Part shown: positions 1-64,000 of the stretch, piece after piece | How the letters are laid out: every line of letters starts with the position of its first letter | How positions within the stretch are numbered: the stretch's first letter is position 1 | Assembly: GCF_900115495.1 (NCBI RefSeq) | Contig: NZ_FOWR01000007.1 | Location: 1 to 64,000 of the forward strand | DNA length: 64,000 bases | Source: Enterovibrio norvegicus DSM 15893 | GTDB lineage: Bacteria > Pseudomonadota > Gammaproteobacteria > Enterobacterales > Vibrionaceae | Reading direction: 5' to 3' | Translations under genes and position numbers: made by a program | Notes under the pieces: generated by a model | Told to the model about the DNA's origin: nothing | What the model saw: only the letters and a program-made list of their open reading frames with translations | The model's database searches: none

Positions 1-1
1 G

Positions 2-1831
2 TCCGGCACCTTCCTACAGGAAGTCGTGCTGAACGCCTCCAATGGCTACAAAGCCAATATCAACATCCCCGCAGGTCAAAATGGTGTAAGGATCTACGCC
101 GACACGCTCAATGACAATGTCTACGAAGGTAACGAAAGCATCAAGATCCAAGGCGCGGTGATCGGCCAACAAGGTTGGGTGCAATCTCAGGCCTCAACCA
201 TCACCGATGAGGCAGACAAACCTACACTCTCCGTCATAAACACGAATACAGGTAACAAAGTCAACGAGTCCAATTGGGCCACATTTAGTATCAAACTCAG
301 CAATCCCGTGGACCAAGTAACCAAGGTAAAAGTGAACGTCTTCACCGGTGCTGAGCCCGGCATTACAAACAAGGATTTAGGTGGGTACGAGTATTGGACA
401 GGCTCAGCCTGGGCAAACTTCAAGAGTGGCAGCAAACTGACTATAGCGGCCTTCCAAACCGAGCTTCAGATACGGGTCAAACCTGTCGATGACAATAAAG
501 CTGATGGCAACGAAACACTGATTATTAAAGCTAAACCTATTGGTGAAGAGACTCATATTCATAGCGGCGAAGTACAAGGTTCAGTGCTTGTCGTCGACAA
601 AGGATACCAGGACACCAGCAACTCCAATTCTGGCCATGTTCACTGGCACATTGATGGCGGTGGTGCTCAACACTTAGTGGGGAATGGTTGGCGTCCAAAC
701 GAAAAAGTGACGCTTTTTGGCCCTGATGGATCCAAAACGGTCGTTTATGCCGATAATTTCGGTAACTTCCACCTTAGTGGGGATAACTTATATACCGCAA
801 CAGGTACGCTGACAGCTCGTGGCAGAGAGAGTGGCGACTCCACTGATTACATTACTCCAAATATCACTCCTATCGTCCTGGACTTGGACGGTGACGGTAT
901 TGAAACCAGTGATGTTACAGAAGCGCCTGTCAGTTTCGACTATGACGGCGATGGCGAAAAGATAAATACAGGTTGGGCTTCTGGTGGAGATGGCTTACTG
1001 GTTCATGACATTAACAAAGACGGCCAGATCAACGACGGTTCAGAACTTTTTGGCTCAAACACTCTTCTTCAAGACGGCACCACTGCTGCTGACGGCTATG
1101 AGGCGCTAGCGCAACATGATGCGAATGCTGACGGTGTCATTGATGAAAACGACGCTGTCTACGCTGACCTAAACGTCTGGGTAGACAAGGACCAAGATGG
1201 AGAAACCGATGAAGGTGAACTCCTGAGTATGGAAGATGCTGGCGTCGCGTCAATCAACCTAGATGCACAAACCACGGATGACGAGCAAAACAATAATATC
1301 ATCGGAAAAACATCCACTTACACAACCACAGATGGCGAAGAACGTACCGCTGCTGATGTTTGGTTTGCGACTCAACAAAACGCCGAAGAAGAAACAAACC
1401 TTACCGGATTGATTGAGGAGCACAGCATCAGTGGGCTGGACAGTAGCGAGCTCGTTTGGCATAGCGAAGACGTCGCGGATCACCCTTGGTCTGACACTGT
1501 CACAGATTTTAACGTTGAACAGACTCATCTTGATCTCTCAGATTTAGTCCACGACAAAGAAGACCACCTGCTGACTGAATCAGATGTAGACATGTTCGAG
1601 CAAGACGGCTCATTAGTGCTCCGAGTCGACACAGATGGAGATCATACATGGAATCAAGAAATTATCCTTCAGGATGTGTCACTGCAGGATATTGTCGACG
1701 AAAACGGTGTAATAAAGAATGGCGTGTTTAGTGATGACAACGTGAAAGAGCTTTTCCAGAAAGCTGCTGCAACAGATGTCGTTGAAAATACGTCTACTCA
1801 CCTAGATGACCCAACTATCGATCACCACTAA
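2..1831 (+). CDS. Giant type I secreted Ca-binding adhesin, C-terminal part (5' truncated by window)
   Basis: The reading frame is open from the first bases, so this is the end of a much longer protein; the GTG at 26 is not a credible start. The visible 610 or so residues begin with Calx-beta-like beta-sandwich repeats. A His/Gly-rich linker follows, then a block of Asp-rich loops such as LDLDGDGIE, DYDGDGE, DINKDGQIND and DANADGVIDE that should bind calcium. The last ~110 residues contain VTDFNVEQTHLDLSDLV, which resembles the VCA0849-type C-terminal type I secretion target. This fits a cell-surface RTX/LapA-like adhesin exported without a signal peptide. Its exporter genes follow after 16 bp. 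The N-terminal retention module that a LapG protease would cleave lies outside the window. Confidence 0.85.
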   Translation, partial: SGTFLQEVVLNASNGYKANINIPAGQNGVRIYADTLNDNVYEGNESIKIQGAVIGQQGWVQSQASTITDEADKPTLSVINTNTGNKVNESNWATFSIKLSNPVDQVTKVKVNVFTGAEPGITNKDLGGYEYWTGSAWANFKSGSKLTIAAFQTELQIRVKPVDDNKADGNETLIIKAKPIGEETHIHSGEVQGSVLVVDKGYQDTSNSNSGHVHWHIDGGGAQHLVGNGWRPNEKVTLFGPDGSKTVVYADNFGNFHLSGDNLYTATGTLTARGRESGDSTDYITPNITPIVLDLDGDGIETSDVTEAPVSFDYDGDGEKINTGWASGGDGLLVHDINKDGQINDGSELFGSNTLLQDGTTAADGYEALAQHDANADGVIDENDAVYADLNVWVDKDQDGETDEGELLSMEDAGVASINLDAQTTDDEQNNNIIGKTSTYTTTDGEERTAADVWFATQQNAEEETNLTGLIEEHSISGLDSSELVWHSEDVADHPWSDTVTDFNVEQTHLDLSDLVHDKEDHLLTESDVDMFEQDGSLVLRVDTDGDHTWNQEIILQDVSLQDIVDENGVIKNGVFSDDNVKELFQKAAATDVVENTSTHLDDPTIDHH

Positions 1832-1847
1832 CTAAAGGCGGTTTATC

Positions 1848-4043
1848 GTGCGATTAGCAGATAATGTAAAAGCTCAGTGGAGTATTCCCGGATCCGTCCA
1901 AACCACTGAAGACCCATTGTTAGATTGCTTGGTCATTCTCACAGAGTACTACGGTTCGCCGTGCTCCCGAGAAGCGCTAGTAGCGAGTTTACCTATGAGG
2001 GATGCTCGCCTGACACCAGACATATTTCCACAAGCATCATCAAGAGCAGGGCTGGTATCAAAAATAGTGAGAAAGCCGCTTAACACTATCGGTGAAATGC
2101 TCACTCCTTGTGTTTTGCTTCTAGCGGACCAAAAAGCCTGTATTTTACGATCATTAGACAGCGAAACGGGTACTGCACTCATCCAGCTGCCTGATACTGG
2201 CGGTGAAAGTGAGATCAGTTTCGAGGATCTAGAGTCCCAGTATGTTGGCTATACCATACTGATTAAGAAACAATTTCGCGGTGATGAAAGCGTCGACATT
2301 CATCAACATACTAAGAAAGGACACTGGCTTTTTTCTATGTTGAGAGAAGCCGCCCCCATCTACAGAGAGGCGCTACTTGCGTCTGTCGTTGTGAACATTT
2401 TTGCGCTTGTCTCTCCCCTATTCATGATGAATGTGTATGACAAAATATTACCGAATCAAGCATTCGAATCCTTATGGGTACTTGCAAGTGGCGCTGCTTT
2501 GGTATTTTCGTTTGATTACATACTTCGCTACGTAAGAAGTATGCTCATCGACAATGCAGGAAAGAAAATTGATATCGTCGTTTCTTCGCGATTATTTGCC
2601 AAATCCATAGGCATACCCCTTGAGAAGCGCGGCCCCAGTGTCGGCGGTATGGCAAAGCAAATCAGTGAGTTTGACAGTGTAAGAGAAATGTTGACCTCCA
2701 CAACAATTACAGCGTTGGTCGATCTGCCGTTTGCCATTTTTTTCCTTTTTATCATCTACATCTTCGCAGGTGATTTAGCCGCTGTACCTTTAATGTCGGG
2801 CATTATCATCATTGGATACGCATTCGCGATTCAGCCAAAACTTCGAGATGCCATAGAGGAAAGCAGCAAGTTTGCAGGCTTGAAAAATGGGCATTTAATA
2901 GAAAGTCTCTCGGCGATGGAAACCATTAAAGCGAACTTAGCTGAAGGGATCGTACAAAAAACTTGGCAACAAATGATCGCCCACTCGGCAACGTGGGGAT
3001 TAAAGGTCAAGAAAATATCACAATCCGTGTCATACCTTGCCACCTTCGTTACTCAAATGACGGCCGTCGTCGTTGTTATTTTCGGTGTTTACCGGGTCTC
3101 TCAGGGTGATATTTCAATGGGTGGAATCATAGCTGCAGTTATGCTCTCCAGCCGGGTCGTCTCCCCGATGGCACAATTGGCCAACCTCCTCACCCGTTCT
3201 AACCAAACAATGAGCTCGCTACGCCAACTTGATGCGTTAATGGAACAGAGCGACGAGTTCGAAAATAAAGGCCATTTGATAAGTCGACGCCAACTAAAAG
3301 GACGAATCGAATGTTCGGCCGTCAGTTTTACCTATGAAGAAACAGAGGAGCCTGTTCTTTACCCTACGTCCTTGGTAATAGAAGAAGGCGAAAGCGTCGC
3401 CATTATTGGAAAAAACGGCTCCGGCAAAACCACACTACTTAAAATGTTCGCGGGGCTTTACCAACCCACTCAAGGCAGCCTGAGATTCGATGGCGTGGAT
3501 TCGGGGCAGATCCATCCTGCGGATCTTCGTAGAAATGTAGGCTATATGCCACAAGACATTACGTTATTCCATGGCACTATTCGCGACAACATTCTCTTTG
3601 GCACGCGTCAAGTCACTGAACATCAACTTATTCGTGCGGTACAACTCTCTGGTGTCAGTCAATTTACGTCATTGGATTCTAAAGGCTTAGACAAGCAAGT
3701 TGGCGAAAGAGGCGATGCACTCTCAAGAGGACAACGTCAAGCTGTCGCGTTGGCACGCTCTATTCTTAACGACCCCTCAATTCTCCTTATGGACGAACCC
3801 ACATCCTCCATGGATGCTTTTGCAGAAAAACAATTCCTTCGTGCCATGCACCAAGTCAGTAAGGAAAGAACGCTTGTCCTTATCACCCACAAAATGTCAT
3901 TACTCGAGATCGTCGATCGTGTCGTGGTTGTCGACAAAGGGCGCGTTTTCCTCGACGGCCCAAGGGAAGTTGTACTAGAGAAACTGTCGAAAGGCCCAAA
4001 CGTTGGTAACGACTCGAGAAGGCAGGCTAATAATGAAAAGTAA
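1848..4043 (+). CDS. lapB: Type I secretion permease/ATPase (LapB-like)
   Basis: This 731-residue inner-membrane ABC exporter should energise secretion of the adjacent adhesin. Residues ~15-140 form a C39-peptidase-like domain without an evident catalytic Cys/Gln context, so it probably docks substrate rather than cleaving it. Residues ~165-430 hold the transmembrane domain. The nucleotide-binding domain has Walker A GKNGSGKTT (~521), signature LSRGQRQ (~625) and Walker B ILLMDEP (~646). The start is GTG, 16 bp after the adhesin stop, with AAAGGCGG upstream as a ribosome binding site. The 3' end overlaps the next gene by 11 bp, which suggests translational coupling. The symbol is by analogy with the Lap system. 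Confidence 0.9.
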   Translation: MRLADNVKAQWSIPGSVQTTEDPLLDCLVILTEYYGSPCSREALVASLPMRDARLTPDIFPQASSRAGLVSKIVRKPLNTIGEMLTPCVLLLADQKACILRSLDSETGTALIQLPDTGGESEISFEDLESQYVGYTILIKKQFRGDESVDIHQHTKKGHWLFSMLREAAPIYREALLASVVVNIFALVSPLFMMNVYDKILPNQAFESLWVLASGAALVFSFDYILRYVRSMLIDNAGKKIDIVVSSRLFAKSIGIPLEKRGPSVGGMAKQISEFDSVREMLTSTTITALVDLPFAIFFLFIIYIFAGDLAAVPLMSGIIIIGYAFAIQPKLRDAIEESSKFAGLKNGHLIESLSAMETIKANLAEGIVQKTWQQMIAHSATWGLKVKKISQSVSYLATFVTQMTAVVVVIFGVYRVSQGDISMGGIIAAVMLSSRVVSPMAQLANLLTRSNQTMSSLRQLDALMEQSDEFENKGHLISRRQLKGRIECSAVSFTYEETEEPVLYPTSLVIEEGESVAIIGKNGSGKTTLLKMFAGLYQPTQGSLRFDGVDSGQIHPADLRRNVGYMPQDITLFHGTIRDNILFGTRQVTEHQLIRAVQLSGVSQFTSLDSKGLDKQVGERGDALSRGQRQAVALARSILNDPSILLMDEPTSSMDAFAEKQFLRAMHQVSKERTLVLITHKMSLLEIVDRVVVVDKGRVFLDGPREVVLEKLSKGPNVGNDSRRQANNEK

Positions 4044-5415
4044 AGATGATCGTGAACACCTAGACATGGCTGATGATATTTATGGCGCAATGATGATGGA
4101 TGTGCCTCGTCGGTACCGCGTTGTTGTGTGGGTGCTCATCATAATGGTTGCTTCTTTCATCGTATGGGCGTCGATTTCATCACTCGATCAAGTCACTCGG
4201 GGTGAAGGAAAAGTCATCCCCTCCTCACAGGTGCAATTGATTCAAAGCCTTGATGGCGGTGTGTTACAAGAAATGTTTGTTAAAGAAGGCATGACGGTAA
4301 AAAAAGGCATGCCTCTGGTACATATTGATGACACCCGGTTTCGCTCAGACGTTGCACAACAAGAAGAAGAAGATGCAAGCCTTAATGCCAACATTATTCG
4401 GTTACAACAAGAGTTAAATAGCATCGAGCTAAAAGGATTAGACGTAAACTGGCAGGATCAAATTCGCATTAGTCCCGCTATCTTAACATTCCCTGATCTA
4501 CTTATTGAGCAAGAACCGGAACTGCTTAAACGTCAGGCTCTTGAATATAAAGGGCATTTGGATGATATCAAAAATAAAATCGAAATACTGTCCCGTCAGG
4601 TTCTTCAAAAACACCAAGAGATTAGAGAGTTAAGAACCAAGATAAAAACATTGGAAAGCAGTGCCAAATTGGTGGCGAAAGAGTATGAGCTCACAAAACC
4701 CCTCGCAAAGAAAAAGATCGTCCCTGAAATTGAACTGCTCAAGCTACAACGGCAAGTGAATGATATGCGTGGCGAAATTGCTGCCTTATATCAACTTCAA
4801 CCAAAGCTTAAAGCACAGCAGGACGAGGCCATATTTAAACGGCGTGAAGCAGTACTTTCATTTCAAAATGACAATCGCACGCAAATTAGCGAACTCGAGG
4901 CAAAGCTATCTCGCCTTCAACAAGCAAAAGTAGGCTCTCAAGATAAAGTCAACAAGGCCATTATTACCTCCCCCGTCAACGGCACTATAAAAACCATTCA
5001 TATCAATACGCTAGGTGGTGTTATCAGGTCGGGAGACGACATTCTTGAAATCGTACCGACTGAAGATCAATTGCTTATTGAAGCGAAAATTCTCCCCAAA
5101 GACATTGCATTTCTTCACTCAGGTTTGCCTGCTGTTGTAAAAGTCACAGCCTATGACTTTACACGTTATGGCGGTTTGAAAGGGAAACTGGAGCATATTA
5201 GCGCAGACACGACGCAAGATGAAAAAGGTAACAGCTATTATCTCGTCAGAGTAAGAACTGATGTTTCAAACCTATCAAAAAATGACGGCACCTCACTGCC
5301 TATCATTCCAGGCATGCTAACAAGTGTCGACATCGTTACAGGGAAACGAACAATACTAGATTACATCCTTAATCCAATTTTACGCGCCAGGGAGTCGGCG
5401 CTTCGTGAACATTAA
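4033..5415 (+). CDS. lapC: HlyD-family type I secretion adaptor (LapC-like)
   Basis: This periplasmic membrane-fusion protein (460 residues) bridges the ABC exporter and the TolC-type outer-membrane duct. It has a short cytoplasmic N-terminus and one transmembrane helix (VVWVLIIMVASFIVWASI). A barrel/lipoyl half (LDGGVLQEMFVKEGMTVKKG) follows, then a long alpha-helical hairpin (~100-300) and the returning lipoyl/beta-barrel part. I chose ATG 4033 over an upstream in-frame TTG (4003) because AGAAGG lies at good spacing and conserved sequence starts there. The gene overlaps the ABC gene by 11 bp, and the following TolC frame begins near its end. Confidence 0.9.
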   Translation: MKSKDDREHLDMADDIYGAMMMDVPRRYRVVVWVLIIMVASFIVWASISSLDQVTRGEGKVIPSSQVQLIQSLDGGVLQEMFVKEGMTVKKGMPLVHIDDTRFRSDVAQQEEEDASLNANIIRLQQELNSIELKGLDVNWQDQIRISPAILTFPDLLIEQEPELLKRQALEYKGHLDDIKNKIEILSRQVLQKHQEIRELRTKIKTLESSAKLVAKEYELTKPLAKKKIVPEIELLKLQRQVNDMRGEIAALYQLQPKLKAQQDEAIFKRREAVLSFQNDNRTQISELEAKLSRLQQAKVGSQDKVNKAIITSPVNGTIKTIHINTLGGVIRSGDDILEIVPTEDQLLIEAKILPKDIAFLHSGLPAVVKVTAYDFTRYGGLKGKLEHISADTTQDEKGNSYYLVRVRTDVSNLSKNDGTSLPIIPGMLTSVDIVTGKRTILDYILNPILRARESALREH

Positions 5416-5443
5416 TAGAGAATTTCCACAGGAGCCTATAACA

Positions 5444-6781
5444 ATGCTTAAGTATAAAAGTATCAAACGCTTCATCGAACTACTCACTTGTTCTTTTGTC
5501 GTATTTCTGCCGACAACAAGTCATTCAGAAACATTGGAGCAAGTTGTCGCAAAGTCGCTGAACTCTAGCCCCGAAGTAAGACGCGCATTCAATGCCTACA
5601 AAGCACAACAGGAGCAAATAGGCCAAGCTTTTGCAGGATATTTACCCACGGTAGATCTTACTGCGGGTTATGGATGGGAGCAAAGTAACAGCCCTTCTAC
5701 ACGTGCTGCGGGTAGAAAAAACGATGAACTTAACCCCGGTGAAGCAGGAATCAGCATACGACAAGCATTGTTCAGCGGTTACCAAACCCAGAATGAAGTT
5801 AATCGTTCTAAAGCAGAAGCCAGTTCAGGTTACTGGAATCTTATTGCTACGTCTGAAGACCTGTCCCTAGAAGCAGTGAAAGTCTACATCAAGTATATTC
5901 AGGCAAAAGAAGTCGTCGCCCTTTCAGAAGACAATTTAGACAGCCACAAGATCATTTTCGGCCAAATCAAAGAAAAAACAGATTCAGGACTCGGCTCATC
6001 CGCTGACTTATCTCAAATCACGGGTAGATTGGCGCGCGCCAACTCGAACTTGATCGCAGCAAAAAACAACCTGATGGATGCAAAAAGTAACTTTGTAAAA
6101 GTTGTTAATCATGCACCTAAAAGTCTCAGCACACCAAAACCGGATGCCAGTCTTGTTCCATCTAACTTGGAATTTGCCATCTCTGCAGCGCAAAAAGAGC
6201 ACCCTACCCTCAAACTGTCTAACTCAGATATTTCAGCCGCTCAGTATCAACGAGAAGCTTCCAAATCTTCCTACTACCCGCAAGTGAGCTTAGAGCTCAA
6301 CGGAAATTGGAATAACGACATAGGCGGCACATTAGGACATGACAATGATGTTCAAGCGATGCTGCGCATAAGCTATAACCTCTATAACGGCGGTCGTGAC
6401 GAGGCATTTGAAAGAGAAATGGCTTATCGGATTGGGGAATCAAAAGAAATAAACGAGAAGGCAGCCAGAGACGTTATAGAGGGCACAACGTTAGCGTGGA
6501 ATGCACACATTTCACTGAATCAACAGATGCTGTTCTTGAAAGAGCATGTCATTGCAGCAAGGGAAACGCAGAGCGCGTACAAACTCCAATTTGGATTAGG
6601 TCAGCGAACACTCATTGATTTGTTGGATTCAGAAAACGAATTGTTTGAGTCGAGGAAAGACTATCTCGCCGCCGAATATGATTACCTCATTGCTGAATAT
6701 CGTATTCTTCATTCTACAGGGCAACTGCTTTCATCTTTGCGAGTCCAGCATCCTGTCGATTCTCAATCAGACCATCAATAA
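5444..6781 (+). CDS. lapE: TolC-family outer membrane channel for type I secretion (LapE-like)
   Basis: The 445-residue precursor starts with a signal peptide ending near LPTTSHS/ETLEQ. Two outer-membrane efflux repeats follow, with the long helices and the alternating strand patterns typical of TolC; GISIRQALFSGYQT and ISYNLYNGGRDEAF are characteristic strand-turn motifs. It should form the outer-membrane duct for the adhesin. I chose ATG 5444 over the upstream GTG 5405 because CAGGAG sits 9 bp before it and the signal peptide begins directly there. It lies 28 bp after the HlyD gene and 12 bp before the OmpA gene, in one operon. Confidence 0.9.
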   Translation: MLKYKSIKRFIELLTCSFVVFLPTTSHSETLEQVVAKSLNSSPEVRRAFNAYKAQQEQIGQAFAGYLPTVDLTAGYGWEQSNSPSTRAAGRKNDELNPGEAGISIRQALFSGYQTQNEVNRSKAEASSGYWNLIATSEDLSLEAVKVYIKYIQAKEVVALSEDNLDSHKIIFGQIKEKTDSGLGSSADLSQITGRLARANSNLIAAKNNLMDAKSNFVKVVNHAPKSLSTPKPDASLVPSNLEFAISAAQKEHPTLKLSNSDISAAQYQREASKSSYYPQVSLELNGNWNNDIGGTLGHDNDVQAMLRISYNLYNGGRDEAFEREMAYRIGESKEINEKAARDVIEGTTLAWNAHISLNQQMLFLKEHVIAARETQSAYKLQFGLGQRTLIDLLDSENELFESRKDYLAAEYDYLIAEYRILHSTGQLLSSLRVQHPVDSQSDHQ

Positions 6782-6793
6782 GGCTGACACACG

Positions 6794-7393
6794 ATGAAGA
6801 TTTTACTGTTCACACTGTTTGCAGCCCTCCTTTCTGGATGTGCAGGAAAAGAGATAGAGACATTCCCAGAAAACTTTGCACAACCCAGTGATTTGAGGGA
6901 TCTCGATCTTGATGGCGTCATCGAAGACAGAGAAAAATGCGACGACACAATAAAGGGAGCCATCGTCAACAATGATGGTTGCTCAGGCGTAAAGACGGTC
7001 AATGAGCGCTTTACCTTAAACATACTTTTTGCGAATGGTTCGTCCTACATCCACCCTAACTATTATCCAGAAGTGGCAAAAGTGGCTGACTTCATAAAAA
7101 GACATCCCTACACCGATGTCATCATAGAAGGTCATGCTAGCGCGACAGGCCCAGCAGATATCAACAAAAGATTATCCCTTGAACGCGCACAATCAATTAA
7201 AGCATTGCTATTATCGAGATATGGGATAGAGCGAGCCAGAATACAGTCGATTGGGTATGGAGAAGATCAATTATTGGATACTGCAAATACACCAGAAGCA
7301 GACAAGCGTAATCGACGTGTGGTTGCAGATATGCGCGGAAGCGATAAAAGAACACCATTAAAGTGGACCATATACACACAATTGGAAAACTAA
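6794..7393 (+). CDS. OmpA-family lipoprotein of the adhesin operon
   Basis: The protein has 199 residues. A signal peptide with lipobox LLSGC predicts a lipidated outer-membrane protein. An Asp-rich segment (DLDLDGVIEDREKCDDT) resembles a thrombospondin type 3 / TSP calcium loop. The C-terminal OmpA-like peptidoglycan-binding domain (~75-190) contains VIIEGHASATGPADINKRLS and NRRVVADM. It probably anchors the secretion duct or surface adhesin to peptidoglycan. It lies 12 bp after the TolC gene and 7 bp before the LapD-like gene. Such lipoproteins are common next to large type I adhesin exporters; the specific role here is inferred from position. Confidence 0.85.
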   Translation: MKILLFTLFAALLSGCAGKEIETFPENFAQPSDLRDLDLDGVIEDREKCDDTIKGAIVNNDGCSGVKTVNERFTLNILFANGSSYIHPNYYPEVAKVADFIKRHPYTDVIIEGHASATGPADINKRLSLERAQSIKALLLSRYGIERARIQSIGYGEDQLLDTANTPEADKRNRRVVADMRGSDKRTPLKWTIYTQLEN

Positions 7394-7400
7394 ATTACAG

Positions 7401-9362
7401 ATGGAACTAAGCATGACGATAACTAACAAAATTACGCTTGTTGTGATTGGAATACTTCTGCTCCTATGTTCAGTCCTTGCTGTTGCTGAGTTTTCTATCA
7501 ACTTAGCCTTTCTTCAGCAAGAAATGCAGCTCCAAGCTCAAAGCGCGATGCAAAACCTTAGCATTGCTTTAATCCCGATATTGGAGACGGGTGATAAAGA
7601 GAAAAGTGAACTGTTTTTTTCGACAGTGATGTCAGAAGGAACAAGGCTGAATGAGGCGACGCTTAAGTGGATGTTTGATGATGAGTTTCAGAATTGGTCG
7701 CATCAGACAGGCATAAACCAAAAAGTGCCTGAATGGTTCATGTCTTTGGGGTTTGTAGAACCGATCTCATTAACATCAACAATTAACAACGGCTGGACAG
7801 ATCTTGGCACTTTATCCATCACCGTCACGTCCGATTATGCCTATTTAGCGCTTTGGGAACTGTCAGTACCTTTCACGATTTTTGCTATCGCAGTGATTGT
7901 TGTTGCCACCATTCTCGTGAGAGTGGCATTAAAACGCGCGCTCTCTCCTGTCGTTGCCATGACAAAAGAAGCCAAGCGTATTGCCCAATTGGACTTCTCA
8001 GCCAAAATACCTACGCCAAAAGACACGGATTTACGTGAACTCACCCATTCTTTCAATGACATGTCATCACAGATCCAAAATCTGTTCGACACACTAAATG
8101 AAGAGATGAATGCACTAAGACAAAAATACTTGTTCGATCAGGCATCAGGTTTCCCAAATAGGAGTTTCTTGATGCGGCAACTCGAAAGTTGGCTCTCAGA
8201 GGGCGACTGTGGTGTTCTCATGTTCGCAAACTTAAAGTGGCTAGAAGATGTGAAACCCAATGAGGGCAATAAAAGCCTCAATGACAGCTTAGCCGCGTTA
8301 AGAAAATCACTGGAAAAGGTGTTGCCTCACTCTAACGATGCATTTGCTGCCAGAGTCGGTAAATCAGAGCTCGCCATATTTGTTCCGAGTGTTCATGAGA
8401 AACAAGCGCGCACCCTTTTAAGCGCCCTTATCAGAACGTTTAGCAATGAAGTCATCATGAGTGGCCTCTCTTCAGCGAACGCATTTACTATTGGGATTGC
8501 AGAGAAAAAAAATGACGACACAGTTGCAACGCTTCTTTCTCGTGCAAATACTGCATTACAGGAGGCAGAAGAGTCCCAGAAAGTCTTTTTGTTTGCGAGT
8601 GCTGGTGAAGAATTGTCTTCAACGCAAATCGACAGCGGCTTAGAGTCAGCTATCAACGCCAACACGTTTGGGTTCAAACTGCAGCCAATCCTCTCGAAAC
8701 AGTCTCACGAGATACAGCACTATGAGGCTTATGCGCAAATCCCAATGGATAACGAGTTTGTGCCCGCAAAAAACCTTGTTTCAGACCTCTCTAGGCTTTC
8801 ATTGTCCAACAAGTTTGATCAATCGGTTGTCAATCAAATTATTGATGTTCTGAAAAGCGATATGACGTTTAAACCTGTCTCCGTAAACATCACGGCAAAT
8901 AGCGTCAAAAATCCTGAGTTTGTAAAATGGCTCATCAAAACAGTGAAAAAGAACCAGCTCCAAGAGCGTTTGCTTTTTGAGTTTGCTGAAGCCGTGGTTT
9001 GCCTCAGCCCAGAGGATTGCGAAGTAACCTGCCAGCGCTTTAGAGAGGCAGGTATAAAATTCGGTATTGACCGATTTGGACAACATCTCTCCTCTGTGTC
9101 CTATCTCAGAGCCTTGAAACCAACCTTCGTAAAACTAGACCACTCTTTTCTACAAAATGGAGAGGAAGACAATAACCACTTGTTGCTAACACCAATGATA
9201 AAAATGGCATCCAGTCTTGGTATCGAGGTCATCGCCTCTGCGGTTGAATATAAACAACAACTTAACCATTTATCTAACACCAACATTGATGGCTACTTTG
9301 GATACATATCGCCGCCAGTGGCACTCGAGTCATTAACATGCGACGTGGCAAAGAGCGCTTAG
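7401..9362 (+). CDS. lapD: LapD-like c-di-GMP receptor with degenerate GGDEF and EAL domains
   Basis: This inner-membrane protein (653 residues) has a first transmembrane helix near 10-32 and a periplasmic LapD/MoxY-type domain (~35-150). A second helix (~152-175), HAMP, GGDEF and EAL domains follow. The GGDEF site reads GKSEL (~320) and the EAL site reads EAY (~441), so both enzymes should be inactive and the protein should act as a c-di-GMP receptor. In Pseudomonas and Vibrio, LapD sequesters the LapG protease and so keeps the adhesin on the cell. No lapG is visible here. The start could also be ATG 7413, which has the better-spaced GATGGA. It is the last gene of the operon before a strong terminator. 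Confidence 0.85.
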   Translation: MELSMTITNKITLVVIGILLLLCSVLAVAEFSINLAFLQQEMQLQAQSAMQNLSIALIPILETGDKEKSELFFSTVMSEGTRLNEATLKWMFDDEFQNWSHQTGINQKVPEWFMSLGFVEPISLTSTINNGWTDLGTLSITVTSDYAYLALWELSVPFTIFAIAVIVVATILVRVALKRALSPVVAMTKEAKRIAQLDFSAKIPTPKDTDLRELTHSFNDMSSQIQNLFDTLNEEMNALRQKYLFDQASGFPNRSFLMRQLESWLSEGDCGVLMFANLKWLEDVKPNEGNKSLNDSLAALRKSLEKVLPHSNDAFAARVGKSELAIFVPSVHEKQARTLLSALIRTFSNEVIMSGLSSANAFTIGIAEKKNDDTVATLLSRANTALQEAEESQKVFLFASAGEELSSTQIDSGLESAINANTFGFKLQPILSKQSHEIQHYEAYAQIPMDNEFVPAKNLVSDLSRLSLSNKFDQSVVNQIIDVLKSDMTFKPVSVNITANSVKNPEFVKWLIKTVKKNQLQERLLFEFAEAVVCLSPEDCEVTCQRFREAGIKFGIDRFGQHLSSVSYLRALKPTFVKLDHSFLQNGEEDNNHLLLTPMIKMASSLGIEVIASAVEYKQQLNHLSNTNIDGYFGYISPPVALESLTCDVAKSA

Positions 9363-9380
9363 AATACATAATCACTCAAT

Positions 9381-9420
9381 CTAAGTAAGAGGTTTTGGCC
9401 TCTTACTTAGGTTTTATATT
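9381..9420 (+). terminator. Rho-independent terminator of the adhesin operon
   Basis: A perfect 12-bp stem (CTAAGTAAGAGG / CCTCTTACTTAG) with a 6-nt loop is followed by GTTTTATATTT. It begins 18 bp after the lapD stop. Confidence 0.9.
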
Positions 9421-9637
9421 TAGTCACCAAGGAAATAAGCAACTCAAAAACTCACCGTGTAAAATCACCCAACCTAGGCCACTACACACGACCTAGCAAT
9501 AACACTGACATTCCCCGCTTCGACCTCACTCTCACCTAAAGAAACCGTTAACCATTCCTTCACTCAGCTATGGCATTATCCCTTGTATTTCCATCACGCC
9601 TGCACTGCCAAAGGCATTCGAGCTCAAGGACGACAAA

Positions 9638-10144
9638 GTGGCCGTTACACTCCGAAAAGCACAACGAGACGATGTTGATGAGATCGCTTCAATACATGTT
9701 GACTCGTGGAAGGCAGCATTTACGGGCCGTATGCCCCACAACTATATCGAGAGTTATACCCTGCCACGCCGAGTGACCGAATGGCATCAATTACTTACGA
9801 ATAATGCAGAAACCGTGGTTGTCGCGGAGTCTGGCGGCAGAGTGATAGGTTTCCTCTCTTTCAAGATCAGCCAAACACATGAGAATGCCATCGAACTGAG
9901 CAAGCTATACCTTTGTCCTAGCGCTTATGGAAAAGGCGTTGGCAGTTTGCTGATGAACTATTTGGAAAAGGAAGTGGCATCCCATCATGTTCATCAGATA
10001 ACACTCTATGTCTTAGACAATAATGACGCAGCGATAAGGTTTTATACAAAACAAGGTTTTGCGTTTGCAGAGGGTGCCGTTTCAACAGAGTTTGAGGGCG
10101 AAGTGATTATCGATTTATTGATGATTAAGCACTGCTCTATCTAG
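9638..10144 (+). CDS. GNAT-family N-acetyltransferase
   Basis: This 168-residue single-domain acetyltransferase carries the acetyl-CoA motif A region LYLCPSAYGKGVGSLLMNYL, with the YGKGVG pyrophosphate loop. Motif B ends in NDAAIRFYTKQGF. The substrate cannot be told from sequence; the family includes small-molecule and protein N-terminus acetyltransferases. The start is GTG 9638 with AAGGA 7 bp upstream. It stands alone between the adhesin operon terminator and the convergent prp operon. Confidence 0.85.
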   Translation: MAVTLRKAQRDDVDEIASIHVDSWKAAFTGRMPHNYIESYTLPRRVTEWHQLLTNNAETVVVAESGGRVIGFLSFKISQTHENAIELSKLYLCPSAYGKGVGSLLMNYLEKEVASHHVHQITLYVLDNNDAAIRFYTKQGFAFAEGAVSTEFEGEVIIDLLMIKHCSI

Positions 10145-10177
10145 TTTCAACATCGTCCGCGACGGGCCTTTACTCAT

Positions 10178-10207
10178 CCCCCTTCCAAGGACAAGTCTAG
10201 AAGGGGG
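10178..10207. terminator. Possible bidirectional terminator between GNAT gene and prpE
   Basis: An 8-bp inverted repeat (CCCCCTTC / GAAGGGGG) lies between two convergent genes. Neither side has a good T-tract, so the call rests on position and stem strength only. Confidence 0.4.
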
Positions 10208-10264
10208 TGTTGGCGAGAGGAACCAACAACCCACCACATGAATTTGAATACAAAACTTAGCCCG

Positions 10265-12145
10265 CTAACTCAAAAACTGACGAATATCTTCGAGACTTGC
10301 AGGATCATCAATGGTCGATGGGACAGTGTAACTCTCGCCGTCGGCAATTTGTCGAATGATGCGTCGGAGGATTTTACCCGAGCGTGTTTTTGGTAGCCTG
10401 TCGACAACAATCGCACGTTGGAAACAAGCCACAGGTCCAATTTCATTTCGCACCTTTGCTACCAGCGCGGCTTCAATATCACCACTGACTGACACATAAC
10501 CGTCTTTTAGCACCACTAAACCTAATGGAACCTGCCCTTTTAAGTCGTCATACACGCCCACCACGGCACACTCGGCAACGGCTTCATGTGCCCCAACGAT
10601 TTCTTCCATTTCCCCTGTCGATAAACGGTGACCCGACACGTTGATCACATCATCGATTCGACCCATCACGAAAAGATAGCCTTCTTCGTCCATGTAGCCA
10701 CCGTCACCGGACACGTAATAGCCGGGAAATTGCTGCAAATAGCCAGATTCAAACCGATCATGGTTTCGCCAGACCGTGCTCAAACAACTTGGCGGTAAGG
10801 GGCGTTTAATCGCGATAAAACCTTGCGTATTGACGGATTGACGTTGGCCTGACTCATCCAAAATCTCGACATGAAAACCCGGTGTCGGTTTAGTGGACGA
10901 ACCAGGCTTAATCGCAAAGGTTTCCAGCCCGATCGGGTTAGCGCTTATCGCCCAGCCCGTTTCAGTTTGCCACCAGTGGTCAACCACAGGGCGCCCTGTT
11001 TTTTCTTCCACCCATTCAAGCGTGGGCGGATCCAGACGCTCACCCGCCATAAAAATATGGCGCAATGCAGACATCGGATACTGCGGAACATGAACACCAT
11101 CAGGGTCTTCTTTCTTGATGGCACGAAATGCTGTCGGTGCAGAAAACAGCACAGCGACATTGTAATCATCGCACACTCGCCAAAATGCACCGGGGTCCGG
11201 CGTTCTCACAGGCTTCCCTTCGAACATGATAGTTGTACAGCCATGAATCAAAGGCGCGTACACAATGTAGGAATGACCGACAACCCAGCCAACGTCCGAC
11301 GCCGCCCAATACGTTTCACCGGGCTTTACATCATAGATGGCAGACATGCTGTATTTCATGGCGACAGCATGACCGCCGTTATCACGCACCACGCCTTTCG
11401 GCTTCCCTGTGGTGCCTGATGTGTAGAGGATATAAAGCGGGTCGGTGGCATTCACTGGCACACAGTCATGAGGTGCCGCCTTTTCAATCAAGGTTGACCA
11501 GTCAGCATCGCGCGCGTTATCCAAATTCGCGGGGAATTCTTGTCGCTGGAACACCACCACATGTTCAGGTTTCCAGCGGCTATCCATCACAGCGCGATCA
11601 ACCAAAGGTTTGTAAGGAATCACGTTGCTAACTTCAATCCCGCACGATGCGGTCAGAAGCACTTTAGGTTCAGCATCTTCAAGGCGCACGGCCAATTCAT
11701 TAGGCGCAAAACCACCAAAAACGACGGAGTGAATTGCCCCTAAACGTGCACACGCCAACATCGCTATCGCCGCTTGGGGGATCATCGGCATATAAATGAC
11801 CACACGATCGCCCTTTTCTACCCCAAGCGCAGCCAACATGCCTGCACACTTCGCGACTTGATCGCGCAAAACCGAATAGCTGTATTGAGCTTTCTTTCCT
11901 GTAACGGGCGAATCATAAATCAGTGCAGTTTGATCGCCGCGCCCATTCTCAACATGATAATCCAACGCCAAATACGCCGTGTTCAGTTCACCGTCAGGAA
12001 ACCATCGCTCAATGCCGTTGGCATCTTTTTCAAACGCAACGTTTGGCGGTTTAAACCAGTGGATTTGTTTGGCTTGTTGCAGCCAAAAAGAGTCAGGAGT
12101 GTCAGTGGCTTGCTGAAAAGCGTGTTGATAGGCGGACGTCGTCAT
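10265..12145 (-). CDS. prpE: Propionyl-CoA synthetase
   Basis: This AMP-forming acyl-CoA synthetase of 626 residues activates propionate to propionyl-CoA and feeds the methylcitrate cycle. Visible motifs are the adenylate-binding loop YTSGTTGKPKG, the SGDGGYMDEEGY hinge region, and RSGKILRR near the C-terminus carrying the catalytic lysine that is commonly acetylated. Length and N-terminal ACAS-type domain fit PrpE rather than general acetyl-CoA synthetase, and context decides it. It is the last gene of gntR-prpBCDE, 136 bp after prpD. ATG 12145 is preceded by GAGG at 9 bp. Confidence 0.92.
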   Translation of the reverse strand: MTTSAYQHAFQQATDTPDSFWLQQAKQIHWFKPPNVAFEKDANGIERWFPDGELNTAYLALDYHVENGRGDQTALIYDSPVTGKKAQYSYSVLRDQVAKCAGMLAALGVEKGDRVVIYMPMIPQAAIAMLACARLGAIHSVVFGGFAPNELAVRLEDAEPKVLLTASCGIEVSNVIPYKPLVDRAVMDSRWKPEHVVVFQRQEFPANLDNARDADWSTLIEKAAPHDCVPVNATDPLYILYTSGTTGKPKGVVRDNGGHAVAMKYSMSAIYDVKPGETYWAASDVGWVVGHSYIVYAPLIHGCTTIMFEGKPVRTPDPGAFWRVCDDYNVAVLFSAPTAFRAIKKEDPDGVHVPQYPMSALRHIFMAGERLDPPTLEWVEEKTGRPVVDHWWQTETGWAISANPIGLETFAIKPGSSTKPTPGFHVEILDESGQRQSVNTQGFIAIKRPLPPSCLSTVWRNHDRFESGYLQQFPGYYVSGDGGYMDEEGYLFVMGRIDDVINVSGHRLSTGEMEEIVGAHEAVAECAVVGVYDDLKGQVPLGLVVLKDGYVSVSGDIEAALVAKVRNEIGPVACFQRAIVVDRLPKTRSGKILRRIIRQIADGESYTVPSTIDDPASLEDIRQFLS

Positions 12146-12204
12146 GTTTCTTGCCTCTAGGTGAACGCGGGTTTACTCCCCCACGATGACCATGAGGAAA
12201 TCAC

Positions 12205-12240
12205 CTTAGCGGCAAGATAATGTCACGTCTTACCGCTAAG
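12205..12240 (-). other. Intercistronic hairpin between prpD and prpE
   Basis: An 8-bp stem CTTAGCGG / CCGCTAAG is extended inward by AAGA / TCTT across one mismatch, with a 10-nt loop. There is no T-tract. It may stabilise or process the operon mRNA rather than end it. Confidence 0.5.
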
Positions 12241-12281
12241 TCACCGCCACGTCGCTAACACATTGGCTAGCGAGATACGTA

Positions 12282-13733
12282 TCAGTTGATAGAGAACATT
12301 TCCATAAAGGTAGTCACTGGTGTTGTCATCAAAGTGTCCTGATCACAGCACAGCGCGTAGATTTTTTCGGTTTGCGCTGAAGGGAAGCGCGTTTGAAGGT
12401 TGCGTTTGAATTTGGCTTCCAACACTGGGATCCCTTCTTCACGGCGACGGCGGTGACCAATAGGGTATTCCACTTCTACACGTTCGGTTGAAGAGCCGTC
12501 AGTGAAAAACACCTGAACTGCGTTCGCAATGGAACGTTTTTCTGGGTCAAGATACTCCTCGCTGTAGCGGGTATCTTCTTGGATCACCATCTTGTCGCGA
12601 AGGGCATCGATACGCGGGTCATTGCGGTGGAAATCATCTTCATAGTGCTCTGCAATCAAATCACCATGAATCAGCGGCACAGCCAGCATGTATTGCAGGC
12701 AGTGATCGCGGTCAGCAGGGTTCGCCAAGTCGCCCACTTTAGAAATAATACGAATCGCAGATTCATGCGTGGTGACTTCAATGCGGTCAATCTCATCCAA
12801 TCGATCTTTGATTTGCGGGTGCAAGGTAACGGCACACTCCACCGCCGTTTGCGCATGAAATTCTGCAGGAAACGAAATCTTAAACAGCACGTTCTCCATC
12901 ACGTAACTGTTGAACGGCTGATTCACACGGAAGGCTTCGCCTTTGAACAACACATCATAGAAGCCCCACTTGTCCGCCGTCAGCACAGACGGTAACCCCA
13001 TCTCCCCTTTCATGGTGATCATTGCCAGACGAACAGCACGTGATGTTGCATCGCCCGCCGCCCATGACTTGCGTGAACCTGCATTCGGCGCGTGGCGATA
13101 CGTGCGCAATGAGCAACCATCAACCCATGCTTGCGAAAGCGCATCGATCACTTGGTCACGATTACCGCCCAACATGCGCGTCACTACCGCGGTTGATGCC
13201 ACGCGCACTAATAACACATGGTCTAACCCGACGCGGTTGTAGCTGTTTTCCAACGCCATGACACCTTGGATTTCATGTGCTTTGATCATGGCGGTCAACA
13301 CATCACGCATGGTCAGCGGCGCATTCCCTTCCGCGATTGCAACGCGACTGAGATAATCAGCCGTCGCCAAAATACCGCCCAAGTTGTCTGACGGGTGTCC
13401 CCACTCAGCGGCAAGCCAAGTGTCATTGAAATCAAGCCAACGGATCATGCAACCGATGTTGAACGCAGCGGTGATCGGGTCAAGTTCATGGGATGTGCCC
13501 GGCACACGTGCACCGTGTCGAACCGTTGTGCCAGGCACTAAAGGCCCCATGTGTTTGGTACATTCAGGAAAACGCAATGCCAGAAGTCCACAACCCAGCG
13601 TATCCATCAGGCAGTTTCTGGCTGTGTTATACGCTTCAGCAGAATCAATATCGGTCTCACACACATAGTCTGCGATGGTTTGGAGCAATGCATCCGGCTC
13701 TGGACGTTGGTTAATATCAACATTCTGTGACAT
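12282..13733 (-). CDS. prpD: 2-Methylcitrate dehydratase
   Basis: This 483-residue MmgE/PrpD-family cytosolic enzyme dehydrates 2-methylcitrate to 2-methyl-cis-aconitate. Characteristic segments are [19 protein letters not shown] near the N-terminal half and [19 protein letters not shown] in the middle. Length agrees with PrpD. Many Vibrio relatives use the AcnD/PrpF pair at this step instead, so the choice of prpD is notable. ATG 13733 is preceded by AAGGAAGGAACC. It lies 37 bp after prpC in the operon. Confidence 0.92.
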
Positions 13734-13770
13734 GAATTAGGTTCCTTCCTTATGAAGTTGGATAGAAAAA

Positions 13771-14904
13771 TTAGCGTTGTTCGATAGGTAACCAGTCTTG
13801 ATGATCAGGGCCAACATAGTCCGCACTAGGACGAATAATTCGGTTGTGGTCACGCTGTTCAAAGACATGTGCACACCAGCCCGTCACTCGACTCATAACA
13901 AAAATTGGGGTAAACAATTCGGTGGGAATGCCCATGAAGTGATAAGCCGACGCGTGAAAGAAATCCGCATTGGCGAACAAATCTTTCTCTCGCTTCATTA
14001 CCTGCTCAACACGCTCTGAAATGTCATAGAGTTTCGCGTCTGATGCTGATGCCGACAATTCCTTCGACCATGACTTAATCAGCGCATTGCGGGGATCAGA
14101 TTCACGATAGATGGCATGACCAAATCCCATGACTTTCTCTTTTTTTGCTAGCATCTGCATCAATTGAGATTCAGCGTCGTCTGGGGTTTGCCAATCCTCG
14201 ATCATTGCCATCGCCGCTTCGTTTGCGCCACCGTGTAGTGGCCCTCGGAGCGTACCAATGGCTGCCGTCACACAAGAGTGAAGATCTGAAAGCGTTGACG
14301 CACACACGCGGGCAGCGAAAGTGGATGCATTGAATTCATGCTCGGCGTAAAGCACCAAAGAACAGTGCATCACTTGTGTGTGCAATTCGGAAGGCGCTTT
14401 TCCCGTCAGCATTTCCAGAAAATACCCGCCCAAGCTTTCTTGGGTGCTGGATGCTGTGTCAATGCGCGTCCCATCCTGGTGGAAGCGATACCAGTAACAA
14501 ATGATGGCGGGAAGGTGCGCCAAAATGGTGTCCGCTTTTTCACTTTGTTGTGAAAAATCCGTTTCCATATCGAGGTTACCAAGCATGGAGCACCCCGTGC
14601 GCATTACATCCATAGGGTGTGCATCTGCCGGGATCTGTTCAAGCACACGGCAGAGAGGTGCAGGTAAACCGCGCATGGCATTGAGTGCGTTTTTATAACC
14701 ACGGAGTTCTTGGGCATTCGGCAACTTACCTTTCAGCAGCAAATACGCCACTTCTTCGAATTCAGCGTGTTTAGCCAGATCGCTGATGTCATAGCCGCGA
14801 TACGTTAATCCTGTGCCCGTTTTTCCAACGGTGCACAAGGCCGTCATCCCGGCACTTTGACCTCGCAGTCCTTCACCACCCAACGGTTTATTTTTGTCCA
14901 CCAT
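13771..14904 (-). CDS. prpC: 2-Methylcitrate synthase
   Basis: This 377-residue citrate-synthase-family enzyme condenses propionyl-CoA with oxaloacetate. Seen are the N-terminal GLRGQSAGMTALCTVGKTGTG-type segment of PrpC, the active-site histidine regions LHGGANEAAM and MGFGHAIYRESDPR, and the C-terminal RIIRPSADYVGP. Citrate synthase proper (GltA) is longer and context differs. ATG 14904 has GGAGAGGACA just upstream. The gap to prpB is 98 bp. Confidence 0.93.
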   Translation of the reverse strand: MVDKNKPLGGEGLRGQSAGMTALCTVGKTGTGLTYRGYDISDLAKHAEFEEVAYLLLKGKLPNAQELRGYKNALNAMRGLPAPLCRVLEQIPADAHPMDVMRTGCSMLGNLDMETDFSQQSEKADTILAHLPAIICYWYRFHQDGTRIDTASSTQESLGGYFLEMLTGKAPSELHTQVMHCSLVLYAEHEFNASTFAARVCASTLSDLHSCVTAAIGTLRGPLHGGANEAAMAMIEDWQTPDDAESQLMQMLAKKEKVMGFGHAIYRESDPRNALIKSWSKELSASASDAKLYDISERVEQVMKREKDLFANADFFHASAYHFMGIPTELFTPIFVMSRVTGWCAHVFEQRDHNRIIRPSADYVGPDHQDWLPIEQR

Positions 14905-15002
14905 TGTCCTCTCCTTGTCGTTAGTGTTTGTCTACGTCACTGCCTTTCCATTTATGCTCGTTACTAATGTCTAAATGAGCGCCTCGCGCTTATTGCATCG
15001 AT

Positions 15003-15881
15003 CTAGCGTGTTTGTTTGCTTGAGAACAACGTATCGAGTTTCTGCTCGTAGTCGTGATATCCCAAATAGTCATAGAGCGCTTCGCGTGTTTGCATGACAT
15101 CGACAACATTACGTTGATGACCATCAGCCAAAACATGTTGATACACATTGAGCGCAGCTTGGTTCATGGCGCGAAAAGCCGAGAGCGGGTAAAGCACCAA
15201 TTCCACGCCCACGTCGGCAAGCTCTTGTTTTGAAAACAGCGGGGTTTGGCCAAATTCGGTGATATTGGCAAGCACAGGCACGTTTAACGCTTCCGTAAAG
15301 CACTGGTACTGTTCAAGCGTGTTAACCGCTTCGGGGAAGATCATGTCTGCGCCTGCTTCAACAAACGCCTGTGCCCTTTCAAGCGCAGCTTCCATGCCAT
15401 CAACAGCAAGTGCATCGGTGCGCGCCATCACGACAAAGTTTTCATCGTGTCTCGCATCAACAGCCGCCTTCACGCGATCGACCATTTCTTGCTGGCTCAC
15501 AATGGCTTTGTTAGGGCGATGACCGCAGCGTTTTTGTGCCACCTGATCTTCAATATGAACCGCCGCCACGCCTGCGCGTTCCATTTCTCGAATGGTACGC
15601 GCAATACTAAATGCGCCCCCAAACCCCGTATCGATGTCCACCAGCAGCGGCAGTGAAGAGGCATCAGTAATGCGTCTGGCATCTTCAAGCACATCGTTTA
15701 GCGTGGTCACACCCAGATCGGGCAAACCAAATGAGGCATTGGCGACGCCGCCGCCAGAAAGGTAAATGGCTTGATGCCCAACCTGCTCTGCCAACATCGC
15801 ACAGTAAGCATTGATGGTTCCCATAACTTGAAGCGGTTGATTAGATACAACCGCATCACGAAACTTTTTCCCTGAGCTCAT
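15003..15881 (-). CDS. prpB: 2-Methylisocitrate lyase
   Basis: This 292-residue member of the isocitrate lyase/PEP mutase superfamily cleaves 2-methylisocitrate to pyruvate and succinate. The catalytic-cysteine loop reads [10 protein letters not shown], and [17 protein letters not shown] and [14 protein letters not shown] are metal- and substrate-binding segments. Length is that of PrpB, shorter than isocitrate lyase. The start ATG 15881 has AAAGGGAAAG upstream. It is the first catabolic gene after the regulator, with a 35-bp gap. Confidence 0.93.
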
Positions 15882-15916
15882 GATGCTTTCCCTTTCGTGG
15901 CATGAATGAGTGTCGA

Positions 15917-16591
15917 TTATTGTTGTCGACGATGAATTTGTTCAGCTTCAAGATGTTTGGCAGCAAGCTGCCCACTGCGACGGATGTGGCGTCGCATCAG
16001 CATTTCTGCCAGCTCCGCATCACGCTCTTCTAACGCATCTAAGATCTGAAGGTGCTCGTTTAACGCGTTCTCAGGACGAGACGCAGTGCGCGTAGATTGC
16101 GTGCGATACATGCGCACAAGGTGATAAAGCTCATCACATAACAAACCAATCAGTTTGCTGTTACGACTCGCTTGGATAATGAGGTAATGGAAATCAAAGT
16201 CACCTTGCTGATGAAAATACGTTGCCCCATCAACATGGTCGATATGCTGTTCGTGTCGTTTAAGCAACTGTCGAAGTGATTCAATCTCAGTTTGCGTGAT
16301 GTTGGCGCACGCTTGGCGAATTGCCATACCTTCTAACGCTTCTCGTACCGCATAGATTTCCGCAAGTTGAGCAGCACTGATGGTGACAACCCGTGCACCA
16401 ACATGCGGCACACGTTCAACCAACCCCATGCTTTCCAGTCGCATCATGGCTTCACGTAAGGGACCACGGCTAACGCCCAACTCGCGAGATAATTCAGGTT
16501 CCGAAATTTTCATTCCAGACGCGAATTTGCCGAGCACGATGGCTTCGATGAGCCACTCCGTTATCCCTTCTGACTTGGTGACATCTTTCAA
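15917..16591 (-). CDS. GntR/FadR-type transcriptional regulator of the prp operon
   Basis: The protein is about 224 residues. An N-terminal winged helix-turn-helix ([26 protein letters not shown]) is followed by an FCD ligand-binding domain (~75-210) with the usual Asp/His metal-ligand pattern. It should sense a propionate-pathway acid and control its own operon. The open frame extends upstream to ~16678, but I chose TTG 16591 because GAGGG sits ~8 bp before it and family similarity begins there. It is the first gene of the operon, with palindromic operator candidates directly upstream. Proteobacterial prp operons elsewhere often use a sigma-54 PrpR instead. Confidence 0.85.
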
Positions 16592-16607
16592 TCTGCAACC
16601 CTCTTCA

Positions 16608-16722
16608 TGTCGACACGTTTTGTTAACACTGCGTCGCATTGAAATGCATTTTGTCGACAATATGGCGACATAGAGCAATTATTGATCGATATTTACGGAT
16701 TTACAAACAATATTGTCGACAA
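16608..16722. promoter_or_regulatory. Operator cluster (TTGTCGACAA palindromes) upstream of gntR-prp
   Basis: Two identical 10-bp palindromes TTGTCGACAA lie at 16651-16660 and 16713-16722. A shorter TGTCGACA is at 16608-16615, next to the gntR start. Symmetry and position suit a dimeric GntR/FCD repressor acting on its own promoter. A partial TTGTCGAC also occurs at 15923 inside the end of gntR. Confidence 0.7.
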
Positions 16723-16993
16723 CATCGTTAGACATTAGTCTACATCGCATTAACATTCGCGCGTTATTTGAACGCACATAATTGATGAATTCTTCTTTCA
16801 AACAGCAAGTGAAACTGTGAATCGCTACCAAGACAGTGAAGCTTTTCCCTCCAGATACCGAGTAGAGATCTAAATCCGGTCATTTTTTACATGTCTCATT
16901 CTTGAAACTTCTCTACTTTATTAGAAGCGCGATTTAAGTGGCGCTTTTTAAATACTAATCAATAAGTAGTTTAATTTTTCGAGGGATAGAACA
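16679..16993. other. 315-bp divergent intergenic region, gntR-prp versus chitinase
   Basis: It holds the second prp palindrome, then AT-rich sequence with no ORF of note. Close to the chitinase start there is a terminator-like hairpin at 16923-16949. The chitinase promoter should lie between about 16740 and 16920; I see no box that I would name with confidence. Confidence 0.6.
16923..16949 (+). terminator. Terminator-like hairpin in the chitinase leader (possible attenuator)
   Basis: The stem AAGCGC / GCGCTT, extendable by G-U and A-T pairs, has a 10-nt loop and is followed by a TTTTT run. It ends about 45 bp before the chitinase start codon, so a transcript from further upstream would have to read through it. 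Confidence 0.5.
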
Positions 16994-19900
16994 ATGGATG
17001 TATCACGCAAGAGCAAAGAGCTCACGCTATCGGCAGTTGCCGTCGCGTGTATGTTTGCTTTCAACGCGCAGGCTGCAACCGACTGTACGAATATTGAAGT
17101 ATGGAAAGCTGATAAAGCTTATGCTGGCGGTTCAACTGTGCAGCAAAATGACAAGGTGTATAAATCGGGCTGGTGGAGCATGGGCAATAGCCCTGAAACG
17201 CACTCAGGCGATTACAAAGAATGGAAAAATATCGATGTCTGTGAAACCGACACGCCAGTCGATAACCTTGTCCCAACCGTTTCTTTAGACTCGCCGACCG
17301 ACGCTGACGTCGTGAAAGTCGATGACGTCGTCACACTGACCGCCTCTGCTGCCGATGCTGATGGATCAGTCGCGAGTGTTGAGTTCTTTGTTGATGGCAT
17401 GTCCGTTGGCAAAGATACGTCTTCTCCTTACAGCGCTACATACACCCCAACCCAAGAGGGTACGGTCGCTATCGTTGCCAAAGTGGTAGACAATGAAGGT
17501 GCTGTCGCTCAAACGGCCCCAGTATCTCTGGTTGTTGAAAAGGGCGTTATTGACCCTGGAAACGTGGCGCCAACCGTTTCATTGGCCGTCTCTTCTAGTG
17601 CTGTAGACCAAGGTGCAACTGTTACGCTAAGCGCCGATGCTGCTGACTCTGACGGTTCTGTAGCAAGCGTTGATTTTTACGCCGCTGGTCAGTTGATTGG
17701 TTCTGCAAACGCTGCACCGTTTACTTTGGATTGGGTTGCTAACAAAGCGGGCACTATCGCACTGTATGCAAAAGCAACAGATGACAAAGGCGCATCAACC
17801 GATTCAAGCACAGTTTCTGTCACAGTCACTGGTACACCAACCGTCTCTAACTGTCGCCCAGAAGGTCTTTACCAAACACCTGGCGTAAACGTGCCTTACT
17901 GTACGATTTACGATGCGGAAGGCCGTGAAGACATGGGTGCAGACCACCCTCGCCGTATCATCGGTTACTTCACAAGCTGGCGTTCAGGTGATGACCCGCA
18001 AGCCCAGTACCTTGTTGATGACATTCCTTGGGAACAACTCACACACATTAACTACGCCTTCGTGAGCATTGGCTCTGACGGTAAAGTGAACGTGGGTAAC
18101 GTTAACGATCCAAACAACGCAGCAACGGGCAAAGAATGGCCAGGCGTTGAGGTTGATCCTGCATTAGGCTTCAAAGGTCACTTCGGTGCACTTGCGACGT
18201 ACAAGCAAAAACATGACGTTAAGACACTGATTTCTATCGGTGGCTGGGCGGAAACAGGTGGTCACTTTGCTGAAAACGGCGACCGTATCGCCGATGGTGG
18301 CTTCTACTCGATGACCACAAACTCTGACGGTTCAATCAACCATGCGGGTATCGAGAAATTCGCGGCCTCTGCCGTTGAAATGATTCGTACCTACAAGTTT
18401 GACGGTATCGACATCGACTACGAATACCCAACCTCGATGGCAGGCGCGGGTAACCCAGATGACAAAGCAGTAATGGAACCGCTTCGTCCATACCTATGGG
18501 CGTCTTACCAAGAACTGATGCGCGTACTTCGAGAGAAGATCGACATTGCGTCTGAACAAGACGGTATTCACTACATGCTGACCATCGCGTCACCATCTTC
18601 GGGCTACTTACTCCGTGGTATGGAAACGTTCGATGTCACTAAGTACCTTGATTACGTCAACATCATGTCTTACGACTTACATGGTGCGTGGAATGACCAC
18701 GTTGGTCATAACGCTGCGTTGTTCGATACAGGTAAAGACTCCGAGCTAGCAGCATGGAACGTTTATGGCACTAGCCAATATGGCGGCATGGGCTACCTCA
18801 ACACTGACTGGGCTTACCATTACTTCCGTGGCTCTATGCCAGCAGGCCGTATCAACATTGGTGTTCCTTACTACACCCGCGGTTGGCAAGGCGTAACAGG
18901 CGGTGAAAACGGTCTGTGGGGTAAAGCTGCACTGCCTAACCAAGCTGAATGTGCTGCTGGTACAGGCGAAGGTGAGAAGAACAACTGTGGTAACGGTGCT
19001 ATCGGTATCGATAACATGTGGCACGACAAGAACTCACTCGGCGAAGAGATGGGTGCAGGTTCTAACCCAATGTGGCACGCGAAGAACCTTGAAAACGGTG
19101 TCTTCGGTTCGTATGCAACGGCTTATCAGCTAGATCCAGCGAACGACCCATCTGACGCACTGACAGGTTCTTATGCCCGCAACTACGACGCAGTGGCAGT
19201 CGCTCCTTGGTTGTGGAACGCAGAGAAGAAAGTCTTCCTGTCTACAGAAGATGTCGACTCTGTTTCTGTTAAATCTGACTATATTGTCGATAAAGGCATC
19301 GGCGGCATCATGTTCTGGGAGCTTGCGGGCGACTACAACTGTTATGTGTTTGATGCAAACGGCAACCGTTCAACCACCATTGATAAAACCGAAGTGGCTT
19401 GTCAAACCGGTAACGGTGAGTTCCACATGGGTAACAGCATGACCAACGCGATCTACGAGAAGTTCGCCGCGGCAGCGCCATATGGTAACAAGCTATCTGA
19501 AACAGCAATGCCTGAACAAGCAGTAGACATTGCCGTTAGCGTTGGTGGCTTCAAAGTGGGTGACCAAAACTACCCAATCAACCCGAAAGTCATCTTCACT
19601 AACAACACAGGTACTGACTTACCTGGTGGCACGGAATTCCAATTCGATATTCCAACCTCAGCACCAGATAACGCGAAGGACCAAAGTGGTGGTGGCTTGA
19701 AAGTGATTGCTTCTGGTCACACGAGAGCTGACAACATCGGCGGCTTGGAAGGTGTTATGCACCGTGCAGCTTTCTCGCTACCGGCTTGGAAATCACTACC
19801 AGCAGGCGAAAGCTATGAATTGGATATGGTTTACTACCTCCCAATCTCAGGCCCAGCGAACTACACAGTTAACATTAACGGCGTAGATTATGCGTTCGCG

Positions 19901-20158
19901 TTTGAGTACAGCGATTTGCCACTGGCTGACCTGTCAACACCGACAGATCCAGGTAACCCTGACAATCCAAACCCAGGTACCTGTGACACCACTGGCTTGA
20001 ATGTATATCCAAACTGGCCACAAGCCGATTGGCAAGGCACCCCTACCCACGCGGGTACAGGTGACCAAATCGTTCATGAAGGCAAAGTGTACAAAGCGAA
20101 CTGGTGGACATCGTCTGTTCCAGGAAGCGATGGCAGCTGGTCTGTCGTGTGTGGCTAA
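16994..20158 (+). CDS. Secreted multidomain GH18 chitinase
   Basis: The 1054-residue precursor starts with a signal peptide ending near FNAQA. Next come a CBM5/12 chitin-binding module (~30-84, ending [10 protein letters not shown]) and two bacterial Ig-like domains (~92-185 and ~190-280). The GH18 catalytic domain (~310-800) has the motif DGIDIDYE with catalytic Glu477. A ChiC-type beta domain (~845-970) and a second CBM5/12 module at the extreme C-terminus follow. It should hydrolyse chitin outside the cell. The start ATG has GAGGGAT upstream. The gene runs into a 7-bp tandem repeat 2 bp after its stop. Which Vibrionaceae chitinase it is orthologous to cannot be fixed by eye. Confidence 0.93.
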
Positions 20159-20159
20159 C

Positions 20160-20261
20160 AGAAGCTAGAAGCTAGAAGCTAGAAGCTAGAAGCTAGAAGC
20201 TAGAAGCTAGAAGCTAGAAGCTAGAAGCTAGAAGCTAGAAGCTAGAAGCTAGAAGCTAGAA
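20160..20261. repeat. Heptanucleotide tandem repeat (AGAAGCT) x 14.6
   Basis: Fourteen perfect copies of AGAAGCT plus a partial copy lie between the chitinase stop codon (2 bp away) and its terminator. Every copy junction contains TAG, and because 7 is not a multiple of 3 the tract stops all three forward frames. Perfect copies suggest recent slippage and likely length variation. Confidence 0.97.
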
Positions 20262-20271
20262 AAAGTAAATC

Positions 20272-20301
20272 AAAGCCAACTCTTCATGAGTTGGCTTTTT
20301 T
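20272..20301 (+). terminator. Terminator after the chitinase gene
   Basis: A perfect 11-bp stem AAAGCCAACTC / GAGTTGGCTTT with loop TTCAT is followed by TTT. It lies immediately 3' of the convergent DUF4157 gene and may work for both, although the reverse T-tract is weaker. Confidence 0.88.
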
Positions 20302-20303
20302 CG

Positions 20304-21953
20304 TTAGAACAGGCGCAAACCGATGCTAAACATCAAACGGTGCAGTTCAGGATCTTTATTCACAATGTCTTTTACAACATTGTATTCAATACCAACAAAC
20401 GCCAACTCATCGATGCTATAACGCAATCCCGCACTGCCCATTATCCCAGCACCCAACGCGTTTTTCCCTGCTGTCGGATTCAAATCCCCAATGGTCGCAC
20501 CCGTTTCTAAGTACAGCTCGGGAAGCCATACTTTTTGCGTGTTGAGTTCTAAGCCAAACCCCGCAGCGCCTGCTTTAACAGGTTTACTGATTTCGGCACG
20601 TCCCATGCCATACAACCGTAATTTATTGCCTAACAACGAATAGAACTGATGACGGTAGCGTAAATCGAAACCCACCGACCCTTGGCCAGCTTGATCGTCG
20701 GCAGAGGTTGTGCCTGTTGTATTCATACCGAGCACCAACGCATTGGTCTTTATCCATGACGCCAACGCATTTGGGCTTTCCCATATCAGCCCAAACCCAC
20801 CCGCACTGCCTTGACCTGAGGCATCAAGCATCTGTTTCACAAACTCTGTACATTGCAGCCCAAACAGGTTGTATTTAGGACGATTTTTACACGTGGTTAC
20901 AGCGAACTTGAATGCAGCATTAAACTGCTCAGCTGTTAGCTCAAACGTTTGTCTCGCGGGGTTGTTTTTATTGTGACTTGTGATGTCTGGATGATGCACA
21001 CAGCCGTCCACATCGGCTTTCATGTCATTCGCGTAGTATCCCTCTTTTGGCCAAAAACCATAGGTCCACAAGTTGCCTTTGTCATCTTGTAACCTTACCC
21101 ACGCATGACCCACCTTTTGTGTGGCGGGTAACAGCAGAAATGGCCCTTCTTTATCAGCAAACGCCGTGATAGAAAATTTGCCTGTTTCCGTGGTATTGCC
21201 GTCTTTTATTGAGCAGTTTTGTGAGCAGTCCGCTTCACTTAAAAACTGCGTTGTAGAGCGCCCCGCTTGTGATTGTTGCACCACATGCGTGAGTTCATGC
21301 GCCAGTGTCTTGCGTCCCGAAGCATGATCTGGCTGGAATTCCCCGCGATTAAACACAATGTTGCTTCCCACGGTGTACGCTCTTGCATTTAAACCAGACG
21401 CCTTGCTCGCGGCTCGAGAGTCGGTATGAAGACGAACATGCGAGAAGTCATAACCAAAGCGTTGTTCCATGTCTTGTTTAAGGGGCGCATCTAAGGGCGT
21501 CCCGCCACTGGGGATAATGCTTTGAAGGTTTCTCGGGATTTGCGGCCTCGACAAGCGAACTGTATGTCGAGAAGGCGAAGCGTCAATGAGCTTCTTCTGA
21601 CAAACAAGGCAAGGGGGTGCCGCTGGCGAACGTATGACTTGCTCCGCCACGGAGTCTGCTTCCCGTTCTGCACTCTCCGAATTGAACGTCTCTTTACTGA
21701 TCATTTGAATACGAATCGGCGACGTTTCAATTTCCCGCCGGCCCAACACCGACTGAGAACACGCAGCGGTTGGTAAGTCGCTTTCATGCTGTTTATTCAG
21801 AGGAACATTAGTGTGCTGAGGAACAGCAGCGTGCAGAGGACCAAGGGCGTGACGCTGTCTTTCTAACATCGCGCTTCGGGCACCTCGAGAGGCAAGAGAA
21901 AAGCCGTTCGTCAACGCTGGCTCTCCCCCGCATTTGTGACAACTCGCATACAT
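20304..21953 (-). CDS. DUF4157 (eCIS-core-type, HELTH) protein with hydrolase-like and beta-rich C-terminal domains
   Basis: The protein has 549 residues and no signal peptide. Two CxxC pairs (C5/C8 and C115/C118) flank a low-complexity N-terminus. The segment around AEREADSVAEQV and residues ~153-228 form a DUF4157 domain with HELTH at 219-223, a metzincin-like zinc site. A middle region has H283 in VGHAWVRL, WTYGFWPKEGYY, and C368 in FGLQCTEFVKQ, suggesting a papain/NlpC-like fold. Residues ~425-549 show alternating strands ending in LRLF, like a small outer-membrane barrel or lectin-like beta domain. DUF4157 proteins are associated with contractile injection systems and secreted toxins; no such system is in this window. 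ATG 21953 has GAGGAAGTG upstream. Function is unknown. Confidence 0.7.
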   Translation of the reverse strand: MYASCHKCGGEPALTNGFSLASRGARSAMLERQRHALGPLHAAVPQHTNVPLNKQHESDLPTAACSQSVLGRREIETSPIRIQMISKETFNSESAEREADSVAEQVIRSPAAPPCLVCQKKLIDASPSRHTVRLSRPQIPRNLQSIIPSGGTPLDAPLKQDMEQRFGYDFSHVRLHTDSRAASKASGLNARAYTVGSNIVFNRGEFQPDHASGRKTLAHELTHVVQQSQAGRSTTQFLSEADCSQNCSIKDGNTTETGKFSITAFADKEGPFLLLPATQKVGHAWVRLQDDKGNLWTYGFWPKEGYYANDMKADVDGCVHHPDITSHNKNNPARQTFELTAEQFNAAFKFAVTTCKNRPKYNLFGLQCTEFVKQMLDASGQGSAGGFGLIWESPNALASWIKTNALVLGMNTTGTTSADDQAGQGSVGFDLRYRHQFYSLLGNKLRLYGMGRAEISKPVKAGAAGFGLELNTQKVWLPELYLETGATIGDLNPTAGKNALGAGIMGSAGLRYSIDELAFVGIEYNVVKDIVNKDPELHRLMFSIGLRLF

Positions 21954-22239
21954 AGGTCACTTCCTCACGGTTACTGTGATTCAGTTCATCTGCCTCACAT
22001 TGTGTCGTTACCCTAGTTGATCCGCAGAAAAGAAGGCTTCTGATTTCTAGCAATTAGCAGTACTTAATACACTGTCATTAAATATCCTGACACCCGAAAA
22101 CACTTTAGGGATATTGATCCTATGCAGTAAGATTTTTCATACAAACGCGCTGCTCTTTTGTTCCGTTGCGTCGTATCATAGGCACAGATCTACTAGCAAC
22201 AACATGTTGTTTCTTCTTTCTTCTTTTCATGAAGGTTCC

Positions 22240-24069
22240 ATGATTTATAAACTTTTTGAACGGGTCACCGCCGCGTTCCCTCAATCTCAAACGGAACAAC
22301 CACCCAACAGTTTGCTGGCGTTTTGTCGTCACTACACAAAAGGGTTTGAACGTCCACTCATCGCGATGTCGATCCTTACTGCATTGATTGCAGTGGCGGA
22401 AGTGTCTCTGTTCGGTTTTATGGGGCAAATGGTTGATTGGCTAACCAGCCAAAACCCAGACACCTTTCTAGAGCAAGAAGGCTCAACGCTGATCGGCATG
22501 GGTTTATTGGTTCTTGTCGGTATGCCATTGCTTGTCACCGTGCATTCTCTTGTGTTGCACCAATCGCTGCTTGGCAACTATCCCATGTCAATTCGTTGGT
22601 TAGCGCACCGCTATTTGCTCAAGCAAAGCATTAGCTTCTACCAAAACGATTTTGCAGGACGCATTGCCACCAAGGTAATGCAAACCGCGTTGTCTATACG
22701 CGAAACCGTCATGAAGTTGTTGGATGTCGCGGTGTACATCAGCGTCTACTTCACGGCCATGTTAATCATGGTTGGACAAGCTGACATTCGGTTAATGATC
22801 CCGCTCCTGATTTGGCTGCTTGCTTATATTTGCATCCAAATGTACTTCGTTCCTCGCCTGAAAGCGGTATCGACAGAACAAGCTGACGCACGCTCACTCA
22901 TGACGGGACGTATTGTCGACAGCTACACCAACATCGCTACCGTGAAGCTGTTCTCGCACACTGACCGTGAAACAGAATACGCAGAAGAAGGCATGAATAC
23001 CTTCCTTGATACCGTGCACCGCCAAATGCGACTCGCAACGGGCTTTAACATCGCGGTAGAAATCATCAACTACACCTTGGTGTTCTCTATTGCTGCTATC
23101 TCAATCTGGTTATGGCTAGATTCTGCCATCAGCGTTGGCGCAATAGCTATTGCAGTCAGTTTGGCGCTCCGCATTAACGGCATGTCAAAATGGATCATGT
23201 GGGAAATCGGCTCGTTGTTCGAAAACATCGGCACAGTTGTTGATGGCATGACCACACTATCGAACCCCGTGGAAGTAAGCGACAAAGACAACGCAGCTGC
23301 CTTGAATGTACCCAAAGGCGAAATCTCGTTTGACAATGTGCGCTTCCATTATGGCGAAGGCAAAGGTGTGATTGAGAAACTCAACCTCAACATCAAGCCA
23401 GGCGAGAAAGTGGGGTTAGTGGGCCGTTCAGGTGCAGGTAAGTCCACCCTTGTGAATCTGCTGATGCGTTTTCACGATGTTGAAGGCGGCATGATTCGCA
23501 TTGATGGCCAAAATATTTCAGAAGTCACTCAGGACTCGCTGCGCGCCAACATCGGCATGGTGACGCAAGATACATCGTTATTGCACCGCTCAATCCGCGA
23601 TAACATTCTGTATGGCAATCCCGATGCGGGCGAAGATGCAATGCATGAGGCCAGCCGACGTGCGCAGGCCCATGACTTCATTGAAACCTTGTCTGACCCA
23701 CACGGCAACACCGGCTATGATTCTCAAGTCGGTGAGCGCGGCGTGAAATTGTCAGGCGGTCAGCGTCAACGTGTAGCGATTTCTCGCGTATTGTTGAAAG
23801 ATGCGCCAATTCTCCTCTTGGATGAAGCCACCTCCGCGTTAGATTCAGAAGTGGAAGCCGCGATTCAAGAAAGCTTGTATCAGCTCATGGAAGGCAAAAC
23901 CGTGATTGCCATTGCGCACCGTTTATCGACGATTGCAGCAATGGACCGTTTGATCGTGCTTGATAACGGCGAGATCGCTGAAGAAGGCACACACCAAGAA
24001 TTGATTGCCAGTGGCGGTATTTATGCCCAGCTCTGGCAGCATCAAACGGGTGGGTTTATTGGCGACTAG
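22240..24069 (+). CDS. ABC exporter, fused permease-ATPase (MsbA-like)
   Basis: The protein has about 609 residues. It has six transmembrane helices (~40-325) and one nucleotide-binding domain with Walker A GRSGAGKST, signature LSGGQRQRVAIS and Walker B ILLLDEATSALD. It belongs to the B-family half-transporters that act as dimers to export lipids, peptides or drugs. Substrate is not evident. The frame is open from 22114, but I chose ATG 22240 because GAAGG precedes it and the upstream residues look non-native. It is divergent from the DUF4157 gene (286-bp gap) and ends at a good terminator. A link to the DUF4157 protein is possible but not shown. Confidence 0.88.
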   Translation: MIYKLFERVTAAFPQSQTEQPPNSLLAFCRHYTKGFERPLIAMSILTALIAVAEVSLFGFMGQMVDWLTSQNPDTFLEQEGSTLIGMGLLVLVGMPLLVTVHSLVLHQSLLGNYPMSIRWLAHRYLLKQSISFYQNDFAGRIATKVMQTALSIRETVMKLLDVAVYISVYFTAMLIMVGQADIRLMIPLLIWLLAYICIQMYFVPRLKAVSTEQADARSLMTGRIVDSYTNIATVKLFSHTDRETEYAEEGMNTFLDTVHRQMRLATGFNIAVEIINYTLVFSIAAISIWLWLDSAISVGAIAIAVSLALRINGMSKWIMWEIGSLFENIGTVVDGMTTLSNPVEVSDKDNAAALNVPKGEISFDNVRFHYGEGKGVIEKLNLNIKPGEKVGLVGRSGAGKSTLVNLLMRFHDVEGGMIRIDGQNISEVTQDSLRANIGMVTQDTSLLHRSIRDNILYGNPDAGEDAMHEASRRAQAHDFIETLSDPHGNTGYDSQVGERGVKLSGGQRQRVAISRVLLKDAPILLLDEATSALDSEVEAAIQESLYQLMEGKTVIAIAHRLSTIAAMDRLIVLDNGEIAEEGTHQELIASGGIYAQLWQHQTGGFIGD

Positions 24070-24090
24070 CCAAAAATGTGTCCTCCCTTC

Positions 24091-24119
24091 AAAAGAGGTG
24101 CGTTAAGCACCTCTTTTTT
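24091..24119 (+). terminator. Terminator after the ABC exporter
   Basis: An 11-bp stem AAAAGAGGTGC / GCACCTCTTTT with loop GTTAA runs into six T residues. Confidence 0.9.
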
Positions 24120-24204
24120 GTTTCTCAAAAAGCACAGATGTCGCAACAAAGGAATTCCTCTCCTACGCTTAGCTAGTAGAAATCGACCCAACGAGGAAAA
24201 CGAT

Positions 24205-24456
24205 ATGCAACTCGCTAAGACCGCAACGAAAATCCTTTGTACGTCTCTCCTTTCTTTCGGCCTTATCGCATGTTCCGGTCACGATCCCGTGCCCGAGAGT
24301 AAATGCGGTGAGGTAGTGAAACATGCACAGAAAGTGCTGGGTGCCATGGCACCAAGTGCGGGTGAACTCATGAGCCAATGTAAGGCAGCTGACGACAGCG
24401 CACGTGGGTGTGTCATGGCCGCTACTAAAAAAGGCGCGCTCGCGCAGTGCTTGTAA
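24205..24456 (+). CDS. Small putative lipoprotein
   Basis: The 83-residue precursor has a signal peptide with lipobox LIAC, so the mature form would be a lipidated peptide of about 60 residues with four further Cys (in SKCGE, MSQCKA, RGCVM, AQCL) that could form two disulfides. GAGGAAAA precedes ATG 24205. The frame is open from 24076 but the upstream part covers the preceding terminator, so it is not coding. I do not recognise the family. It stands alone. Confidence 0.7.
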   Translation: MQLAKTATKILCTSLLSFGLIACSGHDPVPESKCGEVVKHAQKVLGAMAPSAGELMSQCKAADDSARGCVMAATKKGALAQCL

Positions 24457-24619
24457 CCTAATACGATCGCAACCTTTAGGACAATGAGATTGCCGCGCCT
24501 TGGCTTTCATAACGAGTAGGCACTCAGCGAGCGAAAGCGCGCGCAATTAATTGAAAAGCTGTTTCTCTAACAATGTTGCGCTGGCGTATACTGCTGCCAA
24601 ATGAAATTCGGAGCTGTGT

Positions 24620-24877
24620 ATGCGCACTTCAACACTGGTTGGCATTAAAGTAGGGTTAATTCTTCTACTTGCGTTTATCGCCTTGATGGGTCAAACCAAC
24701 AATGCACCTTACTCAGAATGGTTGAATGATGCTTTTATGGGTGTCGCATTCACCTTTGCTTGGGGCCTTGGTGTACCAGAAATGCTGGCGTATGTTTTGT
24801 CAGTATTGGTCTTTGCTGCCATTTTTGGCTGTGGCTTTGTCATTGGTCAGAAGTTTTCGAGAAAGCTCGACCATTAA
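24620..24877 (+). CDS. Small inner-membrane protein, unknown function
   Basis: The protein has 85 residues with two hydrophobic helices (VGLILLLAFIALMG and MLAYVLSVLVFAAIFGCGFVIG), the second rich in small residues, and a basic C-terminus. GGAG lies 5-8 bp before ATG 24620, and TATACT at 24587-24592 could be a -10 box. It ends just before a strong bidirectional terminator. I do not recognise the family. Confidence 0.7.
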   Translation: MRTSTLVGIKVGLILLLAFIALMGQTNNAPYSEWLNDAFMGVAFTFAWGLGVPEMLAYVLSVLVFAAIFGCGFVIGQKFSRKLDH

Positions 24878-24892
24878 CAAACCACCAAAAAG

Positions 24893-24920
24893 AAACGAGG
24901 GCATCTGCCCTCGTTTTTTT
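24893..24920. terminator. Bidirectional terminator
   Basis: A 10-bp stem AAACGAGGGC / GCCCTCGTTT has a T-run on the plus side and CTTTTT on the minus side. It separates two convergent units: the small membrane protein and the nucleoside ABC operon. Confidence 0.9.
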
Positions 24921-24944
24921 ATGTCTGCTATCCACTCAGGATAT

Positions 24945-25919
24945 TTAACGTTCTTTCTCATAAGGTCGCCCGATGGCTTTCGGAGCAACGGCTTTACCGA
25001 TAAAGCCTGCCAGCAATACCACGGTTAACACGTAAGGCAATGCAGAGAACACTTGTGTTGGAAGCACACCAATCAGCGGTATATCGACGCCCTGCATCCG
25101 TGTTTCTAGTGCAGAGAGGAAGCCAAATAGCAAACATGCTAACAACGCGTTACGCGGCTGCCACTTACCAAAGATAACCGCAGCCAACGCAATGTAACCT
25201 TGCCCTGCGGTCATCTCTTTACCAAACGCGGCGTTTTGCGCGGTTGATAAATACGCCCCAGCAAGCCCACAAAGTAAACCCGCAATCAGTACCGCACGGT
25301 AACGCAGCCAAACAACAGAGATACCTGCCGTATCAATCGCATTTGGCTCTTCACCCACCGCACGTAAACGTAATCCAAAGCGCGTACGGAACAGCACCCA
25401 CCAGGTTACAACTGCAGCAACAAACGCCAAATAGACAAGAACGTTATGCCCTGAAATGACATCACGGTACAAAGGGCCTAAATAAGGCACGGTTTCACCC
25501 AACCATTCCGCACCTGGCAATTCGGAGGGCAGAAAACGTTGGTCACTGTGCAACGATGGCGTTTGACCGCCGCGCTCAAACCACGCGTGACCAAGGGTAA
25601 TTGTCATTCCAGAGGCAAAGAAATTAACTGCCAGCCCGGAGATAATTTGGTCGCCCTTTTGAGTGATCGACGCATAGCCATGAATCAACGACAGTAACAT
25701 CGACCCCAAGATGGCAGCGAACAATCCAAGCCAAGGATTCCCTGTGACATAAGACACTGCCGCCGCGACAAACGCTGAAAACAGCATCTTGCCTTCAAGA
25801 CCGATATCTACGACCCCAGCACGTTCAGAGAAGATCCCTGCCATTGCCGCAAAGATTAGCGGTACGGCGAGACGTAACGTGGAATCAGCAGAGGAAAGTA
25901 GCCAGTTAAACAGTTCCAT
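24945..25919 (-). CDS. Nucleoside-type ABC importer, permease 2 (NupQ/YufQ-like)
   Basis: This 324-residue inner-membrane permease of the BPD_transp_2 fold has about 8-9 helices. The signature region AGVVDIGLEGKMLFSAF is typical of BMP-associated permeases. It should form the channel together with the upstream permease. The 14-bp overlap with that gene supports coupled translation. It is the last gene of the operon. Confidence 0.88.
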   Translation of the reverse strand: MELFNWLLSSADSTLRLAVPLIFAAMAGIFSERAGVVDIGLEGKMLFSAFVAAAVSYVTGNPWLGLFAAILGSMLLSLIHGYASITQKGDQIISGLAVNFFASGMTITLGHAWFERGGQTPSLHSDQRFLPSELPGAEWLGETVPYLGPLYRDVISGHNVLVYLAFVAAVVTWWVLFRTRFGLRLRAVGEEPNAIDTAGISVVWLRYRAVLIAGLLCGLAGAYLSTAQNAAFGKEMTAGQGYIALAAVIFGKWQPRNALLACLLFGFLSALETRMQGVDIPLIGVLPTQVFSALPYVLTVVLLAGFIGKAVAPKAIGRPYEKER

Positions 25920-27039
25920 TTGCTGCCTCCTTATCGTTCGAACGACGGCGAGAGAAGAAGCCTTCTACCGGTTTACGGATCATTCTGTCCAACGCGCCCG
26001 TGAAGAAAATCACAAGGCCTTGAATCACCATGATCAGCTCTGGGTTCAAACTTGGCATCTCGAATTGCAGTTCCGTCCCCCCTTGGTAAAGCGCACCAAA
26101 AAGCAATGCAGCAACGATGATGCCGAAAGGGTGATTTCGCCCCATTAATGCCACCGCAATACCAATGAAGCCAAAGCCACCTGTGAAGTTCAGTATCAAG
26201 CGATTTTGCGCCCCAAAGACTTCGTTAACGGCCATTAAGCCCGCTAAGGCACCAGAAATCGTCATCGCAATGATGATGATCTTCTTGGCGTCGATACCGG
26301 CATATTCCGCTGCATCAGCATTTTGACCCACCACGCGAATGGCATAACCAAGGCGGGTTCTAAACAGCATCACCCAAACAAGATAAGCGACGATTAACGC
26401 GAGAATAATGGAGGGGTTCAGCAGAGAAAATGGCAGTTCATAGCCCCAACTGCTTGCCAGTTCATAGAGCTTAGGAAACACCGCTTCTGGGTTGAAATAA
26501 CGGGAATCTGTTGAGTTACCGCCGTATTTGGCAATGTGCTCGACCAATGCATACCCCATGACAGAGAATGCAATGAAGTTAAACATAATGGTCGTCACCA
26601 CGATGTGCGAGCCACGTTTAGCCTGCAAGTAACCCGGTATCGCCCCCCAAAGCGCACCAAATGCCGCAGAAACAATGATCGCGAGGGGTGCCATCAACCA
26701 CACAGAGAACGTATCATCCAACACCAGCATCAGAATGCCGATGCCTAAACCTGCAATGTAAGCCTGCCCTTCACCACCGATATTGAACAAACCGGCATGA
26801 AAAGCGACGGCCACAGCAAGGCCAGTAAACACAAAATTGGTGGCATAATATAAGGTATTGTTCAGGCCACCGTATTCAAGGTTGGTCGCCCCTTGGATCA
26901 TCACGCTAAAGGCTGCCGTCGGGCTTTCCCTAACCAGCAACACCACTAAGCTGGAAATCACGAGTGCAACAGTAAGCTGAATCAGTGGGACTAAAAATAT
27001 TTTCACCCACGTTGGGGCACCTTCTTGTGGTTGGCTCAT
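25906..27039 (-). CDS. Nucleoside-type ABC importer, permease 1 (NupP/YufP-like)
   Basis: This 377-residue permease has a cytoplasmic N-terminus and about 8-10 helices; FNIGGEGQAYIAGLG is the family-specific segment. It overlaps the ATPase gene by 4 bp (ATGA) and the second permease by 14 bp, so the three are translated together. Known relatives import purine nucleosides or deoxynucleosides using a BMP-type binding protein; the exact substrate here is inferred. Confidence 0.88.
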   Translation of the reverse strand: MSQPQEGAPTWVKIFLVPLIQLTVALVISSLVVLLVRESPTAAFSVMIQGATNLEYGGLNNTLYYATNFVFTGLAVAVAFHAGLFNIGGEGQAYIAGLGIGILMLVLDDTFSVWLMAPLAIIVSAAFGALWGAIPGYLQAKRGSHIVVTTIMFNFIAFSVMGYALVEHIAKYGGNSTDSRYFNPEAVFPKLYELASSWGYELPFSLLNPSIILALIVAYLVWVMLFRTRLGYAIRVVGQNADAAEYAGIDAKKIIIIAMTISGALAGLMAVNEVFGAQNRLILNFTGGFGFIGIAVALMGRNHPFGIIVAALLFGALYQGGTELQFEMPSLNPELIMVIQGLVIFFTGALDRMIRKPVEGFFSRRRSNDKEAANGTV

Positions 27040-28580
27040 TCCTCGCCCTCCTGCTGTGCCGCATTCGCCATCAATTTACCAAGGTCTCGTTCATCAATGT
27101 TTTTCGCAATTACGTCGCCAGTGATCTCACCATCCACCAGCACAATGATGCGATCAGACAGCGACATGATTTCTTCCAACTCGGTAGAAACCAGCAAAAT
27201 TGCCGCGCCTTTGTCTCTCGCTTCAATCAAGTTACGGTGAATAAATTCAATGGCGCCAATGTCCACACCGCGTGTCGGTTGCCCCACCAAAAGCACGTCA
27301 GGTTCACGCAGCATTTCACGGGCGATGATGAGTTTTTGTTGGTTGCCGCCGGAAAAGTTGGCAGATTTCAAATGCGGATCCACAGGGCGAACATCGTATT
27401 GCGTCATCATGTGCCTTGTCGCATCTTCAATCGCAACAGGGTTAAATAACCCTTTGCCGTATGCAATATCGTGCTGGAACCCTAATATCGCACTTTCAGA
27501 CGCAGGCATGGATTTCACCATACCCTGCCGAATTCGGTCTTCCGGAATATGGCCCACACCCAGTGCACGCATGTTTGCAGCATCACGTTTAACCGTTGAG
27601 GTAAATAGCGTTTTCCCTTTGCTGGTCGAAACAGAAAACTCGCCTTGCTGCGGGGTCATGACACCAGAAAGCACCGACAAGAGTTCGGATTGACCATTGC
27701 CAGACACACCGGCAACACCCAAGATCTCGCCAGCTCGCAATTCAAAATGAAGGGATTTCAGTCGCTCAACACCACGGCTGTCTTTCCATGACACATCTTG
27801 CACAGATAAGCGCGTATCGCCCGGTTTGGCCTCGCTTTTATCCACACTTAAGAGCACTTTGCGCCCCACCATTAGTTCAGCGAGTTCATCCACGTTGGTG
27901 TTCGCCGTTTCACGGTGCGCGACCATGGTGCCTTGACGCATCACGGACACAGAATCCGTGATCGCCATGATTTCTTTTAATTTGTGCGTGATAAGAATGA
28001 TGGTGACACCCTGCGCTTTGAGGGTGTTAAGAATATCGAAGAATTGTTCTGTTTCTTGCGGTGTCAGAACCCCTGTAGGTTCATCAAGAATAAGAATGCG
28101 TGCACCGCGATAGAAGGCTTTGAGAATTTCGACCCGTTGTTGAAGGCCAACCGCCAACTCGCCCACAATGGCATCGAGATCGACCGTTAGGCCATAATCT
28201 TCCTCGATTTTTTCCAACGCAGAGCGTGCGGTTTTTGTCGCCACGTTAAGCATGCTGTGCCCTTCAGCACCCAGCATCACGTTTTCTAATACAGAGAAGG
28301 TTTCCACCAACATGAAATGCTGATGCACCATACCTATACCATGAGAAATTGCATCTTGTGAATTGCGGATATTGACGGTTTCGCCATCGACTTCGATGGT
28401 GCCAGTGTCGGCTTGATAGAAACCATAGAGGATCGACATTAATGTCGATTTCCCTGCACCGTTTTCCCCGACAATGCCGTGAATGGTGCCGGGCATGACC
28501 GATAAATCGATGTCTTTATTTGCGTGAACCGCGCCAAACCGTTTGTTGATTCCACGCAGTTGAATTGCGGGATGAGTCAT
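27036..28580 (-). CDS. Nucleoside-type ABC importer, double ATPase (NupO/YufO-like)
   Basis: The 514-residue protein has two nucleotide-binding domains. The first has Walker A GENGAGKST (~38) and a Walker B of ILILDEPTGVL. The second has a degenerate Walker A (GVSGNGQSELL), as is usual in sugar/nucleoside importers, and signature SGGNQQKLIIAREML. It energises import by the two permeases that follow with overlaps. A strong hairpin separates it from the upstream binding-protein gene. Confidence 0.9.
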   Translation of the reverse strand: MTHPAIQLRGINKRFGAVHANKDIDLSVMPGTIHGIVGENGAGKSTLMSILYGFYQADTGTIEVDGETVNIRNSQDAISHGIGMVHQHFMLVETFSVLENVMLGAEGHSMLNVATKTARSALEKIEEDYGLTVDLDAIVGELAVGLQQRVEILKAFYRGARILILDEPTGVLTPQETEQFFDILNTLKAQGVTIILITHKLKEIMAITDSVSVMRQGTMVAHRETANTNVDELAELMVGRKVLLSVDKSEAKPGDTRLSVQDVSWKDSRGVERLKSLHFELRAGEILGVAGVSGNGQSELLSVLSGVMTPQQGEFSVSTSKGKTLFTSTVKRDAANMRALGVGHIPEDRIRQGMVKSMPASESAILGFQHDIAYGKGLFNPVAIEDATRHMMTQYDVRPVDPHLKSANFSGGNQQKLIIAREMLREPDVLLVGQPTRGVDIGAIEFIHRNLIEARDKGAAILLVSTELEEIMSLSDRIIVLVDGEITGDVIAKNIDERDLGKLMANAAQQEGEE

Positions 28581-28713
28581 GCCTACTCCTTGGCATTAAA
28601 ATGGGACATCAAGGCGAAGCAATAGAACGATACGTTTCCATAGTGAGCACGAACACGGGTTTATCCGACGCATTTCGCGCATTGCCCCACCGAGTTAACG
28701 GCACAAAGCAAAT

Positions 28714-28750
28714 CGCCCCCTGACAAGCAATTAAGCATGTTCAGGGGGCG
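28714..28750 (-). other. Intercistronic hairpin between the BMP gene and its ABC operon
   Basis: A 10-bp GC-rich stem CGCCCCCTGA / TCAGGGGGCG is extended inward across a bulge, and the minus-strand T-tract is weak. A hairpin directly after the binding-protein gene would let that gene be expressed above the transporter genes, as in other importer operons. Confidence 0.65.
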
Positions 28751-28762
28751 AACTTTTAGCGA

Positions 28763-29761
28763 TTAATACTCACAAGAATCCGTGCTGAAGTAATCGTGAA
28801 CCACGATCTTACCAGCGATGATGTCATCTCGGATTTGTTTCACGCGCGCTTCCATTTCTGGTGTCACGAGTGATTTGTTGTAATCATCCAGCGCCCAATC
28901 AACACCGCCTTCTTTCAAACCTAGCGCTTGAAGACCCGGAGTGAACTCGCCAGCTTTCGCATCGTTGAACGCATCTTGAACCGCAACATCAACGCGCTTA
29001 ACCATAGACGTCAGCATCACGCCTGGATGCAGGTAGTTTTGGTTTGAATCCACACCAATGGCATATTTGCTTTCATCAACAGCAGCTTGGTAAACACCGA
29101 CGCCTGTACCACCCGCTGCGGCATACACCACATCAACGCCTTTATCGAACTGAGATTTTGCCAGCTCTGCACCTTTGGTTGGGTTGTTCCATGCAGCAGG
29201 TGTTGAGCCTGTCATGTTCTGTACAACATCAGCGTCTGCACTTTGGAATTTGGCACCTTGCTCATAACCACATGCAAATTTGCGGATCAGAGGAATATCC
29301 ATGCCGCCAACGAAACCGACTTTGTCAGATTCACTTTTCATGACAGCAAGCGCACCGACAAGGAACGACCCTTCATGCTCTTTAAACACCACTGAACGTA
29401 CGTTTGGCAGGTCAACCACGGCATCAATGATGACGAATTGCGTTTTCGGGAATTGCTTCGCGACTTTCTCTACGATCGGCGCTTGTTGGAAACCCACGGC
29501 AACAATCGGGCTAAAACCGCGTTGTGCCATACGCAGCATTGCTTGTTCGCGCTGTGCTTCGTTCGTGATTTCAAACTCGCCATAGCTGACGCCCGTTTCT
29601 TTTTTGAAGGCCTCTGCGCCAGTATACGCGGCTTGGTTGAATGATTTATCGAACTTGCCACCCATGTCAAAAACGACTGAGGGCTTAAATGCTGCTGCAT
29701 GTGCAGATGCTGACACGATGCCAAGCGCAACTGCTGCGGCTAATGAGGTGATTGCTTTCAT
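28763..29761 (-). CDS. BMP-family periplasmic nucleoside-binding protein
   Basis: The 332-residue precursor has a signal peptide ending near SASAHA, so it is a soluble periplasmic protein rather than a lipoprotein like Gram-positive BMP proteins. Fold motifs include VVFDMGGKFDKSFNQAAYTGAE-type N-terminus and VGFVGGMDIPLIRKFACGYE. It should capture the nucleoside for the importer downstream. I chose ATG 29761 (GGAG 9 bp upstream) over an open frame up to 29854. The gap to the ABC operon is 182 bp with a hairpin. Confidence 0.9.
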   Translation of the reverse strand: MKAITSLAAAVALGIVSASAHAAAFKPSVVFDMGGKFDKSFNQAAYTGAEAFKKETGVSYGEFEITNEAQREQAMLRMAQRGFSPIVAVGFQQAPIVEKVAKQFPKTQFVIIDAVVDLPNVRSVVFKEHEGSFLVGALAVMKSESDKVGFVGGMDIPLIRKFACGYEQGAKFQSADADVVQNMTGSTPAAWNNPTKGAELAKSQFDKGVDVVYAAAGGTGVGVYQAAVDESKYAIGVDSNQNYLHPGVMLTSMVKRVDVAVQDAFNDAKAGEFTPGLQALGLKEGGVDWALDDYNKSLVTPEMEARVKQIRDDIIAGKIVVHDYFSTDSCEY

Positions 29762-29890
29762 CCTTGCTACTCCGTCAAAAGAGGTCCAATATTTCACCGA
29801 ATTGTTAACATTAACATTTAAGTTACATTTCGAGCACTGTATATCGCGTCTCAATAGATGAAATCTTGAACGTATTCACACACCCAAAGC

Positions 29891-29907
29891 ATTTGCCGTA
29901 TGCAAAT
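29891..29907. promoter_or_regulatory. Inverted repeat ATTTGC-N5-GCAAAT upstream of the BMP gene
   Basis: Perfect 6-bp arms with a 5-bp spacer lie about 130 bp upstream of the BMP start codon. It could bind a dimeric repressor of the nucleoside operon. The regulator is unknown. Confidence 0.4.
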
Positions 29908-29908
29908 C

Positions 29909-29943
29909 GCTATAAATCAGCGTGTTTCACCACGATTTATAGC
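29909..29943 (-). terminator. Inverted repeat at the end of the EEP-family gene
   Basis: Arms GCTATAAATC / GATTTATAGC (10 bp) span the stop codon of the gene. The T-tract is poor, so termination activity is uncertain. Confidence 0.4.
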
Positions 29944-31179
29944 AAGATCCAGCCAAACTAACCGATGATCGGAAGATACAGAGGAAACGACTCGCCCACT
30001 TTCGTCAGCAATGAAATCATATGCCTCGGATGATGAGCGTGGCCAGAACACCCCACCGTCAACCACATTAAGATCGTTCGATGGCAACACATAATCGAGT
30101 CGTAATCCTCTTGCGTGTGTTGCTCTTGATTTGTGTTTGGTTCGTGAACCGGAAAGCGACTCAATCGCTCCGTCACTGGTTGGAATGTGTCGCGGTAAAT
30201 GATTGTTTTCAGGTAACGCGGTCTGCATGGATGAAGGCTTAATTCTTGGGTGGGTAAGCAGACCTTGAATCACTTTCTTATCGCCGTCGCCATTGGTGGG
30301 GTCCGCATTGAGATCCCCCATCACAACAAAAGTATCGTTCGCGCCAAGCCCGCCAGATTGTCCCGCGTCATCCACCAAATATGCCGCATTTTCAATGATG
30401 TCGCTGATCAAGCGAAGCTCATCCGCATTTCTGCGAAGGTTTCGGCGTTCTTTGCCATCGAAAACCGGTGGTGTCGGGTGACAGGCAATCAGATGGATCG
30501 TTTTTTCGCCCACGTTAATAGGCACAACGACATGGTTCTTTGAAGACAAACGCAGGGCGGATTCCGTCTCTTTGTCGAAGAAGTTTTTCGGCATGCGATG
30601 GTTCGGCATGTCAGCCCATCGCAGCGATTGCCAACACCGAATGTTATCAGCATCAATCGGATACCGACTCAGCACCACGAAACCATATTGCCCATGATGA
30701 CGCCCAAAACCGTGTGCTTTTTGAGGCACTATGGACACATCTGTACCTTGCTGAATAGCGAGCCCTGTGTTTGTTGGGGGTAAGTAGCGATAGGGGTAAT
30801 GTAGCGGTGATTCGCCCTGCTGGGATTTACCAAGGAAATGCTCAAGAAAGTACGCCAACATGCCGTCATCGCCACCTTCACCAAGGTGGTCAAATTCACA
30901 CAACAAAAGCACGTCAGGACGAACACGTTGAATGATGGCTGCGAGGTTGTTAAATCGCGCTGAAATGCGAGGGTCATCTGCACTTTTCAGCGCTTCAAAC
31001 ATGTCACCCGCGTTGTCTGCAGACATGGCAACATTGAACGTTGCAAAGCGGCAAGAGGTTGCGCCGTTAGGTTTAGCGTCAGAAGGCAATGTGTGAAAAG
31101 AAGAATCTGAAGAAGACATGTAAATGAAAGCCACCAAAAAGAGTGAATACGCTGATAGTAGCGTATTCACTGTGGACAA
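29917..31179 (-). CDS. Endonuclease/exonuclease/phosphatase (EEP) family protein, exported or membrane-anchored
   Basis: The protein has about 420 residues. A hydrophobic N-terminal stretch (YSLFLVAFIYMSS) suggests export or anchoring. The EEP fold follows: RFATFNVAM, LLLCEFDHLGEGGDDG, VVMGDLNADPTNGDG and the final SSDHRLVWLDL with the catalytic Asp-His. It should be a Mg-dependent phosphodiesterase acting on nucleic acid or another phosphoester outside the cytoplasm. I chose TTG 31179, 7 bp after AAGGAG, though GTG 31197 is in frame. It sits 119 bp after the DnaQ-like gene, same strand. Confidence 0.8.
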   Translation of the reverse strand: MSTVNTLLSAYSLFLVAFIYMSSSDSSFHTLPSDAKPNGATSCRFATFNVAMSADNAGDMFEALKSADDPRISARFNNLAAIIQRVRPDVLLLCEFDHLGEGGDDGMLAYFLEHFLGKSQQGESPLHYPYRYLPPTNTGLAIQQGTDVSIVPQKAHGFGRHHGQYGFVVLSRYPIDADNIRCWQSLRWADMPNHRMPKNFFDKETESALRLSSKNHVVVPINVGEKTIHLIACHPTPPVFDGKERRNLRRNADELRLISDIIENAAYLVDDAGQSGGLGANDTFVVMGDLNADPTNGDGDKKVIQGLLTHPRIKPSSMQTALPENNHLPRHIPTSDGAIESLSGSRTKHKSRATHARGLRLDYVLPSNDLNVVDGGVFWPRSSSEAYDFIADESGRVVSSVSSDHRLVWLDLAINRGETR

Positions 31180-31298
31180 GGCATGTCTCCTTGTCACTTT
31201 TCATGGTCATTTGCCCTATCACCTTGGAGGCGATGACCTTACAGCCAAAGACCTGCTGCCAAGCGAGCATCATGCATCATACTTCAGCAGACAATGGC

Positions 31299-31805
31299 CT
31301 ACGAAGAAACGTGTACTTTTTCCTTCAATATCGAAGAAAGCGCGCGACGAATATATTGCGCATCAGGCTCCGCTCGGTGTGGCGCGGGCCCAAGTGCGTC
31401 CAACGCTGACAAGAAATCTTCCCGGCAAACGCCTTCTTTATCACGCAGCCAATGCCCCACTTCTGTTAACGTGAAGGTAGGCCGCATATGTGCGGCCTTG
31501 TATAACCGCCCAAGCCAAAACAAATCCCATTGGCTGTCGCAAAGCACATCATCGTAATAACACAATGCATTGTTCAAATGCGTGCACACATCTAACACCG
31601 AGACGCCTTGCGTGACCAATTGCTGGCGGCTTATACCGTGGATTTCCTTTTCCGCAAACTCATCCCAGTACTGCCATCCCTCAGGGGATGAATCCGGGTT
31701 AATGATCAAACTGATACTGTTTCCATCGGGTAAGCAATAACCCACTTCTATCGGATAGGAAGCGTCTGACAATCCCGACGCTTCAAAATCGAGAGTAACC
31801 CACAT
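31299..31805 (-). CDS. Short DnaQ-like DEDDh 3'-5' exonuclease domain protein
   Basis: The protein has 168 residues with the exonuclease I motif LDFEASG (D6, E8). A middle region TWO-metal aspartate is likely in CDSQWDLFW, and HRAEPDAQYIRRAL supplies the His-x4-Asp motif III. This is the catalytic fold only, shorter than the Pol III epsilon subunit. Role is unclear: RNA or DNA trimming are both possible. ATG 31805 has GGAG upstream at 8 bp. An EEP nuclease gene follows on the same strand. Confidence 0.8.
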   Translation of the reverse strand: MWVTLDFEASGLSDASYPIEVGYCLPDGNSISLIINPDSSPEGWQYWDEFAEKEIHGISRQQLVTQGVSVLDVCTHLNNALCYYDDVLCDSQWDLFWLGRLYKAAHMRPTFTLTEVGHWLRDKEGVCREDFLSALDALGPAPHRAEPDAQYIRRALSSILKEKVHVSS

Positions 31806-32091
31806 ATTATCGCTCCGTGATAATCTAGTGTATTCAAGAGACGCCTGAGGCTACAGCGGAACCAACCAAGAAATGACAACGGAAACCATCCGTTAGCTGC
31901 CCTGTCATGTTCTCTTCAAGTTGTCCGCACCTGTCCTCTTTCAGGCATAACCATATGCAACAACGGTACGACTACTGCTAAATGTAGCGATTCTTTACCA
32001 AGGTGACCGTCTTAACTTTGTTAGGAGCCACCATAAATTCGGCGTTTATCACTTTTTGGAATAACCGCTTTCATTTAAGGCAACACAGAAC

Positions 32092-32682
32092 ATGCACACC
32101 AACGGACTCAAACCTGTTATTGGCTTCGCCGGATACAGCGGCTCAGGCAAAACCACCTTGCTAGAAGGTGTCATTCCTCTACTCAAGCAATCTGGATTGC
32201 GCGTTGGGCTGTTAAAACACAGCCACCACAACATCGAACCAGACTCGCCAAAGAAAGACAGCTATCGCCTTCGGTATGCTGGATCCGACCAGCTACTGCT
32301 TGCCACCTCTTCTCGCCATATGCTGTTCTTTGAATACCATGACAACAATGACCGCGAGCCAGAGCTAAAAGAATGCCTCGCCCAACTTGATCTCAATAAA
32401 TTGGACATCGTTTTAGTCGAAGGGTTTCGTGATACAAGCCTGACAAAAATTGAAGTTCATCGACCAAGCCATGAAAAACCCTTGTTATGTGAACATGATG
32501 ACGACATCATCGCGATAGCCACTGACAGTGCATACCCACTTCCTGTTTCAAACGATATCCTACAAATCGATATCAATAGTCACGAAGCGGTTGCAGGTTT
32601 TATTAAACACTGGCTCAACACGGCGACCGATCAAGCACGTTACCTTGGCTACGGTAAAAAAGACGCGAATCACGGTGAATAG
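32092..32682 (+). CDS. mobB: Molybdopterin-guanine dinucleotide biosynthesis adaptor MobB
   Basis: The 196-residue P-loop GTPase carries GYSGSGKTTL (Walker A) near residue 14, LLKHSHHN, and VLVEGFRD. MobB assists MobA in attaching GMP to molybdopterin for Mo enzymes. The C-terminal ~25 residues go beyond the usual domain. No mobA is adjacent, which is common when mobA lies with other moa genes. AAGG is 10 bp before ATG. Confidence 0.9.
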   Translation: MHTNGLKPVIGFAGYSGSGKTTLLEGVIPLLKQSGLRVGLLKHSHHNIEPDSPKKDSYRLRYAGSDQLLLATSSRHMLFFEYHDNNDREPELKECLAQLDLNKLDIVLVEGFRDTSLTKIEVHRPSHEKPLLCEHDDDIIAIATDSAYPLPVSNDILQIDINSHEAVAGFIKHWLNTATDQARYLGYGKKDANHGE

Positions 32683-32862
32683 CGTTTCATCATTCACCCA
32701 CATCACGTTTTTCCGCCTTCATCGTTAAAACATGCCATACAGTTAATAATGTAGCTTGTTAATAGACGATCAATGTCAGGAAATGAAGATTCATCTGTCG
32801 CTCAAACCAGTCAAAGTGATCACAATACCGTTCAATAACACACTAGAAGAAAGAATACAGAC

Positions 32863-33321
32863 ATGAAGTCAACGACTCGTAGCGTCAAAAAACAAAAACA
32901 CATCGCGCTCGTTGCGCACGACCACTGTAAATCTGAGCTGTTGCGTTGGGTTAAAGAAAACAAAGACATGCTCGCACAGCACATCCTTTATGCCACTGGC
33001 ACCACTGGAAACATCATTTCTAAAGAAACAGGGTTAGTCATAACATCCTTAATGAGCGGCCCGATGGGCGGTGACCAGCAACTCGGTTCGCTGATTTGTG
33101 AGAAGAAAATCGACATGTTGGTGTTCTTCTGGGACCCACTCAGTGCCGTTCCGCACGACCCTGATGTCAAAGCTCTGCTCCGCATCGCGGCAGTATGGAA
33201 CATTCCTGTTGCCATCAACCGTGCATCAGCACGTTTCATGATTAGCTCGCCGATGATGAGCGAAGAGGTGGATACGGAAATCCCGGACTACGATGCCTAC
33301 CTCGCTGAGCGTCTGCACTGA
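32863..33321 (+). CDS. mgsA: Methylglyoxal synthase
   Basis: This 152-residue cytosolic enzyme converts dihydroxyacetone phosphate to methylglyoxal and phosphate. Family motifs are [11 protein letters not shown] (His/Asp/Lys of the active site), [10 protein letters not shown] with the catalytic Asp, and [20 protein letters not shown]. Length matches. The stop codon shares its last base with the ATG of fabV (TGATG), so the two should be translated together. Confidence 0.95.
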
Positions 33322-34532
33322 TGATCATCCAGCCTCAAATCCAGGGCGTTGTTGCACGTAATTGCCATCCTTACGGCTGCCAGGCAGCGGTAAAAGATCA
33401 CATTAAAACCGTACGTGCACTCGTTCAATCAAATGCGCTAGCCGCCAAAGAAAGCACACCCAAACGTGTACTTATATTGGGGGCATCGTCTGGGTTTGGG
33501 CTGGCATCTCGCATCGCGTTGATGTTTGGCCCTGCGGCGGCATCCACCATTGGTGTGTCTTTCGAACGTGGCCCTTCTGAAAAAGGAGTTGGCAGCGCGG
33601 GTTGGTACAACAATGTATTTGTTAAAGAGGAAGCTGACGCGTCGGGCCTGACCACTAGCAACATCATTGGCGATGCATTTTCAGAGGATGTTCGCCAACG
33701 TGTTACCGACACCATTCATCGTCAATTTGGCGGAAAGGTCGACATGGTGGTGTATTCACTGGCAACGGGCGTGAGACCTAACCCTAAAACGGGTGAGTTC
33801 TGGCGGTCTGCCATCAAACCCATTGGCAAAACGGTATCCGGATATTCGATAGACCTCGAAAAGCAATCACTCTCGCTGATGACACTCCCTCCTGCAACAG
33901 AGCAAGACATGGATGAAACCATCAAGGTCATGGGCGGTGAAGACTGGCTGCATTGGATGTCGTTTTTGTCTGAAAACGCTTTGCTCGCGGAAGGCTGTTC
34001 TACAGTGTCTTACTCTTATATTGGCCCAGAGCACACTCATGACATTTATCATGACGGCACCTTAGGCAAAGCCAAGATTGACCTCCATCAAACACGCGCG
34101 GCCATTAATACGCTGCTCGCGCCACTCAATGGCCACGCAGATGTTGCGGTGTGCAAAGCGTTAGTAACGAAAGCCAGCGTGTTCATTCCCGGCTTAACGC
34201 CGTATTTGTTAGTGCTTTATAAAGCCATGAAAGCGCAAGGTTTGCATGAGCAATGCATCGAGCAAATGGTGCGTCTTTTCTATCAAAAATGGCCAAACAC
34301 TGACGACAGAGATGAAGATGGTTTGATCCGCGTTGATGATTGGGAGTTAAGCGACGAGGTGCAACATGCCGTTAATGACATTCTGCCTTTGTTGAATCCG
34401 GATAACTTTCGTGAATTGGGGGATTTTGATGGGTTGTATCAAGAATTTTTGCAACTCAATGGCTTTGGTTTTGATGACGTGGATTACCAAACAGAAATCA
34501 GTTTAGATGCATTAAAAGCGTTACGACCTTAA
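33321..34532 (+). CDS. fabV: Trans-2-enoyl-ACP/CoA reductase FabV
   Basis: This 403-residue NADH-dependent enoyl reductase performs the last step of the fatty acid elongation cycle. Seen are the N-terminal MIIQPQIQG start, the nucleotide-binding loop LILGASSGFGLASR, and the Tyr-x8-Lys-type active site in SYIGPEHTHDIYHDGTLGKAK-like sequence. FabV is the triclosan-tolerant isozyme first described in Vibrio. It overlaps mgsA by 1 bp and is followed by a terminator. Confidence 0.95.
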   Translation: MIIQPQIQGVVARNCHPYGCQAAVKDHIKTVRALVQSNALAAKESTPKRVLILGASSGFGLASRIALMFGPAAASTIGVSFERGPSEKGVGSAGWYNNVFVKEEADASGLTTSNIIGDAFSEDVRQRVTDTIHRQFGGKVDMVVYSLATGVRPNPKTGEFWRSAIKPIGKTVSGYSIDLEKQSLSLMTLPPATEQDMDETIKVMGGEDWLHWMSFLSENALLAEGCSTVSYSYIGPEHTHDIYHDGTLGKAKIDLHQTRAAINTLLAPLNGHADVAVCKALVTKASVFIPGLTPYLLVLYKAMKAQGLHEQCIEQMVRLFYQKWPNTDDRDEDGLIRVDDWELSDEVQHAVNDILPLLNPDNFRELGDFDGLYQEFLQLNGFGFDDVDYQTEISLDALKALRP

Positions 34533-34550
34533 TCGTATACCTTCCCATAT

Positions 34551-34585
34551 ACGCAGATTGATCACCCATACAATCTGCGTTTTGT
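34551..34585 (+). terminator. Terminator of mgsA-fabV
   Basis: A perfect 10-bp stem ACGCAGATTG / CAATCTGCGT with a 10-nt loop is followed by TTTGTT. Confidence 0.85.
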
Positions 34586-34616
34586 TCGTCTATTCGAGAG
34601 AGATTTAGCCTAATTT

Positions 34617-34660
34617 GGCTATTGGCTATTGGCTATTGGCTATTGGCTATTGGCTATTGG
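34617..34660. repeat. Heptanucleotide tandem repeat (GGCTATT) x 6
   Basis: Six perfect copies of GGCTATT plus GG. On the minus strand the unit reads AATAGCC, giving a TAG in each copy. The winged-helix gene ends inside it: its last codons (Asn-Ser-Gln) and its TAG stop belong to the repeat, so copy number can change without changing the protein. Confidence 0.95.
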
Positions 34661-34940
34661 GATAGCCTAAGACTTCACGTAATTCAGCAGCATGCTTTTT
34701 CACCCAGGTACGGTTGATCGCGCCCCACTCTTTGACTTCATACCCGCCATTTTTGTTTGCACCAACAAACTCTACGCGCACATCCAACTCAGACAATGCA
34801 TCAATGGTGTCTTGCGCCGTGCGTCTTGGCATCCCCGTTTCTTGCATCAACGAAGGAACAGTGTTCACCCCTTGGTCAATGAGGTATGCCACTAATAATC
34901 GGCGATAGAAGCTGGTTTTGGTTTTACTCGGTTTAGTCAA
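34647..34940 (-). CDS. Small winged helix-turn-helix protein
   Basis: The protein has 97 residues. Helices YRRLLVAYLIDQG and VPSLMQETGMPRRTAQDTIDAL form a MarR/GntR-like winged helix, with a strand pair around VRVEFVGANKNGGYEV. It is probably a DNA-binding regulator; the target is unknown. I chose TTG 34940 because AAAGGA lies 7-8 bp upstream. Its C-terminus and stop codon are made from a heptanucleotide repeat. Confidence 0.75.
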   Translation of the reverse strand: MTKPSKTKTSFYRRLLVAYLIDQGVNTVPSLMQETGMPRRTAQDTIDALSELDVRVEFVGANKNGGYEVKEWGAINRTWVKKHAAELREVLGYPNSQ

Positions 34941-35135
34941 GACGATGTCCTTTATCGCTCGTGGCCGAAAACGCTTTGCGTCGCCACCGTTTCATTTACA
35001 GTCAGAAGAGTGTAACCCCTCTCACCAAGCGATAAACCGTTTATTGAACAATAAGCTAAAGACTGTGCATTATTTCACATCAATGTCTCAGGCGCGGCCT
35101 CGCGACCAGAACAGACACATGGATAAAGAAGATCA

Positions 35136-37607
35136 TCATTGAAAATCAGACACCGTATAGATAAGCCCTCCAATCCAGAAATCTCCATCAAATGAGGTCT
35201 CCATAACCTTCTCTTTACCATCAACGTCTAATGTCACCATGTAACGTCCCGCGGTTAACCCTTCGGCCATGAAAAATCCGTCCCTTTCAATCTCACTGGA
35301 ATACTCCAACTGGCTTTCAATGTGCAAGAAATGAAGATACCCATCAGGCGGAAAATCACCATGAAGGTATCCATCGATACCAAACGAAGACACCAAAGAA
35401 ATGGTAGGTTTTGTCACCGCAACTCTCCGCGTATTCACATAGACGGGGTTTTGTTCTGGCATGAGATTTAAATCCAACGAGCCTTCATCAATAAAAACGG
35501 GCAAGTGATCTCGTACGGGTACATCAAGAAATTCAAACTGACCATCTTCCTCAGTTTTTGTGCGTTGGTTCATCACCTTCAGCCCCACATCGGCAACGCC
35601 ATTGCCATTCGCGTCAATTACCCTCCCTTTGAGCTTTGCTGCGTCATACTTGTCCCAATCGGTGTATTCAATGTCCATGGGTGGGAGAAAGGTGTCGGCC
35701 TCTTCGATAGAACGACCATGAACATACGTCTTAGCCCCAAATTGAGCCGTCACCTCAATACCGACATCTTCTGACGAACCATAAAGCTTGATCAACAGGT
35801 TGGAATTAAACCGCGCTTCAATGGATCCGTGCACGTCAACGTTATCGTCGCGGTAGCGGGAGGAGATGTTTGTAATTACAGTGTCTGTTTTAAGGAAACC
35901 GCCCAATTGGCAACCTTTGCAGCTGTACCGAAGTGACGCATCTGTTTGCTGAAATTGACCATGATCGTCACATTGTGTTTTCACACGCCATGATGCATCA
36001 GAAAACCCGCTTTTCGTTAACTCAATACTGAATAAGGACGTATGGCTCTGCGTGTATCGAGACGCTGTGTAATCGGACTCCACAGCCAAAAATAGGCTCT
36101 TAGCCACTTTTGTATTGATGCGAGATACCGCTCGGTAAAAGTCTTCCTCACGCGTCAAATTGGCATTAACGCTCACACCGTCGAGCGACCAGTAATACTT
36201 AACGCTATCGTAAGTGTCTTCGCTGGACTCAAAAACATCGGATTTATTCCACTCAATAGACAATGATTGATGCGTATCGAACAGTATTTCCAACTCTACG
36301 GGAAAGCGATGCGTAGACGGCACAAAGCCTATATACCCTGCAAGCCAATGTGCAGGAAGGTAACGCATTTGCAGCGCGAAAATGTCTTCGTTTTCAGATG
36401 TAAACGCTGTACCTCCGGCGGTCAAGTAACTGTCAATACCGTATTCAACAACAGCCGCCGTTTCATGGTTACCACCACCATTTGCGACGACGTCAACGCC
36501 CCATTGATTCTTCATTAGAAAGGCTTCGTCTAGCCCTGCTACAACAACTTGCTCATCCATCCAATTACCGCTGTCTAAGTAGTAACGGAACGTTAAAACA
36601 TCACCAGGGGCAATGTTGTTCTCTTCAACAACGAAACGTCCAAAATCGTCGGATTGATAAGCGTTTTGATAAATGCCATTTACCAATACATCAATGTTGA
36701 TGTTCGGATCTGTCGTCCGCTCTAACTGAAGATTGCCGAACTCAACTATCTGTTTTCGATTTGTGTAGTAAACACCGTTGTCTAGCGTTTGAGGTCTCGA
36801 GAAAATCCCGCCATCAAGCAATACGTGCCCCAATTGAAGAGACGTTTCGTGTTTATCGTCATGAACTTCAACGTTGTAATACACGATGGGGTCATCAGCA
36901 CGTGAATCGATAGATAACCTTGAATAGGAATGTTGCGTACTGATGAGCGAGTCGGACAGAACGAAAACGTCCTGATGGGTACGTGAATGGTAAGCAGACG
37001 TCATAGCAAAACGGCTCGATAATCCAACGCCGTTTTCGGGATTGATTGCAGGTTTTCGTGTTTGAAGTGCTATCGCTTTGGCTTCTTGCCGTGTCGTTTC
37101 TTTGAGTAATTTCGCTTTCTTACGAAGCTCGGCAGATGAGGTAAACAAAGGCTCAATGTTTAACCGATAGTCATCAATGGACCACATGACCTTAGTAGGA
37201 AAACACGCCGCCATGCTTTTCCAATGGATGAGTACGTCACCGCTGTGATCTCTCAGTGTCACGTTCTGTTGCTCAGCATCGCCTCGATAGCATCGGGCGT
37301 TGTTTGTATCAATCACAAAAGGTGGCGATTCTCGACGTATGTCTTGCGGCAGATAAGCCTCACAGACACCCGCTGAACATTCGCTAGCCATATCGATAAG
37401 TGAAAAGATCGCCTCATCAAAAGAAAGATAAGGCTGCTCATCCTCATCCATTCTCACACGATAGAAATTGTCTCCCGCCTGCCCGACATGCACTTCAATG
37501 TGAGCGTCGAACAGATCATCGTCAAATTCATCTGAGGCATGTAAATAGCCAGAAATAATCAACAAGAGAGAAAATAATAAAAATAAACAGATACTGCTGT
37601 ACTTCAT
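35136..37607 (-). CDS. Outer-membrane usher of an atypical chaperone-usher pilus
   Basis: The protein has 823 residues with a signal peptide (~1-24). The N-terminal region has four Cys (EC, VC, RC, AC). A long beta-rich middle (~190-640) is consistent with a barrel, with a plug-like insert around DVLVNGIYQNAYQSDDFGRFVVEE. A carboxypeptidase-regulatory-like sandwich (KGRVIDANGNGVADVGLKV, ~665) and a final sandwich domain follow. It is closer to the TcfC/CS1-like (alternate) ushers than to PapC. It is the last gene of the pilin-minor subunit-chaperone-usher operon. The assignment rests mostly on operon context and domain pattern. Confidence 0.72.
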   Translation of the reverse strand: MKYSSICLFLLFSLLLIISGYLHASDEFDDDLFDAHIEVHVGQAGDNFYRVRMDEDEQPYLSFDEAIFSLIDMASECSAGVCEAYLPQDIRRESPPFVIDTNNARCYRGDAEQQNVTLRDHSGDVLIHWKSMAACFPTKVMWSIDDYRLNIEPLFTSSAELRKKAKLLKETTRQEAKAIALQTRKPAINPENGVGLSSRFAMTSAYHSRTHQDVFVLSDSLISTQHSYSRLSIDSRADDPIVYYNVEVHDDKHETSLQLGHVLLDGGIFSRPQTLDNGVYYTNRKQIVEFGNLQLERTTDPNINIDVLVNGIYQNAYQSDDFGRFVVEENNIAPGDVLTFRYYLDSGNWMDEQVVVAGLDEAFLMKNQWGVDVVANGGGNHETAAVVEYGIDSYLTAGGTAFTSENEDIFALQMRYLPAHWLAGYIGFVPSTHRFPVELEILFDTHQSLSIEWNKSDVFESSEDTYDSVKYYWSLDGVSVNANLTREEDFYRAVSRINTKVAKSLFLAVESDYTASRYTQSHTSLFSIELTKSGFSDASWRVKTQCDDHGQFQQTDASLRYSCKGCQLGGFLKTDTVITNISSRYRDDNVDVHGSIEARFNSNLLIKLYGSSEDVGIEVTAQFGAKTYVHGRSIEEADTFLPPMDIEYTDWDKYDAAKLKGRVIDANGNGVADVGLKVMNQRTKTEEDGQFEFLDVPVRDHLPVFIDEGSLDLNLMPEQNPVYVNTRRVAVTKPTISLVSSFGIDGYLHGDFPPDGYLHFLHIESQLEYSSEIERDGFFMAEGLTAGRYMVTLDVDGKEKVMETSFDGDFWIGGLIYTVSDFQ

Positions 37608-37627
37608 TCTGCCTTAAATTTGCGTGT

Positions 37628-38317
37628 TTAGAACGAACACCTCTGAAGGACTTGCTCATGTTGAATCAATTGCGCTTCCGTCGTGGTGATCGGGAGGGGT
37701 TTGTTCAGTTCAGCGTTTCTCACAACAACCAGATTTTGCGTCCAATCCCCGTACTTCAACATTGCGTTGAATTGATAATTGCTTTTGTTCTGAATACGGA
37801 TGCCATGTGCATCACACAGAACAGAAACATCTTGATCGGGTTGGCCTTTTTGAACATAAACAGGGATATAGCTGTTAACTTTGAAGTTCAGTGCGAAGGC
37901 AGAAGAGGTTTTGCCTTCCTCTGTCGACGCCACATTCGCCGTCGGAGAAAAGTGGATATACGCACGGTACTCTCCATTGGCTTTGTCTGACGGTAACGCT
38001 TTTAGGCGCAGTCTTATGGTGCGTCGCTGATTGGGGTTAAGTTTCCGAATGATGGGCGGGGAAATTTGCAGAAAGTCAGAAATATCTTCCTCCCTTTCAA
38101 TATCATCACGCAATCGGCGCACGCCTTGAGACGTAATGGGCCGATAGACTGCCTTAATGTCCAATCGAAGCGGCTGATCTGAGGTATTCTCAACAACGAT
38201 CTTTTCAGTGACTGAACGTTCTGCATCTAACACAAACCGCGTGGGTGCAATCAGCAATTGGCACGTTGCGGGAAAAGAGACAATGAAACTGAACAAGGCC
38301 AGCAGGACACACTTCAT
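37628..38317 (-). CDS. Periplasmic pilus chaperone (PapD-like)
   Basis: The 229-residue precursor has a signal peptide ending near FPATC. The first Ig-like domain has VTEKIVVENTSDQPLRLDI and LNPNQRRTIRLRL; the second includes FALNFKVNSYIPVYVQ. It should hold pilin subunits in the periplasm and deliver them to the usher 20 bp downstream. Its ATG overlaps the stop of the minor subunit gene (ATGA), and GAGGTGAA precedes it. Confidence 0.8.
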   Translation of the reverse strand: MKCVLLALFSFIVSFPATCQLLIAPTRFVLDAERSVTEKIVVENTSDQPLRLDIKAVYRPITSQGVRRLRDDIEREEDISDFLQISPPIIRKLNPNQRRTIRLRLKALPSDKANGEYRAYIHFSPTANVASTEEGKTSSAFALNFKVNSYIPVYVQKGQPDQDVSVLCDAHGIRIQNKSNYQFNAMLKYGDWTQNLVVVRNAELNKPLPITTTEAQLIQHEQVLQRCSF

Positions 38318-38805
38318 TTATAATTCACCTCAAAGCGAATAGCACTGGAATACCTACCCGCAGAATTTTTTGCGTGGATTTTCACGACCGCACCAATACA
38401 CAACAATGGTGTTCTTCCGTTGGATCTGATCCTCACGATTCCTCTTTTCGACAATCCACACCCATAGATGAACCGGTTAACTTTCAGTCGCTCCCTTCCT
38501 CTCTCTTTGTAAATGAATTGACGGTGAGGGACGGTAACAACAACATGTTCGCCAGGCTTTCCTTCAACATAGAATCGCGCCACATCAACACGATTAGAAA
38601 ACGGCGTTGATTTTGCTTTTTGATTGAGCCCTGTTACATACATGCCTGAGAACTCAAGCTTCATTCTTTCGGGAACAATACAAAGTGAAAAACAGGGAAA
38701 GGAAATGAGTGATAAAATAAAAACAATAACACTTCTAAGGAACAGAGCATTTATATGGCGATATAACCTAAAACTGTAAATTTTATATTCAAGTAATATC
38801 GCCAT
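38314..38805 (-). CDS. Putative minor pilus subunit or tip adhesin
   Basis: The protein has about 163 residues. After a long hydrophobic N-terminus (FLRSVIVFILSLISFPCFS) comes a small beta domain with Cys in CIVPERM, YGCGLSK and LLCIGAV. It ends SAGRYSSAIRFEVNYK, which resembles the last strand of DUF4402 pilins. That ending suggests a diverged subunit made for donor-strand exchange. The start is uncertain: ATG 38805 has no clear ribosome binding site. It lies between pilin and chaperone, overlapping the latter by 4 bp. Confidence 0.6.
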   Translation of the reverse strand: MAILLEYKIYSFRLYRHINALFLRSVIVFILSLISFPCFSLCIVPERMKLEFSGMYVTGLNQKAKSTPFSNRVDVARFYVEGKPGEHVVVTVPHRQFIYKERGRERLKVNRFIYGCGLSKRGIVRIRSNGRTPLLCIGAVVKIHAKNSAGRYSSAIRFEVNYK

Positions 38806-38836
38806 TGTTATCAAATACTATATGCCACTTGATTCA

Positions 38837-39271
38837 CTATTGATAAGTAACATCAACAGGCACGTTAGCCGAATACGTACCCGCAACTAATGTTGCGCCG
38901 GCTGTCTTTGCAGTACCACCAATTTTTAATTCAGCGGTTCCACCTGTTAATGTCAGGTTGGAATCGAAACTGAACTCTGCTGGAATCGTATTTGCCCCAT
39001 TAACTAAATTGGTGTTTGAAATCGCAACATCAACAACTGCACCTGTTCCACCATTGATAGTGAATGCAGCTGCACCACTATCTGACTTGGCTACAACAAC
39101 ATCTGTCGCTTGATCTGAGGTAATCAAACCAAAGTCTAGATCCGCTGTTTTTGTCATTGATATCGCCTGCTTTATTTCTAACGTCGCATTAAACGTATCA
39201 CTCACAGCCAGTACGTTTGTAGCACCAAAAGTGAATACAGAAACAACTGCAACTTTAAATAAACCATCCAT
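38837..39271 (-). CDS. Major pilin subunit, DUF4402-like
   Basis: The 144-residue precursor has a signal peptide ending near TNVLA. The mature protein is about 120 residues, rich in Ala/Thr/Gly with alternating strands (LEIKQAISMTKTADLDFG, AGTYSANVPVDVTYQ) and no cysteines, typical of DUF4402 pilins. It is the first gene of the operon, with GAGG 7 bp before ATG, and upstream DNA is AT-rich. The next gene starts 31 bp after its stop. Confidence 0.78.
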   Translation of the reverse strand: MDGLFKVAVVSVFTFGATNVLAVSDTFNATLEIKQAISMTKTADLDFGLITSDQATDVVVAKSDSGAAAFTINGGTGAVVDVAISNTNLVNGANTIPAEFSFDSNLTLTGGTAELKIGGTAKTAGATLVAGTYSANVPVDVTYQ

Positions 39272-39878
39272 AGCTCAACCTCTTTATATTTATTTCAAGA
39301 AAAATCACGCATCATTTTTAAGACAAAAAAATAAAGTGATTTATATTTTATTATTTGTGAGACGATATTAGTAAAACCACAATTAAAATCGCCTCAGAAA
39401 TAAAAGTACACGCCAATTAATACTTTTATTAATTTTTATTTATCAATATTTTCAGTAGATCGATAAATGGAACAAATGTCACACTTCAAGGTTAATGCAC
39501 ATCAGTTATTAAGTGGAGCGACTACGTATTTGAAGCCACTCCGAGCCACCATACTAAGATAACAATCTGAAAATGAAGGAAGGCATTAATCAACACACAC
39601 CAAAAAGATCTAAAAATATAGTCACACTGTGTTTGGTATGTGGCATGAATGGCAAAGCTATAACAACGTTATAAGACCAACAAGAAATGGCCTACAAGCC
39701 CTACTTCATGCTCATCTGTAAAATACTCCCCCACACCTAGCCTCAACATGAGACATAAGAACAGGTATTTAGAACTTACGTTGACCACACTGAATATAAA
39801 TACGCTTTTTTAGACATTGAGAAGGGGTTTCTCGGGGAGATAACTACAATTACTCGGACTCACGATAGGAGGCTACCA
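39272..39878. other. 607-bp AT-rich intergenic region between pilin and His-rich gene
   Basis: No convincing ORF, RNA or repeat is visible. It should contain the promoters of the pilus operon (leftward) and of the His-rich gene (rightward). Its AT content is higher than the rest of the window, which fits silencing by H-NS-like proteins or acquired DNA. Confidence 0.55.
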
Positions 39879-40130
39879 ATGGCAACACAAAAAACCAAAG
39901 TATCAACCCATGAATCCATGACGCACAAATATGGTGATGACGTCGAGCACAAACACGATAAAGATCACCTGGAATATCGCGAACATGAACCGAGTCATGG
40001 ACACCATCTACATGGTGGCGTTAATTCACACAAAGGTACGCATCACCATCATCGAACAACACACCATCATCATCACTACTACGGTCCCGTTACCATTGTG
40101 ATGGGCTCTGACGAAGAAGACGATGAGTAA
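39879..40130 (+). CDS. Histidine-rich small acidic-tailed protein (putative metal binder)
   Basis: The protein has 83 residues, of which 20 are His, in runs such as THHHHR and THHHHHYY, with an acidic tail GSDEEDDE. There is no signal peptide and no transmembrane segment. A canonical AGGAGG precedes ATG 39879 at 7 bp, so translation is believable. It may chelate Zn, Ni, Co or Cu in the cytoplasm, since the next gene is a Cu/Zn-efflux-type permease. It has its own terminator (40215-40240), so the two are separate transcripts. I do not recognise a family. Confidence 0.75.
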   Translation: MATQKTKVSTHESMTHKYGDDVEHKHDKDHLEYREHEPSHGHHLHGGVNSHKGTHHHHRTTHHHHHYYGPVTIVMGSDEEDDE

Positions 40131-40214
40131 TTTCCGCTTTATGGGGCACGCAATACTGCCTCTTATCTAACTTTATTACCGCAATATCGTCGTTCTCCAG
40201 ATAACTGTTGACCC

Positions 40215-40240
40215 AAGCCCGTGCCTGTCGGGCTTTTCTC
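40215..40240 (+). terminator. Terminator after the His-rich gene
   Basis: Stem AAGCCCG / CGGGCTT with a 7-nt loop is followed by TTCTCT. It separates the His-rich gene from the permease gene. Confidence 0.75.
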
Positions 40241-40302
40241 TGATTTATGACAACGAAGACAACTAGATGCTATACCGCAAAATTAAAGGCTTGGAGGCGA
40301 CG

Positions 40303-40329
40303 ATGCTTACTCCAGTTTTATTGGCGTGA
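40303..40329 (+). CDS. Possible 8-codon leader peptide before the permease
   Basis: ATG 40303 follows a strong TTGGAGGCGACG ribosome binding site and encodes MLTPVLLA. Its TGA (40327-40329) overlaps the GTG at 40326 of the permease frame (GTGA), which would couple translation. No regulatory hairpin is obvious. Confidence 0.45.
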   Translation: MLTPVLLA

Positions 40330-41717
40330 TAGGTATGACGATGAGAGAAGAACAAGAGAATATCCTGTTCCACTTTTTTGATGTTCTAGCCAATATGATA
40401 TGGCAGATCTATTGGCCGTTGGCATTTGGTTTAATGCTGTCTTCATTCGTGCGGCACTTGTTGCCTGTCAGCACCGTCGCAAAACACTTAGGCCAAACCA
40501 ATATTAAAAGCCTAACCTTCGCCACACTCTTGGGTGTCATGTCTTCATCATGTTCTTACGCTGCAGCTTCCCTTTCTCACACCCTGTTGACCAAAAAAGC
40601 GACGCTTGCCAATGCCATCGCCTTTCTCGTCTCGAGCACCAATTTAATTCTTGAGATGTTCATCGTCCTCGTCGCATTGTTGGGCTGGACCTTTTTATGG
40701 GGAGAGGTACTCGGAGGGCTTATTCTGATCATGACGGTGGCGATCATGTTCCATCGCTTCTACCCCAAAGATGTCGAACGCTCATTGCGTGACAAACTCG
40801 ATGCGGAACAATCACAGAACAATGTAAAAGACAGTGATTGCGGCATGGACATGTCTTCCATGAAGCACGAAGACAGTGACTGCGGCATGGACATGTCTTC
40901 CATGAAGCATGAAGACCGTGACTGCGGTATGGACATGTCATCAATAAAGCATGAAGACAGTGACTGCGGCATGGACATGTCTTCCATAAAGCATGAAGAC
41001 AGTGACTGCGGCATGGACATGTCTTCTATGAAGCATGGAGACAGCGATTGCGGCATGGATATGTCTTCCAAGAAGCATAACGACGAAAAAGGCCCAGCAG
41101 AGATATTCCCTTCCGCCACGATGAAGAAGATCACGTCTTCGGCCAGTTTCTTCCACATGGATCTTGCCATGATCGGCAAAGAGATCGCCATTGGCGTCCT
41201 TGTATCATCTCTCTTGATCAGCCTTGTTCCCCTCGAGGGGTGGCGCCTATTGTTCATCAGCGACAGTGTTGGACTTCCCACTTGGCTGCATTCATTGCTC
41301 GATGTTGTTATTGGTATTTTCGTCGCCATGATTGCCTACGTATGCTCAGTCGGAAATCTGTTGTTGGCTGCAGCTCTGTGGCATGGAGGCATCTCCTTCG
41401 GCGGGGTCATTGGCTTTATTCTTGCGGATGTGCTGACAATCCCCATGATACGCGTCTACCAAAAATACTACGGCACACGGCCCACCAAATGGATTGTCGG
41501 CTTGCTGTTCCTTTCAATCCTCTTTACTGGTCTGTGCGTAGACGCGGTTTTTAACGGGCTGGATATCGCTACGCAATCTCAGAATTTGCGGCCTCTTATC
41601 CAAGATGGATTTGGTTGGAACACCACAACAATCATGAATCTGATCTTTATACCGTTATCTATTTGGTTTTATCGCTTGGGTAAGAAAGCCAATGCTGGAA
41701 TGGGAATGGCGATGTAG
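40326..41717 (+). CDS. COG0701-type permease, SO_0444-like Cu/Zn efflux transporter with metal-binding repeats
   Basis: The protein has 463 residues. The N-terminal membrane half contains the conserved MSSSCSYAAASLSHTLL and SSTNLILEMF motifs. A cytoplasmic loop follows with six 14-residue repeats of the type DSDCGMDMSSMKHE (residues ~169-252), each offering Cys, Met and His ligands. The C-terminal membrane half has AYVCSVGNLLLAAALWHGG. The family is predicted to export Cu or Zn. Starts at GTG 40326, ATG 40335 or ATG 40341 are all possible; GTG would be coupled to a leader ORF. No metalloregulator is adjacent. The loop would sense or buffer metal; this is inference. Confidence 0.8.
   Translation: MIGMTMREEQENILFHFFDVLANMIWQIYWPLAFGLMLSSFVRHLLPVSTVAKHLGQTNIKSLTFATLLGVMSSSCSYAAASLSHTLLTKKATLANAIAFLVSSTNLILEMFIVLVALLGWTFLWGEVLGGLILIMTVAIMFHRFYPKDVERSLRDKLDAEQSQNNVKDSDCGMDMSSMKHEDSDCGMDMSSMKHEDRDCGMDMSSIKHEDSDCGMDMSSIKHEDSDCGMDMSSMKHGDSDCGMDMSSKKHNDEKGPAEIFPSATMKKITSSASFFHMDLAMIGKEIAIGVLVSSLLISLVPLEGWRLLFISDSVGLPTWLHSLLDVVIGIFVAMIAYVCSVGNLLLAAALWHGGISFGGVIGFILADVLTIPMIRVYQKYYGTRPTKWIVGLLFLSILFTGLCVDAVFNGLDIATQSQNLRPLIQDGFGWNTTTIMNLIFIPLSIWFYRLGKKANAGMGMAM
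40830..41081 (+). repeat. Six 42-bp coding repeats in the permease gene
   Basis: Six in-frame near-identical 42-bp units encode Cys-Gly-Met-Asp-Met-Ser-Ser-x-Lys-His blocks. Being a multiple of 3, gain or loss of units keeps the frame. Third-position differences are few, so the array looks recently expanded. Confidence 0.95.
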
Positions 41718-41731
41718 GCGTAAAACGAGGC

Positions 41732-41760
41732 GCGAGTGTGTTTCAATGGAACACACTCGC
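41732..41760. terminator. Bidirectional terminator between permease and hchA
   Basis: An 11-bp stem GCGAGTGTGTT / AACACACTCGC with a 7-nt loop lies between convergent genes. The minus side has CGTTTTAC after the stem; the plus side lacks T residues. Confidence 0.65.
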
Positions 41761-41813
41761 CGAATGACAAAATAGAGTGAACTCACCGAGCGAGCAAAGT
41801 GGATCGGCTCGCG

Positions 41814-42668
41814 TTACTTCAGTGAATCCAGCAGGGTATTTGCCGCTAATTTACCTAGTGCATCTGCCGCCATTGGGCTTGCACCCGTGATCAGCTGTCG
41901 GTCAAGACACACCGTCTTATCTGACTTAGTATTCATTAGCGTAACGCCAAGACTTTCGAGTTTTTTGCTCAAGCCCCAAGGCATTTTTCCTGGCAGGTAA
42001 CCCACTTTCGGCGTGACATCATCCACGGAATCAGGGAACACGGCCATCTTGTAACCAGCATAAAGGAATTCATTTCCCTCTAACGACGTTGCAAGCAATG
42101 CAGCCGGACCATGACAAAGCGTGATAGTGAACAAGCCATTGTCGTTCGCCCAACGCAGTGCTTTACCTACGTTAATGTCTTCCGGAATGCCCAGCATGGC
42201 ACCATGCCCACCCGGAATGAAAACTGCCGCATACGCATCGCTCTCACTGAGCGACGTGTTCACGAAGTCTCCGAGCGATCCTGGTTGCTCAAAGCGTGAT
42301 TTGTATTCGTTAAAGAATGCGATGACTTTGTCATCTTTGTTGGGAAACGCCCACATTTCGAATATCACAGGCTTGCCCGTCGGTGTGACAATATCGAAAT
42401 CAAAGCCCGCATTTGTTAAGTGCAGCATCGGCAGCAAAGCTTCTACAGGATGATTTCCTGTCGAGAATTGTTTCCCATTTTGCATTTCCATGTATTTTTG
42501 TTCAGTAAAAATCACCAACACTTTTGAGCGATTGCCTTCGTACTGACGATACGTCACGCTCTCGTAATCTGTTTTATCAGACGTAGCAAGTTTCAATGCA
42601 AGCTTCGACGGTGAGTAAGACCCATCAGATTCACGCTTAGGGGCAAGGCCAAATAACTTTTTCAACAT
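41814..42668 (-). CDS. hchA: Hsp31-type glyoxalase III / protein deglycase
   Basis: The 284-residue DJ-1/PfpI protein carries the nucleophile elbow TLCHGPAALLA, GGHGAMLGIPED, and the N-terminal extension that marks the HchA branch. Length is that of E. coli HchA. It converts methylglyoxal to lactate without glutathione and has chaperone/deglycase activity in known relatives. I chose ATG 42668 with AAGGA 9 bp upstream; TTG 42674 is also in frame. It follows the quinone reductase gene by 58 bp, same strand, and probably shares its transcript. Confidence 0.9.
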   Translation of the reverse strand: MLKKLFGLAPKRESDGSYSPSKLALKLATSDKTDYESVTYRQYEGNRSKVLVIFTEQKYMEMQNGKQFSTGNHPVEALLPMLHLTNAGFDFDIVTPTGKPVIFEMWAFPNKDDKVIAFFNEYKSRFEQPGSLGDFVNTSLSESDAYAAVFIPGGHGAMLGIPEDINVGKALRWANDNGLFTITLCHGPAALLATSLEGNEFLYAGYKMAVFPDSVDDVTPKVGYLPGKMPWGLSKKLESLGVTLMNTKSDKTVCLDRQLITGASPMAADALGKLAANTLLDSLK

Positions 42669-42726
42669 ATCCAAATATCCTTATAAGCACATCGTTAAAC
42701 GGAGAAACAAAATCCCCTCTTCAACT

Positions 42727-43671
42727 TTATGCAGAAACATTAATAATGATCTTACCTTGTGCTCGACCTGTCTCACTGCGAGCGTGGGCGTCTGCAACTT
42801 GGTTTAAGGCAAATTCGCTATCGATAGTGACCGTCAACTGGCCTGCATCAGCAAGCACTGCCAATTTTTCCAACTGTGCGCGGTTCGGCAAAACAAAGCA
42901 AAATGATGCATTCACACCGAACGCCGCCGCTTTGTCTTCTTCAGGTGTCTTCGCAATCGAGACCAAGCGACCGCCTTTTTTCAGCGTTTTAAAGCTGTTG
43001 TCCTGCGTTTCACCGCCAATGGTGTCAAACACAACATCCAAATCTTCAAGTGTTGAGAAATCTTTTTCACGGTAGTCAATCACATGGTCAGCGCCAAGCC
43101 CCAACACAAGTTCAGTGTTGCGTGAAGACGTCGTGGTGTACACCGTTGCGCCGCGAAGTTTGGCCAATTGAATAGCAAACTGACCTACCGCTCCAGAACC
43201 GCCATGGATGAGTACACGCTCCCCCTGTTTGAGTTGCACGTATTCATTCAAAGCTTGCCATGCAGTCAACGCTGCAAGCGGTACACCAGCAGCCTCTTGC
43301 CAGCTTAGTGACGCCGGTTTGATGGCAACCTCGTCTGCAGAAACAGCAATGTACTCTGCATAGCTGCCGTTATTTGCGATCTCTGGGCGGCTATAAACCG
43401 CATCACCGATAGCAAGACTTGTTACATTGTTGCCCGTCGCGACCACTTCACCAGCCACATCCCAGCCAAGGGTTAAAGGCAGTGAGTGATTGAGCAATGG
43501 TTGTAAGTAACCTTCACGGATTTTCCAATCAACAGGGTTTACTGATGCAGCACGTACTTTGATTAACACTTCGTCGACCTTGGGTGTTGGAATATCAACC
43601 GTGTTTAACGCAAGCACGTTCTGACCGCCAAAATCACTTATCTGTACTGCTTTCATTACATTGCTCATCAT
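42727..43671 (-). CDS. Zinc-independent MDR-family NADP-dependent quinone/enone oxidoreductase
   Basis: The 314-residue medium-chain reductase has an N-terminal GroES-like domain (VKVRAASVNPVDWKIREG) and a Rossmann fold with VLIHGGSGAVGQFAIQLAK. It lacks the zinc ligands of alcohol dehydrogenases. It should reduce quinones or reactive enones with NADPH. AGGAGAAGC lies before the ATG pair at 43671/43668. The frame is open to 43899 but crosses the regulatory region. It is divergent from the LysR gene, with hchA downstream. Confidence 0.88.
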   Translation of the reverse strand: MMSNVMKAVQISDFGGQNVLALNTVDIPTPKVDEVLIKVRAASVNPVDWKIREGYLQPLLNHSLPLTLGWDVAGEVVATGNNVTSLAIGDAVYSRPEIANNGSYAEYIAVSADEVAIKPASLSWQEAAGVPLAALTAWQALNEYVQLKQGERVLIHGGSGAVGQFAIQLAKLRGATVYTTTSSRNTELVLGLGADHVIDYREKDFSTLEDLDVVFDTIGGETQDNSFKTLKKGGRLVSIAKTPEEDKAAAFGVNASFCFVLPNRAQLEKLAVLADAGQLTVTIDSEFALNQVADAHARSETGRAQGKIIINVSA

Positions 43672-43679
43672 GCTTCTCC

Positions 43680-43703
43680 TTTGGGTTTGTTTACATACCC
43701 AAA
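43680..43703. promoter_or_regulatory. Inverted repeat TTTGGGT-N10-ACCCAAA before the oxidoreductase
   Basis: The 7-bp arms flank TTGTTTACAT, and the core TTGTTTACA is repeated at 43786-43794 within the second inverted repeat. It is a candidate regulator site immediately upstream of the ribosome binding site. Confidence 0.5.
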
Positions 43704-43784
43704 CAACCAAGCGCTGTTGAGTATCAATGTGAGCAAATCGTATCCTTTCTTTACCCGCTTGATTAGACACGAAACCATCACTAT

Positions 43785-43807
43785 ATTGTTTACACATTGG
43801 AAACAAT
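43785..43807. promoter_or_regulatory. LysR-type operator ATTGTTT-N9-AAACAAT
   Basis: Perfect 7-bp arms lie 11 bp before the LysR start codon in the divergent intergenic region. The size and position fit LysR autoregulation and control of the divergent reductase-hchA unit. Confidence 0.6.
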
Positions 43808-43817
43808 TGGTGCAAAT

Positions 43818-44732
43818 ATGGCATTAAAAAATGAAAATATGCAGGAATTGATTCTCTTTTCTCATATAAACCGGCAGGGAAGTTTATCGGCAGCAGCACA
43901 ACTATTAGGGATCAGCCGGTCATCGGTCAGTAAACAGCTCGCGGCGCTAGAAAAGAAAATTGGTTCGCGACTCTTCAACCGAACGACCCGCAAGATCATG
44001 CTCACAGACGTCGGACGAAAAGTGCTGCAAGAAGCGCACAATGTCGAGTTAGCGCTCCAGCGCATAGAGCACATCAGCGAAGACTCTCGGTCTGTGGTGG
44101 CGGGGGAACTGAAGGTCTCTTGCCCTGCGGCACAAGGACGAATACACATTACGCCGTTGATGACTGAGTTCCTAAAACGTTATCCGGATGTATCCATTAA
44201 CTTGCAGTTAGAAGACCGTTTCGTCGATATGGTTGCCGAAAACATCGATGTGTCGATTCGTGTGGGGTATTTGCCAGATTCAACTTTGATCGCGCGGAAG
44301 CTTGGGGATGTGTCTTGGGTGCTTTGCGCCAGCCCAACGTATTTGGAAACCGCACCACCGTTAAAAAAACCATCAGACTTGCTCAATCATCCTTGTCTCT
44401 ATTACCGCAGCACGAAAGTCACCATGAACACCTGGTCGTTTATCGGGAACAACCGAGAAGAAGACGTCACTGTGTCAGGGCCCTTTTCCGTCAATGACCC
44501 CGGCGTGCTAGTCTCAGCGGCATTGGACCATATCGGTGTGCTGTTGCTCGACAGAGGTTTGTTAGGGAACACCATCGAAGAGGGAAAACTCGTGCCATTA
44601 CTTGAAGAGTATCAGGCGGTGGGTGGCCTCCCGACCTATGTGGTTTACCCTGAACGGGAGTTTATCCCGGCTAAAACCCGTGCCTTGGTAGACTTTCTGC
44701 TTGAGAAAGCCCCCTCTACGTTTCATCGCTAA
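43818..44732 (+). CDS. LysR-family transcriptional regulator
   Basis: This protein of about 304 residues has an N-terminal helix-turn-helix (GSLSAAAQLLGISRSSVSKQLAALEKKIG) and a substrate-binding effector domain (~90-300). It is divergent from the reductase-hchA unit with inverted repeats between, so it probably controls these genes in response to electrophiles or aldehydes. I chose ATG 43818; an in-frame TTG lies at 43797 inside the inverted repeat. Its stop codon is part of the first unit of a GCTA-containing repeat. Confidence 0.88.
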   Translation: MALKNENMQELILFSHINRQGSLSAAAQLLGISRSSVSKQLAALEKKIGSRLFNRTTRKIMLTDVGRKVLQEAHNVELALQRIEHISEDSRSVVAGELKVSCPAAQGRIHITPLMTEFLKRYPDVSINLQLEDRFVDMVAENIDVSIRVGYLPDSTLIARKLGDVSWVLCASPTYLETAPPLKKPSDLLNHPCLYYRSTKVTMNTWSFIGNNREEDVTVSGPFSVNDPGVLVSAALDHIGVLLLDRGLLGNTIEEGKLVPLLEEYQAVGGLPTYVVYPEREFIPAKTRALVDFLLEKAPSTFHR

Positions 44733-44803
44733 GTGCTATTGCTTTGTTCGCTAAAGCTACGATCGCTAAGTGCTATGCTCGCTAAAAGCTATGCTCGCTA
44801 AAC
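44727..44803. repeat. Degenerate 15-22-bp tandem repeat with CGCTAA core x 5
   Basis: CGCTAA occurs at 44727, 44749, 44764, 44780 and 44796; the last three units are close to TGCTATGCTCGCTAAA. The first copy includes the LysR stop TAA. Units of 16 bp put TAA in changing frames. Confidence 0.8.
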
Positions 44804-44821
44804 TCACGGATCACTAAAAAC

Positions 44822-44868
44822 AAAAAAGCCGCGGCAATCCGCTCCAAAGAACGAAATACCGCGGCTTT
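44822..44868 (-). terminator. Terminator of rhlE
   Basis: A 10-bp stem AAAGCCGCGG / CCGCGGCTTT with a 24-nt loop is followed on the minus strand by TTTTGTTTTT. The plus side also has CTTTCTT, so it may serve the LysR transcript too. Confidence 0.8.
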
Positions 44869-44890
44869 CTTCACATTTAAGCGTTAGCGA

Positions 44891-46408
44891 TTACGCATTG
44901 CCTGTTGGTGCTGGGCGTTGTTGACGACGCTGTGCAGGTTTCGCGTTACCACCACCTGAACGTCCATTGCCGCCACTGCGCGTTGTACTGTTGGCTCGGT
45001 TAGAACCGTTGTTACGGTGACTACTGTTACCGCGCGCGGGTTGGCCACCTTCTGATTGACCTTGCCCTTGGCTTTGACCTTGTGCAGGACGACGACGTTG
45101 GCCTTCGCCTTGTGCGCCACCCTCTTTGTTTTGTCCACCGAAGTGACGTGGGTTCTTGCCTGATGGTTTATGACCACGTGCATTCTCACCAGAGCGTTGG
45201 CCGTCAGAATGACCCGTCTTAGGCTTCTTCGGTTTCTTCATTGGACGTCTATCCAAACGAGACTCAGGGATCGGATTGGTAGGTTTAAAGCCGTCCATTT
45301 CAACACGTGGCAATACTTGTTGAATTAAACGCTCAATACCAAACAAATCAATCGTTTCGTCTGCACATACTAGCGAAATAGCTTTGCCTGTTTCACCTGC
45401 GCGGCCTGTACGACCAATACGGTGAACATAATCTTCAGCCACATTTGGCAAGTCAAAGTTAACCACTTGAGGAAGCTGTGGAATATCAATACCACGCGCT
45501 GCAATATCCGTTGCTACCAATACGCGTACTTCGCCTGATTTGAAATCTGCCAGTGCTTTAGTGCGTGCGCCTTGGCTTTTATTGCCGTGAATCGGTGCCG
45601 CAGTAATGCCTTGATCGTTCAGGTAATGTGCCAGTTTGTTTGCACCGTGCTTAGTACGACTAAATACCAAGACCTGACGCCAATCGCCTTCTTTGATCAG
45701 GCGAACCAACATTGGCGCTTTTTGGCGCTTGTCGACAGGATAAATGCTTTGTTCAACGGTTTGCGCTGTTGAGTTACGTGGCGTCACTGAAATCTCAACA
45801 GGATTGTTCACCAACCCTTTCGCGAGCTCACGGATCTCATCAGAGAATGTCGCGGAGAACAGCAGGTTTTGGCGTTGTTTTGGCAACAGAGCAAGTACTT
45901 TGCGGATGTCGCGAATGAAACCCATGTCCAGCATGCGGTCAGCTTCATCCAATACAAGCACTTCAAGCTGTGAAAATTTCACTGCGTTTTGGTTGTACAA
46001 ATCAATCAAACGACCCGGTGTTGCCACCAGAATGTCGCACCCTTTACGAAGACGTAAAAGCTGAGGGTTGATTTTCACACCACCAAACACAACGTAAGAA
46101 CTCACGTTCAAGTGACGGCTGTATTTAACAACGTTGTCATTAATCTGAGCGGCAAGCTCACGAGTCGGCGTCAAAATAAGCGCACGAACGTGGTTGCTTT
46201 TAGCACGCGGCCCAGCACTTAAACGCTCAAGAATTGGCAGCGTAAAACCAGCTGTTTTCCCTGTCCCCGTTTGGGCTGCAGCCATTACATCTTGTCCTTC
46301 AAGAACAGCAGGGATCGCTTGAGCTTGGATCGGCGACGGTGTGTCATAACCCTGTTCTTCAATGGCTTTGAGGATTGGTGCAGATAGACCTAACGAGGTG
46401 AAACCCAT
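44891..46408 (-). CDS. rhlE: DEAD-box RNA helicase RhlE
   Basis: The 505-residue helicase begins [20 protein letters not shown] (Q-motif region). It has AAQTGTGKT (motif I), [19 protein letters not shown] (motif II), SATFS (motif III), and [13 protein letters not shown] (motif VI). The C-terminal ~130 residues are disordered and rich in Gly, Arg, Asn and Gln, as in RhlE, for RNA contact in ribosome and RNA decay work. The frame is open to 46516, but family similarity starts at ATG 46408; the ribosome binding site is weak at both. Confidence 0.9.
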
Positions 46409-46581
46409 AAATTCGATTCTCTGTAAAATATCTAATATTTCTGGCGAGATAGCATTGCTATTTCCAACTTCGAAAAACATGACATACGCAAAGCACTTAG
46501 CTTCTTTAGTATTCATGTTACGTTGAATCGAATGATTGGAAACGTGTCGCCAGCTGCGTCTTGTTTACAAGCAGCAGAAAT

Positions 46582-46622
46582 GAAAAAGCCCGCGCGCTCT
46601 TTGTTCTAAGAGCAGGCGGGCT
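46582..46622 (-). terminator. Terminator of tRNA-Ser
   Basis: A stem AGCCCGC / GCGGGCT with an inner second stem GCTCT / AGAGC is followed on the minus strand by TTTTTCATTT, 10 bp after the tRNA 3' end. Confidence 0.8.
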
Positions 46623-46632
46623 ATTTCGAATG

Positions 46633-46723
46633 TGGCGGAGAGATAGGGATTTGAACCCTAGGTGCGCTATAAACGCACGCCGGTTTTCAAGACCGGTGCT
46701 TTCAACCACTCAGCCATCTCTCC
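46633..46723 (-). tRNA. tRNA-Ser (UGA)
   Basis: The minus strand begins GGAGAGATGGCTGAG, with acceptor pairs to TCTCTCC, discriminator G and encoded CCA. The anticodon stem CCGGT/ACCGG encloses loop CTTGAAA, giving anticodon UGA. A long variable arm (GCGTGCGTTTATAGCGCAC) and GGTTCAAATCC T-arm complete a class II serine tRNA of 91 nt. Confidence 0.96.
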
Positions 46724-47088
46724 GTAAGTGGTGCGCATAATAATGGGCTGATGGCGTGCTGTAAAGGGTTAATTTCATCAAAATGCATTAAGTGCGGAGT
46801 TTTTGAACAGTTAACACCAATTCTGCCCCTCCAACTCGATCCGACTGCACTAGCACGCTCATTTTGTGCTCCGTCCGGCGCAAGCTAGTCGTTAATTGCT
46901 CCTTTTTCTGTCTCAGATACTACACTTTCGAAAAAAGCCTTGTGTTATTAACAGGTAAATTGCGTTTTGAATTCATTAGGGATGAGATTCTCAAAGGTGC
47001 AACGTTTAATGCGTTTTACCGAGTCTTTGCATTACCCCCGAATGGATGTGAGCGTGGGTTTGTAATGAGAGACGACGAGAGAACCATA
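46724..47088. other. 365-bp intergenic region between tRNA-Ser and the ThDP enzyme
   Basis: The left part should hold the tRNA promoter (minus strand). The frame of the next gene is open from 46864, but these residues do not look like the family and I treat it as leader. No hairpin or repeat stands out. Confidence 0.5.
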
Positions 47089-48726
47089 ATGAAAACTTCA
47101 GATTTGTTTGTAAAAGCGCTCGAAAATGAAGGTGTTGAATACATCTATGGTATCCCGGGTGAAGAAAACCTCGATTTTCTCAACTCGCTGAAAGATTCCC
47201 CAATCGAACTTATCCTCACTCGGCACGAACAGGCCGCAGGTTTTATGGCTGCCACCTACGGCAGGCTAACGGGCAAGCCGGGTGTATGTTTGTCGACCCT
47301 CGGCCCCGGCGCAACGAACTTTGTCACCGCTGCAGCGTATGCGCAATTGGGCGCGATGCCCATGGTGATGCTGGGTGGCCAAAAGCCTATTCGCAAGAGT
47401 AAGCAAGGTCGATTCCAGATCGTCGATGTCGTCAATCTAATGAAACCCATCACCAAATATTCCGAACAAGTCGTGGACGGAAACAATGTGCCCGCCATGG
47501 TGCGCGAGTGTTTCCGCTTGTGTTCAGAAGAACGTCCAGGAGCAGGATATTTAGAACTGCCTGAAGACATTGCTGACGAAGATTCAGCCGCGACCATTTT
47601 TGATACCGTTCACCATCGCCGCCCCGATGCGAACATGCAAAGCCTCGAGCAAGCTGCGGATATGATCAAAAATGCCACAATGCCGCTGCTACTGATTGGT
47701 GCAGGTGCAAACCGGAAACGTTCAAGTCAAGCGCTCAAAGATTTCATCGATAAAACCGGCATCTACTTCTTTAACACGCAAATGGGCAAAGGGGTTGTGG
47801 ATGAGCGCCATGAACGCTTCATTGGTACTGCCGCGCTTTCAAGCCACGATTTCTTGCACTGCGCCATCGAAAAAGCAGACCTCATCATCAACGTGGGTCA
47901 CGATGTGATCGAGAAACCGCCTTTCTTTATGGAAAAAGGCGGCACGAAAGTCATTCATGTGAACTTCTTCGCGGCGAGAACCGATGAAGTGTATTTCCCG
48001 CAATTGAATGTCGTGGGTGATATCTGTTCTTCAGTGAACCGCCTTACGGAAAAAGTGGGCAAACTGAACCAAGACCTTAGCTTCTTCCAACGCGTAAAAG
48101 AGAATGTCGATCAGCGCACCACCAAATATTTTGAAGATCGCCGCTTCCCTATGTTGCCTCAGCGTTTGGTGAAAATTCTTCGTGACCAACTCGACGATGA
48201 AGACATTGTGACGCTGGATAACGGGGTCTACAAAATTTGGTTCGCCCGCAATTATCAGTGCTACACCAACAACACCCTGCTTCTTGATAACGCACTCGCC
48301 ACTATGGGCGCGGGTTTGCCGTCAGCAATGGCAGCAAAACAACTCAACCCAACCAAAAAAGTGGTGTCCGTTAACGGTGATGGCGGCTTCTTGATGAACT
48401 CGCAGGAACTTGAAACCGCTGTGCGCATGGGTCTGGACTTGGTGGTTATCATTTTAAATGACAGTGCCTACGGCATGATCAAGTGGAAGCAAGAAGGCAT
48501 GAACTTTGAGGATTATGGCCTCGACTTCAATAACCCCGACCTCGTCAAATATGCCAATAGCTTTGGCGCAATCGGTCATCGACCTGACAGCCATGATGAA
48601 TTTCAGTCCATCTTAAAACATGCACTGAATTCAAAAGGCGTTCACTTGATTGATCTCCCAGTCGATTACTCACTTAACCACTCCATTCTTAACGTATTGA
48701 TTAAGGAAAGTGAGGGCATTAAATAG
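47089..48726 (+). CDS. Acetolactate-synthase-like thiamine diphosphate enzyme
   Basis: The protein has 545 residues. Three ThDP-enzyme domains are visible: PYR (YGIPGEENLDFLNSL with catalytic Glu in ILTRHEQAAGFMA), a central Rossmann domain, and PP with NGDGGFLMNSQELETA and cofactor loop ILNDSAYGMIKWKQ. It is close to catabolic acetolactate synthases, without an adjacent small subunit. The gene overlaps the open frame of an aldehyde dehydrogenase, so a ThDP-enzyme/dehydrogenase pathway on an oxo acid is likely. Acetolactate synthesis is the standard annotation but is not proven by sequence. ATG 47089 has GAGAG at 8 bp; ATG 47065 in frame is an alternative. Confidence 0.78.
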   Translation: MKTSDLFVKALENEGVEYIYGIPGEENLDFLNSLKDSPIELILTRHEQAAGFMAATYGRLTGKPGVCLSTLGPGATNFVTAAAYAQLGAMPMVMLGGQKPIRKSKQGRFQIVDVVNLMKPITKYSEQVVDGNNVPAMVRECFRLCSEERPGAGYLELPEDIADEDSAATIFDTVHHRRPDANMQSLEQAADMIKNATMPLLLIGAGANRKRSSQALKDFIDKTGIYFFNTQMGKGVVDERHERFIGTAALSSHDFLHCAIEKADLIINVGHDVIEKPPFFMEKGGTKVIHVNFFAARTDEVYFPQLNVVGDICSSVNRLTEKVGKLNQDLSFFQRVKENVDQRTTKYFEDRRFPMLPQRLVKILRDQLDDEDIVTLDNGVYKIWFARNYQCYTNNTLLLDNALATMGAGLPSAMAAKQLNPTKKVVSVNGDGGFLMNSQELETAVRMGLDLVVIILNDSAYGMIKWKQEGMNFEDYGLDFNNPDLVKYANSFGAIGHRPDSHDEFQSILKHALNSKGVHLIDLPVDYSLNHSILNVLIKESEGIK

Positions 48727-48739
48727 AAAGGAAATGACC

Positions 48740-50131
48740 ATGACGGAACTGAGTGTCTATCGCCCGTTTGATAGCGGGCTGATAAAGACCATCCCAATGC
48801 AAAGCGCCAGCGATGTCGATACGGCAATCGCCAACGCTCATGCATTATTCTTGGATCGGCAGGCTTGGTTGCCTGCCCACCAGCGTATCGATATTCTAGA
48901 AAAAACCATCAGCATCATGTCTGATCAGGTTGAAGCGCTAACACTTTTAGCTGCCAAAGAAGGCGGGAAACCTTACATCGATTCAAAAGTCGAAGTACTT
49001 CGCGCCATAAACGGTGTCAAGCTTGCTATTGAACACATGGCGCAAATCAAAGGCGAGCAAATTCCGATGGGGCAAACTGCCGCATCAGTAAATCGCCTCG
49101 CCTTTACGATACGTGAACCTATTGGCGTTGTGTCTTCCATTAGCGCCTTTAACCATCCACTTAATCTGATCATTCACCAAGTCATTCCAGCCATTGCGGT
49201 TGGGTGTCCGGTGTTGATTAAACCCGCGATGACAACGCCCCTGTCGTGTCTACGCCTTGTGGAAATTTTGCACGAAGCCGGGTTACCGAAAGGTTGGTGT
49301 CAGGCGTTAGTCACGGACAACGACGCAGCCAGCCAACTGGTGTCAGACCCACGCATTAACTTCCTTTCCTTTATTGGCTCAGCCAATGTCGGATGGATGT
49401 TGCGCTCGCAGCTCGCACCAGGTACACGCTGCGCCCTAGAGCATGGTGGCGCTGCGCCCGTTATTGTCGATAACAGCGCCAATCTTGATGAGGTTGTACC
49501 TAGCCTCGCCAAAGGCGGATTCTACCATGCGGGCCAAGTGTGTGTGTCAGTACAACGCGTGTATGCGCAGCAGGGATTCTGCCGTGAATTGGCCGTGCGC
49601 ATTGCAGCAGTTGGGGATCAAATGAAGGTGGGCGATCCGCTTGACCCTTCAACAGAAGTTGGCCCCCTCATTCTGCCTCGAGAAGTCGATCGCGTCGAAG
49701 AATGGGTGAATGAAGCGGTCGCTGCGGGTGCTGAGTTGATCAGTGGCGGTAAACGGTTGTCTGACAGCTGTTACGCACCAACGGTGCTGCTTAATCCGCC
49801 TGACGATGTCCGCGTTTCACAAAACGAAATCTTTGGCCCTGTGATCTGTGTGTATTCCTATGTCGAGAAAAGCGATGCGGTAAGACGTGCAAATGCGCTC
49901 CCTTATGCATTCCAAGCATCCGTTTTCACGAATGATTTGGAAGATGCACTATCGCTTACGCAGCAATTAAATGCCACTGCTGTGATGGTCAATGACCACA
50001 CAGCGTTTCGCGTCGATTGGATGCCATTTGGTGGACGCGATGCATCAGGCATTGGCCTAGGCGGCATTCAATATTCAATGCATGAAATGACCAGAGATAA
50101 AATGCTGGTCTTCAAGAGCCCCAGTTTGTAG
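48740..50131 (+). CDS. NAD(P)-dependent aldehyde dehydrogenase
   Basis: The 463-residue ALDH-superfamily enzyme has SAFNHPLNL (catalytic Asn), LEHGGAAPVIV (general base Glu), GQVCVSVQRV (nucleophile Cys) and NEIFGPVICV. It starts at ATG 48740 with AAGGA ~8 bp upstream, 13 bp after the ThDP enzyme stop; both should be one transcript. Substrate is unknown. A product aldehyde of the ThDP enzyme is one possibility. Confidence 0.85.
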   Translation: MTELSVYRPFDSGLIKTIPMQSASDVDTAIANAHALFLDRQAWLPAHQRIDILEKTISIMSDQVEALTLLAAKEGGKPYIDSKVEVLRAINGVKLAIEHMAQIKGEQIPMGQTAASVNRLAFTIREPIGVVSSISAFNHPLNLIIHQVIPAIAVGCPVLIKPAMTTPLSCLRLVEILHEAGLPKGWCQALVTDNDAASQLVSDPRINFLSFIGSANVGWMLRSQLAPGTRCALEHGGAAPVIVDNSANLDEVVPSLAKGGFYHAGQVCVSVQRVYAQQGFCRELAVRIAAVGDQMKVGDPLDPSTEVGPLILPREVDRVEEWVNEAVAAGAELISGGKRLSDSCYAPTVLLNPPDDVRVSQNEIFGPVICVYSYVEKSDAVRRANALPYAFQASVFTNDLEDALSLTQQLNATAVMVNDHTAFRVDWMPFGGRDASGIGLGGIQYSMHEMTRDKMLVFKSPSL

Positions 50132-50142
50132 TCGAGGCTATC

Positions 50143-50174
50143 GTTCTTGCAGGATCACATGACCCTGCAAGAAC
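50143..50174. other. Inverted repeat between ALDH and sypA
   Basis: Perfect 11-bp arms GTTCTTGCAGG / CCTGCAAGAAC with a 10-nt loop, no T-tract. It lies 12 bp after the ALDH stop and ~165 bp upstream of the sigma-54 promoter. It could be a weak terminator or a protein-binding palindrome. Confidence 0.6.
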
Positions 50175-50336
50175 AAGATAACAATAAAAACGGTTTTACA
50201 AAAAACCAATGGCTACAAATTAAGGCGATAAAGATGTCAGTTCCACTTTCCCAAAATCGTTGTCAGATTGCAAAATTGCTAGCTCCCAATGCAATGCATA
50301 GCCATAAGCCTCTGATCTTATTCAATATGAAATTCT

Positions 50337-50352
50337 TGGCATAGTTTTCGCT
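50337..50352 (+). promoter_or_regulatory. Sigma-54 promoter of sypA
   Basis: TGGCATAGTTTTCGCT has -24 GG and -12 GC exactly 10 bp apart, 36 bp before the sypA ATG. It agrees with the sigma-54 control of sypA by SypG known in Vibrio fischeri. The -12 element TCGC deviates from TTGC by one base. Confidence 0.8.
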
Positions 50353-50387
50353 TAAGACATATATCTATACAGGGGAGGTAGGAAATC

Positions 50388-50714
50388 ATGCAAATTGAAC
50401 ATATTCAACAACCCGACGACACACTCACTCTCGTTATTTGTGGCGACATGGATGCACAAGGTTGCAGTGAAATCCAACCAGAGCTAGACCAACTCGTGAA
50501 CGATGAAACCCCGAAAGACATTACACTCGACCTCCACAATGTCGACTTTCTCGACAGTTCTGGTATCGGTGCCATTGTTTTCCTCTTCAAACGATTAAAA
50601 GCTAAAGGCAAAGCACTTTCGCTCATACAGGTGCATGGTCAGCCGATGGAAATTATCCAGCTGCTTCGCATCAACAGCGCGATCTCAGTTAAACCGGCTT
50701 CAACCGTTAGCTAA
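50388..50714 (+). CDS. sypA: SypA, STAS-domain regulator of Syp polysaccharide
   Basis: The 108-residue STAS protein resembles anti-sigma-factor antagonists. The switch loop FLDSSGIGAIVF has Ser57/Ser58; in V. fischeri SypA, phosphorylation of the equivalent serine by SypE blocks biofilm formation. GGGGAGGTAGG precedes ATG. It is the first gene of the syp locus and lies directly after a sigma-54 promoter. SypB follows at 79 bp. Confidence 0.88.
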   Translation: MQIEHIQQPDDTLTLVICGDMDAQGCSEIQPELDQLVNDETPKDITLDLHNVDFLDSSGIGAIVFLFKRLKAKGKALSLIQVHGQPMEIIQLLRINSAISVKPASTVS

Positions 50715-50793
50715 TTCGTTGTCCCCGTCTTCTATCTTGCCTTAAAGCAAACAGAAAATAGACGGATTTTTCAACGCAAGAAGGAGGCGAGGC

Positions 50794-51603
50794 ATGCGTA
50801 CGCTATTTTCTCTGATTCTGCCCATTGTCGTTCTTTCTGGTTGCTCGGCATTTCCTGACCATGGCCAAGGTGGCATGGCAGAACACAACTATTCATCACT
50901 AACCCCCGTGATGGCAGACGAACCTTTAGGGCCAGAACACGGCCTGCGTTTCGAATGGGAACTCACGTCACGACATCTCGACATCCTCATCTTAGAAGGT
51001 GCAGAGCTTTGCTTTCCCGCCACTGTGGTTCAAGCAAGACGCATGCAAAACCGCATTGTTCGTGAGCTTCAAGGTGGTCTAGAATTTGACGCCGCCAATG
51101 ACCTCATTATTCAACGAACAACTCTCGAACGACTCGAAAAGCAACTTGATGCCGTTCGCGGAAGTAAAGCCTGTATCCCACCGGGGTCTATTGGCTTCCA
51201 ATCTGCAGCGGAACTCGCCGCCCAGATATACGGTTTGCTTAATGCCGACAATCAGTTTTCCTTTAACTCCTCTGAAGTGAACCCAAAATACATGGGGCGT
51301 TTAGCGGAAGCCGCTACCCTACTGCGCGATGTTACCCAATACGATTTACACATTACTGGTCATGCGGATTCCGTCGGTAATGGCCCCCAAAATAAAGCCC
51401 TGTCTCTAGCGCGTGCAAATCAAGTGAAGCGTTATTTGCAGATTTTTGGTATTGCACCTTCGCGGCTGACTGTGGACGCCGTTGGCGCAACAGACCCACT
51501 CTTTGAAGGCAACCAACCCGAAGTCCGTCTCACCAACCGTCGTGTTTCCATCGAGTTGGTCGAAGCGGACGTTAAGAGAAAAATGCATGCTGGAGGTCTA
51601 TGA
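50794..51603 (+). CDS. sypB: SypB, OmpA-family lipoprotein
   Basis: The 269-residue lipoprotein precursor has the lipobox VVLSGCSAF. An N-terminal region with two Cys (LCFPA, ACIPP) precedes an OmpA-like peptidoglycan-binding domain (~150-255) with LHITGHADSVGNGPQNKALS and LTNRRVSIEL. In V. fischeri SypB is at the same position and is an envelope component of the Syp machinery. AAGGAGG precedes ATG. The stop overlaps the sypC start (ATGA-type). Confidence 0.88.
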   Translation: MRTLFSLILPIVVLSGCSAFPDHGQGGMAEHNYSSLTPVMADEPLGPEHGLRFEWELTSRHLDILILEGAELCFPATVVQARRMQNRIVRELQGGLEFDAANDLIIQRTTLERLEKQLDAVRGSKACIPPGSIGFQSAAELAAQIYGLLNADNQFSFNSSEVNPKYMGRLAEAATLLRDVTQYDLHITGHADSVGNGPQNKALSLARANQVKRYLQIFGIAPSRLTVDAVGATDPLFEGNQPEVRLTNRRVSIELVEADVKRKMHAGGL

Positions 51604-53714
51604 TGAAAAAGATCATCTTACTCCTCATCCTCGTCACACACGCATTGGGCTTTTCCCTCACTGCGAGCGCCGATGAATATCGGGCACAGATCGGCGATCA
51701 AATCGCCATCATGTTGCCGGGCGAGGTCACCCTTAACAAAGAATTCCAAATCGATCGTCAGGGACGTTTAACACTCCCCGAGGTCGGTATGGTACAAGCA
51801 CTGGGAAAGACCGAACCAGAACTGGCTGAGGCTGTAAAAGAAACCTTGTCAACTGTCTTTCGCGACCTTTCCTCTTTGCAGGTGTTTGTCAGCAAGCGCC
51901 AGCTGCTTGTGACGATCCAAGGCTATGTTGAAGATCCGGGTGAATTCACCTTAAAACAAAATGCGTCAATCCAAATGGCACTTTACGCTGCAGGCGGCCT
52001 TCGTACGGGCGCACAACTTGACCGATTTCAGTTGCGCAGAAATGGTGAAGTGCTCACTTTCGACTACAAAAAATTCCTTGATACTGGCGATGACTCTTTA
52101 CTGCCAACATTAAACTCGCTAGATACCCTTTTCATTCCAGCCTCCCCCATGATCGGGAACGTAGAGCAAAACTTCGACCCTGCGGCGTTAGCTGATTCTG
52201 GTGATGCTGCGGAAGACAGAAAAGCCATTAAAGTCTTTGGTGAAGTGATTCGTCCCGGCAGTTTCTCCGCCAAAGAAGAGAACAACCTTGTGGATTTATT
52301 GATGCGCGCGGGCGGTGTGACCCGCTATGCTTCGGTTGAACAAATCCGCGTTATCTCTTCCAACGAGCCACGCACCTTTAACCTAAAGCAGTACCTCGAC
52401 AGCGGTGATGAATCCTTGTTACCGAACATCGTTGAAGGCTCAACCATCTTCGTCCCCAAACAAGAAGAAGAAATCAAAACAGGCTCAAACACCGTCTATG
52501 TGATGGGGGAAGTTGCCAAACCCGGTGCTTATGAAGGGAAAGATGACGCTACCTTTATCGATATTCTTGCGAATGCTGGGGGCCCAACCCGTTTTGCCGA
52601 AAGCCGTCAAATTCGCGTAATCAAAGCCGATGGAACGACAGTCCCTTTTGACCTGAATCTTTTCACCGAAGGAAAGATGGTGGGTGGCCCACCAAACATT
52701 GAGCCCGGTGATGCGATATTTGTACCTGAGAAACTCGATTTGAACGAAAAGTCTTGGCTTAAAGTCCAACCTGACCGTGCGGTGCGCATTATCGGTGAAG
52801 TGCTCCGCCCTAGCCGTATAGAGTGGTCTGATGAAATGTCATTGCTGGATTTGCTCGCGCACGTTGGTGGCCCAACAAGCCGTGCTGACACCAGCCAGAT
52901 TGAAGTGGTTACCCCAGTATCAGCAAACAAATCGAAATCTTATACGTTCAACCTTGATGTATTCCTCAAAGAAGGTCGCCCAGACTCAGACCTTCCGCCA
53001 GTCAGGGCCGGCACAACCGTGCGCGTTCATGATTTACCGGATGATCCTGTCGATAACAAATCCAAATGGATCCGCCAAAGCTCAGAAAGCTCCATTTACG
53101 TGTTCGGTCAAGTGGGCGCCCCAGGACGTTACCGTTTCACCAATGAAATGCACTTTCTCGATATTCTTTCTGCTGCAGACGGCCCTACGGCGAATGCCGA
53201 CTTGCACAATATCCGTGTGACCCATTTAGACGGCAAACACGCTCGTGTCAGCAGACTTAATCTTGCTATGTTCTTTGAAACCGGTGATTCCACCTTGCTT
53301 CCTGACGTCAAAATGGGTGACACCATTTATATTCCAGAGAAAAACCGCAACTGGCTCGATAGACCAAAAGAAGAAACCATCCGTGTCCTTGGCGCAATCA
53401 ATCGACCAGGGCGCTACACCTTTGACGACCACATGACGATCCTCGATTTGCTTGCAGAAGCTGGCGGCCCAAGTGCCAACGCCTACATCGAGAAAATCAC
53501 GGTCGTGAACATGTCTTGCTGTCGTGACCAAGCCCGCACGTTTGATTTGTCAGAATTCAGCCGTACCGCGCGATTCCAAGACCTTCCAGTACTGAGAGTA
53601 GGCGACACAGTTTACGTCCCAACGAAAGAAGAAAGCACGGCGGAGAAAATTCGCCAAGGGATCACCGATATCTTCCAGATCGCAGGTATCGCAGCACTTG
53701 TAGGTATACTCTAA
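51600..53714 (+). CDS. sypC: SypC, Wza-like polysaccharide export protein with six SLBB repeats
   Basis: The 704-residue precursor has a signal peptide ending LTASA and no lipobox. A Poly_export domain (~25-110, EYRAQIGDQIAIMLPGEV) is followed by six SLBB-type repeats with the pattern GEVxxPGxxxxxxxxxLxDLLxxAGG. The C-terminus is hydrophobic. It should form the outer-membrane channel for Syp polysaccharide. Two ATGs, 51600 and 51603, follow GGAGG; the second has better spacing. sypD shares its last base with the sypC stop (TAATG). Confidence 0.9.
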   Translation: MMKKIILLLILVTHALGFSLTASADEYRAQIGDQIAIMLPGEVTLNKEFQIDRQGRLTLPEVGMVQALGKTEPELAEAVKETLSTVFRDLSSLQVFVSKRQLLVTIQGYVEDPGEFTLKQNASIQMALYAAGGLRTGAQLDRFQLRRNGEVLTFDYKKFLDTGDDSLLPTLNSLDTLFIPASPMIGNVEQNFDPAALADSGDAAEDRKAIKVFGEVIRPGSFSAKEENNLVDLLMRAGGVTRYASVEQIRVISSNEPRTFNLKQYLDSGDESLLPNIVEGSTIFVPKQEEEIKTGSNTVYVMGEVAKPGAYEGKDDATFIDILANAGGPTRFAESRQIRVIKADGTTVPFDLNLFTEGKMVGGPPNIEPGDAIFVPEKLDLNEKSWLKVQPDRAVRIIGEVLRPSRIEWSDEMSLLDLLAHVGGPTSRADTSQIEVVTPVSANKSKSYTFNLDVFLKEGRPDSDLPPVRAGTTVRVHDLPDDPVDNKSKWIRQSSESSIYVFGQVGAPGRYRFTNEMHFLDILSAADGPTANADLHNIRVTHLDGKHARVSRLNLAMFFETGDSTLLPDVKMGDTIYIPEKNRNWLDRPKEETIRVLGAINRPGRYTFDDHMTILDLLAEAGGPSANAYIEKITVVNMSCCRDQARTFDLSEFSRTARFQDLPVLRVGDTVYVPTKEESTAEKIRQGITDIFQIAGIAALVGIL

Positions 53715-54421
53715 TGAATATTCCTCCGCTCAACCTTGAAGTCGAACGCATCTATTTTCAGGTTATCCGTAACGACTATAAAACCCTTGCTTTCGCTTCG
53801 ACAGAATCAAGGGAAGGCGTCACATCTCTCGCAACAGCCATCGCTCAACGTTCTTTGCTTGCGGGAAAATCGACCTTGGTGGTCGACCTCAACCTTTATC
53901 ACCCCAGCCTTGAAAGTCAGGGGATGACAACCGTACAAAGTGAGCGAGGTTTGCTACCCAATCCCGAGTTAGTCGGCGTAGCAGGTGAACACGCTTACTT
54001 CACCGGCATCATTGCACCATCGAAACGCGAGACCATCATGGAATTACGCCGCCCAGGTTCGCTAGAAGCCTATTTGGAGGAATGGCATAAAGACTATGAC
54101 CTCGTCATTTTTGATACTTCCCCGATGTCGCGTTTGAATGCCAACAACATTCCACCAGAACGTGTTGCGGCTGCGGCCGATGGTACAATCTTTGTGGTAA
54201 TGGCAGGGCAAACAACCACCGCGATGGCAGCCGAGTCGGTTAAAAAGCTCAACGATGCAGGCGCACACATCCTAGGCAGCGTGATCAATGATAAAAACAA
54301 TCCCTCATTGAAGGTCGAAATTCTTCGCGAAATTGGTCGCCTCAAAAAACGCTTACCCAAGCTCGCAGGAAAACTCAGAAAAATGGTGTTAAGTAGCCAC
54401 CTTTTGTCTTTGGAGATTTAA
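53714..54421 (+). CDS. sypD: SypD, CpsD/BY-kinase-like ATPase with a non-canonical Walker A
   Basis: The 235-residue protein resembles the soluble tyrosine-kinase half of Wzz/Wzc systems. The expected Walker A (GEGKST) reads SREGVTSLA, with Val36 at the lysine position. Walker A' and B are STLVVDLNLYHP and YDLVIFDTSP. No Tyr-rich tail exists: the C-terminus is basic and Leu-rich. It may be a regulatory or catalytically weak member. Position after sypC and before sypE matches V. fischeri. Confidence 0.85.
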   Translation: MNIPPLNLEVERIYFQVIRNDYKTLAFASTESREGVTSLATAIAQRSLLAGKSTLVVDLNLYHPSLESQGMTTVQSERGLLPNPELVGVAGEHAYFTGIIAPSKRETIMELRRPGSLEAYLEEWHKDYDLVIFDTSPMSRLNANNIPPERVAAAADGTIFVVMAGQTTTAMAAESVKKLNDAGAHILGSVINDKNNPSLKVEILREIGRLKKRLPKLAGKLRKMVLSSHLLSLEI

Positions 54422-54424
54422 TGC

Positions 54425-55960
54425 ATGGTATCTGTCGTCCACCACGAATGCCGTCCAGCCTCACTGAAATCCGTGAGCCAAGCAAGAAAGCTGGTAGCTG
54501 ACACCTTGAGACAGCGCGGCGTGTCTGACCACCTGTCAAACAAGATACAGCTTTGTTTGTCCGAAGCCGGAGCAAATCTCGTCAACCATACCAGCCCGCA
54601 GCCCACCTTTATCTTGGTCGAGTTGAAATGCACTGATTCTGGGTGGGAATTGCATTTAAGCGATGACGGACAAAGTTGGAACCCTACTCTCGTCAATCGC
54701 GTACAAACGCTCGATACCTTTGAAGAAAAAGTGGGTGGTCGCGGTCTCGCGCTCATTCATAGCTTGACCGATGACATGGCGTACAAAGTCAGAGAGATGT
54801 TTGACACCAACACCCTATCGTTGACATGGCACATCGAGAAGAAGATATCCAAACCCAGCATTTTGATCGTGGATGATGATATCTGCCAGCGTCGCCTCTA
54901 CAGCGCTTATTTGTCCGAGAGTTACCAAGTCATCGAAGCTGAAAGCGGTGAAATGGCACTCGAAATGCTGTTGAAGCAGGATGTTGACCTCGTCATTTCC
55001 GATATTCGCATGCCTGGCATGGATGGTTTAAGCCTCAAAAGAGCCCTTCACCAACAAACCAACACCCTACTCACACCCTTTATTTTTCTCACCTATGCCG
55101 ACAATCCTGAAACGCGGGAAAGCGCACTAGGTTTAGGGATTGATGACTACATGGTGAAACCGGTCAGCAAATCTTCACTCATGCAAAGCGTGAAACGGGT
55201 GCTCAACCGCTCAGACCAAATTTATCGCCAGCTAACAGACCGCGTAAACAAACGTATCACTGACGCGTTAACCCCATCATTACCGCGCAAAGCACACGGC
55301 TGGGAAATGGCGGTCGTCAGCCGTAATACAGGCATTGGCGGCGGTGATTTAGTGTTACACCGCGATACCGACAAACACCTCATGCTCAATATGGTTGATG
55401 TGATGGGCCATGACGTTGCGGCCAAGTTTTTCTCTTATGCGTTTGGCGGTTACCTGCGCGGTTTGATGTATCACATCGACGACCAAGATGATCCTTGTGC
55501 CACGCTGTTAAGCCGCTTGTCAGACAGCGCTCTTGAGGATGGTTTATTGTCTCAGGTGATCTTAACCTGCTGCTCCGTTGCCATGTCGAACGGCGGTAGA
55601 ATTGATATCGCCTCTGCGGGGCACCCTGCGCCATTTCTCATTTCGCCCACTGGAACGAAAGAAGTCAGCGTCGGAGGTATTCTCCCGGGTGTGTTATATG
55701 GCGCGAGTTATGACACCGTGTCCATCACCCTCCATCACTCCGAACGACTTGCCCTCTATACCGACGGATTGTTTGAATCTGCGGAAGATGATGAAGCACG
55801 TAAAATACTAGAAAATAAGGTTATTAAGGCGTTGTACAACACGCTTTCACTGCCGTCAAACGAAGCGGCGGAGGAAGTGATGCGCGTGTTTGATGACATA
55901 GGAGAACAAAACAAAGACGACACAACGTTGGTGTTATTACAACGTGCTGACAACCAATAA
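54425..55960 (+). CDS. sypE: SypE, dual kinase-receiver-phosphatase of the SypA switch
   Basis: The 511-residue protein has three domains. An RsbW-like HATPase (~1-140) carries N-box LSEAGANLVNH and G-boxes LSDDGQ and GGRGLALIHS. A receiver (~147-265) has DDD, phospho-acceptor Asp193 in ISDIRMPG, and VKP. A PP2C/SpoIIE domain (~290-505) has GGGDL, DVMGHDVAA and DDTTLVLL. This is the exact architecture of V. fischeri SypE, which phosphorylates and dephosphorylates SypA. All key residues look present, so both activities are plausible. ATG 54425 has GGAG 10 bp upstream. A terminator follows. Confidence 0.92.
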   Translation: MVSVVHHECRPASLKSVSQARKLVADTLRQRGVSDHLSNKIQLCLSEAGANLVNHTSPQPTFILVELKCTDSGWELHLSDDGQSWNPTLVNRVQTLDTFEEKVGGRGLALIHSLTDDMAYKVREMFDTNTLSLTWHIEKKISKPSILIVDDDICQRRLYSAYLSESYQVIEAESGEMALEMLLKQDVDLVISDIRMPGMDGLSLKRALHQQTNTLLTPFIFLTYADNPETRESALGLGIDDYMVKPVSKSSLMQSVKRVLNRSDQIYRQLTDRVNKRITDALTPSLPRKAHGWEMAVVSRNTGIGGGDLVLHRDTDKHLMLNMVDVMGHDVAAKFFSYAFGGYLRGLMYHIDDQDDPCATLLSRLSDSALEDGLLSQVILTCCSVAMSNGGRIDIASAGHPAPFLISPTGTKEVSVGGILPGVLYGASYDTVSITLHHSERLALYTDGLFESAEDDEARKILENKVIKALYNTLSLPSNEAAEEVMRVFDDIGEQNKDDTTLVLLQRADNQ

Positions 55961-55976
55961 AAGAACGTGAAATCAC

Positions 55977-56006
55977 CATGGCACATAGGGTGCCATGTGT
56001 TTTTTA
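55977..56006 (+). terminator. Intrinsic terminator between sypE and sypF
   Basis: An 8-bp stem CATGGCAC / GTGCCATG with loop ATAGG is followed by TGTTTTTT. It would end most sypA-E transcripts before the sypF-sypG regulators. Confidence 0.8.
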
Positions 56007-56146
56007 TCACATCCCCGAAACACCTCGGATCGAGATCATAGCGTCATTCATCTTCACCGAAATATCTGTACTAAACTCAAAGTCATAAAAGCTCTCATTT
56101 ATGGTGCTTTCGTCTCATTTTTTTTACTTTGCCAGGTGGGTGTGAT

Positions 56147-59100
56147 TTGAATATAAGGCTAAAAGCCGTTTTTGCCACGATGATCATTTTTACTGTGGTG
56201 CTCGTTTTGTTCATCAGCTATGCATTTCAATACTTGTCACAAGCAAGAGAAGCTGAGCTGGCTTATCGCTCGAACGAAGTGGCAGAACTTGTTGCCTTTG
56301 CCGTCGAAGTACCGATGGAAGAAAACGATCTCAATACCCTACACCAACAGGCTGAGCGCTTTATTCAGCATTCAGACCTCGCATTCCTTACCATCGAGCG
56401 AAATGGACGTGTGCTCGCGCATACTCAGCGTTCTGACACGCAGATGAATGATGTCACGATTGCCAAATACCCCATTGGGTCACCTGATGATAAGTCTGGT
56501 GACGTTATCATCGGATTCAGAAATCATCATTCTGATGCCGTCGCGTCGCCTATCGCCCAATTTTTGATTTGGAGTTCTTCAGGCATCGGTTTGCTTGCCA
56601 TCGCTACCATGTACATCATGATGCTCGCGGTCACGCGCCCACTAAGAAAACTGCAAAAACTCAGTCAAAAGGATAGCGATCCTTCGTCTTTCAATATGTT
56701 CTTCCAAGATGAAATTGAAGCCACGGTAGACATGGTAAGTTCCATGCAGAAAAAGCTCGATAAGAGCTACCAGCAGCTCCAGAATTCCATTCGAGACCAA
56801 AAGTATTCTTATGTAGAAGCACAGCAAATCGAAGAAAAGAACGTGGCGATCTACAACGCGTCATTGGATGCGATTGTGGTGGCGAACGACCAAGACATCA
56901 TCATCGAGTTCAACGCTATTGCCGAGCAACTGTTCGGTTGGGACAGAGACGAAATAGTGGGTCGACGCCTTGCTGACACCCTCATTCCCCCTGCTCTGCG
57001 TGAATCCCATATTAAAGGCATGCAGCACTTCCTCGAATCAGGCGATGGCCCAGTTCTCAATCAACGTATCGAGTTACCAGCCGTTCGAAAAAGTGGCCGT
57101 GAATTCCCGATTGAAGTGTCAATCTCCCCAGCAAAAACAAAGCAGGGGTTTATTTTCGTTTCTTATATGCGCGATATTACGCAGCGACTGAAAGACCAAA
57201 CCGAGCTCAAAATCGCGGCACACGCCTTCGAATCGTCAGAAGCCATGTTCATTTCTGATGCAAAAGGACACATCATTCGCACCAACCCTGCTTTCACCTC
57301 CATCACGGGATTTGAAAGTGCTGAAGTCGAAGGGGAAAAGCCGCGCACGCTTTCTGCCAATCCAGAAGACATTCAGTTCCACAAGCAAATTTGGCGAACC
57401 TTGATCGACTCAGGACGATGGAACGGTGAGATTTCGCTCCGTCACCGGGATGGTAACGAGCTTCCCGTTCGAATGAGCATGACTGCAGTGCGTGATGAAG
57501 ACGACACCCTCACCCACTATGTGGCGCACTTCTTCGACTTAACCGAACAAAAGCACAATGAACGTATTCTTCGTACCGCCCAGCATGAAGCGGAAAGCGC
57601 GAACGAATCGAAAAGCCGTTTCTTGGCTACCATGAGTCATGAAATTCGCACCCCCATGAACAGTGTGTTGGGTGTGCTCGGGTTATTGAAAGAAACGCCG
57701 CTGAACGTCAAGCAGTTGGGGTTGGTTCAAACGGCACGAGAATCCGGCGAGCTGTTGCTTGCGATCATCAACGATGTCTTGGATTTCTCTAAGATGGAAG
57801 CAGGTAAATTAACGCTAGAGAAAAACCCGTTTGATATTGTTGAATTACTCCAACAGACCTTAGACATTCTGCGCCCTCAAGCGGCGAACAAAAACTTAAA
57901 ACTGAATGTTATTTTTGCTGATAACACGCCTCAGTATCTCATTGGGGACGGAGACCGCATTCGTCAAATCGTGCTTAATTTAATGTCGAATGCCATCAAA
58001 TACACGCAAGAAGGCAGCATCACTGTCTCTATCAAATGTGCACGCTTGTATACCGATGCTTGTCAGCTTCAAATTGATGTTTCCGACACAGGGCAAGGCA
58101 TTGACCAAGGGCACATTACCGACTTGTTCGATGAGTTCACTATGGCGGAAAATACCTATGACAGACGCCATGAAGGCAGCGGTCTTGGACTGGCGATCTG
58201 TAAGCAACTCGTGAATCTCATGAAGGGTAAAATCGAGGTTGATAGCCAAAAAGACGTTGGCTCAACGTTTACCCTTACATTGGAACTCAAACTCGCTGAA
58301 AAAGAAGATTGTGCCCCCCTTAGCACATCAAACCCCACCCTTGGCAGCACAGCAGAAATCAGCAGTTCAATACGAATATTATTGGCAGAAGACAACCCCG
58401 CCAACCAAGTGGTGCTCCGCACTATGCTCGAATTTTCCGGGCTTTCTGCTGATATTGTCAGCAATGGACAAGAGGCGGTGGACGCTGTCAGCAAAATTCC
58501 TTACGACATCATTTTTATGGACATTTCGATGCCCGAAATGGATGGCGTTGAAGCCACACAACGGATCCGACAAATGGATTCACCCACCAAAGACGTCATC
58601 ATCGTCGCATTAACCGCACATGCTATTCGTGGCGATAAAGAACACTTTTTAAACCAAGGGATGGATGATTTTGTGTCAAAACCCGTCACGCGCCAATCCA
58701 TTCTCGATTGTTTAGGGCGCTGGCAAGATCATGCTTCAAAAGCGGGCAATCAACGAGACATCATTAAACACCAAACCTCTTCGGCTCGTGGGCAGGGTGA
58801 CACTAATAATGGTTCTGGCAGCGCAACAGACTGCCCTCCACAGAATAAATTGGTTGATGAGCCCACGTTACAGCAATTGGTGTCTGACACATCCGCAGAA
58901 GCCGCCCCAAATCTGATCACCTTTTATATAGAAGATGCAAAAATACGTGTGCTCAAATTGGTTGAAGCAGCAGAAAGTGAAGATTTTTACACCCTAGAAT
59001 TTGAGGCTCACACCTTGGGCAGCAGCGCTGCGGCGCATGGCAATGCTGCCTTGTGCAAACTTTGCCGAAGCATTGAAGCCTTTTGCCTAGAGCAATCCTT

Positions 59101-59200
59101 TGATAAGGCGCTCGACACAGCAACACAACTTGCCGCCACGGCGGATGCATCATTCGACGCTCTGGATAAGCGATTACAACGCGGTTTAACGATGAAGTAA
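56147..59200 (+). CDS. sypF: SypF, hybrid histidine kinase with receiver and HPt
   Basis: The inner-membrane sensor has ~1017 residues. Two transmembrane helices (~8-28 and ~148-170) flank a periplasmic domain. Two PAS domains (~225-345 and ~350-470), HisKA with His498 (TMSHEIRTPMNSV), HATPase with DTGQGI and GSGLGLAICKQL, a receiver with Asp792 (FMDISMPEMDG) and an HPt with His955 (EAHTLGSSAAAHG) follow. In V. fischeri SypF phosphorylates SypG and SypE through its HPt. I chose TTG 56147 with AGGTGG 7 bp upstream; TTG 56129 is an in-frame alternative. No good sigma-54 promoter precedes it. Confidence 0.92.
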   Translation: MNIRLKAVFATMIIFTVVLVLFISYAFQYLSQAREAELAYRSNEVAELVAFAVEVPMEENDLNTLHQQAERFIQHSDLAFLTIERNGRVLAHTQRSDTQMNDVTIAKYPIGSPDDKSGDVIIGFRNHHSDAVASPIAQFLIWSSSGIGLLAIATMYIMMLAVTRPLRKLQKLSQKDSDPSSFNMFFQDEIEATVDMVSSMQKKLDKSYQQLQNSIRDQKYSYVEAQQIEEKNVAIYNASLDAIVVANDQDIIIEFNAIAEQLFGWDRDEIVGRRLADTLIPPALRESHIKGMQHFLESGDGPVLNQRIELPAVRKSGREFPIEVSISPAKTKQGFIFVSYMRDITQRLKDQTELKIAAHAFESSEAMFISDAKGHIIRTNPAFTSITGFESAEVEGEKPRTLSANPEDIQFHKQIWRTLIDSGRWNGEISLRHRDGNELPVRMSMTAVRDEDDTLTHYVAHFFDLTEQKHNERILRTAQHEAESANESKSRFLATMSHEIRTPMNSVLGVLGLLKETPLNVKQLGLVQTARESGELLLAIINDVLDFSKMEAGKLTLEKNPFDIVELLQQTLDILRPQAANKNLKLNVIFADNTPQYLIGDGDRIRQIVLNLMSNAIKYTQEGSITVSIKCARLYTDACQLQIDVSDTGQGIDQGHITDLFDEFTMAENTYDRRHEGSGLGLAICKQLVNLMKGKIEVDSQKDVGSTFTLTLELKLAEKEDCAPLSTSNPTLGSTAEISSSIRILLAEDNPANQVVLRTMLEFSGLSADIVSNGQEAVDAVSKIPYDIIFMDISMPEMDGVEATQRIRQMDSPTKDVIIVALTAHAIRGDKEHFLNQGMDDFVSKPVTRQSILDCLGRWQDHASKAGNQRDIIKHQTSSARGQGDTNNGSGSATDCPPQNKLVDEPTLQQLVSDTSAEAAPNLITFYIEDAKIRVLKLVEAAESEDFYTLEFEAHTLGSSAAAHGNAALCKLCRSIEAFCLEQSFDKALDTATQLAATADASFDALDKRLQRGLTMK

Positions 59201-59354
59201 CCAGTTGATTTAAAAGCGTGATTCTTATGCTGACACACTTGGTTTTTGACCAAACTGTCGTACACTTACTTGCATATGATTTAATCAAACAGAATACCCT
59301 AACCCTCGAGCAATGGGGTCGGCGTAGGTAGACATCTCAAGGGACGCATGCACC

Positions 59355-60791
59355 ATGAAGTCAAAATACCGAGTACTACTCATTGAAGATTCAAAGCCGT
59401 TAGCTAACCTGTATATCCAGTATTTATCGGGTGAACCTATCGATTTGGTCTGCCTAGAGACGGGTCAACAGGCTCTGGATTACCTCGAAAAATCCACGCC
59501 TCACCTCATCATGCTTGATCTTAAATTGCCAGACATGTCCGGACAGGAAGTGCTTAGTTGGATAAAAAAACAAGCCCTTCCCTGCTCCGTCATCGTTGTT
59601 ACAAGCCACGGATCTGTAAACACCGCTGTAGAGCTGATGCAGCAAGGGGCGGATGATTTTTTAGAAAAACCAGTGAGTGCTGAACGCCTTAAAACCACGT
59701 TGAAAAACCAACTAGAGCACGTACGTTTGCAGCATCTCGTCGACGACATCAAAACCAGCTTCGAACGCAATACGTATCAAGGTTTTATCGGTGCAAGTCT
59801 TCCTATGCAGAACGTGTATCGTATTATTGATGCCGCAGCTCCCAGCAAAGCGACTGTGTTTATTACCGGCGAAAGCGGCACGGGTAAAGAAGTCTGCGCT
59901 GAAGCCATTCATGCCCAAAGCCCTCGCACAAAAGCACCGTTCATCGCCCTCAACTGTGGTGCTATTCCCCACGACCTCATGGAAAGCGAAATTTTCGGCC
60001 ACGTTAAAGGTGCATTTACAGGTGCAAGCAGCGAGCGAAAAGGGGCAGCCGCGCAAGCCGATGGTGGCACATTGCTCCTTGATGAAATCTGCGAAATGGA
60101 TTTGGACCTACAAAAAAAACTGCTGCGTTTTATCCAAACTGGGCGCTATCAAAAGGTCGGGGGCAGTAAAGAGGAAAGCGTAGATATTCGTTTTCTCTGT
60201 GCCACCAACAAAGATCCCTTGCATGAAGTGGCTGCGGGTAAATTCAGAGAAGATTTGTACTACCGATTGCATGTCGTTCCCCTTGCCTTGCCGCCGCTTA
60301 GAGAGCGTGGTGATGACATTCTTACCATCGCCACGAAATTCTTACGCACCTATGCCAATGAAGAAGGAAAATCCTTCACACAATTTTCACCGGAAGCAGA
60401 GGTGGTACTTCGTCACTACCCTTGGCCGGGTAACGTAAGGCAGTTGCAAAATGTTATTCGGAATGTGGTTGTTCTTCATGACGGTGATGCAGTGTCTATC
60501 AAGCAACTGCCACCACCACTGAATGAAACGCTCAGCGATCAAGAAATCCGTTCTTTGGCACCCACAACCTTTGTTGAACCCACGCCAGATGCGTCTGAAT
60601 CCACCGCGCATGCCGCGCCCGTGGAAAGCTCAGACATTCGGCCATTGGAAGATGTGGAACGGGAAGCAATACAACAAGCCATCGAATTTTGTGGCGGAAA
60701 TGTTCTGAAAGCTGCAGTGTTGTTGAAAGTCAGCCCCTCTACGCTATATCGCAAGAAACAAGCTTGGGAAACCGACACAGATAACGCCTAG
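59355..60791 (+). CDS. sypG: SypG, sigma-54-dependent response regulator
   Basis: The 478-residue activator has a receiver (~1-120, phospho-acceptor Asp55). The AAA+ domain (~140-380) has Walker A GESGTGKE and the sigma-54 contact loop GAFTGA (~219). A Fis-type helix-turn-helix at the C-terminus (GGNVLKAAVLLKVSPSTLYRKK) completes it. It resembles LuxO and, in context, is SypG, the direct activator of syp promoters. Three sigma-54 promoters lie in this window before sypA, sypH and sypI. AAGGGAC precedes ATG. It ends at a bidirectional terminator. Confidence 0.93.
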   Translation: MKSKYRVLLIEDSKPLANLYIQYLSGEPIDLVCLETGQQALDYLEKSTPHLIMLDLKLPDMSGQEVLSWIKKQALPCSVIVVTSHGSVNTAVELMQQGADDFLEKPVSAERLKTTLKNQLEHVRLQHLVDDIKTSFERNTYQGFIGASLPMQNVYRIIDAAAPSKATVFITGESGTGKEVCAEAIHAQSPRTKAPFIALNCGAIPHDLMESEIFGHVKGAFTGASSERKGAAAQADGGTLLLDEICEMDLDLQKKLLRFIQTGRYQKVGGSKEESVDIRFLCATNKDPLHEVAAGKFREDLYYRLHVVPLALPPLRERGDDILTIATKFLRTYANEEGKSFTQFSPEAEVVLRHYPWPGNVRQLQNVIRNVVVLHDGDAVSIKQLPPPLNETLSDQEIRSLAPTTFVEPTPDASESTAHAAPVESSDIRPLEDVEREAIQQAIEFCGGNVLKAAVLLKVSPSTLYRKKQAWETDTDNA

Positions 60792-60844
60792 TACTAGAGA
60801 ACATCGTTCAAAACATGTTTCAACAACTGCTTTACACAAAACAA

Positions 60845-60876
60845 AAAAACGCCGCTTCATTTGTCGCGGCGTTTTT
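60845..60876. terminator. Bidirectional terminator after sypG
   Basis: An 11-bp stem AAAAACGCCGC / GCGGCGTTTTT with a 10-nt loop has T-runs on both strands. It serves sypG and the convergent epimerase gene. Confidence 0.92.
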
Positions 60877-60897
60877 TGTTTGTACAGTCCACAGTAT

Positions 60898-61842
60898 TTA
60901 CCCCACAGATAATCTCGATTTATCGCTGTCAGTCAAATGATTCAGCAACTGTCTCAAACCTTGCGTCACACTGGTTTTTGCCACTAACCCTAATTCCTTT
61001 GTGGCGCGTGACGGACTCCCGGTAGACGTTCGAATATCACCACGTAGTGCCGGCATATGTTCAATGGCCACGCGTGAGCCCGTGATAGACATAAGGATTG
61101 TCGCTAATTGATTCACTGACATGGCCTCTCCGCGACAGACATTAAAAACGTCAGGAGACACAGACACATTTGTCATTGCCGCACGAAGGAACCGCACCAC
61201 ATCACCCACGTAAATAAAATCTCGCGTCTGTTCACCGTCACCAAAAATGGTGAGTGAATGCCCATCCAACACTTTGTCTGCAAAAATAGAAATGACACCG
61301 GAGTAAGGGGATTTGGGGTCTTGGCGCGGACCGAACACGTTGAAAAAGCGCATGCCCGTCGTCGGCACGCCGTGCACTAAAGATGCCACTCTTGCGTGCA
61401 ATTCAGAGCCTAGTTTATCCGCCCCATAAGCTGTGAGCGGGCGAACTGTCGAACGCTCGGATAAGGGCAATTCTGCATTGTCGCCATAAACCGCAGCCGA
61501 CGATGCATAAACAACTGGGGTCTTGGCCGCCCTGGCAGCATCAAACACGCGGATTGAACTCGTTAGATTGATATTGTGAGTCTCGATCCACTCTTGATTA
61601 GAACGTTGAACAGACGAGACCGCTGCCAAATGAAAACAGCCATCAACGCCTTCCATTGCATCATCGAGTACATCAGGAACAGAAATGTCGGCCACCCGCA
61701 ATTCACAGTGGCGGGGTACATTGTCACGGGAACCCGTGGAAAGGTTGTCGACAACGCGAACGTGGTGACCATCTGCGAGGAGAGATTCGACCAAATGTGA
61801 ACCAATAAAACCGCAACCGCCTGTAACTAGGTAACTTGCCAT
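60898..61842 (-). CDS. NAD-dependent sugar epimerase/dehydratase (SDR), inside the syp locus
   Basis: The 314-residue extended SDR has TGGCGFIGSHL (NAD binding), YASSAAVYG, the catalytic YGADK (Tyr-x3-Lys) and FFNVFGPRQDP. It resembles UDP-GlcNAc/UDP-Glc 4-epimerases and related dehydratases. It probably makes a sugar nucleotide for Syp polysaccharide or another glycan, but substrate is not evident. It runs opposite to sypG and sypH, in a place where V. fischeri has no gene as far as I recall, so it looks like an insertion into the conserved order. Confidence 0.85.
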   Translation of the reverse strand: MASYLVTGGCGFIGSHLVESLLADGHHVRVVDNLSTGSRDNVPRHCELRVADISVPDVLDDAMEGVDGCFHLAAVSSVQRSNQEWIETHNINLTSSIRVFDAARAAKTPVVYASSAAVYGDNAELPLSERSTVRPLTAYGADKLGSELHARVASLVHGVPTTGMRFFNVFGPRQDPKSPYSGVISIFADKVLDGHSLTIFGDGEQTRDFIYVGDVVRFLRAAMTNVSVSPDVFNVCRGEAMSVNQLATILMSITGSRVAIEHMPALRGDIRTSTGSPSRATKELGLVAKTSVTQGLRQLLNHLTDSDKSRLSVG

Positions 61843-62340
61843 ATCTGCCTCTGCAAAAAAAGAGTGAGCTGACTCGATCGATGCAAAGTGTTTGCCAAGT
61901 TACTTCATGCCCCATTATTTTTTATTGTCCAAAAGCATTTGGCCTAGGTTTTATGCCATACGCACTCAGATGCATTTAATTCTTAATGTTCATCGTTGGA
62001 AGACAAAAAACACGGAATCACCGTCTGTTGCTCACAAGGTTCACCCTTTGTTTGCTCAATCTGACTTGCGGTTTGAATGCCTACAAAACATGTTTTTCGC
62101 AAAATGACGCTCTCTTTTCATCAAAATGAGAATTTTCGGGTGCAGCTATACGCATCCATTGTGTATGTGACTGGCTTTTCGACATCAAAAGACCGCTAAG
62201 TCTTCTGAGAACAACGGCTGACCGATATTCACTCTCTCCATATGCCGAACTGGCATTAACTTTGCAATTTACATCGTTCTCGCGAGCCTTTTCGAATAAA
62301 GACCTTTTTGCTCGCGCTGACGGTAAACGTGGAGGGCGAC
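61843..62340. other. 498-bp intergenic region between the epimerase and sypH
   Basis: It contains the sypH sigma-54 promoter (62251-62266) and should hold the epimerase promoter on the minus strand. TGAGAA at 62127-62132 lies ~120 bp before the promoter, at a distance normal for an activator site. No ORF is credible. Confidence 0.6.
62251..62266 (+). promoter_or_regulatory. Sigma-54 promoter of sypH
   Basis: TGGCATTAACTTTGCA has exact GG-N10-GC spacing and matches the consensus at TGGCA and TTGCA. It lies 75 bp before the sypH ATG. Confidence 0.88.
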
Positions 62341-63357
62341 ATGAAAAAGAGAACAAATAACATATGGATCGTTTTAGACAGCCGCGGCTTTGGTGGCATT
62401 GAATCCCATGTTGAACAACTCGCGCTTGGCCTGAAAGCCGCCAACAATCAAGTCAGCATCGTGTTTCTTCAAAATTACGGCGAACACCCTCTTCAACGCA
62501 GACTCATGTTCTCAGGATTAGATTGCATCATGCTTGATGGACGCATTGCTTCTTTGTGGCAAGCGCTAAAAAAAGAAAAACCCGATGTGATTCATACCCA
62601 CGGTTACAAAGCCGGCATTTTGGTGCGCCCTATCGCGCGATTAATGAAAGTACCTTGTGCCAGCACCTTTCACAGTGGTGAAAAGAAAGAAGGCAAACTC
62701 CAATGGTATGACTGGTTTGATCGTCATACGGCTTTCCTCGCTAACCATGTTTACGCCGTGAGCAGCCCAATACTGTCTACGTTACCGTGTTCTGCAAAAT
62801 TGGCAGATAATTTCGTAGACACCAGCAAAATCACCCCATCTTTCGGTACAGAGATCGCGTTTGTAGGTCGACTCTGTAAAGAGAAAGCGCCAGATCGTTT
62901 TAGCGTGCTGTCAAAGCGCTTCCCACACCTCGACTTCCATGTTTACGGCGATGGACCATTACGATCAGAACTTGAACAAAAAGCCCCAGATAACCTTGAA
63001 TTTCATGGTGTACAAAAAGAAATGCACGATGTGTGGCCACGTATTGGCTTGTTGGTGATCCCTTCACGCGCAGAAGGCCTTCCGATGGCAGCGCTTGAAG
63101 CCATGGCGCGCGGCATTCCAGTGGTCGCGTTTAATGTTGGCTCACTGGATCAACTCGTCAGGCCAAATGAAAACGGTTGGCTGGTAAAACAAGGGGATAT
63201 GGAAGGCATGATCTCTGCCATTCAAGATTGGCGACAGTCAGATAGCGTACAAAAAGCGCAGTGGAGCAAAGAAGCCATCGCCACGGTCAAACAGCGCTTT
63301 TCAACGGAAGCCGTCGTACCAAAATTACTTGCGGATTATGCCACTTTCGCAAAATGA
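62341..63357 (+). CDS. sypH: SypH, glycosyltransferase family 4-type
   Basis: The 338-residue GT-B glycosyltransferase has an N-terminal acceptor half starting IWIVLDSRGFGGIESHV and a C-terminal donor half with IAFVGRLCKEKAPDRF, HVYGDGPLRSELEQ and the E-x7-E motif in EGLPMAALEAMARG. It should add a sugar to the lipid-linked Syp repeat unit at the cytoplasmic membrane face. GGAGGG precedes ATG 62341; an open frame to 62308 was rejected. Symbol by position in the syp order. Confidence 0.85.
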   Translation: MKKRTNNIWIVLDSRGFGGIESHVEQLALGLKAANNQVSIVFLQNYGEHPLQRRLMFSGLDCIMLDGRIASLWQALKKEKPDVIHTHGYKAGILVRPIARLMKVPCASTFHSGEKKEGKLQWYDWFDRHTAFLANHVYAVSSPILSTLPCSAKLADNFVDTSKITPSFGTEIAFVGRLCKEKAPDRFSVLSKRFPHLDFHVYGDGPLRSELEQKAPDNLEFHGVQKEMHDVWPRIGLLVIPSRAEGLPMAALEAMARGIPVVAFNVGSLDQLVRPNENGWLVKQGDMEGMISAIQDWRQSDSVQKAQWSKEAIATVKQRFSTEAVVPKLLADYATFAK

Positions 63358-63392
63358 CCAAATTCCTTTATCAGAATGACGAATTGGCGTCG

Positions 63393-63435
63393 CGCCGACT
63401 CTGTTTTCCTTACAGGCTCACGCGGCGTTTTTCTT
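63393..63435 (+). terminator. Possible weak terminator after sypH
   Basis: Short outer stem CGCCG / CGGCG and inner CTGT / ACAG precede TTTTTCTTT. The stem is weak, so the call is tentative. Confidence 0.35.
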
Positions 63436-63457
63436 TACATTCAACATGTTAGAAATA

Positions 63458-63473
63458 TGGCCTACTCCTTGCA
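63458..63473 (+). promoter_or_regulatory. Sigma-54 promoter of sypI
   Basis: TGGCCTACTCCTTGCA has exact GG-N10-GC spacing and a perfect TTGCA -12 element, 137 bp before the sypI ATG. The sypI promoter is sigma-54-dependent in V. fischeri. Confidence 0.88.
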
Positions 63474-63609
63474 GACATTTTAGACATGACAGGGATGACC
63501 ATTGGCAATGTCGTACAACAAGAAAGCCGATCGTCAATATGACTATCTCGCCACAGACACGTTAAGCACAGGATGTGACGAGCCACTGAGCTAACTGGAG
63601 GAAGAGAGT

Positions 63610-64000
63610 ATGTATTCAACCACTCAAACTCTCTCAACATCGCGCAATGTCTTGTTTGTACATTACGGTGATAACTGGATTCGTGGAAGTGAACGCTGCT
63701 TACTTGATTTACTCACGCACATCGACAAGGACGCATTTACGCCAGTTTTATGGTGTAACAGTGAATTACTGGCTGATGAAGCGCGCAAGCTCAATATCGA
63801 CGTGTACGTTAGCGAATTTCCGCTCCTGTTCGGCGAAACCACGCCGAAATGCAATTTCCGCGGCTACAGACAACTCATCAGTCAAGGCATCGAGATTGTC
63901 GATAACCACAATATCGACCTGCTCCACGCAAACAGCGGTGCACCAAGCCAATGGCTGAATGTTGTCTCTCGCGCTCGAAAGCTACCTCTGGTGTTACATC
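63610..64000 (+). CDS. sypI: SypI-position glycosyltransferase, N-terminal part (3' truncated by window)
   Basis: The frame starts at ATG 63610 after GGAGGAAG and stays open to the window end (130 residues). It begins MYSTTQTLSTSRNVLFVHYG, then DNWIRGSERCLLDLLTHID, like the acceptor half of GT4 glycosyltransferases (GGxE-type turn, here RGSER). LLHANSGAPSQWLNV follows. Function as a Syp glycosyltransferase is inferred from fold and position behind a sigma-54 promoter. Confidence 0.8.
   Translation, partial: MYSTTQTLSTSRNVLFVHYGDNWIRGSERCLLDLLTHIDKDAFTPVLWCNSELLADEARKLNIDVYVSEFPLLFGETTPKCNFRGYRQLISQGIEIVDNHNIDLLHANSGAPSQWLNVVSRARKLPLVLH

Follow-up and report, generated by a model that had tools for sequence, protein, structure and literature searches.

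A DUF4157 protein of Enterovibrio norvegicus with a permuted NlpC/P60-like domain and a predicted barrel tail is a candidate eCIS cargo effector

Results

We analyzed a 64-kb window of contig C44 from the draft genome of Enterovibrio norvegicus DSM 15893 (5.4 Mb, 99 contigs). The open reading frame described in the initial annotation was found there at its given coordinates; it lies on the minus strand, starts with ATG and encodes 549 aa. Its three-part organization was also borne out, with an eCIS_core (DUF4157) domain followed by a Cys/His hydrolase-like middle and a barrel-like tail (Table 1). The HELTH motif, the CxxC pairs, H283, C368 and the final Phe can all be read from the sequence as claimed. 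The CxxC pairs occupy residues 5-8 (21930-21941) and 115-118 (21600-21611) of the variable N-terminal region, and an EREAD motif lies at residues 96-100. In this probable loading region the pairs may form a metal site. Cys pairs also precede the core domain in the orthologues and in two further eCIS_core proteins, L005 and L006.

Table 1. Features of the effector gene and its 3' flank
Feature	Residues	Coordinates	Strand	Remarks
Whole gene: eCIS_core, permuted NlpC/P60-like domain, barrel	549 aa	20304..21953	minus	ATG start
Variable N-terminal region, probable loading region	1-133	21555..21953	minus	Loading role suggested by AlgoCIS cargo
eCIS_core / DUF4157 domain	153-230	21264..21497	minus	PF13699, E 1.4e-31
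HELTH (HExxH) motif	219-223	21285..21299	minus	
Permuted NlpC/P60-like catalytic domain	about 258-405	20739..21182	minus	
H283 codon, predicted catalytic His	283	21105..21107	minus	Invariant in 22 rows
C368 codon, predicted catalytic Cys at predicted helix start	368	20850..20852	minus	Invariant in 22 rows
Eight-stranded barrel tail (predicted)	406-549	20307..20738	minus	
Two-way terminator-like stem-loop		20272..20298	.	Between convergent chitinase and effector genes

The DUF4157 assignment was confirmed by PF13699, which scored 109 bits against a curated cut-off of 22 and fell at the same place in the genome-wide and single-protein searches. No other Pfam family passed its cut-off in the protein, NlpC/P60-type families included. 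Weak matches were obtained to OMP_b-brl, Amidase_6 and RTE1, which we take to be the TMEM222 family. In the available text of one study, TMEM222 belongs to an NlpC/P60-like cluster and Amidase_6 is listed as a papain-like family (PMC10318531). Nothing useful came from PADLOC, NCBIfam or PHROGs. No candidate immunity gene adjoining the effector gene was recognized among open reading frames of at least 90 aa. The stem-loop is only suggestive, with three terminator-like sites found against a mean of 2.1 in shuffled sequences. Between the chitinase and effector stop codons the 7-base unit AGAAGCT is repeated perfectly in tandem for 14.6 copies (20160-20261), and E. baiacu has a similar array at the same place.

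We searched 329 Vibrionaceae genomes for the protein and found matches at E 0.001 or better in 26. The named relatives recovered with it are Enterovibrio baiacu, E. norvegicus and Veronia pacifica. The initial annotation had suggested looking for the same fusion in this family. The C-terminal part is present in six of the genomes, our own included (G000, G017, G019, G028, G029 and G100, the last being Veronia); the match in the other 20 covers the eCIS_core part and its surroundings only. One locus (L011), matching only query residues 96-227, was left out. In Veronia the effector gene lies directly 3' of eCIS genes, after a gene for a 1111-aa protein 61% identical to its counterpart in the E. 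norvegicus DSM 15893 eCIS locus on contig C6. The Veronia contig starts inside a Baseplate_J-type gene, and the 3' part of its effector gene is interrupted, with the last part in another frame.

The chitinase and ABC exporter genes that flank the effector gene lie on one contig in 14 of 18 genomes of the genus. The interval holds the effector gene in 5 of these 14. In the other nine it is absent, leaving 163-313 bp between the matched stretches. Compared with the window locus, both flanks are similar in seven of the empty sites and the chitinase-side flank only in two. Against E. baiacu, dN/dS was 0.149 for residues 1-133, 0.074 for eCIS_core, 0.045 for the catalytic domain and 0.051 for the tail, ratios that are rough because dS ran from 0.73 to 1.19 (0.93 catalytic, 1.19 tail). 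With two more distant copies, dS was saturated and gave no value in six of eight segment comparisons. The low dN/dS against E. baiacu led us to reject a decayed gene and, together with the retention of the parts in orthologues, indicates that the reading frame did not arise by chance.

We then asked where an injection system might be encoded. A single same-strand run on contig C6 includes genes for a sheath, a tube and a Baseplate_J protein; four genes of the run were scanned for structural families. The sheath gene matched Phage_sheath_1C (35.2 bits; cut-off 26.9) and fell just below the cut-off for Phage_sheath_1 (29.9 against 31.4); the tube gene matched the gp19 tube family (131.6; cut-off 28.2) and a further gene Baseplate_J (23.3; cut-off 21.1). 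The run falls between about 141 and 168 kb on a 330-kb contig, which puts the window gene 140 kb or more away. In E. norvegicus FF-33, the effector gene and eCIS share a contig and lie about 1.17 Mb apart. The effector gene is within about ten genes of the eCIS operon in Veronia and is not in the window genome (C44 versus C6) or in E. norvegicus FF-33.

The initial annotation had found no injection-system genes nearby and had suggested that the protein may be a standalone effector or self-processing toxin. The first claim holds for the window, where neither a sheath match nor a second eCIS_core match was found in 64 kb, and fails for the genome. The locus on C6 and the operon position in Veronia speak against a standalone role, while the effector-like character of the protein stands. 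Four eCIS_core proteins are encoded in this genome: two in the C6 run, one on contig C50 and the window protein. The C6 pair carries the toxin domains Tox-WTIP and Ntox16 (L005 9244-11028 and L006 6184-7542). The C50 protein (L007 9472-11310, G000), also away from the operon's contig, matches XOO_2897-deam at 28 bits (cut-off 27).

Sheath matches were found in 14 of the 18 genus genomes. They are near full length in 12 (with one TAG inside the match in G020, G028 and G030), in two pieces in G029, and weak and partial in G032. All five effector carriers of the genus are among the 13 genomes formed by these 12 and G029. G027 has a weak eCIS_core match and no sheath match, a point against the cargo reading.

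We examined the catalytic domain with profiles of increasing breadth. With a profile built from the six orthologues (A1), the source genome was the sole match among 369 genomes of the class, and one other (G987) joined it among 398 of the phylum. Adding the G987 relative and two plasmid-borne relatives (A3) extended this to 15 of the 398 in the phylum (E 0.01), and a larger profile (A5) reached 8 of 219 in the class (E 0.001), both counts including the source genome. Only H283, G299 and C368 are invariant in 22 aligned rows, and the identical trio recurs in another 22-row set. Because the rows were gathered by profiles holding both residues, part of the His and Cys invariance follows from the way the set was made, and fairer evidence comes from profile-profile tests restricted to the orthologues. 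These gave probabilities of 94.3 against the L060-L063 set (hhalign), 93.7 against the L066/L080-L082 set and 14.1 against two TseH relatives. A mixed profile found TseH relatives at E 6-7e-5, and the sequence match to the TseH structure 6v98 was weak (E 0.15).

The predicted model resembles TseH and suggests a fold like that of a solved permuted NlpC/P60 member. Foldseek returned no match to the model at or below E 0.001; the 50 matches listed do not include TseH. Prediction from the six orthologues alone gave a mean pLDDT of 33, and PDB sequence searches with the full protein, A1, A3 and the barrel alignment found nothing useful. H283 precedes C368, unlike in a canonical NlpC/P60 peptidoglycan peptidase, where Cys comes before His. 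The earlier description of papain/NlpC-like surroundings is sound as to a Cys/His hydrolase-like region and incomplete or wrong as to order, which is permuted. The refuting outcome named in the initial annotation, a fold prediction lacking hydrolase geometry, was not seen; H283 and C368 are invariant and the predicted model matches TseH.

Only 4 of 21 inner branches in a tree of the domain were fully supported. One such clade comprises the four eCIS rows; the deep branches lack full support, and the tree does not assign the effector's catalytic domain to a clade. L068, the three weakest A3-search matches, L075 (= L083) and L077-L079 were left out of the large alignments A4 and A8. Of these, L078 and L079 entered A10 and the tree. 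The domain had no relative in phage records or in two viral_contigs scans. A plasmid search with P0002 returned 19 records, namely itself and 18 matching only the part behind its toxin domain.

Relatives of the domain occur with several kinds of delivery parts. L061 lies in a VgrG-DUF4123-effector-PAAR cluster, where a gene that by eye resembles one for a small membrane protein adjoins the effector. XVIPCD (PF20410) is present in all three L060 and L062 effectors scanned (two L060, one L062), beside genes that look lipoprotein-like by eye; none of three such neighbors has a Pfam name. In L067 and L069 the domain forms the C-terminal end of RHS proteins. It stands at the N-terminus of large proteins in L038, L040, L065 and L081, of which L040 is annotated as calcium-binding and L038 is RTX-like by eye. 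We scanned 11 relatives against Pfam, L038 included (L040 and L080-L082 were outside the scan), and no family passed its cut-off over the His-first domain.

The tail forms an eight-stranded barrel in the predicted model, with a pLDDT of 43-72 by blocks of ten. PF13505 scored 15.2-16.5 bits against the window protein or its parts (cut-off 28.7), and the best-matching orthologue reached E 0.00038. Outer-membrane barrels usually end in a strand with an alternate hydrophobic pattern. The porin-like tail of the initial annotation is supported in being strand-rich, barrel-like and Phe-terminated, but by eye the last strand departs from that pattern. Unlike eight-stranded outer-membrane proteins (PagL, the OprF N-domain, OmpW, OmpA), the tail stays below the Pfam cut-off (16.5 bits against 28.7) and is fused behind enzyme-like and eCIS_core domains. 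The barrel may sit in membranes.

Discussion

DUF4157 proteins are reported to fill the eCIS tube (PMC8894135), and DUF4157 cargo is already known (PMC8213781, PMC11297309). As in the eCIS-associated toxins with DUF4157 (EATs), exemplified in the available text by AlgoCIS Cgo1 and Cgo2, the effector has DUF4157 with HExxH before a variable C-terminal part, and it shares a predicted disordered N-terminus with Cgo1 and Cgo2. It differs in ending in a permuted NlpC/P60 domain and a barrel, and in being encoded far from the eCIS operon, while 88% of EATs lie within about ten genes of theirs (PMC11297309), a common trait that does not define the group. We found no description of this fusion in the titles and abstract starts that our searches of open-licence PMC papers listed. 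The loading domain is of a known kind, and the three-part combination looks new.

We consider it probable that the protein, whose gene lies far from the eCIS locus, is a lipid-cleaving, barrel-anchored cargo effector of the eCIS in the same genome. From the known DUF4157 tube cargo we infer that the N-terminal region and DUF4157 domain would load it into the tube lumen. After injection, C368 would serve as nucleophile and H283 as base in the permuted domain. By analogy with Tox-Act1 and TseH, acyl bonds of phospholipids or lipoproteins in the target envelope may be cleaved, and the barrel would anchor or insert the enzyme in the target membrane. A bolder form of this proposal is rather unlikely. 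In it, an eCIS cargo with a transmembrane beta-barrel domain passes through the tube as a membrane-inserting phospholipase and relies on the barrel-assembly machinery of the target to lodge its lipid hydrolase in the target's outer membrane; if true, this would give contractile injection cargo a new mode of action.

The enzymatic comparison rests on two T6SS effectors. TseH from Vibrio cholerae (PDB 6v98) shares the His-first permuted fold and the GHA...YG...NC..F order, and the available text on TseH makes no mention of DUF4157 or a barrel. Tox-Act1 from Salmonella, which resembles the effector by description, is a permuted NlpC/P60 phospholipase toxin that cleaves PG and PE in a mass-spectrometry assay and depends on its His and Cys for toxicity; it too belongs to T6SS and not to eCIS (PMC12994826, whose main text lacks the terms 'eCIS' and 'DUF4157'). 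The same source reports TseH activity in a fluorescence assay at pH 8.9 only, where Tox-Act1 was inactive. TseH was inactive in the mass-spectrometry lipid assay, which counts against a lipid-cleaving cargo (PMC12994826).

It is possible, though rather unlikely, that the same eCIS cargo cuts peptide or isopeptide bonds through its Cys-His domain, acting on peptidoglycan or, in the manner of PPPDE/DeSI enzymes, on host proteins. The first function proposed for TseH was that of an endopeptidase (PMC12994826, available text), and permuted PPPDE (C97) members of the same cluster act on ubiquitin and SUMO (PMC10318531, available text). The relative L070 matches C97 below the cut-off (E 3.3e-5; 24.2 bits against 29.2), and the lack of a recognized adjoining immunity gene would fit a eukaryotic target. 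However, the two toxins each cut lipids, Tox-Act1 in one type of assay and TseH in the other, the lipoprotein-like and small membrane-protein genes beside some relatives suggest an envelope target, and the barrel suggests a membrane.

We regard it as improbable that activity lies mainly in the HELTH metallopeptidase, cutting the protein itself or a target, with the Cys/His domain secondary. The motif is intact in the window protein and in the four other aligned orthologues that span the site, but DUF4157 is common to cargo with quite different C-termini, growth inhibition by Cgo1 is reported to be independent of the motif, and constraint against E. baiacu is strongest in the C-terminal parts. 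An autotransporter-like protein of the cell's own envelope, free of any eCIS tie, would fit the passenger-then-barrel order and the C-terminal Phe but is very improbable given the eCIS_core domain, the operon position in Veronia, residues 1-40 with a mean hydropathy of -0.28 and no hydrophobic run by eye, and a last strand lacking the usual end pattern.

The lipid-cleaving cargo we favor offers a testable activity with named residues in a class where most predicted toxins have none assigned; 983 of 1130 predicted DUF4157 toxins carry no further annotated domain (PMC11297309, available text). A cargo-type gene this far from the injection machine would be missed by screens of operon surroundings, and a membrane barrel in eCIS cargo would pose a new question about the loading and refolding of such proteins. 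The gene also links eCIS cargo with a toxin-type domain found in T6SS, XVIPCD, RHS and calcium-binding proteins, which deserves its own profile model. We saw the His-first domain in L038, L060, L061, L062, L064, L066, L067, L069, L070 and L071. L062 holds three copies within 6 kb (5157-11006) with lipoprotein-like genes near, and the middle copy, the only one scanned, carries XVIPCD.
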